Shown here: one piece after another, positions 1-44,239 of the stretch
Position numbering within the stretch: the stretch's first letter is position 1
How the letters are laid out: each line of letters begins with the position of its first letter
NCBI GenBank assembly: GCA_016290135.1
Contig: JAEESW010000018.1
Location: 1 to 44,239 of the forward strand
DNA from: a bacterium
Lineage (GTDB): Bacteria > UBP6 > UBA1177
Direction of reading: 5' to 3'
DNA: 44,239 nucleotides
The notes under the pieces: generated by a model
Told to the model about the DNA's origin: nothing
What the model saw: only the letters and a program-made list of their open reading frames with translations
Database searches by the model: none
Program-made: the position numbers and the translations under genes

Positions 1-1238
1 CTGGAACCCTTCACAAGAAAGACTCCTTCCTCAGGCAGCATCCCCTTTATATCGGAAATATCACCCAAAAAAACGAGCTTTTTGCAGTTCCAAAAATCCG
101 ACTTTATCTTATCGAATTCGCAACCGACCAAAAAAACGGCCTTTAATAGTGTAAAATTTTTTAATGAATTTACAAGTTCTTTATGCATTTTTTCAGAAAA
201 ATTTCCGAGTTCGAACATACTTCCCAGAATCAGGACGCACTGTTTTGATTCTTTCAGGGCATATTTTTTATAGAAATTTTCTATCGATCTCTGCATCGAC
301 TGCGGGTTTGCGTTATAACAATCGACAACGAAAGTGCGCTTTCCGATGACTTTCACTTCCCCTCTCATCCCGGGAAGGACACATTTTTCCACAGCTTTTT
401 TAAGATCGGGCAATGTTCCCAAAGCAGCCGAAACGATGTTTGCCGCGCAGTTGATGTTTTCGACCATGAAGTCGGGCAGCCCGTTAAAATCCTCGGAGAG
501 CCCTTTCAGTTCATCATTTGAATAAGTATGGATATTTCTTGAATCTTTATGTTCATCGACCCAGCTTTTCATATAAGGATCAGAAATATTTGCCGAAACT
601 ACAGCTTTCGAAAAGTTGAAGATCTCAAGTTTTGCTGCGGCAAGATCCGCATGGCTTGCAAAATTTCCTATGTGGGCGTTTCCGATATTCGTTATCGTTA
701 CAAAATCGGGCTCCGCTATTTCAACAAGTTTTCTGATCTCTCCGCTGTGGTTCATCCCCATTTCGAGAACGAGGACTTCAGTGCCGAGAGGCATGTTCAT
801 GATCACGAGCGGCATACCGAGATGGTTGTTGAGATTCCCTGTAGTGGCATAAACGATCCTGCCCGAAACAGCGGCCATCGAAGCTATGAGCTGGCGGGTC
901 GATGTCTTTCCGCTCGAACCTGTCACTGCGATGACCCTGCCAGTAAAGAGCATTCTTCTTTCGTGCGCCAAAACACTCATAAAATCAAGGACATCCGGAA
1001 CTTTTATATAGTTTTCGTTTTCCGATATATCTTCAGAACCTATACATATAACTCCTTTTTCAAGAAGATCCGGAACATAGTTGTGACCGTCGGTTTTCTC
1101 TCCTTTGAAGGCAAAAAAGAGCGAATTTTCAGTGCATTCGCGGGAATCGATGCAGCATTTCGATATTACTGCATTTTTAAGCTTTTTTTTTAATCCGGCT
1201 TTTTCAAGAGCCCTTTCAATGAGCAAAGTAGTGAACAT
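1..1238 (-). CDS. murF: MurF, UDP-MurNAc-tripeptide--D-Ala-D-Ala ligase (3' end cut off by window edge)
   Basis: Cytoplasmic ATP-dependent Mur ligase that adds D-Ala-D-Ala to UDP-MurNAc-tripeptide, the last soluble step of the peptidoglycan precursor pathway. Reading the minus strand from ATG at 1238, the frame stays open for 412 codons to the window edge. The N-terminal domain carries the D-S-R element (residues 31-33) and the FFAFKGEKTDGH-type motif near 41-52. The ATP-binding loop TGSSGKTS lies at 106-113, followed by the GNLNNHLGMP and EMGMNHSGEI segments typical of MurF. The last readable residues are KGS, matching the conserved C-terminal KGSR of MurF, so only some ten or more residues are missing. 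The ATG directly follows the murE stop (TAAATG) and has a strong GGGGAGGG ribosome site. A run of nine A residues lies near codons 16-19. Confidence 0.95.
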   Translation of the reverse strand, partial: MFTTLLIERALEKAGLKKKLKNAVISKCCIDSRECTENSLFFAFKGEKTDGHNYVPDLLEKGVICIGSEDISENENYIKVPDVLDFMSVLAHERRMLFTGRVIAVTGSSGKTSTRQLIASMAAVSGRIVYATTGNLNNHLGMPLVIMNMPLGTEVLVLEMGMNHSGEIRKLVEIAEPDFVTITNIGNAHIGNFASHADLAAAKLEIFNFSKAVVSANISDPYMKSWVDEHKDSRNIHTYSNDELKGLSEDFNGLPDFMVENINCAANIVSAALGTLPDLKKAVEKCVLPGMRGEVKVIGKRTFVVDCYNANPQSMQRSIENFYKKYALKESKQCVLILGSMFELGNFSEKMHKELVNSLKNFTLLKAVFLVGCEFDKIKSDFWNCKKLVFLGDISDIKGMLPEEGVFLVKGS

Positions 1239-2690
1239 TTATCCCTCCCCTAATGATTTTTCGGCTTCCAATCTGTCTGAAAAGAACTTTTTTCCGCTTT
1301 TCGTGATCTGGTAGTTCTCGGCACCTTTTCCGGCGATGAGAACGACATCGCGCTCACCTTTCATTCCGACCGCCTTTCTTATAGCTTCGGCCCTGTCGTT
1401 TATCACGGTGACATCTGAATCTTTCGGACAACCTGCAAGAATATCGCGGATTATCTTCTCAGGATCCTCTGTCCTCGGATTGTCATCGGTGACGATTATC
1501 TTGTCGGCGAATCTGCAGGCAGTTTCCCCCATGATCGGACGCTTTCCACTGTCTCTGTCGCCTCCGGCACCGAAAACGATTATGATCTTTTCATAAATGC
1601 CTAATTTTCTTAAAGTTACAAGAACATTTTCCATCGCGTCGGGAGTGTGGGCATAGTCGATGTATACCGCGTGCCTGCCTACTTTTTCAAGACGTCCGGG
1701 AACCGAAACGCTTTTTCCGATCCTTTCAAAAGCACTTCCTTTCCCGATAAGGAGAGTCGCAGCGGCAAACGCTCCCGCAGTGTTGTAGATGTTGAAATTT
1801 CCGACAAGAGGGATGAAAACTTTTTTCGAAATTCCGCCAAGCGTGAAAACGACTTCACTGCCATGGTCAGACATATCTTCTATTTTCATGAACAATTCCG
1901 CCGATTTGTCCTTTTCGGAAATGCGTATCTGATTTATGCCGGCAAGTTCTTCAGAGAGCCTTCTTCCGCCATCGTCGTCAATGTTTATCACTGCTGTTCC
2001 GCCGCATTTAAGATGCTCCGTGAACAGTTTTTTCTTGGCTTGGTAATAGTTTTCGAAAGTTTTGTGAAAATCGAGATGATCACGCGTCAGATTGGTGAAT
2101 ATAGCGGCGTCGAACATCGTTTTCTCTATCCTGTTTTCTTCAAGCGCGTGGCTGCTGACTTCGGAAATCACCGCTTCCACTCCGGATCTCTTCATGTCGT
2201 CAAGAAGAGAGTACCATTTCCAGTTGAGCGGAGTCGTATTCTGCGCAGGGATGAGTTTTCCCGCATACTTATAGTTCAATGTTCCGATTACTCCGCAGCT
2301 CATATCTTCCTGAAGCATATTTTCCAGAATGAATGTCGTAGAAGTTTTTCCGTTCGTTCCTGTGACTCCGATCATCTTCATTTTTTTATCAGGCTCGCCG
2401 TAAAAACCGGGAAGGACCGCTTTCAGGACATCTTTCACAGAACTGACGCGGATGTAACCGGGTGTTCCGCACTCCTTTTCGCCGACGACGAGAGAAGCCC
2501 CCTTTTCAAAGGCCTGACCGATAAAATCGTGACCGTCGCTGTTGGCTCCTTTGATACAGAAAAACACTGTGGCGGGCATCACTTCACGCGAATCGGCTGT
2601 GATCTTCCCGAGGTCTTCATTTTTTTCAAAGAGAGGCGAAGTCAGCGTGAATTTTGAAATAAGAGCAATAAAATCAGTTGTTTTCATCAT
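1239..2690 (-). CDS. murE: MurE, UDP-MurNAc-L-Ala-D-Glu:diaminopimelate ligase
   Basis: Cytoplasmic Mur ligase that adds the third amino acid of the stem peptide. The protein is 483 residues from the chosen start. The P-loop TGTNGKTS is at 110-117, TRDHLDFH at about 202-209, a carbamylated-Lys candidate in YYQAKKKLF at about 215-223, and YIDYAHTPDAM at about 343-353. The specificity motif DNPR (403-406) is the one associated with meso-diaminopimelate rather than lysine, which supports a diderm wall. The start is ambiguous: ATG at 2690 or 2687 gives MMKTTDF or MKTTDF, both inside the 3' end of ftsI, with GGAGGAGG at 2703-2710 as the ribosome site. An upstream ATG at 2714 would place that site inside the coding region and is less likely. 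The overlap with ftsI is 17 bp, so translation is probably coupled. Confidence 0.95.
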   Translation of the reverse strand: MMKTTDFIALISKFTLTSPLFEKNEDLGKITADSREVMPATVFFCIKGANSDGHDFIGQAFEKGASLVVGEKECGTPGYIRVSSVKDVLKAVLPGFYGEPDKKMKMIGVTGTNGKTSTTFILENMLQEDMSCGVIGTLNYKYAGKLIPAQNTTPLNWKWYSLLDDMKRSGVEAVISEVSSHALEENRIEKTMFDAAIFTNLTRDHLDFHKTFENYYQAKKKLFTEHLKCGGTAVINIDDDGGRRLSEELAGINQIRISEKDKSAELFMKIEDMSDHGSEVVFTLGGISKKVFIPLVGNFNIYNTAGAFAAATLLIGKGSAFERIGKSVSVPGRLEKVGRHAVYIDYAHTPDAMENVLVTLRKLGIYEKIIIVFGAGGDRDSGKRPIMGETACRFADKIIVTDDNPRTEDPEKIIRDILAGCPKDSDVTVINDRAEAIRKAVGMKGERDVVLIAGKGAENYQITKSGKKFFSDRLEAEKSLGEG

Positions 2691-4800
2691 TGTTTTCCGA
2701 AGCCTCCTCCACATCGAGCGTGACTACTGTTCCTGCAAGAACGACTTCCCCGGCTTTGGGCGACTGCCCTACAATCTTTTTGTTGTTCACGGGATTCCCG
2801 ACAAAAACGACATCAAGATTTTTGCCATTTGCGATTTTGCGCGCATCGTTTGCGCCAATATTGCGGAAATTGGGGATCTTCACGTAATCGGAGGCGATTT
2901 CGGATTCTATCTCTGAAGCCTCGAAATCTATGACGCTGCCTGTCATGTCGGTAGCGGCATATTCCGGGATCTTGTCTTTATCTTTCTCGCTCTTGTCGAC
3001 AAAGACATCGAATTTCGGAAGGATCCTTGCGGCGATCTCCTTAAAAACGGGAGCTGCCGCCGTTCCGCCGAATTCTCTTCCCTGAGGCTCATTGATAACA
3101 ACTATCATAACGAATTTAGGATCATTGTTGGGGACTGCGCCTGCAAAAGAGCAGACGACTTTGTTCCATGAATACTTCCTGGCGACATGGTCATATATCT
3201 GGGAAGTTCCGGTCTTGCCGCCGACCGCGACACCTTTGAGGCGGGCCCTTTTGGCGGTCCCGTGGTCATCGGAAACGACGCCTTCGAGCATCTCGATTAT
3301 CTTTTTGTCGGACTTGTACTCGTAGTTAAAACGCTTCGGCTCGGGAATGAAGACCTTTTCAAAGTTGTTGCCGACTATTTTGTCGACAAGGACCGGTTTC
3401 CAGAGGACTCCGCCGTTGTATATCGCCGAATATGCTCTCGCCATCTGCACCATATTGACAGAAAGGCCCTGCCCGAAAGAAAGGTTTCCTTTGTCTATCG
3501 GATACCATTTCTTATAGTCGCGGATCGCTTTGTTGGCTTCTCCGGGGATATTTATACCGCTTTTCTGACCGAAACCGAACATCGTGAAATAGTTGTAAAG
3601 CTGTTCGTTGGTAAGCCTGTCAGCGAACTTTATAGTTCCTATATTGCTGGAGCTTACGACGACATCGCGTATCGTCATCCACTGGTTCGGGTGTGAATCG
3701 TGGATCACTCTTTTGCCGAAAACAAAACTTCCGTTCTCACCGAAGACGAGCTCGCCCGGTTTGACGAGATTTTCATTGAGGACTGCAAGTATCGAAAATG
3801 ACTTGAAAGTCGAACCGGGTTCAAAAAGATCACTGACAGCATGGTTCCTCTTGTTTTCAGCCGGATATTTCCCGTAACGTTCCGGCTCGTAGTTCGGATA
3901 GTTGGCCATCGCGAGGATCTTGCCGGAAGTCGGCTCCATGATAACGACCCCCCCCCACTTTGCGTGGACTTTGTCGACCATTTTTGCAAGCTCTTCTTCC
4001 GCTATGAACTGGATCTCGGAATCTATCGTAAGGTAGATATCGTTCCCTTTCTTCGAATCGCCGATCTCGCTTTCGACATCGATATCATTGTCATATATCC
4101 TTTTTTTGGTGAGTTTGTTCTGTTTGATCTTCACTTTCGCGCCGGCGAGATACTCATCGTATTTTCTTTCGATCCCCTCAAGTCCTTCCGGCCCATCCTC
4201 CTCCGGATTTTTGTTTGCCTGAACAAAGCCGAGGACATTGGAGAGAAGTTTTCCCTGAGGGTAGATCCGTTTGTAACTTTCCTGATAGATTATGTTCGAA
4301 AGATCGTCTATACGCTGCAGAAGGGCTTCCTTTTCCTTCTTTTTAGCTTCAGACTTCTCGTCCTTTATCGCTTTCACCTTTTTGTCCTCTCTGCTCTTTG
4401 CCTCTTTGACGGCATTTTTAAGAGCAGTGACATCTTCATAGGACGCATCTTTCTTAATATATTTGAAGTGTCCTCTTTTATTAAGGATATTAAGCACGTG
4501 TTCACGGTCGAGACCAATGGCTCCCGAAATGATGTCTGCCATAAAACCTTTATCGGAGATCCCCTGAGGGTCTACCGCGACATCGATCTTAGGCTCGCTC
4601 ATTGCAAGAGGGGTGCCGTTTCTGTCATAGATCGTCCCCCTTTTGCCGCTGATGACAGTGAATTCGACCGAACTTTCGATCTTCTGCATGCGCTCTTCGT
4701 GCAGGACGACTTGAAGATAGTAGAATCTGCCTATGATGACCAGAAAGAGTAAACAGATAATAACAGCAAAAAAGAGGTAGATCTTCCGTCCGGTATCCAT
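2674..4800 (-). CDS. ftsI: FtsI/PBP3-like septal peptidoglycan transpeptidase with C-terminal PASTA domain
   Basis: Class B penicillin-binding protein that cross-links septal peptidoglycan. It has a short cytoplasmic N-terminus and a membrane anchor at about residues 8-25. The pedestal domain (about 50-250) holds the RGTIYDRNG motif at 54-62. The transpeptidase domain has all three active-site motifs: STFK at 330-333 (nucleophile S330), SSN at 384-386 and KTG at 529-531. One PASTA domain follows at about 638-698. Two oddities: a strongly charged, probably coiled stretch at about 120-170, and an uninterrupted run of nine G residues encoding W282-G283-G284. At 708 residues it is longer than the usual Gram-negative FtsI because of the insertion and the PASTA tail. 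It lies between ftsL (21 nt upstream) and murE (overlapping). Confidence 0.95.
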   Translation of the reverse strand: MDTGRKIYLFFAVIICLLFLVIIGRFYYLQVVLHEERMQKIESSVEFTVISGKRGTIYDRNGTPLAMSEPKIDVAVDPQGISDKGFMADIISGAIGLDREHVLNILNKRGHFKYIKKDASYEDVTALKNAVKEAKSREDKKVKAIKDEKSEAKKKEKEALLQRIDDLSNIIYQESYKRIYPQGKLLSNVLGFVQANKNPEEDGPEGLEGIERKYDEYLAGAKVKIKQNKLTKKRIYDNDIDVESEIGDSKKGNDIYLTIDSEIQFIAEEELAKMVDKVHAKWGGVVIMEPTSGKILAMANYPNYEPERYGKYPAENKRNHAVSDLFEPGSTFKSFSILAVLNENLVKPGELVFGENGSFVFGKRVIHDSHPNQWMTIRDVVVSSSNIGTIKFADRLTNEQLYNYFTMFGFGQKSGINIPGEANKAIRDYKKWYPIDKGNLSFGQGLSVNMVQMARAYSAIYNGGVLWKPVLVDKIVGNNFEKVFIPEPKRFNYEYKSDKKIIEMLEGVVSDDHGTAKRARLKGVAVGGKTGTSQIYDHVARKYSWNKVVCSFAGAVPNNDPKFVMIVVINEPQGREFGGTAAAPVFKEIAARILPKFDVFVDKSEKDKDKIPEYAATDMTGSVIDFEASEIESEIASDYVKIPNFRNIGANDARKIANGKNLDVVFVGNPVNNKKIVGQSPKAGEVVLAGTVVTLDVEEASENNDENN

Positions 4801-4821
4801 CCTTTTCTCACATATCAGCGC

Positions 4822-5184
4822 CTAATCCAATTTTACGAACTTGTCGGAGGTCGTGACACTGAGCTTCATTTCACGCGCCTTCTTCATCAGCTCGTCGGAG
4901 GAAGTCATTTTGAGATAGTCGCGCTGCGAAAGGTCTTTCTGCCACTCAAGTTCTTTGGTGTCGTTTATCATCTTGATTATATTGGTCTTAAGATTGGTCT
5001 TGTAGGCTTTGTAGTAGCTGTCGGTCAGCATAAGCGAGGCCGCGGCCATGATCATGCAGATAAAAATCATAAGTTCACCCGAAAAAAGTGCCTGGATCTT
5101 CGTAGAGATCATCCTTGAATTACTGAAAATACTGATCCTCTCCTTTTTGTTGCTTTCAGAATCTGCATGAACATAAGCTTCCAT
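4822..5184 (-). CDS. ftsL: FtsL-like divisome membrane protein
   Basis: Small bitopic membrane protein of 120 residues: a charged cytoplasmic N-terminus (1-35), one transmembrane helix at about 36-56, and a periplasmic helical segment likely to form a coiled coil. This is the FtsL architecture, in which the protein pairs with FtsB and regulates FtsW/FtsI. Sequence identity of FtsL is always low, so the call rests on size, topology and the diagnostic position between rsmH and ftsI. The start has a GAGGGGGAA ribosome site. A related DivIC/FtsB-like identity cannot be excluded from sequence alone. Confidence 0.75.
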   Translation of the reverse strand: MEAYVHADSESNKKERISIFSNSRMISTKIQALFSGELMIFICMIMAAASLMLTDSYYKAYKTNLKTNIIKMINDTKELEWQKDLSQRDYLKMTSSDELMKKAREMKLSVTTSDKFVKLD

Positions 5185-5208
5185 TGTTTCCCCCTCTTAT
5201 TAAAAAAA

Positions 5209-6120
5209 TCAAACCTTTTTCAAAATCCTGAGCTTCGCGCTTCTCGCTCTCGGGTTTTCGGAGCATTCCTCCGGAGTCGGAGTTATCATCTCCACAGAAA
5301 ACCTTGAATCGTCACATACCGGGACAGTATCCTTCCCGTCGGCATAGAAAGGAACATTGTTCTTGCGGTCACGGAAGAAATTCTTAACGATCCTGTCTTC
5401 CGTCGAATGGAACGTGATGACCCCCATCATCCCTTTATCGGAAAGAAGCGGAAAAGCCTTTTTCAGCGCAGTCTCAAGCTCGCCGAGCTCGTCGTTGACA
5501 GCCATTCTGAGTGCCATAAAGACCTGCGTTGACGGGTCGATCCCCCTTTTCGCGTATCTTTTGGCTTTTCTTATCTCTTCGGCGAACTGCAAAGTCGTAG
5601 TCATCCCGTCTTCAGCACATTTTTTGAGCGTTCTCGCGACAGTTCCCGCCTCACGCTCCTGAGCGTATTCGCTGAGGATCCCCCTCAACTCTCCCTCTGT
5701 CGAGTTTTTGATGAAGTCGAGAGCCGTAAACGGCGAGTTTTTATCCATTCTCATATCCATCGGACCGTCCTTCTGCATCGAGAAACCTCTGTGCGGAGTA
5801 TCGAACTGGAAACTGCTGACACCGAGATCGGCAAAAATTATGTCGGCTTTCGGGATCTGCAGAAGGAACATCACCTTATCTATATCGCTGAAAGGTGCGT
5901 GGACCACCGTGACATTCGGAAAAGAGGAGAATTTTTTCCTGAGATGTTCCACAGCATCCTCGTCTCTGTCGATAAGGACCGCTTTCACATCCGGATATTT
6001 TTCGAGCACCCCTGCATCGTGACCGCCGCCGCCCGAAGTAAGGTCGACAAAAACAGCAGGTCTGTTGTCAAAAGAAGACAACACCTCGTTGAACATGACG
6101 GGAACATGAACGAAATCCAT
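5209..6120 (-). CDS. rsmH: RsmH (MraW), 16S rRNA m4C1402 N4-methyltransferase
   Basis: S-adenosylmethionine-dependent methyltransferase that modifies the N4 of C1402 in the 16S rRNA decoding site. At 303 residues it is of normal family length. It shows the N-terminal HVPVMFNEVL, the AdoMet-binding FVDLTSGGGGH (24-34), FADLGVSSFQFDTPHRGFS in the middle, and the ITFHSTEDRIVKNFF and NPRARSAKLRILKK tail segments typical of the family. Its ATG overlaps the mraZ stop by one base (TAATG), so it is translated from the mraZ message. It is the second gene of the dcw cluster, its usual place. Confidence 0.97.
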   Translation of the reverse strand: MDFVHVPVMFNEVLSSFDNRPAVFVDLTSGGGGHDAGVLEKYPDVKAVLIDRDEDAVEHLRKKFSSFPNVTVVHAPFSDIDKVMFLLQIPKADIIFADLGVSSFQFDTPHRGFSMQKDGPMDMRMDKNSPFTALDFIKNSTEGELRGILSEYAQEREAGTVARTLKKCAEDGMTTTLQFAEEIRKAKRYAKRGIDPSTQVFMALRMAVNDELGELETALKKAFPLLSDKGMMGVITFHSTEDRIVKNFFRDRKNNVPFYADGKDTVPVCDDSRFSVEMITPTPEECSENPRARSAKLRILKKV

Positions 6121-6617
6121 TATCTGTTCCCTCTTTCTTCAAGGAGTTTCCTTCTTGCGGCGTTCATCTTTTCCCTGATGGAATCTTTGGCTCCTTTCGG
6201 GATCATTTCATATTTTTCAAGTGATTCTTTGGACCATATCCTGATCGTGCTGATCGCGCCGATAAAAACGACATCCTTGTTTATTCCGGCGTAATCGATC
6301 CACGATTTCGGAAGTCTGATCCTGTTCTGACCGTCAAGATCGACCTGAAGCGCACCGCCGACATAATTGACAAGGAGCCATTCTTTGTCGTCGTCGTCGT
6401 CCATCCGGTCGATGATCTCCAGTTTTTCCTTCCATTCCTTCAGCGAAAAGACTTCAAGATACTGAAAGCCGCCGTTCGAACTCCTGACGACTACAAGCGT
6501 CTTGTTTTCGCCCTGCACATCAAGCTGGGAATAGTAGTCGGCAGAAAGCGGGATCCTTCCCTTCGGATCGATCCTGTATTCCTTTCTGCCGAACAATGTG
6601 TGGAGAAGTGTTGACAT
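6120..6617 (-). CDS. mraZ: MraZ, dcw-cluster transcriptional regulator
   Basis: DNA-binding regulator of its own dcw operon, built from two AbrB/SpoVT-like halves. Each half carries a D-x-x-x-R element: DPKGR at 17-21 and DGQNR at 95-99. At 165 residues it is slightly longer than the common 140-150. The middle contains an Asp run (RMDDDDDKEW) between the halves. The ATG at 6617 is preceded by GGTGG, which doubles as part of the repeats proposed here as the MraZ operator. MraZ binding to TGGG-type direct repeats at its own promoter is established in E. coli, so autoregulation is a reasonable inference. Confidence 0.95.
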   Translation of the reverse strand: MSTLLHTLFGRKEYRIDPKGRIPLSADYYSQLDVQGENKTLVVVRSSNGGFQYLEVFSLKEWKEKLEIIDRMDDDDDKEWLLVNYVGGALQVDLDGQNRIRLPKSWIDYAGINKDVVFIGAISTIRIWSKESLEKYEMIPKGAKDSIREKMNAARRKLLEERGNR

Positions 6618-6622
6618 TTTTT

Positions 6623-6657
6623 ACCACCAAAAAACCCAAAACACCCACCTTTTACCA
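6623..6657 (-). promoter_or_regulatory. Predicted MraZ operator (four TGG[G/T] direct repeats)
   Basis: On the minus strand, just before the mraZ start, TGGT (6657-6654), TGGG (6647-6644), TGGG (6638-6635) and TGGT (6629-6626) repeat with steps of 10, 9 and 9 nt, about one helical turn. The established E. coli MraZ target is a set of TGGGN repeats separated by 5 nt. The array overlaps the predicted -10 and extends into the ribosome-binding site, consistent with repression of mraZ and the genes behind it. Confidence 0.65.
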
Positions 6658-6676
6658 CAAAAATTCACAGAATCAA
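6649..6676 (-). promoter_or_regulatory. Predicted promoter of mraZ/dcw operon
   Basis: Minus strand: TTGATT at 6676-6671, a 16-nt spacer, and TAAAAG at 6654-6649. The -10 lies against the first MraZ-type repeat. The match is moderate, and the surrounding DNA is AT-rich, so chance similarity is possible. Confidence 0.4.
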
Positions 6677-6776
6677 CTTTTTTCTCACATTTTTTTAATT
6701 TTTTTCGCACATGTCCGTGGATAAAGGGCCCTGATGGGTCAAGAAAAGAAAAAAACACTTTGACAAAAGTTTTTAC

Positions 6777-6795
6777 GCCGCTCATCCGAAGCGGC
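6777..6795 (-). other. Hairpin between folC and mraZ
   Basis: GCCGCT (6777-6782) pairs with AGCGGC (6790-6795) around a 7-nt loop, directly after the folC stop. In the direction of transcription it is followed by GTAAAAAC and then TTTT, so it is not a textbook terminator. It may weakly separate folC from the dcw operon. Confidence 0.35.
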
Positions 6796-6816
6796 AATAT
6801 GTCTCAATGAAAAAGA

Positions 6817-8049
6817 TCAGAGAAGATCTTTTCTGAAATCCAAAAATTTTTCGACTGTGTGAAAACTTCCGGTGACGAGGAGCTTTTTTCCGTTTCTGCG
6901 GGCAAAAGCAAGAGCTTCTTCAATAGTTTTTTCATCGGTCTCTGCATACTTTATCTTTTCTTTGACTGTTGAAGACGCACGATCAAGGATATCGTTGACT
7001 TTCGCGCCGCGGTCATTGTCGGCTTCAAGATTGACAACGAATATCGAATCAGAAATTTTATCAATAATATCAAGAACTTTCGTTACATCTTTATCTTTCA
7101 TGGCACCATAAAGAGTGACCACTTTTCCGATCTTTTCACTCACCGTTCCGGCAAGAGATCCTATCGCCGGCGGATTGTGGGCGACATCGACAATGATGTC
7201 AGGCTCTATAAATTCGAACCTCGCAGGGAGCCTCATTTCACTGAAATCAGGGATGATCAAGCCCTCATCCTCTGTCATAAGCGCGGCTTTTGCGGCAAGT
7301 CTGACATTTTTCCGCTGCTCAGGACTCATGCAGCTCGGAGGAAAAGCAAGGGCGAGTTCCAAAGAATCGTCATCCGTGCTCGCAGCCCCTTTTGAACGTG
7401 CGACATCAGCCATCCAGCTGTCAAAAGCGCTGTCCGCGCTGCCGCCGATCAGAACTTTGTCCCCTTTTTTCACGATCCCGAGTTTTTCGAGAGCTATTTT
7501 TTCGAGCGTATCTCCCAAGATATGGGTGTGGTCGAGACCGATCGAAGTGATGATGTCAGTCTTCGGACCTTCGATCACATTAGTCGCATCAAGCCTGCCG
7601 CCGAGCCCGACTTCAAAAACGGCACGGTCGCAGCCACAGGTCTCAAAATATTTCCAGGCGATGAGAAACGTTATCTCAAAAAAAGACAACTCATCGAAAA
7701 TATTTATCTTTTTCTCAAGATAGCGGTAAATTTCGCGGACTTCTCCGTCTGCGATGTCGGTTCCGTTGACCGAGATCCTCTCGTTGTATCTAAGAAGATG
7801 CGGAGAAACAAAGCGCCCGGTTTTGAGTCCGTTCGAGCGCAGGATATAGTCGAGAGAATAGACCGCAGTCCCCTTCCCGTTCGTTCCCGCAACGTGATAG
7901 ACCGGGATATTTTTTTCAAAAATCACGGGAAAGGCGTCTGCAACGCGGCCTAAACCGAGCTTTATCCCGCCCCGCCTTTGATAAAGCTGCTGAAGAAAGC
8001 CGTCCTGACTCTCAGTTGATGTATGGCTGGGAAACTTTTTCGATGACAT
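6817..8049 (-). CDS. folC: FolC, bifunctional dihydrofolate/folylpolyglutamate synthase
   Basis: Mur-ligase-related enzyme that joins L-glutamate to dihydropteroate and extends the polyglutamate tail of folates in the cytoplasm. The sequence shows IKLGLGR near residue 29, the ATP-binding loop AGTNGKGT at about 54-61, RFVSPHL with RYNERI, the FEVGLGGRLDATNV motif, and SIGLDHTHILGDTLEKIALEKLGI. The C-terminal domain contains DVAHNPPA and LVTGSFHTVEKF. At about 410 residues it fits the family. ATG at 8049 is taken as the start; a GTG two codons upstream is also possible. No clear ribosome site is visible. The start lies inside the 3' end of the glucosaminidase gene (38-bp overlap), so translation is probably coupled to it. 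Confidence 0.95.
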   Translation of the reverse strand: MSSKKFPSHTSTESQDGFLQQLYQRRGGIKLGLGRVADAFPVIFEKNIPVYHVAGTNGKGTAVYSLDYILRSNGLKTGRFVSPHLLRYNERISVNGTDIADGEVREIYRYLEKKINIFDELSFFEITFLIAWKYFETCGCDRAVFEVGLGGRLDATNVIEGPKTDIITSIGLDHTHILGDTLEKIALEKLGIVKKGDKVLIGGSADSAFDSWMADVARSKGAASTDDDSLELALAFPPSCMSPEQRKNVRLAAKAALMTEDEGLIIPDFSEMRLPARFEFIEPDIIVDVAHNPPAIGSLAGTVSEKIGKVVTLYGAMKDKDVTKVLDIIDKISDSIFVVNLEADNDRGAKVNDILDRASSTVKEKIKYAETDEKTIEEALAFARRNGKKLLVTGSFHTVEKFLDFRKDLL

Positions 8050-8890
8050 TTGCACTTTCGCCCAAATCGAGCTTCGCGTTGTTGATCTTATAAACCCCGA
8101 ATTTGAACATCACGCTCTGCAACCTGCCGACGTAAGCCTCTTTGATGATGGCATATTTGTCGAAACCTTCAGCCATTTTCGAAAGGTTGCCGGGATGCGT
8201 GCGTCTGTACCAGCGGAATTTGTTGTATGCCCTGTTCCTGTTCAGGTTGAGCATATATGCCGAGATCGAATCCTGGATCGAATCGAAGATCCTGATGTGG
8301 CGCTTGTTCCCGCTCCAGTTTTTCGGCTTAATCCCTTTCGTCGGATCGGGAGAAACATGACCGAAAAGGTTGTTGCCCTCGAAGACGAAGCGGCTCGTGC
8401 CCCAGCCCGATTCAAGCGCAGCCTGACCTATGGCTATAGCAGGCGGCACAGGACGGATCTTGTGGTCGAGAAAATAACGGATCTTCTCTTTTTCTTCTTC
8501 AGTTATAGCGGAAATATCCTGTCCTTCATCTATGATGTTGTATTTTTCCGAGACCGAGCTGATAAGTTTCAGATCTTCGCCTTTCCACTCTTTTTTTGCC
8601 GCAATCGGAACGATCATGTCGTGTTCGGCCGCGATTTTTTCGTTTTCGAGGAGAACCAGGGGGAGAAGCAGTTTGATAAAAAACTGTCTGCGCTCGACGC
8701 CTTCCATTTTTTTGATCTCTTCGGGGATCTTTTTCACGAATATCCGCGGGACCTTCTCACTGTTCCATGTGTAGCCGACCAGATCGTAAGCCGACTTCAC
8801 CTCTTCATAAGTCGAGAGGAAAACATCGGCATACAACATAAAACTGAAGAAAACTGAAAAAATCAGAATCAAAAACGAATATTTTCTCAT
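8012..8890 (-). CDS. Bax-like secreted glucosaminidase-domain protein
   Basis: Predicted exported peptidoglycan hydrolase of 292 residues. An N-terminal signal peptide or membrane anchor (about 1-21, ending near MLYA-DVF) precedes a glucosaminidase domain in the C-terminal half. The catalytic Glu is probably E160 in AIGQAALESGWGTSRF-type sequence, followed by NNLFGH; this matches the E. coli Bax / LYZ2 family that cuts the glycan backbone. The start is ATG at 8890 (MRKYSF). A longer reading frame reaches upstream to 8950, but it would translate the tRNA-Arg gene and is rejected. The gene begins 10 nt after tRNA-Arg and overlaps folC downstream. The exact bond cleaved is not deducible. Confidence 0.85.
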   Translation of the reverse strand: MRKYSFLILIFSVFFSFMLYADVFLSTYEEVKSAYDLVGYTWNSEKVPRIFVKKIPEEIKKMEGVERRQFFIKLLLPLVLLENEKIAAEHDMIVPIAAKKEWKGEDLKLISSVSEKYNIIDEGQDISAITEEEKEKIRYFLDHKIRPVPPAIAIGQAALESGWGTSRFVFEGNNLFGHVSPDPTKGIKPKNWSGNKRHIRIFDSIQDSISAYMLNLNRNRAYNKFRWYRRTHPGNLSKMAEGFDKYAIIKEAYVGRLQSVMFKFGVYKINNAKLDLGESANVIEKVSQPYIN

Positions 8891-8900
8891 GCCAAAAAAA

Positions 8901-8977
<77 letters not shown>

Positions 8978-8985
8978 GCGCTTTT

Positions 8986-9288
8986 TTATGATCTTCTTGA
9001 ATCGACTTTTTTGTCTTTCGATCTTGCTATCTGCTTTGCAAGCTTGTCGATGCAGAGATCTATCGAAGTCTGGAATTCTTTGTCGTCGGAATCGCCTGCG
9101 AGGAATTCCTCACCGTTGTGGTTCAGCCTGATCTCCGTCGATTTGATGTTTTTGTCTTTCTGGAAAACGACTTCGACAACTGTGTTTGCCGAAACGAACT
9201 TGTCGATCTTTGCAAGTTTTTTGGTCACATAGTCTTTAAGACCGTCACTGTTTTCCTCAAATCCTCTGAAAGCAAAATTAATGTTCAT
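8986..9288 (-). CDS. hpf: HPF/RaiA-type ribosome hibernation factor (short form)
   Basis: Small cytoplasmic protein of 100 residues of the HPF/YfiA family, which binds the 30S decoding site and inactivates or dimerises ribosomes in stationary phase. It contains the beta-alpha-beta-beta-beta-alpha pattern: INFAFRGFEENSDGLKDYV at the start, a KLAKIDKFV helix end, a VEVVFQKD strand, and a final helix DLCIDKLAKQIARSKDK. The long-form C-terminal dimerisation domain is absent. The start is ATG at 9288 with GGGAGGA in front; a longer frame from 9339 lacks a ribosome site. Its stop lies 8 nt before tRNA-Arg. Confidence 0.9.
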   Translation of the reverse strand: MNINFAFRGFEENSDGLKDYVTKKLAKIDKFVSANTVVEVVFQKDKNIKSTEIRLNHNGEEFLAGDSDDKEFQTSIDLCIDKLAKQIARSKDKKVDSRRS

Positions 9289-9319
9289 AGAATCCTCCCT
9301 TAAAAAAACAAAGCCATTG

Positions 9320-9347
9320 AGATTATCACATCGGGACATTATGTCAA
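9320..9347 (-). promoter_or_regulatory. Predicted promoter of hpf
   Basis: Minus strand: a consensus TTGACA at 9347-9342 followed after 16 nt by TAATCT (9325-9320). A better hexamer, GATAAT (9327-9322), overlaps it but would give only a 14-nt spacer. It lies about 30 nt upstream of the hpf start and probably also feeds tRNA-Arg, the glucosaminidase gene and folC. Confidence 0.45.
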
Positions 9348-9386
9348 TTTATCGGCAGAAGCAACGGTTTCGGCAAAGAAGAGTTT

Positions 9387-12094
<2,708 letters not shown>

Positions 12095-12123
12095 GAACAC
12101 CTCTCAAAGAAAAAAAGCGGTGA

Positions 12124-12151
12124 ATTATACTGAAAATCAGATTTTTTGCAC
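12124..12151 (-). promoter_or_regulatory. Predicted promoter of ankyrin lipoprotein-ligA
   Basis: Minus strand: a perfect TATAAT at 12129-12124, about 30 nt from the start codon. The -35 is weak (GTGCAA at 12151-12146, 16-nt spacer). Confidence 0.4.
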
Positions 12152-12232
12152 TTTTTTTACAATTTCGGGCCTTTATATTTACTTTCCGCGATTTATCTGA
12201 ATAATTGCCCTGTTTTGCCGAGGGAGGCTCTT

Positions 12233-14164
12233 TTGACACGCAATTTCCTCAAATATTTTTATTTTTTGCTGCTGCCGGTCATTTTTTCGGGCTGCGAACA
12301 CACAAAATATGTCGATTCGATGGAGTATATCACGGAAATCGAGCCGAACGAATCAACTTTTGACGCGCTCGAAATAGAGGAAGGTGCCGCATATTCCGGC
12401 ATGATCGCGAAGCCGAAAGACGACACTGCAGACACCGACCTCTACAAAATCTGGCTTCCTTCCGGAACTTTGGTCACTTTTGAGTTTGAAAGCAGAGAGA
12501 AAAATTTCGAGCCCTACATCGGCCACACCGACAACCTCGGCAACTACACTTTCGCTGTTTTCGGAACGGAAGGCAAACAGCATCCGACTTTCGTGACGAC
12601 CGCCGACGGCTGGCAGTATTTTGAAATAGGCGATAAAAGAAACACCGGCGGGGAAAAGAAAACCGGCGGCTTCAGATACTATTTCAGAGTGATCTCATCC
12701 CACATCTGCAATGACGTGAATTATGAAAAAATCGCGGCTGATTCAATGCTCGAGCGCAGATTCGCGCAAAGCGGGAAGCTTATCGACATTCTTGAAGTAA
12801 AGCTCGATGAGAACGGTATCTACCAATTCGACATCGACACGGAAAATATGCTGAGCGACAAATTTGCCTTCCTGATGAACTGCGGAAGCCGCGAAGTCGC
12901 CGCCGGGAACGACGACGAGGACTACTACAGTGACAAGATCGACCCGCTGATCTACACGCGGCTTGAGAAAAATCTGCGCTATCTTTTCGTAACAGGCAGG
13001 GTCCTCCTTGATCTTGACGAGACCAGGACAGAAAACTTCACGCTTTCGATGAAAAAGCAGCCTGGATCGGAAGAACTTGAACCGAACGACACCTTCAACT
13101 ATGCAAACATCGTAGGCCCCGGCAGCATTTCCGGCTACCTGGACAAAGAGAAGAAAAATATTCTGGGCGAAGAGAGCGATGACGAGGACTGGTTCAGGTT
13201 CGAAGTCGAAAAAGGCGATATCCTGAGTTTCAGGATCACTCCTGAAAATCCGGATCCGTTTATTGCCGAAATATGGTCCGGCTCCTACAACATAACGGGA
13301 AACGGCCTTATAGGGCTGCGCGGAAGCGTCCTTTCCGGCACTGAAACGCACAGTATCAACATGATCTCCCCGTTCAACGGTCAGATGTATCTCGATCTTT
13401 TAGGAAGCGACGTCCCCTACTCATTCGAAATGACAAAAAGCGCCGGGATCGAAATTTTCGATCCTGCTGAAGGAGACCTTGAGACCGAACTCCCCGATTG
13501 CGGCTGGAAATTCTACAGGTGGAACTTCGGCAGCGGCACCAATTTTGCCGAAATGACCCTTTCGGTCCCCGGAAACCTTGCAGGACTTTATATTTTCGAC
13601 AGCGACTATCTTCCGTTCGCAACGATCGAAGCCGCTGACTCCGCGCACTTCTTCGTAAGAAGATACGAAATGACCGAAAGCCTGATTTTAGGACTCTACA
13701 TCGGCGAATGTGAGCAGAATTCGGGCGAAAGACTCACCCTTTCCGTGACCGAAACGACTTCCGAGCCGAAAGAATGGACCCACGGAACAGACAAGACCCC
13801 TGTCAAAATTGCCGTTGACGGGGCTTATCAGGGTTTTTTTGACACAAACAGCGATTTTTACGAGAACTTTTTCGAATTTACCGCAGAAAAAGACGGGACT
13901 CTCTACATTCTGACTTATCCCGACCGCGGATCGACCGCTTTCGATATCGATACTGTCATGACTCTGCTGCATAACGGCGTTGAGGCCGTCACTTCCGACG
14001 ACATGATCCAGACCATCCACTTCAACAAATACAGCTTCATTTCGCACGAAGTGAAAGCCGGAGAGAGCTACACGGTGAAAATAATGCCGTTCATGAGCGA
14101 AAGTTCGAATATTTCGTCAATGAACATCAAAGGTTCGTATATTCTTGACTTATATTTAAAGTGA
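12233..14164 (+). CDS. Large lipoprotein with two PPC (pre-peptidase C-terminal) domains
   Basis: Predicted secreted lipoprotein of 643 residues. The chosen start is TTG at 12233 because AGGGAGG (12221-12227) sits 5 nt before it and it places a short signal peptide directly ahead of the lipobox FSGC (Cys21); an upstream ATG at 12146 would add 29 residues ahead of that signal. Two PPC-type beta-sandwich domains are signalled by EIEPNESTFDAL (about 35-46) with DTDLYKIWLPSG, and by ELEPNDTFNYANI (about 281-293) with DEDWFRFEVEKGD. The C-terminal half is beta-rich and unassigned. PPC domains usually accompany secreted peptidases, but no protease motif is visible here. It is divergent from the ankyrin lipoprotein. 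Function unknown. Confidence 0.85.
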   Translation: MTRNFLKYFYFLLLPVIFSGCEHTKYVDSMEYITEIEPNESTFDALEIEEGAAYSGMIAKPKDDTADTDLYKIWLPSGTLVTFEFESREKNFEPYIGHTDNLGNYTFAVFGTEGKQHPTFVTTADGWQYFEIGDKRNTGGEKKTGGFRYYFRVISSHICNDVNYEKIAADSMLERRFAQSGKLIDILEVKLDENGIYQFDIDTENMLSDKFAFLMNCGSREVAAGNDDEDYYSDKIDPLIYTRLEKNLRYLFVTGRVLLDLDETRTENFTLSMKKQPGSEELEPNDTFNYANIVGPGSISGYLDKEKKNILGEESDDEDWFRFEVEKGDILSFRITPENPDPFIAEIWSGSYNITGNGLIGLRGSVLSGTETHSINMISPFNGQMYLDLLGSDVPYSFEMTKSAGIEIFDPAEGDLETELPDCGWKFYRWNFGSGTNFAEMTLSVPGNLAGLYIFDSDYLPFATIEAADSAHFFVRRYEMTESLILGLYIGECEQNSGERLTLSVTETTSEPKEWTHGTDKTPVKIAVDGAYQGFFDTNSDFYENFFEFTAEKDGTLYILTYPDRGSTAFDIDTVMTLLHNGVEAVTSDDMIQTIHFNKYSFISHEVKAGESYTVKIMPFMSESSNISSMNIKGSYILDLYLK

Positions 14165-14173
14165 TAATATGTT
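14145..14173 (+). promoter_or_regulatory. Predicted promoter of the FxLYD-like lipoprotein gene
   Basis: TTGACT at 14145-14150, a 17-nt spacer, and TATGTT at 14168-14173. The -35 lies inside the last codons of the preceding gene. Confidence 0.45.
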
Positions 14174-14210
14174 CGCGCAACATTAGTTTTTTTACTTTTT
14201 AGGAGGAATT

Positions 14211-15209
14211 ATGAAAAAGTTCATGCTTTTCTTGCTGGCAGTTTTGATGTTTGTCAGCTGCGGTTCCAAATCGCAGTCTCTTCAAGATCAGGTCGATGCG
14301 TTCATTCAAAGCTATCTTTACGCAGTCCGCGACGCTTCCGACGGCAAAAAGGGAACTTTGCAGGAAATCTACGACAACTGGCTTTCAAGCGAAATGAAAA
14401 AAGTCGTAACGTTTGAAGATTTCAAAGATTTTGCAACAACGACCTACAAAGGAAAAATCGGCACGGAGATCAGAACTTCGCGTGCAAATATCGTTATCGA
14501 TGCAGAAACAAAGGCTTTCATCGAAGCAACCGGTCAGACGGCTAACATGGGCCGTATGGCAGGCGTTATGAACGAAGATGCGTCCCTTATCTTCACCGTC
14601 AGGATCGTAAAGGAAGGCGAGGCGTTCAAGGTAGAACTTCAGACTCTTATGGCTGAGATCACCGAACGCGATGCTGAACAGGCAAGACTTGCAAACCTTC
14701 TTAAAAACTACAAAGGACTCATCAAGATCGACGATATTACCGGCAAAAAGATCCCTGATCGCCCCGGTTTCGCAGAACTTACCGGAACGATCCTCAACGG
14801 CAGCAGCGACCTTGACATGATCAGAGTCGGCATCAGAGTCCGTTTCAAAGACAAAAACGGCGACGTTATCTATGCAGAGAACTTCCTTCCTGTAACCGAC
14901 ATGAGATACGAAGGTCTCAGGACTTCCCTTCTTCCGAACTCCGTAAAGGTCTTCAAATCGGTCGTAAAGGACATTCCTGAAGAATGGGATCCCGATCAGC
15001 CGCTTTCTTTCAATTTCTACATCATCGACGGCGTTCACATCACTCCGGACGAACTCGTTGCTGAAAACAAGGAAAGAGACAGACTTAAAAAGCTCATCGA
15101 AGACACCAAAAAGGCTGACGAAGAGGCAAGAAAGCAGCTCAAAGAGATCTGGGAAAGAGAAAAAGCTCTCAAAGACAAGATCAAAGAGCTTCAGAATCAG
15201 GGCGAATAA
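14211..15209 (+). CDS. Lipoprotein with FxLYD-like C-terminal region
   Basis: Predicted lipoprotein of 332 residues, lipobox FVSC (Cys17), strong AGGAGG ribosome site. The N-terminal half is helical and resembles a small NTF2-like or unassigned domain. Residues around 195-265 (GTILNGSSDLDMIRVGIRV, KDKNGDVIYAEN, LLPNSVKVFK) look like an FxLYD-type beta sandwich, known from many bacterial lipoproteins. The C-terminus (about 280-332) is a highly charged Lys/Glu-rich helix, probably a coiled coil. Codon choice (many CTT and AAA codons) suggests good expression. Function unknown. Confidence 0.8.
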   Translation: MKKFMLFLLAVLMFVSCGSKSQSLQDQVDAFIQSYLYAVRDASDGKKGTLQEIYDNWLSSEMKKVVTFEDFKDFATTTYKGKIGTEIRTSRANIVIDAETKAFIEATGQTANMGRMAGVMNEDASLIFTVRIVKEGEAFKVELQTLMAEITERDAEQARLANLLKNYKGLIKIDDITGKKIPDRPGFAELTGTILNGSSDLDMIRVGIRVRFKDKNGDVIYAENFLPVTDMRYEGLRTSLLPNSVKVFKSVVKDIPEEWDPDQPLSFNFYIIDGVHITPDELVAENKERDRLKKLIEDTKKADEEARKQLKEIWEREKALKDKIKELQNQGE

Positions 15210-15232
15210 GACCTGTAAACGGAGATTTTTTC

Positions 15233-15589
15233 GTGAAGATGAATTTTTTTCTTGACTTTAGAAATTTTTTTGGCTATAAAGCCGCCGTTTTGATCGTTCT
15301 CTTACTTTTGAGTTTTGGGATTTTTGCAAAAGACCTCAATTTAGCCTATCTTCCGGCTCAGGCAACTAAGACCGGAGATAACAAGTATCAGCTCATGAAA
15401 GACTTTGATACTTCGGTGAAACAGGTCAAGGCGCTTTTCATTGGTGACAGTTCAGTCAAAGACGAACTTCTTACCGATGAGGAAAATTATCGGGTCCATG
15501 TTTTCTACAACCTGAAACAATCGGCACCTTGGCACAAAATCTACGTCATCGGCTGGGATGACAAGGTCTTCGCAAGAATTTTCAAATAA
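15233..15589 (+). CDS. Small secreted protein of unknown function
   Basis: A 118-residue protein with a signal peptide (hydrophobic core at about 17-31, probable cleavage after GIFA). The mature part of about 86 residues has no recognised domain; it is mixed alpha/beta with a Trp-containing C-terminus. The start is GTG at 15233, 8 nt after GGAG; an ATG two codons later is also possible. It follows the FxLYD-like lipoprotein by 23 nt and ends 9 nt before tRNA-Gln, so it may be cotranscribed with both. Confidence 0.7.
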   Translation: MKMNFFLDFRNFFGYKAAVLIVLLLLSFGIFAKDLNLAYLPAQATKTGDNKYQLMKDFDTSVKQVKALFIGDSSVKDELLTDEENYRVHVFYNLKQSAPWHKIYVIGWDDKVFARIFK

Positions 15590-15598
15590 GCATGAGGT

Positions 15599-15672
15599 TC
15601 CCGGATCGTCCAATGGCAGGACTACGGATTCTGGCTCCGTCAATCAAGGTTCGAATCCTTGTTCGGGATCCA
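15599..15672 (+). tRNA. tRNA-Gln (anticodon CTG)
   Basis: A 74-nt cloverleaf with encoded CCA. The acceptor stem TCCCGGA pairs with TTCGGGA, the anticodon stem is ACGGA/TCCGT with loop TTCTGGC (anticodon CTG, reading CAG), and the T arm is CAAGG-TTCGAAT-CCTTG. It lies 15 nt before tRNA-Glu, so the two form a small cluster. Confidence 0.97.
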
Positions 15673-15687
15673 TTTTATTCATGCATT

Positions 15688-15762
15688 GACCCCTTCGTCT
15701 AGCGGTTAGGACGGCGGCCTCTCACGCCGCTAACAGCGGTTCGAATCCGCTAGGGGTCGCCA
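15688..15762 (+). tRNA. tRNA-Glu (anticodon CTC)
   Basis: A 75-nt cloverleaf with encoded CCA. The acceptor stem GACCCCT pairs with AGGGGTC, the anticodon stem is GCGGC/GCCGC with loop CTCTCAC (anticodon CTC, reading GAG), and the T arm is AGCGG-TTCGAAT-CCGCT. A terminator-like hairpin follows at once. Confidence 0.97.
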
Positions 15763-15764
15763 GA

Positions 15765-15794
15765 AAATCGAAGAGGCTTTTCCGATTTATTTTT
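15765..15794 (+). terminator. Predicted terminator after tRNA-Glu
   Basis: AAATCG (15765-15770) pairs with CGATTT (15783-15788), extended inward with one bulge, and is followed by a run of five T (15790-15794). It fits an intrinsic terminator for the tRNA pair. Confidence 0.55.
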
Positions 15795-15807
15795 CCCCCG
15801 CATTTTT

Positions 15808-15836
15808 AAAATTCAGGCTTTTAAGGCTTGAATTTT
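15808..15836. terminator. AT-rich hairpin between convergent genes
   Basis: AAAATTCA (15808-15815) and TGAATTTT (15829-15836) form a stem with A- and T-rich flanks on both sides. It lies between the tRNA cluster (plus) and the B12-binding gene (minus) and could terminate either. Confidence 0.4.
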
Positions 15837-15917
15837 ATCTTTTGACGCAAAAAAACACTGCACGCCATTCACATTGAATGAAGAGATCGGCAAAAGAGAT
15901 CTTGAAAAAAGAAGAGG

Positions 15918-16313
15918 TTATTTTTTGATATTTTCAGTGAGAAACGAGACTATCTGTTCAGAAGTGGTTCCGGGGGTAAAAACAGCTTTGATGCCGTTTT
16001 CCTTGAGGAACGGGATATCGCTTTCCGGGATCACTCCGCCGCCGAAAACGAGGATATCGGGAGCGTTCTTTTCCTTCAAAAGTTCTGCCACTTTCGGAAG
16101 CAGCGTGTTGTGCGCACCGCTCAGGATCGAAAGACCGACCGCGTCGACGTCCTCCTGGATCGCTGCATTGGCTATCGCTTCGGGAGTTTGTCTCAGACCT
16201 GTGTAAATGACTTCCATTCCGGCATCACGCAATGCTCTCGCAACGAATTTTGCACCTCTGTCGTGACCGTCAAGACCCGGTTTTGCAATAAGAACTCTGA
16301 TTTTTTCGCTCAT
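15918..16313 (-). CDS. Stand-alone cobalamin-binding protein (methylmalonyl-CoA mutase small-domain type)
   Basis: A 131-residue Rossmann-like B12-binding domain. The DxHxxG cobalamin motif is present as D15-G-H17-D-R-G20, with His17 the expected lower axial ligand; SILSGAH and FGGGVIP supply the later conserved turns. This matches the separately encoded C-terminal subunit of methylmalonyl-CoA mutase-type enzymes, which rearrange acyl-CoA carbon skeletons with adenosylcobalamin. No mutase large subunit, epimerase or MeaB-type GTPase is present in this window, so the partner must be elsewhere and the substrate is open (methylmalonyl-, isobutyryl- or ethylmalonyl-CoA). Confidence 0.9.
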
Positions 16314-16453
16314 TTTTTTCTCCTGTAAAAAACGTTACAAACATCAAAACGCGGATTTTTACACCAAGAGCCCGAAATTGTCCAATTAAATTTTTCCTGA
16401 CCGGTACAACATCTCCGAAGCAGCTTTTTCCCGCAATATTTTCAATTTTCCGC

Positions 16454-16482
16454 TTGACAGTGCTTCCTGCCCCTACTACACT
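16454..16482 (+). promoter_or_regulatory. Predicted promoter of first C25-like lipoprotein gene
   Basis: A consensus TTGACA at 16454-16459, a 17-nt spacer and TACACT at 16477-16482, 40 nt before the start codon. It lies in the 208-bp divergent region between the B12-binding gene and this gene. Confidence 0.6.
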
Positions 16483-16521
16483 ATCCGAGGTCTTTTAAGA
16501 GGAGTAAGATGGAGCTACAAA

Positions 16522-18879
16522 ATGAAAAAAAGAATTACGTCAGTTATCCTTGCTCTGGCGCTTTTATTTGTGTGCGCCTGCGGCGGATCGGGCAAAAACA
16601 AGGATTCGGGAGACACGGACACTTCAACCGACAGCGATATATCGGATGATGCGGACAACGACAGTGATCCCGACGCCGATGATGCGGATGATTCTGACAA
16701 CGGTGAAGTCAGCGATAACGACAGCGATACAAGGCAGGACGCTCCGTTGTTCGACGAGATCGTTTCAGGTCTCGACGACTCGTTTCTTGAACCAAACAAG
16801 GGCTTTGCGTTGAAAATCGCAGCGCCGCTGCTTCAGAGCATCCCGGACAGTTACGATCTTGCCTATGACGAATATCCCTATTTTATATCAGGCTCGATTA
16901 TTGACGAAAAAGGTCGGAACTACCCCTTTAAAGACAACCGCAGCGCCTTTGCCGCCGATTATCAGGGCTATCTCTATGTCACTGCAAACAGCGAATATAC
17001 AGGCAACACCTACTACTCCGCTTCGATAATGGCACCCTACTCCTCATTCGACTGGATGTTTCAGAACGATGTGGATGAAATCGGCTCGAAATATTTTTAT
17101 ATCTACCTTTTCGAGCAGGTTTATGTTTCAGAAACTCTATTCCGCTCATGCCCGAAAGCGGTTGCCTCCGACAGCGGGAAGAATCTGCTGAAGCTCTTTA
17201 TGAACGAAGAGGGCTGGCTGCTTGACGAAAACTTCGGATTTATGATGAATGTTTACCTTTCGTTTGACGAAAAGAGCGTCGAGGACTTCATGGGCGGCAG
17301 GATGATCAACCTCTGCACCTGCTACGATATAAACGGCAGTTCTATGAAAGACAGGGCGTGCAAACCCGAAGAACTGGATCTGCTTCCGACAGCTGTTTTG
17401 AATCCGAAGCCGGAAAACGGTGCGGAAAACCAGCCTGCAGACCTGACTCTTTCGTGGGATGCAAGCACTGATCCTGACGGCGGAAAGGTTACCTACACTG
17501 TTTTCTTCGGGACGAAAAGCACTCCTGACGAGAAAGTCGCCGAAGGGCTTGCGGCAACTTCGTGGAAACCGGAATCCGCGCTTTCCGCCAATACGACCTA
17601 CTACTGGCAGGTCGAGGCCCTTGACGACGAAGGCAACAGCGTAAAAAGCGATATCTGGGTTTTTGATACGAACACTGAGGTTTCTGAGGTTCCCGAGCAT
17701 GATTTTCTCATTGTTGCCGATCCAAGCATGAAGAACGGTCTTGAAGAAGCGCTTTCAATCTACACCCTTGACCTCGAAAAAGCGGGCTACAAGCCGTTTG
17801 TGCGCTGGTGGCATGCGGGCGGCGCAGGATTTTTAAAGAAAATGCTGAAGCAAAGCTATACCGATTACGCACTCAAAGGTGCGCTCCTCATCGGCAGAAT
17901 GCCGTCGGTTTATTACGAGCAGGAGAGTGATTACGACGGAACAGGCACCATGACTTATGAATCATTCCCGTGCGAATATTACTTCATGGACCTTGACGGA
18001 GAGTGGAAGGATGCCGATTCAAACGGGATTTTCGACGATTACCCGACCGATCTTTCGCTTGAAATCTTTACATCGAGGATTACAGGAAGTGCCGAAGAGA
18101 TCAGCGAATATCTCCTGAGGACGCACGAATACCGTGAAAACGGCTCATTCTTCGAACCCAGGAACTTCTTTTCGTTCATCGACGACGACTGGAATTCTTA
18201 CGAGGAAAACGGAGAAATCATAGAGAACGCTTTAGGCTTCAACGGCAGTACCTGGGGCATGGAGTCGATTTACGGCGATAACTATGACCGTCTGGAAAGC
18301 CGCGAAAACACGACGAAAACAACCTACCTCGACTATTTCGACAAAGGCGGAGCCGAATTTGTCTACCAGTGGATCCACAGCGACCCGCAGGAGCTCTACT
18401 TCAACGACAACTATTCACCGAATCCGGCAAATATCCTAACGATCGAAGCAATCAGGGAGGCTGATTTCAACGGCAGTTTCTACAACCTGTTCAACTGCTC
18501 CGCATCAAAATATACTGAAGAGGGCGGGAACCTTGCCGACACCTATCTCAAAGGGAAAAACGGGCTGGCGACCGTAGGCAGCACGAAGGCCGGCGGAATG
18601 TTCAACCCCGAGGCGATGTACGAGGCTCTCGTCAACGGCGAATCCTGGGGAGCTGCATACCGGATCTGGACGAACGATCTGTGGGCGAACTATAAAAGCT
18701 ACGGTTTTAACAAGGCGTTTGTCGACAGCTGGTGGCTCGGCATGATGATCCAGGGTGATCCGACGCTGACCCTGACTGACAAAAAGGCCTTCACCAAGAA
18801 AAAAGTCATCAACAGAAAGCTCTATTCGGAAGAGTTCCTCAGAGAAATGGAACGCAGGACCTTCCGCCGTTCAAAGTAA
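16522..18879 (+). CDS. Asp-tethered lipoprotein with FN3-like and divergent C25 (gingipain-like) peptidase domain
   Basis: Predicted surface lipoprotein of 785 residues: lipobox VCAC (Cys20), then a low-complexity tether of Asp/Ser/Asn at about 29-72, a region of unknown fold (75-285), an FN3-like domain (about 292-383, LSWDASTDPDGG and TTYYWQVEALDDEG), and a C-terminal domain (about 393-770) resembling peptidase family C25. Support for C25 is LLIGRMPS, the Asp-rich loop DLDGEWKDADSNGIFDD, a candidate catalytic His619 in YQWIHSDP, a candidate Cys659 in LFNCSASKY, and the closing ATVGSTKAGG and QGDPTLTL motifs. The usual SGHG around the His is lost, so activity is uncertain. The ribosome site is GGAG 7 nt upstream; an out-of-frame ATG with its own GAGGAG precedes it. 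Confidence 0.8.
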   Translation: MKKRITSVILALALLFVCACGGSGKNKDSGDTDTSTDSDISDDADNDSDPDADDADDSDNGEVSDNDSDTRQDAPLFDEIVSGLDDSFLEPNKGFALKIAAPLLQSIPDSYDLAYDEYPYFISGSIIDEKGRNYPFKDNRSAFAADYQGYLYVTANSEYTGNTYYSASIMAPYSSFDWMFQNDVDEIGSKYFYIYLFEQVYVSETLFRSCPKAVASDSGKNLLKLFMNEEGWLLDENFGFMMNVYLSFDEKSVEDFMGGRMINLCTCYDINGSSMKDRACKPEELDLLPTAVLNPKPENGAENQPADLTLSWDASTDPDGGKVTYTVFFGTKSTPDEKVAEGLAATSWKPESALSANTTYYWQVEALDDEGNSVKSDIWVFDTNTEVSEVPEHDFLIVADPSMKNGLEEALSIYTLDLEKAGYKPFVRWWHAGGAGFLKKMLKQSYTDYALKGALLIGRMPSVYYEQESDYDGTGTMTYESFPCEYYFMDLDGEWKDADSNGIFDDYPTDLSLEIFTSRITGSAEEISEYLLRTHEYRENGSFFEPRNFFSFIDDDWNSYEENGEIIENALGFNGSTWGMESIYGDNYDRLESRENTTKTTYLDYFDKGGAEFVYQWIHSDPQELYFNDNYSPNPANILTIEAIREADFNGSFYNLFNCSASKYTEEGGNLADTYLKGKNGLATVGSTKAGGMFNPEAMYEALVNGESWGAAYRIWTNDLWANYKSYGFNKAFVDSWWLGMMIQGDPTLTLTDKKAFTKKKVINRKLYSEEFLREMERRTFRRSK

Positions 18880-18979
18880 ACCGTCCTGCACCTAAAATTC
18901 ATTTCACACCTATCAGCCGCTCTACTCAGATATTTTTAGACGCTGATATCCACCGTATACGGACTGCCAATGTGTCAAT

Positions 18980-19008
18980 TTGTCTTTTTGTCATTTTTTT
19001 CTTATTAT
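18980..19008 (+). promoter_or_regulatory. Predicted promoter of asd
   Basis: TTGTCT at 18980-18985, a 17-nt spacer and TATTAT at 19003-19008. A second TTGTCA (18988-18993) overlaps. About 75 nt of leader follow before the ATG; no riboswitch-like structure was recognised in the 207-bp gap. Confidence 0.45.
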
Positions 19009-19086
19009 AAGTCGCCGATTCCGTTGAGTTATTTCAATGGAACGCTAATTGCTTGTATTATCGGTTTTTTTCGTTTTGGAGGAAAT

Positions 19087-20109
19087 ATGAAGCCTTTGAA
19101 TGTTGCGATAGTCGGCGCGACGGGACTTGTCGGCCTTGAATTCATTTCGATCCTGGAAGAGAGAAACTTTCCGATCGATAAACTTTATCCTTTTGCGAGT
19201 GACAATTCGCTCGGTCTCACGGTGACCTACAAAAACAAAGAGATCGATGTGATCCCTCTCAATGAAAAAGAGATAGAAAAACATCCTGTGGATCTGGCGC
19301 TTTTCAGTGCCGGTGCAGGTGTTTCTCTCGATTTTGCAAAACATTTTTCAGACCGCGGCGCGATCGTCGTCGACAACAGTTCCGCTTTCAGGATGGATGA
19401 CGATGTTCCGCTCGTAGTGCCTGAAGTGAACGGGGATATCCTCAAAACAACGAAGTCGAAAATAATCGCAAATCCGAACTGCTCGACTATCCAGCTCGTT
19501 CCTTTCATAAAGATCGTCGATGAGCTTTTCGGGATCAAAAAGATGGTCGTCAGCACCTACCAGAGCGTGAGCGGCGCCGGCAAAAAGGGGATCGAGGAAC
19601 TTAGATCGCAGATCTCAGCCCTTTTCTCGTTCCACGAAGTAAAACCCGAGGTCTTCCTTCAAAGGATAGCATTCAACCTCATTCCGCAGATCGGTCCGTT
19701 CTATGACGACGGCTACTGCGAGGAAGAAGTCAAAATGATAAACGAGTCGAGGAAGATCCTTTCAAAACCGGATCTCGATATCGATGTCACGACCGTAAGA
19801 GTCCCGACTTTCTATTCACACGCCGAAACGGCATGGTTCGAACTTGAAAAAGAGTGCAGCATCAACGAGATCCACCGTAAAATCAAGGAAAACAAGGAGA
19901 TGGTGCTCATGGACGACATCGAACAGATGCTCTACCCCACCCTCATTGATTCTTCGGGAAGGAACGAAGTCTTCATCGGGAGGCTGAGAAAAGGGCGCGA
20001 GCACAAGAACTACCTTTCAGCATGGATCGTTGCAGACAATGTCAGAAAAGGTGCGGCTTACAACGCGGTAAGAATCGCTGAAACAATATTCGGGGTCACA
20101 AATGATTAA
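19087..20109 (+). CDS. asd: Aspartate-semialdehyde dehydrogenase
   Basis: NADP-dependent cytoplasmic enzyme that reduces aspartyl-phosphate to aspartate semialdehyde, the branch point to lysine, diaminopimelate, threonine and methionine. At 340 residues it has family length. It shows the Rossmann loop VGATGLVG (9-16), SAGAGVS (74-80), the active-site cysteine C132 in NPNCSTIQ, TYQSVSGAGKKG, and RVPTFYSHAE with the catalytic His. The start is ATG at 19087 after GGAGGAAAT; a longer frame to 18970 would run through the promoter. It overlaps the next gene by 8 bp. It supplies the DAP used by MurE in this genome. Confidence 0.97.
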   Translation: MKPLNVAIVGATGLVGLEFISILEERNFPIDKLYPFASDNSLGLTVTYKNKEIDVIPLNEKEIEKHPVDLALFSAGAGVSLDFAKHFSDRGAIVVDNSSAFRMDDDVPLVVPEVNGDILKTTKSKIIANPNCSTIQLVPFIKIVDELFGIKKMVVSTYQSVSGAGKKGIEELRSQISALFSFHEVKPEVFLQRIAFNLIPQIGPFYDDGYCEEEVKMINESRKILSKPDLDIDVTTVRVPTFYSHAETAWFELEKECSINEIHRKIKENKEMVLMDDIEQMLYPTLIDSSGRNEVFIGRLRKGREHKNYLSAWIVADNVRKGAAYNAVRIAETIFGVTND

Positions 20110-21994
20110 AAAAACTCTATTTTTACTTCTTGTCCTGTGCACTTCTGCGCTATCGGCGGCGAATTACATAACAAATGTCGAGGCTGAACCGGGACACGCG
20201 AACCTGAATCACGGAGGATCGCTCAAGATTTTCTACGATCTGCCGAAACCTGATCTTGTTAAAAAGGCATATCTTCAGACCGATATCGACGGAACGACCG
20301 TAACTTTCGACACGACCGTCGAAGACAGCGGTTTTTTGAGCATCGACAATTCTCTTACGCTTTCGGGAGACGAGCTCTATCAAGTCATCAAGGATCACAA
20401 GTCTCTTTCCGACGACAATGTCGAATCGGCAGACGGGACATACACAATCCGCGTCAGGATCGAGCTCGACACTTCATCGAACAAGAAAAGTGAGAACGAT
20501 GATGACGATGAGGAGAACGACGATGACGATGACGGAAACGATTCTGAAACGGTCCCTGAATATGCGGAAAAAAGCATAAAAGTCGTTTTTGACAATAAAG
20601 CCCCGAAGGCTCCTGCCGCAATAGAGGTCGAAGGCGGAAACCAGCAGATGCTCGTCAAGGTGACGCCTCCGAGCACGGAAGACGGCGAATCAAAGGAAAA
20701 AATCGGAAAATACCATGCAAAAGTCTCCGGTGTCTTCAAAAGCGACGATGCCGAGACCCAGACGACTCTTGAATACGATTCCACAGTAGATTCCAATAGT
20801 TACAACAAAATTTGGGAATTCACGCTCAAAGGAAAGGATGGTTACGAGTTCATAAACAACGATGAAGGATCGAGCAGCAGAGCCTACACGATCGAAGTAT
20901 CGGCCGTTGATCTTGCCGGAAACAGCGATGAAGAAGCTTCGATCTCGGTAGAGGCTTCTTCGGTCACGACATACGGTTTCTGGAGCAACTACAAATCGCA
21001 GGGCGGCAAGGACGACGGAGGCTTCTGCTTTGTGGCAACCGCCGGTTTCGGAAGTTACTTCCACCCGAGCGTAGAACTTCTGCGCGACTTCCGCGATTCA
21101 GTCTTATCCAGTTTCGGACTCGGGAAAAGATTTATCGCCTTCTACTACAAATACGGCAGTTATCCTGCTGAAATAATAAAGGATTCTCCGATACTCAGAG
21201 CTGCTTCGAGAACGATGCTTATGCCTCTTGTCGTAGCGGCATGGTTTTTAACAACAGTTTTAGGACGTATTCTCATGGTTTCATGGTTGATTTTGGTTGT
21301 CTTTTTCTTTTTCAGACCGGGCAGGAAGCCGCTTCTGGCGCTTCTTTTCGTCATTTTTATGGCACTCCCGGCACAAGACCTTCTGGCAAGAAGCCGAGGG
21401 ATCCACGGCGAAGCGAGCTTCACCAACCTTCTCTACTACCCGCAGATCGATTCCGACATCAACGGCACTCCGTTCAAAGATGTCGCAGGGACTCAGGTAA
21501 GATGGCTCCCTTCACTCACTTTCGGTCTGGCGATCCCGACTGACTACATAAGGATCACTTTCATCGGCGGCATCGGCTACACGAGATTCAAAGGGCGCGC
21601 AATGAGATCCGACGGTTCAAAGAGCGGCGACAGGACCACGATGCACTTTATACCGCTCAAAGCAGAGCTGAAACTCCGCCCTGTTTACGATTTTCCGCTC
21701 TATCCATACATTGCAGGCGGACTTGACTACTACCCGTGGTGGGTCCGTGACGGCGGAAGCACGACCGAAAACGGAGGCACATTCGGACTCCACGGAACAG
21801 TCGGCCTCATGCTCTCGCTCAACTGGATGGACCCGTCATCTTCCAAAAAAATGAAAGAAAACGGCGTTGTCAACACATGCCTTTTCGTAGGCTACAAGTT
21901 CGAAAAGATCAACGACTTCTGGAGAGACAAGAGCTTCGACCTCTCCAACAGGATGAAATACAATTTCGAATTCGGGATCGTCTTCGAATTCTGA
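20102..21994 (+). CDS. CFI-box protein fused to a C-terminal outer-membrane beta-barrel
   Basis: A 630-residue envelope protein of unusual layout. Signal peptide (1-about 19); two beta-sandwich (Ig/FN3-like) regions (about 20-125 and 160-287) separated by an Asp/Glu-rich run (131-147); a CFI-box CFVATAGFGS at 309-318 followed by the typical ELLRDFRD and LGKRFIAFYYKYGSYPAE segments; a long hydrophobic stretch (about 372-404); a second, signal-peptide-like stretch (RPGRKPLLALLF to about residue 430); then a beta-rich domain of about 200 residues ending in Phe (IVFEF), as outer-membrane barrels do. CFI-boxes normally sit near the C-terminus, so the barrel appended after it is odd. It overlaps asd by 8 bp. 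Function unknown. Confidence 0.8.
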   Translation: MIKKTLFLLLVLCTSALSAANYITNVEAEPGHANLNHGGSLKIFYDLPKPDLVKKAYLQTDIDGTTVTFDTTVEDSGFLSIDNSLTLSGDELYQVIKDHKSLSDDNVESADGTYTIRVRIELDTSSNKKSENDDDDEENDDDDDGNDSETVPEYAEKSIKVVFDNKAPKAPAAIEVEGGNQQMLVKVTPPSTEDGESKEKIGKYHAKVSGVFKSDDAETQTTLEYDSTVDSNSYNKIWEFTLKGKDGYEFINNDEGSSSRAYTIEVSAVDLAGNSDEEASISVEASSVTTYGFWSNYKSQGGKDDGGFCFVATAGFGSYFHPSVELLRDFRDSVLSSFGLGKRFIAFYYKYGSYPAEIIKDSPILRAASRTMLMPLVVAAWFLTTVLGRILMVSWLILVVFFFFRPGRKPLLALLFVIFMALPAQDLLARSRGIHGEASFTNLLYYPQIDSDINGTPFKDVAGTQVRWLPSLTFGLAIPTDYIRITFIGGIGYTRFKGRAMRSDGSKSGDRTTMHFIPLKAELKLRPVYDFPLYPYIAGGLDYYPWWVRDGGSTTENGGTFGLHGTVGLMLSLNWMDPSSSKKMKENGVVNTCLFVGYKFEKINDFWRDKSFDLSNRMKYNFEFGIVFEF

Positions 21995-22021
21995 CATTTC
22001 ACGAAACATCACAAAAAAGAG

Positions 22022-22049
22022 TTGCGGCGGCAAAAAATCCGACTATAAT
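22022..22049 (+). promoter_or_regulatory. Predicted promoter of second C25-like lipoprotein gene
   Basis: TTGCGG at 22022-22027, a 16-nt spacer and a perfect TATAAT at 22044-22049, 29 nt before the ATG. Confidence 0.55.
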
Positions 22050-22078
22050 GCGCCGGCTTTTGTGTTGGAGGAATCACA

Positions 22079-23866
22079 ATGTTAAAGAAGACACTTTTTA
22101 TTTCAGGCATTTTTTTGTGCTTTGTTTTTATGGTCTCATGCGGTGAAAGCGCAAAAAGCATGACCAATACCGGCAGCGAAACGGACGATCAGGCTGAAAC
22201 TTCTTCGGACGAAACTGCTTCCGAAGATCCGGCAGGCGACGCGACCGACACCGAACCGGCGGAAGAAAGACCCGGGGAAGGAGACGATCAGGAAGATCAG
22301 AAAGATCCGGAAGATCCGGAAGATCCTGATAAAGATCCGGAGACAGATCCTGATGAAGACAGCGGAGATCCGGCAGAAGAGACGATATTCGTCGCAGGAC
22401 CGAGCCAGGATCTCGAGACAAAGACCGATGCTCTGATCGTGACAAAAGAGGAATTTGCCGGGATCTTCAAAAAATTTGCCGACTTCCACACTGTCACAGG
22501 CATAATCACCAAGGTCATCACCATTGAAGATATCTGCAAAAACACCATCTGCGATGATGACGACCCTGAAGTCGACACTTCGAAAGCGATAAAGGATTAT
22601 GTCATGTCGGTCGAAGGACTCAGATATCTTATTTTGGGAGGAGACATCGAGACCGTTCCTTCAAGAATCGTCCACGACCACTTCGAACTTCCGCTGGGGA
22701 TCGCCGACTATACCGACGACTTCTACAGTGACCTTTACTACGCAGACTTCAGTGACTGGGACAAAAACGGCAACGGAATTTATGCCGAAGACGACGACAA
22801 GCCTGTTCTTATCGCAAATATCGCAATCGGCAGGATTTCAGTCTCAACAGTTGAAGAAGCTGAGCTTTACTTCTCGAAGATCGTAAAGCATCATACCGCT
22901 TTCAATACGGCTCACACGACGAAATCGCTTCTTCTCGCCAATATCGCGACAGAGATCTCCAGCGTGAAAGTCAACGCAGGATACTATTTCGAGACGGAAG
23001 GAAAAACGGCAAGCCTCATACAGCCGGGATATTCGATCAAAAAACTCTACACTCAGTCGATTCCTTTCCCCGGCGGAAACACGGCGGAATATCTCAACAA
23101 CGACAGCGAAAAAGCGGCGATAGAAGAAGGAATGAACCTTATCGTCCACAGCGGACACGGTCATCCGAAATATCTCACCTGCGAACAGGCAAACGATGAC
23201 AACGACTTCTCTTCCCAGATGGCTTACGAACTGGAAAACGAGACTCTTCCCTTCTTTTTGAGCTGTGCATGCGAAGCGGGACAGTTTGCCTACAGATACG
23301 GTGATTCGGCGGGAGAAAAACTTATGAAAGCCCCGAAAGGCGGCGCAATAGTCTATCTCGGCAACACGACGACAGGGCTCGGGATCGCCGGAGGCAGCCA
23401 GTTCATCGATGAAATGCTCAAAAACATGTTCGCATTCCCCTACTCCGCGATCGGTGAAAGCTACCTCTTCGCTCACATGAGCATGCCGCAGAACGACACT
23501 TTCAATCCGCCTGTTCTGAACATCAATGTCCCGGTAGTCAACAAGGACAGCTGGCAGTGGACAAAAAAATCGATCGTCATGCTGGGCGACCCGATGACCG
23601 TTTTCTGGCGTGACCCGGTCGAACCTTTCACGACTGAATTTAACGTCGAAACGGTTGAGAGCGATGAGGTGAAGACCGTTTTCATGCACTTCCCGCCTGA
23701 ACTTGAAGGAATAAACGTCAGGATCCTCGCAGGAGACAGGCTTTACGACATTCCCTACCTTATGCACGAGACCGTCAAAATGGAACTTGATCCGTCGGTC
23801 GGCATCATGACTGTCGGCATAAAAGCCGAAGATTCGCAGTATTTCTTCAAAGAGTTTGAAATTTAG
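22079..23866 (+). CDS. Acid-tethered lipoprotein with C25 (gingipain-like) cysteine peptidase domain
   Basis: Predicted surface lipoprotein of 595 residues: lipobox MVSC (Cys21), an Asp/Glu/Pro-rich tether (about 30-103), and a C25-type peptidase domain (about 105-530). Visible hallmarks are YLILGGDIETVPSR (183-196), the DWDKNGNGIYAEDDD loop resembling a calcium site, IAIGRISV, a catalytic His in VHSGHGH (His360), a Cys dyad partner in LSCACEAGQF (probably Cys398), GGAIVYLGNTTTG, and VMLGDPMTVFW. A C-terminal Ig-like segment follows. Unlike the relative at 16.5-18.9 kb, the SGHG motif is intact, so this copy is the better candidate for an active protease. The start follows GGAGG. It has its own promoter. 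Confidence 0.87.
   Translation: MLKKTLFISGIFLCFVFMVSCGESAKSMTNTGSETDDQAETSSDETASEDPAGDATDTEPAEERPGEGDDQEDQKDPEDPEDPDKDPETDPDEDSGDPAEETIFVAGPSQDLETKTDALIVTKEEFAGIFKKFADFHTVTGIITKVITIEDICKNTICDDDDPEVDTSKAIKDYVMSVEGLRYLILGGDIETVPSRIVHDHFELPLGIADYTDDFYSDLYYADFSDWDKNGNGIYAEDDDKPVLIANIAIGRISVSTVEEAELYFSKIVKHHTAFNTAHTTKSLLLANIATEISSVKVNAGYYFETEGKTASLIQPGYSIKKLYTQSIPFPGGNTAEYLNNDSEKAAIEEGMNLIVHSGHGHPKYLTCEQANDDNDFSSQMAYELENETLPFFLSCACEAGQFAYRYGDSAGEKLMKAPKGGAIVYLGNTTTGLGIAGGSQFIDEMLKNMFAFPYSAIGESYLFAHMSMPQNDTFNPPVLNINVPVVNKDSWQWTKKSIVMLGDPMTVFWRDPVEPFTTEFNVETVESDEVKTVFMHFPPELEGINVRILAGDRLYDIPYLMHETVKMELDPSVGIMTVGIKAEDSQYFFKEFEI
22304..22354 (+). repeat. 9-bp tandem repeat coding the acidic tether
   Basis: Units of GATCCGGAA and close variants (22304, 22313, 22322, then irregular) encode the Asp-Pro-Glu tether of the lipoprotein. 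Repeats like this can expand or shrink by slippage in frame, changing tether length. Confidence 0.7.
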
Positions 23867-23935
23867 CCCGATCACTCCTTGATAAAAAAATCTTTTATAC
23901 TATTCTTTACAGCTTTTGTTTGATTTGAGGTAATC

Positions 23936-25147
23936 ATGAATATTTGGATAATAAATGAAACGATCGGCTCAAGAATCCACGGAATGGTCTTCCGTCCTTA
24001 CTACTTTGCAAAGGAATTTGTGAAGTTGGGGCACAAAGTCACAATATTTTCAGGATCTTACACCCATATTTTCTCAAAACTGCCAGAAGTCGAAGGCTTT
24101 TCTTCCACCGAAAATATAGACGGTATCGATTACTGCTGGATAAAGACTCCGAGATACGGCAAATCGCAGAGTCTCGGGCGCATAATCAACGCATTCACCT
24201 TTGTCGCAAAGATGTTTCTCCTCAGAAAAAAGCGTTTCGGAAGGCCCGATGCGGTGATCGTCACCTCGCCCACCCCGTTTTCGATCCTCAACGGTTACCG
24301 GCTGAAAAAAAGGACCGGCGCGAAACTTATTTTTGAAGTGCGCGACATCTGGCCTTTGACTCTTACAGAGATCGGAAGGCTCACCGACAGGCATCCTTTC
24401 ATAAGATTCACCCAGTTTTTCGAGAATTTTTCCTATAAAAAGTCGGACAAAGTCGTTTCGGTGCTGCCGAACGCCTTCGAACACATGAAAGACCATGGCC
24501 TGACGGAAGAAAAATATGTCTCGATCCCGAACGGAATAGACCTCGAAGAAGTTGAAAACATATCGCCTCTGCCCGAAGAAACTCTCGCAAAAATACCACG
24601 GGACAAATTTATCGTGACTTATGCGGGCAAATTCGGCATTTCCAACAATCTGACAAGTGTTCTTGAAGCGGCCGAGACTCTGAAAAACAATGAAAAAATA
24701 CTCTTTCTGCTTGTCGGAAACGGTCCTGAGAAAGAAAATTACCTCAAGATCATTTCCGATAAAGGGCTTTCAAATGTTCTTATCCTCGATCCTGTTCCGA
24801 AATCTTCGGTGCAGTCGCTGCTCGCGATAAGCAATGTCTGCTACATCGGACTCACAAAGTCTCCCCTTTTCCGTTTCGGTGTTTCGCCGAACAAACTTTT
24901 CGATTATCTCTATTCGGGAAAGCCGATAATTTATGCGATCGAAGCGGCGAACGACATCGTTTCCGAGGCTAAATGCGGAATTTCGATAAGATCGGAAAAC
25001 GCCGATGAGATCGTGAAAGCCGTTGAAACTCTTTACGGAAAGACTCCGGAAGAGCTTGCCGAAATGGGAAAACGCGGGCATGATTATGTCATAGCGAACC
25101 ATTCATATTCGGAACTTGCAAAAAAATATTTGGAAATACTTAAATAG
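23936..25147 (+). CDS. Glycosyltransferase family 4 protein, WbuB-like
   Basis: A 403-residue GT-B glycosyltransferase. The N-terminal acceptor domain shows MVFRPYYFAKEFVKLGHKVTIFSG-type sequence, FEVRDIWPLTLTEIG (about 138-152) and SIPNGIDLEEV; the C-terminal donor domain shows VTYAGKFG and SPNKLFDYLYSGKPIIYA. The order and the RDIWP motif resemble WbuB, which transfers N-acetyl-L-fucosamine during O-antigen unit assembly; donor specificity cannot be read from sequence. The start has GAGG in front. A TATACT (23896-23901) lies upstream but no convincing -35 was seen. It is 15 nt upstream of wecB, so a surface-glycan role is likely. Confidence 0.85.
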   Translation: MNIWIINETIGSRIHGMVFRPYYFAKEFVKLGHKVTIFSGSYTHIFSKLPEVEGFSSTENIDGIDYCWIKTPRYGKSQSLGRIINAFTFVAKMFLLRKKRFGRPDAVIVTSPTPFSILNGYRLKKRTGAKLIFEVRDIWPLTLTEIGRLTDRHPFIRFTQFFENFSYKKSDKVVSVLPNAFEHMKDHGLTEEKYVSIPNGIDLEEVENISPLPEETLAKIPRDKFIVTYAGKFGISNNLTSVLEAAETLKNNEKILFLLVGNGPEKENYLKIISDKGLSNVLILDPVPKSSVQSLLAISNVCYIGLTKSPLFRFGVSPNKLFDYLYSGKPIIYAIEAANDIVSEAKCGISIRSENADEIVKAVETLYGKTPEELAEMGKRGHDYVIANHSYSELAKKYLEILK

Positions 25148-25162
25148 ATCAAGGAGTTAAAA

Positions 25163-26236
25163 TTGAAAATACTAACTGTCGTAGGGGCAAGACCTCAGTT
25201 CGTAAAAGCGGCAGCCGTTTCGCGCGAGATCAAAAAACACTCTGATATTTCCGAAAAGATCGTTCATACAGGGCAGCATTTCGATGCTTCGATGTCTGAG
25301 ATATTCTTTGACGAGATGGATATTCCGCGTCCAGACTACAACCTCAACATCCACGGGCTCACGCACGGCGCGATGACAGGTCAGATGCTGGAAAAACTGG
25401 ACGGGATAATTCTTGCGGAAAAACCCGATTTCGTCCTTGTCTACGGAGACACCAACTCGACTTTGGCCGGCGCCCTCTCTGCCGCGAAACTCCATCACAA
25501 AGTCGCCCATGTCGAAGCGGGGCTCAGGAGTTTCAACATGAATATGCCCGAAGAGATCAACAGGATCCTTGTCGACAGGATCTCGCACACCCTCTTCTGT
25601 CCGACAGAAACGGCAATAAAGAACCTTGAAAAAGAGGGCTATAAAAATTTCGGCATAAAGATCGTGAGATCAGGCGATGTCATGTATGACGCGGCACTTT
25701 ATTACGCTGAAAAAATCAAGGGAAAAGCCTCGTTTCTTGAAAAATGCGGGATCAAGGGAAGATTTATCCTCGCCACGATCCACAGGGCTGAAAACACAGA
25801 CGACATCAGCAAACTTTCATCAATAATAAAAGCTCTCGACATTATTTCGGAATCGGAAAACGTGATCCTTCCGATCCATCCGAGAACGAGAAAAATACTT
25901 GAACAAAACAACATAAGACCGCGTTTCACCGTGATAGATCCGGTCGGATACTTTGAAATGCTCGAACTTCTGCAGAACTGTTCTGCCGTAATGACCGACA
26001 GCGGCGGAGTGCAGAAAGAGGCATATTTTTTCAAAAAACAGTGCATAACACTGCGCGAGGAGACTGAATGGGTCGAGCTTCTTGAAAACGGCTTCAACAC
26101 CATAACAGGCAGCGATTTTGACAAAATAACGGCAGCTTACAGCAATCTTGAAAATAAAAAGCCCGATTTTTCGATCAAACTTTACGGAGACGGGAATGCG
26201 GCGGGCGAAATTGTCAGAAATCTTCTTGAAAACTAA
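25163..26236 (+). CDS. wecB: UDP-N-acetylglucosamine 2-epimerase (non-hydrolysing)
   Basis: Cytoplasmic enzyme that interconverts UDP-GlcNAc and UDP-ManNAc for surface polysaccharides. At 357 residues it has family length. Conserved pieces are VVGARPQFVKAA (6-17), VHTGQHFDASMS (34-45), YGDTNSTLAG (94-103), HVEAGLRSF (116-124), a PE-E-NR helix and TDSGGVQKEA near the C-terminus. The start is TTG at 25163 after AAGGAGTT. A FucNAc-type relative (WecB-like CapG/FnlC) is possible because the upstream neighbour is WbuB-like; the family members are hard to separate by eye. It is followed by pyrD after 9 nt. Confidence 0.9.
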   Translation: MKILTVVGARPQFVKAAAVSREIKKHSDISEKIVHTGQHFDASMSEIFFDEMDIPRPDYNLNIHGLTHGAMTGQMLEKLDGIILAEKPDFVLVYGDTNSTLAGALSAAKLHHKVAHVEAGLRSFNMNMPEEINRILVDRISHTLFCPTETAIKNLEKEGYKNFGIKIVRSGDVMYDAALYYAEKIKGKASFLEKCGIKGRFILATIHRAENTDDISKLSSIIKALDIISESENVILPIHPRTRKILEQNNIRPRFTVIDPVGYFEMLELLQNCSAVMTDSGGVQKEAYFFKKQCITLREETEWVELLENGFNTITGSDFDKITAAYSNLENKKPDFSIKLYGDGNAAGEIVRNLLEN

Positions 26237-26245
26237 GGAAAAAAC

Positions 26246-27151
26246 ATGGATCTATCAGTAAATATCGGAAAACTCAAACTCAAAAACCCGATACTCACTG
26301 CATCGGGCACTTTCGGCTACGGTGTTGAATTCACCGACTTTTTCGACCTCAACAAGATCGGCGGATTCTGCACTAAAGGGATATCGATCGAACCGAGAGC
26401 GGGAAATCCTTCACCGAGAGTCGTCGAAACCGCTTCGGGGATGCTCAACTCCATCGGTCTTGAGAACTGCGGCTCAAAGCATTTTCTCAACGAGATCATG
26501 CCGAAGATAAAAGACCTTAAGTGCGCGATAATCGTCAATCTCTACGCCTCTTCGGAAGATGATTTCGTCCGTCTCACGGAGATCTTGTCAAAAGAAGAGC
26601 GGATCGACGCTTTCGAGATGAACCTCTCCTGCCCCAACGTGAAGTCAGGAGGCTCGGCTTTCGGCGCAAATCCTGAAATAATCCAGAGACTTACTAAAGC
26701 CGTCAAGGCGGCGACCGATAAGCCTGTGATAGTCAAACTCTCGCCGAACGTGACAGACATCACACAGACAGCCCTTGCGGCGGAAGCAGGCGGCGCAGAT
26801 GCGGTCTCACTGATCAACACTCTGATCGGAACTGCGATAGACCGCGAAAAAAGGACTTTCATTTTAGGCAACAAGATCGGCGGTCTGAGCGGCCCTGCGA
26901 TAAAACCCGTCGCCCTCAGAATGGTCTGGCAGACGGCAAAAACGGTAAAGATCCCGGTCATCGGGATCGGCGGGATAGCGTCATTTGAAGATGTTCTCGA
27001 TTTTCTCATCGTCGGAGCAAAAGCAGTCCAGATCGGAGCATACAACTTCGTAGATCCAGCGATCGCAGGCGAATGCGCCGAAAAACTCGATGCGTATCTC
27101 GAAAAAAGAAAAGAAAATATAAACCAGCTCATAGGATCGATAAAAGAATGA
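26246..27151 (+). CDS. pyrD: Dihydroorotate dehydrogenase, class 1 (PyrDB-like)
   Basis: FMN enzyme that oxidises dihydroorotate to orotate in pyrimidine synthesis. At 301 residues it is typical of soluble class 1B. Features are [12 protein letters not shown] (15-26), NSIGLENCG, the active-site cysteine C129 in [12 protein letters not shown] (class 1 uses Cys; class 2 uses Ser), [29 protein letters not shown] and [25 protein letters not shown] binding the FMN phosphate. Class 1B enzymes work with PyrK, an iron-sulfur electron-transfer subunit; none is seen in the window. The stop overlaps the next start (ATGA). Confidence 0.95.
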
Positions 27152-27921
27152 AAAACATCTCCATTTTTATTTTTTCCGCGCTTTTCTGCCTTTCATGCGC
27201 AACAGACTCATTCGGGGTCTACCACACGGTAAAAAAAGGCGAAAAAGTTTCAGATATCAGCAGGTTATACAATGTTGACGAAAATGATCTGAGGTCGGAG
27301 AACTCGATCCCGGAAGGAATTGACGAGCTCAAAGAAGGCTCGGCACTCTTCATTCCCGGAGCCGATGAAGTCATAGAGACTTCCCCCGAACCTGAATCGA
27401 CACCCGGACCCGAAAATGCACCTGCGCCGGAACCCGAAAAATCTCCCGAACCTGCGCCCGCAGAGACGGTTCCTGAAACATCTCCTGAGCCGTCACCGGA
27501 ACCAGTTCCTGAACCGGCTCCCGAGCCGGCTCCTGAACCCGAGACCAGGATAAATTTCATCTGGCCGGCTGAAGGCAAAATAGTCACTCCTTTCTCCGCT
27601 TCCACTCCGAAAAGCAACGGGATCGATATTCAGTTTGAAAAAAACACGGAGATCCATGCCGCTGCCGACGGAAAAGTTGTTTTCAGTGCACACCACCCCG
27701 CTTACGGCAATATGGTCATAATCTCGCATGATGAAGACTTTTTCACTATTTACGCATATCTTCACACCATTCTGGCAAAAGAAGGACAGAACATCAAAGC
27801 AAACGATGCGGTCGGCATTGCGGATATCACCGAAACAAAAAAAGTTCCGATCCTTCATTTCGAAATCAGAAAATCCTCGAAATCTGTCGATCCGGTGAAA
27901 TATCTCCCGGAAAACAAATAG
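27148..27921 (+). CDS. nlpD: NlpD-like lipoprotein: LysM plus degenerate LytM/M23 domain
   Basis: Predicted lipoprotein of 257 residues: lipobox CLSC (Cys17), a LysM domain at about 23-70 ([19 protein letters not shown]), a Pro-Glu-rich linker (about 75-140, repeats of PEP), and a C-terminal LytM/M23 domain (about 145-250). The zinc ligands of active M23 enzymes are missing: the first His is Asn in SNGIDIQ, and the HxH is reduced to ILHFEIR. E. coli NlpD and EnvC show similar losses and act by activating amidases during cell separation, so that role is likely here. The start is ATG at 27148, overlapping the pyrD stop by 4 bp (ATGA). Coupling to pyrD is unusual. Confidence 0.88.
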
Positions 27922-27955
27922 TTATCTGCGGACTGACGACCGCGCTCCGACAAAA

Positions 27956-28720
27956 TCATCTGTTGAGTTCAGCTATTATCCTGAGACCTTTCAGAGTGAG
28001 ATCCCTGTCGAATTCGCTGATATAGTTTGAAGCAGAGGCGATCGCGCCTGCAAGTCCGCCCGTTGCGATTATTTTGGGTTTGAAACCGACTTCTTTGAGC
28101 GACTCCTCGATGACACGGTCGACCATTCCGACAAAACCGTAGAAAACACCGCTCCTAAGCCCTTCAAGAGTCGATTTTCCGATCGCGTGCTGCGGTCTGT
28201 CGAGCTCGAAACGCGGCAATTTAGCGGTCCTCAGCGACATAGCCTCCATCGAGATCATTATACCAGGCATGATCGCGCCGCCGATATACTTTTTGTCGGG
28301 AGTAACGATATCGAGCGTTATCGCGGTGCCTGAATCGATAATGAAAGAGCCTTGCGGGAACATAGCCGCAGCTGCGACAGAGTTTGCGATCCTGTCGGCA
28401 CCGATCTCCGACGGGTTGGAAATATCCAGCGAGATCCCGCAGTTGGTGTTGTATCTCAAAAACAGCGGTTTCATGTTCAGAAACTCGATCGAAAAACGCT
28501 CCCACGCATGGTTCCATGTCGGAACGACCGAACTGATTATGCACTGTGAAATGTCCTTCGTGTCTATCCTGTCAAACATCATAAGGGCGGAAAGTTTCGC
28601 CGCAATGTCGTCCACCGTAAGAGTCCTGTCGGTCGAGATCCTCCACCTTTTGACAAGATCTTCCCCTTTATAGATCCCGACGACCGTGTTGCTGTTGCCG
28701 ATATCGACTATAAAAATCAT
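27956..28720 (-). CDS. coaX: Type III pantothenate kinase
   Basis: Phosphorylates pantothenate in the first step of coenzyme A synthesis; the type III (CoaX) form is not inhibited by CoA and needs a monovalent cation. At 254 residues it is full length. Signature motifs are the ASKHA phosphate loop DIGNSNT (6-12), RISTDRTLTVDD, IGADRIANSVAA with GADR at 107-110, IDSGTAITLDIV at about 128-139, and GGAIMPGI. It is on the same strand as slt and starts 10 nt after it, so the two are probably one operon. It converges with the nlpD-like gene across 34 bp with no clear terminator. Confidence 0.95.
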   Translation of the reverse strand: MIFIVDIGNSNTVVGIYKGEDLVKRWRISTDRTLTVDDIAAKLSALMMFDRIDTKDISQCIISSVVPTWNHAWERFSIEFLNMKPLFLRYNTNCGISLDISNPSEIGADRIANSVAAAAMFPQGSFIIDSGTAITLDIVTPDKKYIGGAIMPGIMISMEAMSLRTAKLPRFELDRPQHAIGKSTLEGLRSGVFYGFVGMVDRVIEESLKEVGFKPKIIATGGLAGAIASASNYISEFDRDLTLKGLRIIAELNR

Positions 28721-28730
28721 GTTCCCTCCT

Positions 28731-31100
28731 TCAAAAATTCACGACATCGTGATTTTCATTCACATTATAGATACCGTTAAGACCGACATTGAAGAACTCG
28801 TCTTCGTAAATATAGCTGTAGATCATGTAAAACCGCATTACTTTTTTGACATAGTCGCGCGTCTCTTTGTAAGGGATCATCTCTACGAAAAGATAGGCTT
28901 CCTTCCCGCCGTAGCGCGATATCCAGTCGGAGACATTGTGCGGTCCTGCATTGTAGGCCGCCGTCGCGGCTATGAGATTGTTGTCGAAACGCTTCAGGAG
29001 CTTTGAAAGATACCAGACAGAAGCCTTCATGCTGTCGTAGGGATCCATCGGGTCCTTTATCTTTATCCCGCCGAATTTGCTGATCTTTTCGAATGTCTGC
29101 GGCATTATCTGCATAAGTCCGAGCGCACCGACGTTCGATGAAAGCGATTCGCGGTAGTATGTTTCGGCACGCATTATCGAATAGATGAGCTGCACCGGAA
29201 CATTGAATTCGCCTGCAAGCTTGAGGACGACATCGAGATAGGGCGTCGGATAGAGCAGCCTCCACTCCTCCTTTTTGCCGTAGTGCGGCGAATAAGTGAG
29301 GTCAGGACTGAGCTGGTTGTAGTAATAGCTCGTTACTTTCGCCGTTTTGTTGAAAAACTTGTTGTAGACAAGGTGGATCTTTGAAAGGATCTCCCTGTAG
29401 TTGGACAAAAACTCGTCGAGGATCTGCGCCTCAGGCATCGCAATACGCATCGAAGAGGCGTTCTTTGCGTGCTTGGCCTCGTTGTAGGATGTGTATATCC
29501 GCATCATATCGACATAAAATTCGACTCCGTCAAGATCGTCGGCTTTGAGAAAAAGGTCGATCATCTGGGCCGGTTCGCGTTTCTTTATTTTTGGTGCAAG
29601 CTGGCTCAGAGCTTCAATGAACTCCTCTTTCGTAGCACTGGTCTCCGCTTTGTTTGCAAGCCACTTTTCCGAACTTGCAGAAACGTTGCCGAAATCGGGC
29701 TTCTTTTTGAATTCATTGCTTTCGATTATGTGGAAATAGGTGAAATCGTAGTATGAAATAAAGCTGTTCACCCTTTCTGAAATGCCGTTTTCATCGACCG
29801 AGCACTTGAAATTCATGTCGGATAGCGCGGCGCAGTATCCGTTTATCCTGTCAAGAAGCGAAGTCAGTCCCGTTATCGCCTCGTAACTCCCCTTCCCGTC
29901 AACGAATTTGTCGTAGTTTATCTTTTCGGAAAGAAGAAATTCCGACCACATCGTAAAGGCGTAGAGGTCGTTTCCTTCGAAAAGATAGATGAGCCCCAGT
30001 TTGTAGAGCGAAAGCAGAAAATATTTGGAGTTCTGCTTCATTTCGACGATCCCGCCGAGGATCTCCTTGCTCTTCTCCGCCATGCCGTTTTCAAAATAGA
30101 CCAGCGCGGAAAGGAATTTCATCCTGTCTTTCTGCGTTCCGGCAAATTCATCCGAAGACTTGAGCAGAAAATCGGCGGCTTCGATCTCGCGCCCCGCCTG
30201 ATTGAGGACTCTGTATTTTTTGTTCACGAGCTTGTATTTCGCATCGTTCGCCTTCGTCTGCTTCGAAATGGCGTCATCAAGCATCTTCAGCGCGTCGGAA
30301 TAGCGTTTTGCAGAGATCAGATAGTCGGCTATCTCAAGGTTTGCGGGATGCGGAAGGCTCAGATATTCATCGGAAAAAAACTGTGAAAGCCTGTTTTCGC
30401 GCCGCATTATCGAAAGCCATCTCACATAGTAGGGCGAAGATGAGTTCGGAACTCCTTTGCTCTTCTTCAGTTTTACGAGCCTGTCAACGATCTGGCCTTT
30501 CCACGAAAGAGAACCGTAACTGTCGAGATATTCTATGTAATCCTTAAGGAACGTGACCTGAGGCTCGCCGTTCTTTTCGAGCGCTAAAATACGGTTGAAA
30601 GCAGCGACACCGTTATCCTGCGCGTCAAGACACTTGTCGTAAAATTCGATCGCAGAATCATACTGACGCCTGTAGAGCGCGACATCCCCTTTCAGACACT
30701 CGAGATCGCTGAAAAGATAGTAGAGAGGATACGAACTTTTGATCTCGTCGATAGTTTCGAGAGCCTGATTGAACCGTTTTCTCGCCGCGAAAGTCTTAAC
30801 CAGCATCACTTTGTAGTAAAGCGTGTTCCTGACGTCGTTCGGCAGTGAATTTATCAGTTTTTCAGTCTCGTCGTAACGCGCGAGTTTCATAAAAAGCTCG
30901 ATCTTCAGTATCGTCTGATCCGTTTTGGAAGCAAACTCGGCCTTGTCGATATGCGATGCCGCGAGTGCAAATTCATTCGCCTTGAAAAGCTCTCTGATGC
31001 AGTTTTCAGTGATCTGCTCCTCGTTGAGACAGTCGTTGTAAGAAAAAAGCGGGAAAGTTAAAAACAGGATAGAAAGCAGAATAAAAACCGACGGTTTCAT
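28731..31100 (-). CDS. slt: Soluble lytic murein transglycosylase (Slt70-like) with long TPR-type superhelix
   Basis: Periplasmic enzyme that cleaves peptidoglycan glycan strands to 1,6-anhydro ends. A signal peptide (1-about 20, ending FSY) precedes roughly 570 residues of helical repeats (U/L-domain-like, with TPR-like units such as YDSAIEFYDKCLDAQD), followed by a C-terminal SLT domain (about 630-760). The catalytic Glu is E646 in MRAETYYRES, with GALGLMQIMPQT, AATAAYNAGPHNV and the closing YKETRDYVKKV. At 789 residues it is longer than E. coli Slt70 (about 645). The ATG follows AAGGGG. coaX follows after 10 nt. Confidence 0.92.
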   Translation of the reverse strand: MKPSVFILLSILFLTFPLFSYNDCLNEEQITENCIRELFKANEFALAASHIDKAEFASKTDQTILKIELFMKLARYDETEKLINSLPNDVRNTLYYKVMLVKTFAARKRFNQALETIDEIKSSYPLYYLFSDLECLKGDVALYRRQYDSAIEFYDKCLDAQDNGVAAFNRILALEKNGEPQVTFLKDYIEYLDSYGSLSWKGQIVDRLVKLKKSKGVPNSSSPYYVRWLSIMRRENRLSQFFSDEYLSLPHPANLEIADYLISAKRYSDALKMLDDAISKQTKANDAKYKLVNKKYRVLNQAGREIEAADFLLKSSDEFAGTQKDRMKFLSALVYFENGMAEKSKEILGGIVEMKQNSKYFLLSLYKLGLIYLFEGNDLYAFTMWSEFLLSEKINYDKFVDGKGSYEAITGLTSLLDRINGYCAALSDMNFKCSVDENGISERVNSFISYYDFTYFHIIESNEFKKKPDFGNVSASSEKWLANKAETSATKEEFIEALSQLAPKIKKREPAQMIDLFLKADDLDGVEFYVDMMRIYTSYNEAKHAKNASSMRIAMPEAQILDEFLSNYREILSKIHLVYNKFFNKTAKVTSYYYNQLSPDLTYSPHYGKKEEWRLLYPTPYLDVVLKLAGEFNVPVQLIYSIMRAETYYRESLSSNVGALGLMQIMPQTFEKISKFGGIKIKDPMDPYDSMKASVWYLSKLLKRFDNNLIAATAAYNAGPHNVSDWISRYGGKEAYLFVEMIPYKETRDYVKKVMRFYMIYSYIYEDEFFNVGLNGIYNVNENHDVVNF

Positions 31101-31125
31101 GCGAACCCCTTAAGAAATCCGCACA

Positions 31126-31153
31126 ATCTTAAGAAAACAGGATTTTTTTTCAA
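31126..31153 (-). promoter_or_regulatory. Predicted promoter of slt-coaX
   Basis: Minus strand: TTGAAA at 31153-31148, a 16-nt spacer and TAAGAT at 31131-31126, about 25 nt before the slt start. Confidence 0.5.
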
Positions 31154-31201
31154 TGATAAAAATGAGTTTTTAGACAAACAGCATCGGACAGCCGTCGGAA
31201 A

Positions 31202-31633
31202 TCAGGCGTGATGGTAGTTGGAGCCGCCGTTTATGGAAAGTCCGCGGTATATCTGCTCAAGAATGTTGATCCGTGCGAGCTGATGCGGCAGAGTCCACGG
31301 GGCTATAGAAAGAGCAAGATCTTCTTTGATGTCGCCGAAACCGTAGGCGCCGCCTATCACAAAGCAGATCGAGCCGTGAGAAACAGACTTTTCACCTAAA
31401 AGTTTGGCGAAAGCAAGCGAATCAAAAGATCTTCCCGTCTCTCTGAGTGCGATGACAAAAGAGTTCGAAGGTATTGATTTTATTATATTTTCAGTTTCTA
31501 AAGCAAGATCTCCACGCTCTTTGAGCTCGATCACTTCAAGCGGAGAATAGATCTTTATCCTTTTCTGGAAAAAATCATCTGTCTCCTTGAAGTGAGTTTT
31601 TAGTTTTCCGACAACGATTAAAGTGATTTTCAT
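31202..31633 (-). CDS. rlmH: RlmH, 23S rRNA pseudouridine-1915 N3-methyltransferase
   Basis: SPOUT-fold methyltransferase that modifies pseudouridine 1915 in helix 69 of 23S rRNA on 70S ribosomes. At 143 residues it is close to the usual 155. Motifs are the N-terminal IVVGKLK, ALRETGRSFDSLAFAKLL, the AdoMet-binding knot with FVIGGAYGFG (about 91-100), PHQLARINILEQIYRG and the conserved C-terminal YHH (140-142). Its ATG overlaps the rsfS stop (TAATG). The rsfS-rlmH pair is a common bacterial arrangement. Confidence 0.97.
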   Translation of the reverse strand: MKITLIVVGKLKTHFKETDDFFQKRIKIYSPLEVIELKERGDLALETENIIKSIPSNSFVIALRETGRSFDSLAFAKLLGEKSVSHGSICFVIGGAYGFGDIKEDLALSIAPWTLPHQLARINILEQIYRGLSINGGSNYHHA

Positions 31634-31986
31634 TATTGAATATAGGAACTTACGTCAACTTTTGCGCAGCCTGACCAGATATCTTCCAGAGAGTAGTAGT
31701 CGCGCAGTTCTTCAAGCATGATGTTGACAACGACGCTTCCGGCATCGACTAAGATCCATTTTGCGCTCGTCTCGCCTTCGATGAGGGGTTTCGCGAATCC
31801 GGCATTTTTGAGCTCTCTGAAAAGAGAATCGGCCATCGTAGTGTTGTGCTGCGTGCTCGTCCCCGTCACAAAAACGATAAAATCGGTATATCCCGACTTT
31901 TTATCGACATCGAAAGCCATGATGTTCACCCCTTTTTTATCTGAAAGGGTGCGGAGGACCGTCTCCAGTTTTTCATTCTTCGTCAT
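31633..31986 (-). CDS. rsfS: RsfS, ribosomal silencing factor
   Basis: Binds ribosomal protein L14 (uL14) and blocks subunit joining when nutrients are scarce. At 117 residues it is a normal member of the Iojap/RsfS family, with DKKGVNIMAFDV, the FIVFVTGTSTQHNTTMAD segment, EGETSAKWILVDAGSVVVNIM and a final REYYSLEDIW-like LRDYYSLEDIW. The start lies 14 bp inside the 3' end of the upstream lipoprotein gene and the stop overlaps rlmH, so the three genes are probably translated together. Confidence 0.97.
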   Translation of the reverse strand: MTKNEKLETVLRTLSDKKGVNIMAFDVDKKSGYTDFIVFVTGTSTQHNTTMADSLFRELKNAGFAKPLIEGETSAKWILVDAGSVVVNIMLEELRDYYSLEDIWSGCAKVDVSSYIQ

Positions 31987-32956
31987 GTTTTTCTTCCTTT
32001 TTTTCTGACTTTTTCTTCATTATGTTTACCGAAGAATCAAGCGTTCTTCTGTGGTATTCCTCGTTGTATTCAGGCTCAGGGATCGTTTCGGCGAAATCGG
32101 TCGAAAGAGTTCTTCTGCCGCTTATGCTGAACGTTACGTCTTCGTCGGTGAACCTGAAGGAAAGGTCTTCTATTTTCATTTCAATGACCGCCCCTTCAAG
32201 AGAGACGAAGACCGTCATTTTTCCTTTGATGCCGTCTTTCTTTTTGCCGGAAAGACCCGCCACGAGCGAGTCGTCGCGCATCTCTTCCGTTCCCTGAAGG
32301 TTCTGGAGATACTTTTTTTCGGGAAGTGCAGCACGGTCGGTCTTTTTATCGCTGAAAACGACCGTTACGAGATGTCCTTTGAAAGAGCCCGTCTTCCAAG
32401 CCTTTTCCGATTCGATCGAAGCGTGGTCGCGCAGCATCATGTAGATCGAAGGGATAGCGCCGAAAAGGTTGTCGCGGAGCGTGATGTGTTCGCCCATGCT
32501 GAAAGTTTTCGTAAATTCGCCGCCGAACTGCTTGCGGTAGAAGAAGTTGTCGCGCCAGACAACATCCCAGCCCTCATTTTTATTGTTCTGGTAACTCATT
32601 GAAAAGTTGCCCGATTTGTCGCTTCTGTATTTTGCAGATTCGTGAAGTTCGAGCTTTCTCTCCGCGGCCTTCGCATCTTCCGCATCATCAGATTTAGCGT
32701 TCATGACCGTTGAAACTGTCTTGTAATCGACATTCTGCGAAAACGAGTAGATCCCGTTTTTGTCGCGGAAATAGGAGACCGGAGCGACGATCAGCTTTTC
32801 CAGCTCGTCAAGCGAAGTATAGAGCTGACTTTCGTCTATCTTCGGCTCGTATGTATCTTCGTTGAGCACGCGCCATTTGCTTTCCACGCTGCCGCTGCCG
32901 CCTGAACACGAAACGATCAGCATGATTGAGAACCAAAAAACTATAAAATTCTTCAT
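31973..32956 (-). CDS. Lipoprotein of unknown function
   Basis: Predicted lipoprotein of 327 residues: lipobox IVSC (Cys17), Gly/Ser-rich linker, then a region that looks mostly beta-stranded (repeated phrases such as NFSMSYQNNK, FYRKQFGGEF, TKTFSMGEHI), followed by a Lys/Glu-rich C-terminal tail. No domain is recognised; a LolA/LppX-like fold is possible but not shown. The start is ATG at 32956 after GGTGGGAAG; a longer frame from 33013 would precede the signal sequence with a second unlikely N-terminus. It overlaps rsfS by 14 bp, as the first gene of the rsfS-rlmH operon. Confidence 0.8.
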   Translation of the reverse strand: MKNFIVFWFSIMLIVSCSGGSGSVESKWRVLNEDTYEPKIDESQLYTSLDELEKLIVAPVSYFRDKNGIYSFSQNVDYKTVSTVMNAKSDDAEDAKAAERKLELHESAKYRSDKSGNFSMSYQNNKNEGWDVVWRDNFFYRKQFGGEFTKTFSMGEHITLRDNLFGAIPSIYMMLRDHASIESEKAWKTGSFKGHLVTVVFSDKKTDRAALPEKKYLQNLQGTEEMRDDSLVAGLSGKKKDGIKGKMTVFVSLEGAVIEMKIEDLSFRFTDEDVTFSISGRRTLSTDFAETIPEPEYNEEYHRRTLDSSVNIMKKKSEKKEEKHDEE

Positions 32957-32985
32957 CTTCCCACCTAAAACAAAAAAAACGCAGT

Positions 32986-33013
32986 ATTTTAACGATTTTT
33001 TTCTTAAATTCAA
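32986..33013 (-). promoter_or_regulatory. Predicted promoter of lipoprotein-rsfS-rlmH
   Basis: Minus strand: TTGAAT at 33013-33008, a 16-nt spacer and TAAAAT at 32991-32986, 30 nt before the ATG. Confidence 0.55.
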
Positions 33014-33028
33014 GATTGGGCCATTTTT

Positions 33029-33056
33029 TTGCTTTTTTCCTGTTTACCCTTAAAAT
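33029..33056 (+). promoter_or_regulatory. Predicted promoter of the AAA ATPase gene
   Basis: TTGCTT at 33029-33034, a 16-nt spacer and TAAAAT at 33051-33056, 31 nt before the ATG. It is divergent from, and almost back-to-back with, the lipoprotein-rsfS-rlmH promoter. Confidence 0.5.
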
Positions 33057-33087
33057 ATTGCGTTTTTGGGATATTTTGGAGGCTTCG

Positions 33088-34416
33088 ATGTTAAAAATAA
33101 TAATCTGCGACGATCCGCTTTTTTACATCAAAAACAGAACCGACAAACTTTCGTGGAACGCCGCTTCTAAAGAGGAATTCTTCGCACAGATCCTTGGTTT
33201 CACAAGGCAGAACAAAAATTTCAGCATAGCTTACGGCGAATATCTTTTCGATGACGATGCAAAAGCCGTGACACTGCTCGAAACACTTGAAGGAAGCACT
33301 TCCGACATCACCCTGTTCTGCCGCGAAGCGAACCTTCCTGCGGCTCTTATGCGCTACGGTGCGATAGAAACTCTGAGACCTGATCTTTCGATATTTCTGG
33401 AAAAGACCGAGGCTCTCCCGTTCTCCCAAAAGACGAAAGAGACGATCTTCGAAAACCTCAAGGGATTTCCCTTTTCAAGGATCGACTCTCTTCTGGACAC
33501 CGTCGCGAAATTCGGAGAAGAACAGGCTGTAGAGCATGTTTTGCAGTCGAAGCGCAGCCTTCTCATGCAGAACGAAATACTTGAAGTCATCAATGTTGAC
33601 GACGGGATCTCCGGTATCGGCGGCTACGACGACCTGAAACAGTGGATAACAGAGCGCAGGAACAACTTTTCGGAGGATGCCCGCAAATTCGGGATCCCGA
33701 TGCCGAAAGGAATGCTCATGCTCGGTGTTCAGGGTTGCGGAAAATCGCTTACGAGCAAGGTCATATCGAACATCTGGAATTTTCCGCTCGTCAGACTCGA
33801 CTTCATCAACCTTTTCAGAAAAGGCCAGAGCGTCGAGGAGCTCCTTAAATCGGCGATCTCCACGATCGAAGGTTTTGCACCGGTCGTTCTGTGGATAGAC
33901 GAGATCGAAAAAGCCCTTTCGCAGGAAGGTGAAGGGGCCGAGATACGCAGAGTTTTAGGCTGGCTTATGACATGGATGCAGGAGAAAAAGGAGCCTGTTT
34001 TCCTTGTCGCTACGGCAAACAGAGTTTCGCTTCTCCCGCCTGAACTCCTCAGAAAAGGGCGTTTTGACGAGATATTCTTCGTTGACCTTCCCTCAAAACC
34101 GGAACGCGAGGAGATCTTCAAGATCCACCTCAAAAAACGGGGAAGAGATCCGAAAGAGTTCGACACGGACAAGCTGGCCGGGAATTCCGAAGGCTTCAGC
34201 GGCGCCGAGATCGAGCAGACGGTCGTCGATTCGCTCATCACGGCATATTCGAGAAACTGCGGACTCACGCAGAAGATCCTGGAAGAGATCCTGCGCAGGA
34301 CTGTTCCCCTTTCAAAGACCTACGAGGAGAACATCAAAGAACTCAGGATCTGGTCAAGGAACCGCGCAAGAAACGCTTCAGGCAACAGAAAGATAGAGTC
34401 TTTCTTCGGGAATTAG
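33088..34416 (+). CDS. Ycf46-like AAA+ ATPase
   Basis: A 442-residue cytoplasmic AAA+ protein. The N-terminal half (about 1-165) resembles the uncharacterised Ycf46-type domain, and the C-terminal half is an AAA module: Walker A GVQGCGKS (213-220), Walker B VVLWIDEIEKA (266-276), the sensor-1 region FLVATANRVSLLPPELLRKGRFDEIFFVDLP with the arginine finger, and the C-terminal lid with SGAEIEQTVVDSL. Ycf46 proteins are known from cyanobacteria, plastids and scattered bacteria, with a role linked to photosynthesis regulation in cyanobacteria but unknown elsewhere. ATG at 33088 follows GGAGG. It has its own promoter and no obvious partner gene. Confidence 0.88.
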   Translation: MLKIIICDDPLFYIKNRTDKLSWNAASKEEFFAQILGFTRQNKNFSIAYGEYLFDDDAKAVTLLETLEGSTSDITLFCREANLPAALMRYGAIETLRPDLSIFLEKTEALPFSQKTKETIFENLKGFPFSRIDSLLDTVAKFGEEQAVEHVLQSKRSLLMQNEILEVINVDDGISGIGGYDDLKQWITERRNNFSEDARKFGIPMPKGMLMLGVQGCGKSLTSKVISNIWNFPLVRLDFINLFRKGQSVEELLKSAISTIEGFAPVVLWIDEIEKALSQEGEGAEIRRVLGWLMTWMQEKKEPVFLVATANRVSLLPPELLRKGRFDEIFFVDLPSKPEREEIFKIHLKKRGRDPKEFDTDKLAGNSEGFSGAEIEQTVVDSLITAYSRNCGLTQKILEEILRRTVPLSKTYEENIKELRIWSRNRARNASGNRKIESFFGN

Positions 34417-34490
34417 CGGAAATCCTGCATCTTTCCTCAAAATCGCCACATTTTTCACATAACTTTTGCAAGTTTTTGGAGATTTAAATC

Positions 34491-36083
34491 CTACGATACT
34501 CGCAATGTATAACCGTATTTATACTCTAATTCGCCATTACTTTTCAACTCGTAAACAAGCAAAGAAGTTCTTGCACACAAAGGACCGCAGAACCAGTGTT
34601 TATAGACAAAAACCAAATTGGTTGCCGGGTCCAGATAAGGTGTAGAGAATGTGATCTCTGGGCGTTCCCTCGACGGTTTCATGCACTCTTCACTTGTGCG
34701 GATCATCTGCCCCGCAACCTGCCTGTAGCACCCTGCATTGCTTGTAAAACCGTCTTTTTCGCAGGAATATTTTTCAAGTCCGCGGATAATCATTGATTCT
34801 TCATTTACAGCAAAAAAATTCCTTACAACTTCAGCGATATTGCCGTTTTTACCTATTTCCGGCACATCACCTATATACCATTCAATCGAGGCTGTTATCG
34901 AGAACCTCGATCTTTTTGCTCCGATTGAAGAACTGTCACGCTGATTTTCTTCGGCTCTTTTCTTTCTTGCCACATCAGGAAAAGATTGTGTTCTTATTTT
35001 TATTGTAGTGCAGGTTCCATCTCTACTGTTGTTGCGTGTCTGATGGCGGATGATTTTCAGAAGAAGATCTTGCTTTAACTCGTATTCTTCTCTTGTTTTT
35101 TCGACAGCGCCGTATTTTGCAAGCATTTCTTGGGTGATTTCAACACCTTGATTTCTGCAATAATCACCTATGCTGGTATCGTTGAACTGCCATTCAGGGT
35201 CAAAACCCATGGAAATCATAAATTCTACCAGTTCCTGATTTTTGCATCCGCACATTTTCGAAACCGGAAAAATGAAGTTCCGAAGCGTTGCTCCGTTTTT
35301 CAGAAGAAGAGGGATAATCTTCTTAACGCTTTGATTGTATGCGGCTTTATCTGTGTCCGGAGGCACACATTCTTTCGGCACAACAGCAAAAAACGGATAA
35401 ATTTTTATTAAACTACCGTCAGACCTTGCATTGAAAAAGGTAGCACTCGCACCGTTTCTCAGCAGAAGTTCCGCTATTTCATAGTCGAAAGTCAGAAAAG
35501 CCACTTCAAGAGCCGTTACTTCCGGATCATATTCGTTGTAATCAGGGTCGGCACCTTTTGACAAAAGATATTCCGCGACATCTTTTTTGTGCGAGAGGAC
35601 TGCTTCAATCAAAGCCGATTTATCGTTTTCTTCTTCATCAAAAAAGCTGGGATTGCCCTTCGAATCTATAGAATCTCTGACTTTTATCGTCTTTTCATTT
35701 GGTGATACTCCCGCTTTTTCAATCAGATATTTAACCGCTTCAAGATGACCTTCACCTGCTGCCGCATTCAATGGAGAAGGATAAGAAATTATCACATCTT
35801 TACCGTATTTGTCTTTTCTTTGAACAGAAAGGACTCCTTTCTTTCTGGCGTCGGCACCGTTTTTTATCAGAAAATCGAGGATTTCGACATTACCGTTAAA
35901 TGCAGCCCACATCATTGGTGTCGCACCGTTTTCGTCGATGAAGCTGACATTTTCCTGCGTTGTAATTCTTTTAACTTTGCCAAAATCATTATTTTTGACA
36001 GCTTTTATCAGATTTTCTCCGCTATTTGAGGTGCAGGAAATCAGCAAAAATAAGAAAATTGCTAAAAATATCAGTTTTTTCAT
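34491..36083 (-). CDS. Ankyrin-repeat lipoprotein (second, longer)
   Basis: Predicted lipoprotein of 530 residues: lipobox LISC (Cys17), ankyrin repeats to about residue 300 (ENGATPMMWAAFNGNVEILDF, PLNAAAGEGHLEAVKYLIEK, KSALIEAVLSHKKDVAEYLL, TALEVAFLTFDYEIAELLL), and a C-terminal domain of about 200 residues with eight or so Cys and no recognised fold. The DNA is visibly more AT-rich than the genes on either side, which suggests later acquisition. ATG at 36083 is chosen because it starts the signal peptide directly; the ribosome site is weak (TTGGA). It is related in kind to the lipoprotein at 11.4-12.1 kb. Confidence 0.82.
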   Translation of the reverse strand: MKKLIFLAIFLFLLISCTSNSGENLIKAVKNNDFGKVKRITTQENVSFIDENGATPMMWAAFNGNVEILDFLIKNGADARKKGVLSVQRKDKYGKDVIISYPSPLNAAAGEGHLEAVKYLIEKAGVSPNEKTIKVRDSIDSKGNPSFFDEEENDKSALIEAVLSHKKDVAEYLLSKGADPDYNEYDPEVTALEVAFLTFDYEIAELLLRNGASATFFNARSDGSLIKIYPFFAVVPKECVPPDTDKAAYNQSVKKIIPLLLKNGATLRNFIFPVSKMCGCKNQELVEFMISMGFDPEWQFNDTSIGDYCRNQGVEITQEMLAKYGAVEKTREEYELKQDLLLKIIRHQTRNNSRDGTCTTIKIRTQSFPDVARKKRAEENQRDSSSIGAKRSRFSITASIEWYIGDVPEIGKNGNIAEVVRNFFAVNEESMIIRGLEKYSCEKDGFTSNAGCYRQVAGQMIRTSEECMKPSRERPEITFSTPYLDPATNLVFVYKHWFCGPLCARTSLLVYELKSNGELEYKYGYTLRVS

Positions 36084-36116
36084 TCCAACAATCTTAAAAA
36101 GCACAAAAAACGTAAT

Positions 36117-36144
36117 ATTGTAAGGAGTTTGGCTGGAATGGCAA
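36117..36144 (-). promoter_or_regulatory. Predicted promoter of the second ankyrin lipoprotein
   Basis: Minus strand: TTGCCA at 36144-36139, a 16-nt spacer and TACAAT at 36122-36117, 33 nt before the ATG. Confidence 0.55.
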
Positions 36145-36234
36145 GGATTTAGGATTAAGCGGTGAAAAGAGAGCAAAACTTATCAGTTTCAGTAATTATC
36201 TTAAAAACACTGTCGGGGAAATCATCGGGAAAGG

Positions 36235-36310
36235 TGGTGCCCAGGGACAGAATCGAACTGCCCACACGGGGATTTTCAGTCCCCTGCTCTACCGACTGAG
36301 CTACCTGGGC
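36235..36310 (-). tRNA. tRNA-Phe (anticodon GAA)
   Basis: A 76-nt cloverleaf on the minus strand with encoded CCA. The acceptor stem is GCCCAGG/CCTGGGC, the anticodon stem is GGGGA/TCCCC with loop CTGAAAA (anticodon GAA), and the T arm GGCAG-TTCGATT-CTGTC is closed by one wobble pair. Confidence 0.97.
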
Positions 36311-36323
36311 ACCAGCGAGCGGC

Positions 36324-36351
36324 ATAGTAACCAAATAGCGGTTGATGTCAA
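36324..36351 (-). promoter_or_regulatory. Predicted promoter of tRNA-Phe
   Basis: Minus strand: a consensus TTGACA at 36351-36346, a 16-nt spacer and TACTAT at 36329-36324. The -10 lies 13 nt before the mature 5' end, leaving a very short leader. Confidence 0.6.
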
Positions 36352-36378
36352 GAAAAAAATCAAAAAAATCTCAAAAAA

Positions 36379-36406
36379 TTAATTTTCAGAATTTTTCTGT
36401 TATGAT
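36379..36406 (+). promoter_or_regulatory. Predicted promoter of the cvpA-like gene and xseA
   Basis: TTAATT at 36379-36384, a 16-nt spacer and TATGAT at 36401-36406, 25 nt before the ATG. Confidence 0.45.
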
Positions 36407-36431
36407 TCCGCGTTTTTTGACGGAGCGAACT

Positions 36432-36902
36432 ATGACTTTGGACATAATTTTTGCAGTCTTTATCCTTCTTGCGATGGTCGCCGGATATTTGGGAGGCGGT
36501 TTCAAAGAGATCTTCAAACTCATAATCTTCGCCGCCATCTTTGCAGCCTTCAAGATCCCGTCGCTTGAAAGCGCGATGCAGGAACTCACGGGACCTAAAT
36601 TCTACACGACTTTCTACATCGTCGCCTTTATCGTCTCGTATTTTCTCATTTACAAGATCCTCTTTTTCGCTCTTCGCGACCTCATAAAGGAAAAAGAGGG
36701 AGCTTTAGGCGCAACGAACAAAACCTTGGGGATAGTCTTCGGATTTTTCAAAGGACTTGCCGTGATATTCGTGATGATCTACATTTTCGATTCGCTCGTA
36801 AAGCACAATATTTTCATCGAACTGAAACCCTACACTGACGATTCTGCGCTCTATGCGCTGACAAAGACCGTCATCACCAGGACCGGGCTTATTTTCTTTT
36901 AA
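36432..36902 (+). CDS. cvpA: CvpA-family membrane protein
   Basis: A 156-residue integral membrane protein of the CvpA/colicin V production family. Four hydrophobic segments are seen at about 5-18, 23-40, 60-80 and 97-116, with the family's small-residue motif VAGYLGGGFKE in the first loop and a conserved GALGATNKTLGIVFGFFKGL before the last helix. The start is ATG at 36432 after CGGAG; an upstream in-frame ATG at 36342 lies before the promoter. The family's biochemical role is unsettled; in enteric bacteria it affects envelope stress and biofilm traits. xseA follows after 9 nt. Confidence 0.85.
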   Translation: MTLDIIFAVFILLAMVAGYLGGGFKEIFKLIIFAAIFAAFKIPSLESAMQELTGPKFYTTFYIVAFIVSYFLIYKILFFALRDLIKEKEGALGATNKTLGIVFGFFKGLAVIFVMIYIFDSLVKHNIFIELKPYTDDSALYALTKTVITRTGLIFF

Positions 36903-36911
36903 GGAGCTCTC

Positions 36912-38081
36912 ATGCAGGATGTAGTCGTTCCGGTATCGGCTTTTGTGAAAGACCTCAAGAATGCGGTCGAAGGAGCGTTCGGCTTTGTTGCGCTCCGCGG
37001 GGAGATAACCAACCTTACACGCGCTTACTCAGGCCACATCTACTTCACTCTGAAAGACAACGATGCCCAGATCAAATGCGCCCTCTTCAAAAACCAGCAG
37101 AAAATGAACCGTGCCGAACTCAAAAACGATGCCGAATATGTCGTCTACGGCAGGATCTCGGTCTATGAACCGCGGACAGAGATAACTTTGGTCGCATCTC
37201 TCGTCGTTCCTTTCGGCGAAGGTCTCGCGGCAATGCAGCTCAAAATGATCAAGGAAAAACTGCAGAAAGAGGGCGTTTTCGACGATATCCACAAAAAACC
37301 GCTCCCAGAATATCCTGCGGTCATCGGTGTAGTCACAGCTGAAAGCGGAGCTGCGATACACGACATAATCAGAGTTTCAAGAAAGCGCTTCCCTGCGGCT
37401 CAGATCATCCTCTCACCAGCTTTGGTCCAGGGAAAAGACGCACATTTGAGTATAATTGCAGCACTCGAAAGACTTTCAGCCCTCGATGAAGTCGAAGCAA
37501 TAATCATCGGACGCGGCGGAGGCTCGAAAGAAGATCTCGAACCATTCAATTCCGAAGAGCTCGCACGCGCCGTCATCAGATGCGGAAAACCGATAGTCAG
37601 CGCGGTCGGACACGAGACCGACACCACGATCCTGGATCTTGCCGCAAGTTTTTCAGTCGCGACTCCGAGCGCAGCGGCGGAACTCATCTTTCCTGACAGT
37701 TCCGAGATCATGCAAAGCGTGAAAAATTCGGAAAAAATGATGAAAAAGCAGGCTGAAAACATCCTTTTTTCAAAGTTTATGATGCTCGACAACCTCACAT
37801 TATCGCTCAAAAACCCGAAAGATATCATAAACTCGGTCCTGCACGATACAGAAAAACTGATGTTCCGTGCAGAATCGGCGCTTAAAGAGATGATAAACAG
37901 AAAATTCACCGAACTTTCAGAGCTCGAAAAACAGCTCGAGACTGTAAATCCGCTCTCGCCGCTCGCAAGAGGCTTTGCAATAGTTTTGCAAAACGGAAAG
38001 ACCGTCAAAAAAAGCGTTGAACTTGAGCCTGCATCACCTTTTGAGATAAGATTCGGCGACGGAAAAGTGAAGATCGGCTAA
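36912..38081 (+). CDS. xseA: Exodeoxyribonuclease VII large subunit
   Basis: Catalytic subunit of ExoVII, a metal-independent single-strand exonuclease. An OB-fold (about 1-100, GEITNLTRAYSGHIYFTLKD) is followed by the catalytic domain with VVTAESGAAIHD (140-151), IIGRGGGSKEDL (198-209), AVGHETD (231-237) and PSAAAELI. The C-terminal coiled coil is short, and the protein has 389 residues against about 456 in E. coli. No xseB (small subunit) is seen here. AAGGAG lies in front of the ATG. Confidence 0.96.
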   Translation: MQDVVVPVSAFVKDLKNAVEGAFGFVALRGEITNLTRAYSGHIYFTLKDNDAQIKCALFKNQQKMNRAELKNDAEYVVYGRISVYEPRTEITLVASLVVPFGEGLAAMQLKMIKEKLQKEGVFDDIHKKPLPEYPAVIGVVTAESGAAIHDIIRVSRKRFPAAQIILSPALVQGKDAHLSIIAALERLSALDEVEAIIIGRGGGSKEDLEPFNSEELARAVIRCGKPIVSAVGHETDTTILDLAASFSVATPSAAAELIFPDSSEIMQSVKNSEKMMKKQAENILFSKFMMLDNLTLSLKNPKDIINSVLHDTEKLMFRAESALKEMINRKFTELSELEKQLETVNPLSPLARGFAIVLQNGKTVKKSVELEPASPFEIRFGDGKVKIG

Positions 38082-38123
38082 GATCAGGATCCTGCCGGAA
38101 GACCGCATCTCTGCTGGCTAAAT

Positions 38124-38151
38124 TTGACTATTTCAACCGTTTTCTTAAAAT
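38124..38151 (+). promoter_or_regulatory. Predicted promoter of Cys-rich lipoprotein-barrel pair
   Basis: TTGACT at 38124-38129, a 16-nt spacer and TAAAAT at 38146-38151, 40 nt before the ATG. Confidence 0.55.
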
Positions 38152-38191
38152 AACTGACCTTTTTAGTTTTTTACCGTGATTCGGAGGAAGA

Positions 38192-39850
38192 ATGACAGAA
38201 AAAGGTTTCAATTCAGAACATAAATACGGGATTTCTTTGATCTTTTTCTCATACACAGCACTTCTTTTCCTTCTTTCGTCGTGCGACCTCTTCGATGACT
38301 GCTCAAGTTCGAACTCATACTCGATGCGCTGCAACGGGCTTTCCCTCGAACAGTGCGTCTACCGCGACAACGGCTACAAATGGGTGGAATACAAAAGCTG
38401 TATCACCGGATGCCCGTCGGAGATCGGAAATCCGTCATGCGTCGCTTCGACCTGCTCGTGTTCCGTTCAGTCGCAGTATGTCTGTGAGCGGGGCGGCATA
38501 TACCGCTGCAACGGAAACAATGCCGAAAAATGCGCAAGTCTTGACCACTACAACGGCAACATCTGGGAAAATATCAAAAACTGCGGTTCTCTCTTCAGGG
38601 AAAACGAAGTCGTTGAAAGCGGTGCATGCAGTTCTACAAATGAATACTACGAACCGAAATGCGTTCCGAAGATCAAAAGGACTTTCCGCGGAAAGTGGCT
38701 GAGACTCGACAACAGCACCGACTTCTACCTTGGGACAAACGGCATCACGCGAGGTTCCTACAACAGCCAGTTCATACCGGAATCAGTCACGAAGATCGAC
38801 GACAACATGCTTGAAATAGCAACCGAGGACGAGACTTTCAGGCTCATCCGCAACAGCATCACAGATGCGACATTGAAACTGAACGTAAAACAGGCTTTCG
38901 GCTACACAAGATCGCCCTCGGGAAGCGGCGTCGGCGGGATCGATGTCGTTCTTGAAAACACGCAGGATCCGGGCGAGACCTACGAAAAGCAGTCGGGAAA
39001 CGACGGAAACACCGAGTTTGACGGCATCGTTTCAGGCGAATACACGATCTCTGTCGGAAGCACCAGCGTGACGCAGACGATCTCCGACTACCTCAACGCC
39101 GGAAATTTCTACGTTTCGCCGAACGGCTATATCTACAAAGCGGTCCTTAACTCAACGAACGAAGTTTATTATGCCGAAGACCGCGACAACAGCGAGGAAG
39201 GCAACAGATACTCAGTCCATCTCCGCGTTTATAATCTCGGAAATCAGGACGCTTCGGCGACGACGATCTCGCTGAAGACCAATGACGATTCGGTCAAAGT
39301 CGATGCGAAAGACGAAATTTTAGGGACTATCGAACCCGAAAGGTATGTTTCCTACAGTTTTTCCATTGAAACGATCCCGTTTTCAAAGACAGCCGGTCTG
39401 AACAGCGCAGTCTATCACGATGTCGAGTTTTTGGTTTCGCTCAAAGACATCAACGGCGAAACCTGGGAGGATGTCGTAACTCTGCGTATCTTCAGAAAAG
39501 CGGTCCCGATTTACCTTTATTCCACGATGTCGAACCCCTTTATCCTCCTTTCTCCGCACAGAGAGATAGTCAGTATGTCGAGCGTTGTCTGGGTCCCCTA
39601 CCGCCCCGATGCGAAATACAAGCTCATAGCGCAGAGCCTCTCCCTCAACACCGAAGGAGTCTATTCGATCGGCGTAGGTTCGTGGGACAGCGAAAAATGG
39701 AACTCCGACCGCGAGAATTTCACCGATGTTTCGAACTACGAGCCCAACAATCAGGAATCCCAGGCAAAAACTGTAAAGATGAACTCACAGACGACATCCT
39801 ATCTGCATAAAAACGATCTTGATTTCTGGATAATCGATATGAGTAAATAA
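38192..39850 (+). CDS. Cys-rich lipoprotein of unknown function
   Basis: Predicted lipoprotein of 552 residues: lipobox LLSSC (Cys31 after a charged 11-residue N-terminus). Residues about 36-155 hold many Cys and two similar units, CNGLSLEQC...CITGCPSEIGNPSC and CNGNNAEKC...KNCGSLF, probably disulfide-bonded. A carboxypeptidase-regulatory or SdrD-like beta fold may follow (about 225-300, GGIDVVLENTQDPGETYEKQ with GEYTISVG). The end, NYEPNNQESQA followed by NDLDFWIID, looks like the start of a PPC domain cut short. GGAGGAAG precedes the ATG. The stop overlaps the next start (TAATG). Function unknown. Confidence 0.8.
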   Translation: MTEKGFNSEHKYGISLIFFSYTALLFLLSSCDLFDDCSSSNSYSMRCNGLSLEQCVYRDNGYKWVEYKSCITGCPSEIGNPSCVASTCSCSVQSQYVCERGGIYRCNGNNAEKCASLDHYNGNIWENIKNCGSLFRENEVVESGACSSTNEYYEPKCVPKIKRTFRGKWLRLDNSTDFYLGTNGITRGSYNSQFIPESVTKIDDNMLEIATEDETFRLIRNSITDATLKLNVKQAFGYTRSPSGSGVGGIDVVLENTQDPGETYEKQSGNDGNTEFDGIVSGEYTISVGSTSVTQTISDYLNAGNFYVSPNGYIYKAVLNSTNEVYYAEDRDNSEEGNRYSVHLRVYNLGNQDASATTISLKTNDDSVKVDAKDEILGTIEPERYVSYSFSIETIPFSKTAGLNSAVYHDVEFLVSLKDINGETWEDVVTLRIFRKAVPIYLYSTMSNPFILLSPHREIVSMSSVVWVPYRPDAKYKLIAQSLSLNTEGVYSIGVGSWDSEKWNSDRENFTDVSNYEPNNQESQAKTVKMNSQTTSYLHKNDLDFWIIDMSK

Positions 39851-40779
39851 TGAATAAAATCAAACACTTAATTTTAATCTCCGTATTACTTTCAGTTTTT
39901 GCGCTTTCAGCGAAGGAAGAAGAGAGACCTCAGAACAAATTCAGCGTGAACATCCAGTACAGCCAGACTTCGGGCTTCATTCCGGCTGCCGACATTCTCT
40001 GGCACTATACAGACACCGTTTTTTCATCGCTCTACGGCAACTACTACATCACGGCGGAAAAAAAGAGTCTCGAGAACTATAAAAACAGCAAATATGCCCT
40101 TTTTTCGAGAACTTTTCTCCTCGGAGCAGATATTTTGGGCTTCTATGCGGCAAAACAGCCGGCGCTTTTCGCCGTCAGTGCCGGAGTCGAATACAAACGG
40201 CTGAAAAACGAGGAATTCGGCTTTTTCGACCTCGAAGATTCGACCGTCACTTTCGAGAACACAACTCAGCTCGACATGATATTTCCTTTCCTCAAGCTCA
40301 GGATCGACAAATATTCGAAAGTGATAAACAACCGTTTCATGTTCGTCTTCTACCCCACATTCTGTCTTTTCACCGATCAGAAACTGTTTCTTGATCCTCT
40401 GACTCTGCGTGTTTACGAGACCGATTCGGTAAAATGGCAGGTCCCGGCAATCGAACTTTCTGACGAACTTCTTTTCGATTTCTCACCTTTCGGAGGGATC
40501 CTGCTGAGCGGCACTTTTTCATTCTGGCAGGCAAAATACAAGTCAGCCGTGCTTAAAAAAAGGTCGGGGAAGTATGTTTTCGACAAAGTCGGCGTGACAC
40601 AGAACTTTTTGGAATATACCGCGTCGATGTCTTATGTCCTTCCGTTTGAGATCGCAGGCAAGATCCGCCCGAAACTCGGTGTCGGCGTTCTCGGATCGGC
40701 AGAATTCAGAAACAACAACGGCTCAAAATCGACACACAAAGACATCGGCTACCTTATCGTAGCAGGATTTTACTACTAA
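39850..40779 (+). CDS. Predicted outer-membrane beta-barrel protein
   Basis: A 309-residue exported protein with a signal peptide (1-about 21, FALSA-KEE). The mature part shows the alternation of aromatic and polar residues typical of amphipathic beta strands, with many Tyr and Phe (SVNIQYSQTSG, SLYGNYYITAEKK, FLEYTASMSYVLPFEI) and a C-terminal aromatic end (VAGFYY), the usual outer-membrane insertion signal. Its start overlaps the lipoprotein stop by one base (TAATG), so the two are coupled and may form one envelope complex. No specific family was recognised. Confidence 0.75.
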   Translation: MNKIKHLILISVLLSVFALSAKEEERPQNKFSVNIQYSQTSGFIPAADILWHYTDTVFSSLYGNYYITAEKKSLENYKNSKYALFSRTFLLGADILGFYAAKQPALFAVSAGVEYKRLKNEEFGFFDLEDSTVTFENTTQLDMIFPFLKLRIDKYSKVINNRFMFVFYPTFCLFTDQKLFLDPLTLRVYETDSVKWQVPAIELSDELLFDFSPFGGILLSGTFSFWQAKYKSAVLKKRSGKYVFDKVGVTQNFLEYTASMSYVLPFEIAGKIRPKLGVGVLGSAEFRNNNGSKSTHKDIGYLIVAGFYY

Positions 40780-40869
40780 AAATACTCCTCTCCCCTTTTC
40801 TTTCTGCAAAACGGAAATAAATAAAAGGTGGATTTTGTTTATTGAGCGTTTTTTTTTGTGGAGGATGAT

Positions 40870-42204
40870 ATGAAAAACCTGATCAAATTTATGTTTTTGC
40901 CGTTGTTTTTGTTCGTTTCGGCAGTAAGTCTGAACGCCGCCGATATGCGTGATTTCGAGCAGGAACTCATCAAAGTTTCTGAAAAAGCAAAAAAAAGTGT
41001 TGCTTCGATCAAAGTCGAGATAACCGAGCAGCAGAGGATGCGTGACCCGTTTTTTGACTTCTTTTTCGGCAATCCGCAACAGCCGCGCAGCAGAAAAAGC
41101 CAGGCACAGGGTTCGGGTTTCGTAATCGACGACAAGGAGGGTTTCATCGTAACGAACAACCACGTCGTCCAGAAAGCCGAAAAAATCGAAGTCATGATCG
41201 ACGGCAGGACTTTCAGCGCAAAACTTATCGGCACAGACCCGCACACAGATGTCGGCCTAATAAAAATAGAAGAATTCAAAAAGGGAGAGATCCAGGCACT
41301 CAAATTCGCCGATTCAGACAAGATAAAAGTCGGAAGTTTCGCCATCGCGATAGGAAACCCGTTCGGACTTTCCAACAGCGTGACCTTCGGCATCGTTTCG
41401 GCAAAAGGACGTTCCGGAATGCGTGTCACCGACTACGAGGACTTCATCCAGACAGACGCGGCGATAAACCCCGGCAACTCGGGAGGACCGCTCCTCAACA
41501 TCGAAGGAGAAGTCATCGGCATGAACACCGCAATCCTTTCGCAGTCAGGCGGATACATGGGGATAGGCCTCGCAGTTCCGGCGAATATGGTCAAGGACAT
41601 CACGGAACAGCTCAGGAGCGGCAAAAAGATCCAGCGTGCGATGATGGGGATCGTCATTCAGGAGCTCAACAACGACATCAGGAACTACTTTGAGATCGAC
41701 AAATCCGTAAACGGGATCCTTGTTTCCAGCGTTGAAGCAAAAAGCCCTGCGGCAAAAGCTGGACTTCAGCAGTACGACCTCATTACGAAATTCGACGACA
41801 AGGAGATCGAAAACATTTCGCAGTTCAGGACAGCGGTAGCATTCAGCCCCTACGGCAAAAAGATACCGCTTGAGATCATCCGAAACGGCAAGCCGATGAA
41901 ACTTGAAGTCGTCCTCGACAAAAACTACCAGCCTTCAGACACTCCGCAGGAGCTTGACCAGAAAGTTCTTGACGAAATAGGCCTCACCCTCAGCGACAAC
42001 AAAGGAAGGATCACCGTTTCCAACGTCGAGCAGGGTTCGCTCGCTCAGTCGGCAGGCATCATGCCGGGAGACGTGATCGTCGCAGTCAACAAAAGACGTG
42101 TCAAAAACGCCGCTGAAGCAAACCAGATCATCAACAAATCGAAAAAACTCCTCTTCACCATCAACCGCAACGGCCGTGATTTCATCGTGGTGATCAACAG
42201 ATAG
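40870..42204 (+). CDS. degP: DegP/HtrA-like periplasmic serine protease (Do family)
   Basis: Envelope protein-quality-control protease of 444 residues. A signal peptide (1-about 23, SLNA-ADM) is followed by a trypsin-like domain with the catalytic triad His98 (VTNNHVV), Asp127 (HTDVGLIK) and Ser204 (NPGNSGGP), then two PDZ domains (about 240-335, and 370-440 with LAQSAGIMPGDVI). The FFDFFFG stretch before the protease domain matches the flexible LA-loop region of Do proteases. The start is ATG at 40870 after GGAGGATGAT; a GTG at 40858 lies within that ribosome site. Heat-shock or sigmaE control is expected for the family, but no such promoter was identified in the 90-bp gap upstream. Confidence 0.95.
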   Translation: MKNLIKFMFLPLFLFVSAVSLNAADMRDFEQELIKVSEKAKKSVASIKVEITEQQRMRDPFFDFFFGNPQQPRSRKSQAQGSGFVIDDKEGFIVTNNHVVQKAEKIEVMIDGRTFSAKLIGTDPHTDVGLIKIEEFKKGEIQALKFADSDKIKVGSFAIAIGNPFGLSNSVTFGIVSAKGRSGMRVTDYEDFIQTDAAINPGNSGGPLLNIEGEVIGMNTAILSQSGGYMGIGLAVPANMVKDITEQLRSGKKIQRAMMGIVIQELNNDIRNYFEIDKSVNGILVSSVEAKSPAAKAGLQQYDLITKFDDKEIENISQFRTAVAFSPYGKKIPLEIIRNGKPMKLEVVLDKNYQPSDTPQELDQKVLDEIGLTLSDNKGRITVSNVEQGSLAQSAGIMPGDVIVAVNKRRVKNAAEANQIINKSKKLLFTINRNGRDFIVVINR

Positions 42205-42208
42205 CAAA

Positions 42209-42889
42209 ATGGATATCCAGCATCACTACACCGAGCATGGAAACGGCTTTCCGCTGATCCTTCTTCACGGCAACGGAGAGGATTCCACCTACTTTGAAAA
42301 GCAGTTTCCCGCTTTCTCTCAGCGCTATCACGTCTATGCAGTCGATACGAGAGGTCACGGAAAAACTGCGAGAGGCTCGGCACCTTTCACCATCAGACAG
42401 TTTGCGGATGATCTGGCCGGATTCATGAAGAGCAGGCAGATCGAAAAGGCAGATATTTTAGGCTTTTCCGACGGAGCCAACATCGCGATGCTCTTTGCTA
42501 TAAAATACCCCGCTCTTGTGAACAAACTCGTCCTGAACGGCGGCAATCTCGATGCAGGCGGAGTAAAGAGAATGACACAGATCCCGATCGAGATCGGTTA
42601 CAGGATCGCCCGCCTTTTTGCCGGAAGAAGCGAGTCCGCAAGAGCAAAGGCTGAAATGCTCGGCCTGATGGTGAACGACCCTGACATAAAGCCTGAAGAA
42701 CTTGCTGCGATCAAAGCCCCGACATTAGTCATCGTCGGGACTGACGACATGATAAAGGAATCCCATACGAAACTGATTGCGGCAAATATCCCGGGAGCCG
42801 AACTTGCGTTTATCAAGGGCGGACATTTCATCGCCAGCGAAAATCCGACAGAATTCAATCAGAAAGTGCTCGAGTTTTTACAGAAATAA
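42209..42889 (+). CDS. Alpha/beta-hydrolase fold protein
   Basis: A 226-residue cytoplasmic hydrolase. The oxyanion-hole motif LLHGNGED (18-25), nucleophile elbow GFSDGA with Ser87, acid residue Asp179 or Asp180 in VIVGTDDM and His206 in GGHFIA form a complete triad. DTRGHGKT (46-53) is typical of the BioH/prolyl-peptidase-like branch. The substrate cannot be read from sequence. It starts 4 nt after the degP-like gene, so it is probably cotranscribed. No ribosome site is strong; translation may be coupled. Confidence 0.85.
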   Translation: MDIQHHYTEHGNGFPLILLHGNGEDSTYFEKQFPAFSQRYHVYAVDTRGHGKTARGSAPFTIRQFADDLAGFMKSRQIEKADILGFSDGANIAMLFAIKYPALVNKLVLNGGNLDAGGVKRMTQIPIEIGYRIARLFAGRSESARAKAEMLGLMVNDPDIKPEELAAIKAPTLVIVGTDDMIKESHTKLIAANIPGAELAFIKGGHFIASENPTEFNQKVLEFLQK

Positions 42890-42902
42890 TTTTCCCGCAT
42901 TC

Positions 42903-43018
42903 CGTCATGTTGAGGCTAAGCCGAAGTTCCCCGTCATGTTGAGCAGTGCGAGAAACATCTGTGACCTCTCCGTCACTACGTGACACCTCTCCTACTTCAG
43001 GAGAGGCAAGAAGCGGTA
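42903..43018. repeat. Intergenic repeat patch with REP-like elements and hairpins
   Basis: The 338-bp gene-free gap 42890-43227 begins here. It holds two copies of CGTCATGTTGAG (42903-42914 and 42932-42943), the second followed by GAAACATCT, a GTCAC/GTGAC hairpin (42972-42984) and a perfect 8-bp hairpin CCTCTCCT/AGGAGAGG (42986-42993 and 42999-43006). A third CGTCATGTTGAG occurs at 43983. Elements of this kind recur in many bacterial genomes as REP-like intergenic repeats. After direct-repeat copy A (43019-43068) the rest of the gap is AT-rich and contains only a possible -35, TTGACT, at 43166. Confidence 0.7.
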
Positions 43019-43068
43019 GAAACATCTCTGCTTTTGAATGGAAATGGGAATTATTTTGGGGAGTTATT
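43019..43068 (+). repeat. Direct repeat copy A flanking the toxin-antitoxin module
   Basis: This 50-bp block, from GAAACATCTCTG to GGGGAGTTATT, recurs at 44001-44050 with 47 of 50 bases identical; the three mismatches are adjacent (43031-43033). The last 35 bases are identical in both copies. Confidence 0.9.
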
Positions 43069-43227
43069 CTTGGCTAAAGCTGGTTTTCAGTTGCTGAGTC
43101 CGTCTTCAATTTTAAGATATTTTCTCGAATTGTTGAACTTTAAATATAATTTTATGATTAAAAACTTGACTTTATTTTATAGCAATAAATGATTTTGTAG
43201 TTTATTTCTTTGAAACAGAGGTGAAAA

Positions 43228-43647
43228 ATGAACTTTTATGCCGTCATTGATACAAATGTTGTTGTTTCTGCCATGCTGAAACGCGATTCTGTTCCGGCAA
43301 AGATAATTGATTTGCTGCTTGCAGGAATAATAATTCCGGTCTTTAATGAAGAAATATTGAGTGAATACGAGGAAGTTTTACTACGGCCGGAGTTCGGTTT
43401 CGCACAGGATGATGTTAATAAATTTATGGATTTCATGAGAAAAAACGGAATCTTTCTTGAAAAAAATCTTTCCGATGAAAAATTCAATGATCCGGACGAC
43501 GCTGTTTTTTATGAAATTGCACTGTCCGCAATAAAAAGCAGAGAAGCCTATCTTGTTACCGGAAACATCCGGCATTTTCCGCAAAAAGAATTTGTTGTTA
43601 CACCTCGCGACATACTCAATATTGTATTGAGTTATATTGACAAATAA
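43228..43647 (+). CDS. PIN-domain toxin (putative toxin component, PIN family)
   Basis: A 139-residue PIN-domain protein, a predicted metal-dependent RNase of a type II toxin-antitoxin pair. Acidic active-site candidates are Asp8 (VIDTNVVVSAM), Glu46 or Glu49 (LSEYEEVL) and Asp88-Asp91 (NDPDDAVFYEIA); TGNIRHFP (111-118) is the closing motif of the PIN_3 group, with Asn where others have Asp. The ribosome site is AGAGGTG. The DNA is clearly more AT-rich than the genes to the left, suggesting transfer. It stands before, not after, its presumed antitoxin, and the antitoxin promoter lies in its last codons. Confidence 0.88.
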   Translation: MNFYAVIDTNVVVSAMLKRDSVPAKIIDLLLAGIIIPVFNEEILSEYEEVLLRPEFGFAQDDVNKFMDFMRKNGIFLEKNLSDEKFNDPDDAVFYEIALSAIKSREAYLVTGNIRHFPQKEFVVTPRDILNIVLSYIDK

Positions 43648-43665
43648 TTTGTTTGTAAGTATAAT
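43637..43665 (+). promoter_or_regulatory. Exact-consensus sigma70 promoter for the antitoxin gene
   Basis: TTGACA at 43637-43642, a 17-nt spacer and TATAAT at 43660-43665: both hexamers and the spacer match the consensus fully. The -35 lies within the last codons of the toxin gene and the -10 in the 36-bp gap; the expected start of transcription is about 12 nt before the antitoxin ATG. Confidence 0.8.
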
Positions 43666-43683
43666 ATATTTGGAGGTGGTGAC

Positions 43684-43968
43684 ATGAGCTATACAATTCA
43701 AGTCAGAATAGATGATGATTTAAAAACCCAGGCGACTGAAGTTTTCGACCGTCTCGGTCTTGATTTTTCAACAGCGATCCGAATTTTTCTGAAAAAAAGT
43801 GTTGCGGTGAACGGCATCCCGTTCGAACTCAGAAACGAAACTCCGACGGAAGCAGCAGCCGCAGTCGAAAACATGAGGGCATCCGCGGAAGAAAACGACA
43901 TCGCGGATCTCACCCTTGATAAAATCAACGGAATCATCAACAAGGTCCGCGAAATCAGAAAAAAATAG
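43684..43968 (+). CDS. RelB/DinJ-family antitoxin
   Basis: A 94-residue protein with an N-terminal ribbon-helix-helix domain (TIQVRIDDDLKTQATEVFDRLG, then STAIRIFLKKSV and GIPFELR), the RelB/DinJ signature, followed by an acidic, probably flexible C-terminal half that would wrap the toxin. The RHH domain should bind operator DNA and autoregulate. A strong GGAGGTGGTGA ribosome site and a consensus promoter predict high expression. The partner is inferred from adjacency: DinJ-type antitoxins usually pair with RelE/YafQ toxins, whereas here the neighbour is a PIN protein. Confidence 0.9.
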   Translation: MSYTIQVRIDDDLKTQATEVFDRLGLDFSTAIRIFLKKSVAVNGIPFELRNETPTEAAAAVENMRASAEENDIADLTLDKINGIINKVREIRKK

Positions 43969-43982
43969 GTCTTCGTCCAACT

Positions 43983-44050
43983 CGTCATGTTGAGCAACGC
44001 GAAACATCTCTGACCTTGAATGGAAATGGGAATTATTTTGGGGAGTTATT
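43983..44050 (+). repeat. Direct repeat copy B with REP-like element
   Basis: CGTCATGTTGAGC (43983-43995) followed by the 50-bp block 44001-44050, nearly identical to 43019-43068. Together the two copies bracket the toxin-antitoxin module. Confidence 0.9.
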
Positions 44051-44116
44051 GCTTTTTTCCGCCAGCAGTTGGAACTGAAAGGTGAGTGACAATTTGTCCC
44101 CTTCCTCACAATAATG

Positions 44117-44141
44117 AGTTGTTCGGATTTTCCGAACAACT
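44117..44141 (-). terminator. Perfect 11-bp hairpin after the stop of the right-edge gene
   Basis: AGTTGTTCGGA (44117-44127) pairs with TCCGAACAACT (44131-44141) around TTT. On the minus strand it begins inside the stop codon of the gene at the right edge. It is followed by CATTATT rather than a T run, so it may be a weak terminator or an mRNA 3'-end stabiliser. Confidence 0.45.
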
Positions 44142-44239
44142 AAAATTTCTGAAAAAACTGTTTTGCTTTCCACTCCGCAGGAATGGAATATATCTTGCCT
44201 TCCTCAGTCGGCACATTGTCCGGCATAACTGCGTTTTCA
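44140..44239 (-). CDS. C-terminal fragment of an unidentified gene (5' part beyond window)
   Basis: An open minus-strand frame enters from the right edge and ends at TAG (44142-44140). The 32 readable residues contain NAVMPDNVPTEEGKIYSIPAEW and end in a basic, aromatic tail (AKQFFQKF). Composition and the hairpin at the stop suggest a real gene end, but nothing identifies the family. Confidence 0.5.
   Translation of the reverse strand, partial: ENAVMPDNVPTEEGKIYSIPAEWKAKQFFQKF

Follow-up and report, generated by a model that had tools for sequence, protein, structure and literature searches.

A gene pair near the end of the window (the whole 44,239-nucleotide stretch of DNA that we analysed) raises a simple question: how can a type II toxin-antitoxin module hold its antitoxin in excess when the toxin gene comes first and the antitoxin gene stands behind what looks like a promoter of its own? 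The reading that we favour, with a probability of about 0.74, is that of a mobile type II PIN_3/RelB cassette in reverse order, in which the usual strong promoter would have stayed in front of relB, leaving the toxin weakly transcribed and the antitoxin in excess.

The module occupies the last 1.3 kb of the 44-kb window (Table 1). Its first open reading frame matches PF13470 (PIN_3; 69.6 bits, E 5e-19) and TIGR00305 (44.9 bits, above the cut-off), and the second, which follows after 36 bp, matches PF04221 (57 bits) and TIGR02384 (RelB_DinJ; 75.7 bits, above the cut-off), in agreement with the identities that an earlier note had assigned by reading the sequence. No other Pfam or NCBIfam families scored above cut-off on the module. 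Residues D8, E46, D88 and D91 of the PIN protein are invariant among 34 aligned relatives. Its AlphaFold2 model (pLDDT 94.7) has VapC and other PIN proteins as fold neighbours, at weak E-values (best 2.8e-3 against solved structures). A sequence search of the PDB returned no relative of the PIN protein, hence no solved PIN/RelB complex to serve as a template, and DinJ and RelB structures that match the antitoxin. Both genes are under purifying selection when compared with L003, a locus of the same genus (dN/dS of 0.19 for PIN and 0.12 for RelB, figures that are rough because dS is as high as 1.38 and 0.89). The module matches no named anti-phage system in PADLOC.

Table 1. Coordinates of the gene pair, its predicted signals and its bounding repeats in the window
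Feature	Position	Strand	Basis or remark
Left bounding repeat (CGTCATGTTGAGC... to ...GGAATTATTTTGGGGAGTTATT)	42932-43068	.	Repeat comparison
Weak candidate toxin promoter TTCTCG-17-TATAAT, 9/12	43122-43150	+	Consensus match only
Second candidate toxin promoter TTGACT-16-AATGAT, 9/12	43166-43193	+	Consensus match only
Shine-Dalgarno AGAGGTG of PIN gene	43217-43223	+	Sequence
PIN_3 (TIGR00305) toxin gene, 139 aa	43228-43647	+	PF13470 and TIGR00305 matches
-35 hexamer TTGACA, predicted antitoxin promoter	43637-43642	+	Overlaps the toxin's last codons; invariant in L002, L003, L073
-10 hexamer TATAAT, predicted antitoxin promoter	43660-43665	+	Inside the intergenic gap
Shine-Dalgarno GGAGGTGG of relB	43672-43679	+	Sequence
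RelB/DinJ antitoxin gene, 94 aa, PIN-type C-terminal tail	43684-43968	+	PF04221, TIGR02384
Right bounding repeat	43983-44050	.	44001-44050 94% identical to 43019-43068

Are the two proteins partners? The earlier note had considered RelB an unusual companion for a PIN toxin, and this view did not survive comparison. We drew PIN relatives from 28 genomes of the phylum, GTDB contigs, 392 genomes of the order of L032 and viral contigs, and tested their neighbours by profile searches. RelB proved the normal partner: it adjoins the PIN gene at 102 distinct loci, and is not visible at five (L125, at the edge of a contig; L068 and L069, which have PIN fragments; L142; L149). Pairs of PIN and ribbon-helix-helix proteins rank with the most frequent combinations in type II systems (PMC2701414). 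Among plasmid relatives, those of PIN are distant only, and those of RelB are mostly partial matches annotated as RelB/DinJ. The PIN-partnered RelBs have a common C-terminal tail (e.g., NGxSxMTLDEINAEI), whose core, written as the regular expression [TS][LM][DE][EDK][IV]N, is present in 81/101 of them and in 4/25 other RelBs. The four others are a locus at a contig edge (L076), one by an internally deleted PIN gene (L087), an orphan relB (L073) and a tail fused to ToxN (L094). The motif is absent from all examined RelBs with a RelE-, YafQ- or ParE-like neighbour. The window RelB carries it, as LTLDKIN, so it is probably cognate with its PIN neighbour, as the earlier note had supposed; a RelB borrowed from a DinJ-YafQ module was rejected on the strength of this tail. 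The fused tail is of interest in itself: a full-length ToxN (PF13958, 171 bits) ends in a 38-aa PIN-type RelB tail in two species (L094, 1498-2142, minus strand, and L168; G025:C22 and G023:C4), and the near identity of this DNA, upstream sequence included, suggests recent transfer.

The toxin-first order is the uncommon trait. At 99 of the 102 loci (some of which are near-identical copies) the antitoxin gene comes first, usually abutting or overlapping the PIN gene, and the window departs from this customary arrangement. The order that the earlier note had described was confirmed in the window and found at two other loci of the same genus, L003 and L002; the latter is the same locus as L012, whose PIN protein is the nearest public record (99% identity). 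In the PIN tree the three toxin-first loci form one clade (100/99), distinct from the PINs of antitoxin-first loci in the genus. The RelB tree gives the same picture, with L073 as a further member of that clade; both trees rest on few columns, and their deeper forks are unsure. Because the clades are separate in both trees, we rejected an origin by recent local swapping of the antitoxin-first module that the genus also has. One genome, G026, carries one module of each order. The earlier note would have been refuted had these two genes never been neighbours in homologous loci, and they clearly are neighbours.

What, then, would drive the expression of the antitoxin? The sequence TTGACA-17-TATAAT (43637-43665) precedes relB and matches the sigma70 consensus at 12/12 positions, with a spacer of exactly 17 nt, just as the earlier note had read it. 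That note had placed the promoter inside the toxin gene. This holds for the -35 hexamer only, which is contained in the final toxin codons, ATT GAC AAA TAA (I-D-K-stop), and not for the -10 hexamer, which is intergenic. No other site in the 44-kb window, on either strand, reaches at least 11/12, and, with the base composition of the region taken into account, a 12/12 site would fall by chance within the 120 bp preceding relB with a probability of about 1e-4. These consensus hexamers are plausible in this host, since the tRNA-Phe gene of the organism is preceded by TTGACA-16-TACTAT. Transcription of relB is predicted to start near 43672, the first base of its Shine-Dalgarno sequence, giving a leader of about 12 nt, so that transcripts beginning a few bases downstream would lack this ribosome-binding signal. 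The description of the promoter as one of maximal strength fits the 12/12 match in the window, but this perfection is not kept in the relatives, and strength is here predicted from the hexamers.

The toxin gene looks less well served. The best candidates upstream of it match the consensus at 9/12 positions, in line with the weak promoter mentioned in the earlier note, although the toxin promoter may be stronger than its consensus score or of another sigma type. No terminator-like site was found on the + strand between the two genes, so transcription of the toxin gene may continue into relB. Together with the two candidates before the toxin, and with the single promoter of most type II systems (PMC4803016), this would suit ordinary operon control, in which one promoter before the toxin is repressed by a RelB-PIN complex and the hexamers before relB contribute little. 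We consider such control unlikely, given how rarely a 12/12 site would arise there by chance, the conservation of the -35 hexamer and spacer at four loci, one of which lacks the toxin, and the comparable sites that antitoxin-first relatives have before relB (see below).

The four loci are the window (L001), L002, L003 and L073, none of which departs from TTGACA or from the spacer of 17 nt. The -10 hexamer varies from TATAAT in the window to TATAAA in L002, CATAAT in L003 and TACGAT in L073, and the scores of the three relatives are 11, 11 and 10 of 12. These figures should be interpreted with caution. At three of the four loci the overlapped coding sequence (I-D-K-stop) could by itself explain the conservation of the -35 hexamer, and since two of the three toxin-first loci are nearly identical, there are, apart from the orphan L073, about two independent comparisons. 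Still, the adjacency, the order and the 36-bp gap are kept in L003, whose PIN protein is 65% identical to that of the window, and 28/36 positions of the gap are identical despite a PIN dS of 1.38. In the 120 bp before the PIN gene, 62/129 aligned columns are identical between the same two loci.

In the orphan locus, L073, rnfA is followed directly by the promoter and relB, and there is no PIN gene. Just before the promoter, L073 reads GAATTGTATTGACAAATAA, as does the L003 toxin gene at its end; L073 thus retains the last five codons of the toxin (AAT TGT ATT GAC AAA TAA, as in L003), and its ancestor was apparently a toxin-first module whose toxin was lost. A promoter for the antitoxin only, as predicted in the earlier note, is conserved in sequence at all three toxin-first loci as well as in a toxin-less relative. 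The RelB of L073 is very constrained relative to that of L003 (dN/dS of 0.025), and the value is 0.08 relative to the window. Could the whole module be on its way out, with a poorly expressed toxin being lost and an antitoxin kept against incoming PIN modules? The loss of PIN in L073 and the constraint on its RelB fit such a decay, as does an antitoxin-first module of genome G023 (L087, 1430-1875, G023:C1), where PIN has a large internal deletion and relB is intact. Yet at all three toxin-first loci the PIN gene is open, constrained (dN/dS of 0.19) and in possession of its active-site residues, and we find decay of the module rather improbable. In several genomes of the genus, the 3' end of rnfA itself has two or three matches spaced 1-5 kb apart (G000:C23, at 18150 and 23150; G015:C9; G021:C43; G023:C4; G025:C22), as if modules inserted at rnfA and restored the end of the gene, and the orphan relB of L073 lies at this very place.

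The surroundings of the window module suggest that it moves. The window and L012 have in common a 1.1-kb block (about 42932-44053, 95% identity), and the genes around it differ: an alpha/beta hydrolase gene in the window and a methyltransferase-like gene in L012 (both named by eye). The repeats that bound the block also flank a RelB-ParE pair on contig C26 of the same genome and lie beside a RhuM gene on C49. In G016 (L180, G016:C8), the equivalent slot behind the hydrolase gene contains this bounding repeat and then a ToxN-like gene, and in G017 (L181, G017:C15) it contains a different, DUF1016-like gene (both genes named by eye). The varied flanks, the varied contents of the slot and the bounding repeats indicate a mobile, repeat-bounded cassette in an exchangeable slot. 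An integron gene cassette was rejected, as the integron integrase profile TIGR02249 had no match above cut-off in 15 draft genome assemblies of the genus. The copies of the repeat have neighbours of their own, namely the RhuM-family gene (L116, 1992-2831, G000:C49) and, adjoining the RelB-ParE cassette, a CRISPR-like array with a period of about 65 (L115, 986-1848, G000:C26). A repeat-rich slot that accepts varied genes might also bring PIN and RelB side by side by chance, the latter being an orphan that has a promoter of its own, much as the same relB occurs without PIN in L073. But RelB adjoins nearly every PIN relative and here has the PIN-type tail, the arrangement is kept in L003, and L073 holds the toxin's last codons and so once had a toxin. 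A chance association is thus highly improbable.

How did the order become reversed? Many antitoxin-first relatives have sites of 10-12/12 before relB (12/12 in L032, L046, L050 and L060), so the window promoter is probably the usual one of the family, with the toxin moved upstream of it. Tandem relB-PIN arrays offer a possible route. They include six pairs on G245:C223 (L165), with 24-nt gaps from each PIN to the next relB, three pairs on G297:C215 (L166) and two pairs in L039, where TTGACA-17-TACATT precedes the second relB. The antitoxins of L165 carry long proline-rich linkers. A two-pair array without its first relB and its last PIN would have exactly the order of the window. Such an array may have collapsed to PIN-relB, turning a shared promoter into an antitoxin-only one; shared transcription and the tight coupling of the genes would then have been lost and the logic of the module changed, and the promoter-antitoxin half would have been able to survive as a selected protective gene, as in L073. 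We put this scenario forward tentatively and regard it as more doubtful than likely. No ORF of at least 40 aa upstream of the window PIN gene matched the RelB profile when we searched for a remnant of relB.

Under the reading that we favour, the PIN_3 ribonuclease-fold protein (the putative toxin) and its cognate RelB would form a type II module in which the C-terminal tail of RelB probably binds and neutralises PIN. The toxin gene, being upstream of the strong relB promoter, would depend on its own weak transcription. The antitoxin would then be made both from its own promoter and by read-through of the toxin transcript, against a single source for the toxin. This would keep the antitoxin in excess without the genes sharing a promoter, or abutting or overlapping as they do in antitoxin-first relatives. 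RelB, if regulatory at all, would bind DNA via its N-terminal ribbon-helix-helix. RelB-family antitoxins repress their own promoters, and the spacer of the relB promoter contains an imperfect inverted repeat (TTGACAAA...TTTGTAA) whose arms, compared by eye, are largely kept in L003 and L073. This is suggestive only, as short AT-rich arms are expected by chance and the repeat is just a candidate, and the internal mqsA promoters of Escherichia coli are not autoregulated (PMC6918082). We consider a variant in which the antitoxin alone is under feedback and the toxin is weakly constitutive less likely than not.

Neither RelB-PIN modules nor reverse-order modules with an antitoxin promoter are new; both are already known. 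The antitoxin-first RelB/PIN_3 (TIGR00305) modules, such as L032, L050 and the genus's own L004-L011, have the same families, the same kind of RelB tail and a promoter-like site before relB, but in them the genes abut or overlap behind one promoter for both, whereas the window has the toxin first, a gap and a predicted promoter for relB only. A parallel in logic is mqsRA of E. coli, which is toxin-first like the window module and has antitoxin-specific sigma70 promoters: constitutive promoters of mqsA inside mqsR are together stronger than the operon promoter and give an excess of antitoxin (PMC6918082). The proteins are nevertheless unrelated to those of the window, and both mqsA promoters lie within the toxin reading frame. 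The rnlAB, higBA and hicAB systems of E. coli are likewise toxin-first with unrelated toxins and antitoxins, and an additional constitutive promoter has been reported in the toxin gene of rnlAB (PMC7167474). Domains of the MqsR, RnlA, HicA and HigB toxins gave no Pfam or NCBIfam match above cut-off in the window module. In the Synechocystis pairs sll0624/sll0624a and slr5116/ssr5117 the PIN3 gene also precedes the antitoxin gene, and at sll0624 the two genes have separate start sites (PMC4963859), but that antitoxin is HicB-like and not RelB. DinJ-YafQ and RelBE have a RelB/DinJ ribbon-helix-helix antitoxin like the window; they differ in having a RelE-fold toxin instead of PIN_3, the antitoxin first and a RelB tail without the PIN-type motif. 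In the open-access literature that we searched, we found no toxin-first PIN-RelB module with its own antitoxin promoter.

That one genus, and in one case one genome (G026), has both gene orders with the same families of toxin and antitoxin provides a clean natural comparison. It bears on whether a working PIN-RelB module needs shared transcription and abutting genes, and on how a module in reverse order holds its antitoxin in excess. The toxin-less L073 allows one to ask a further question: is an antitoxin with its own promoter kept as protection?
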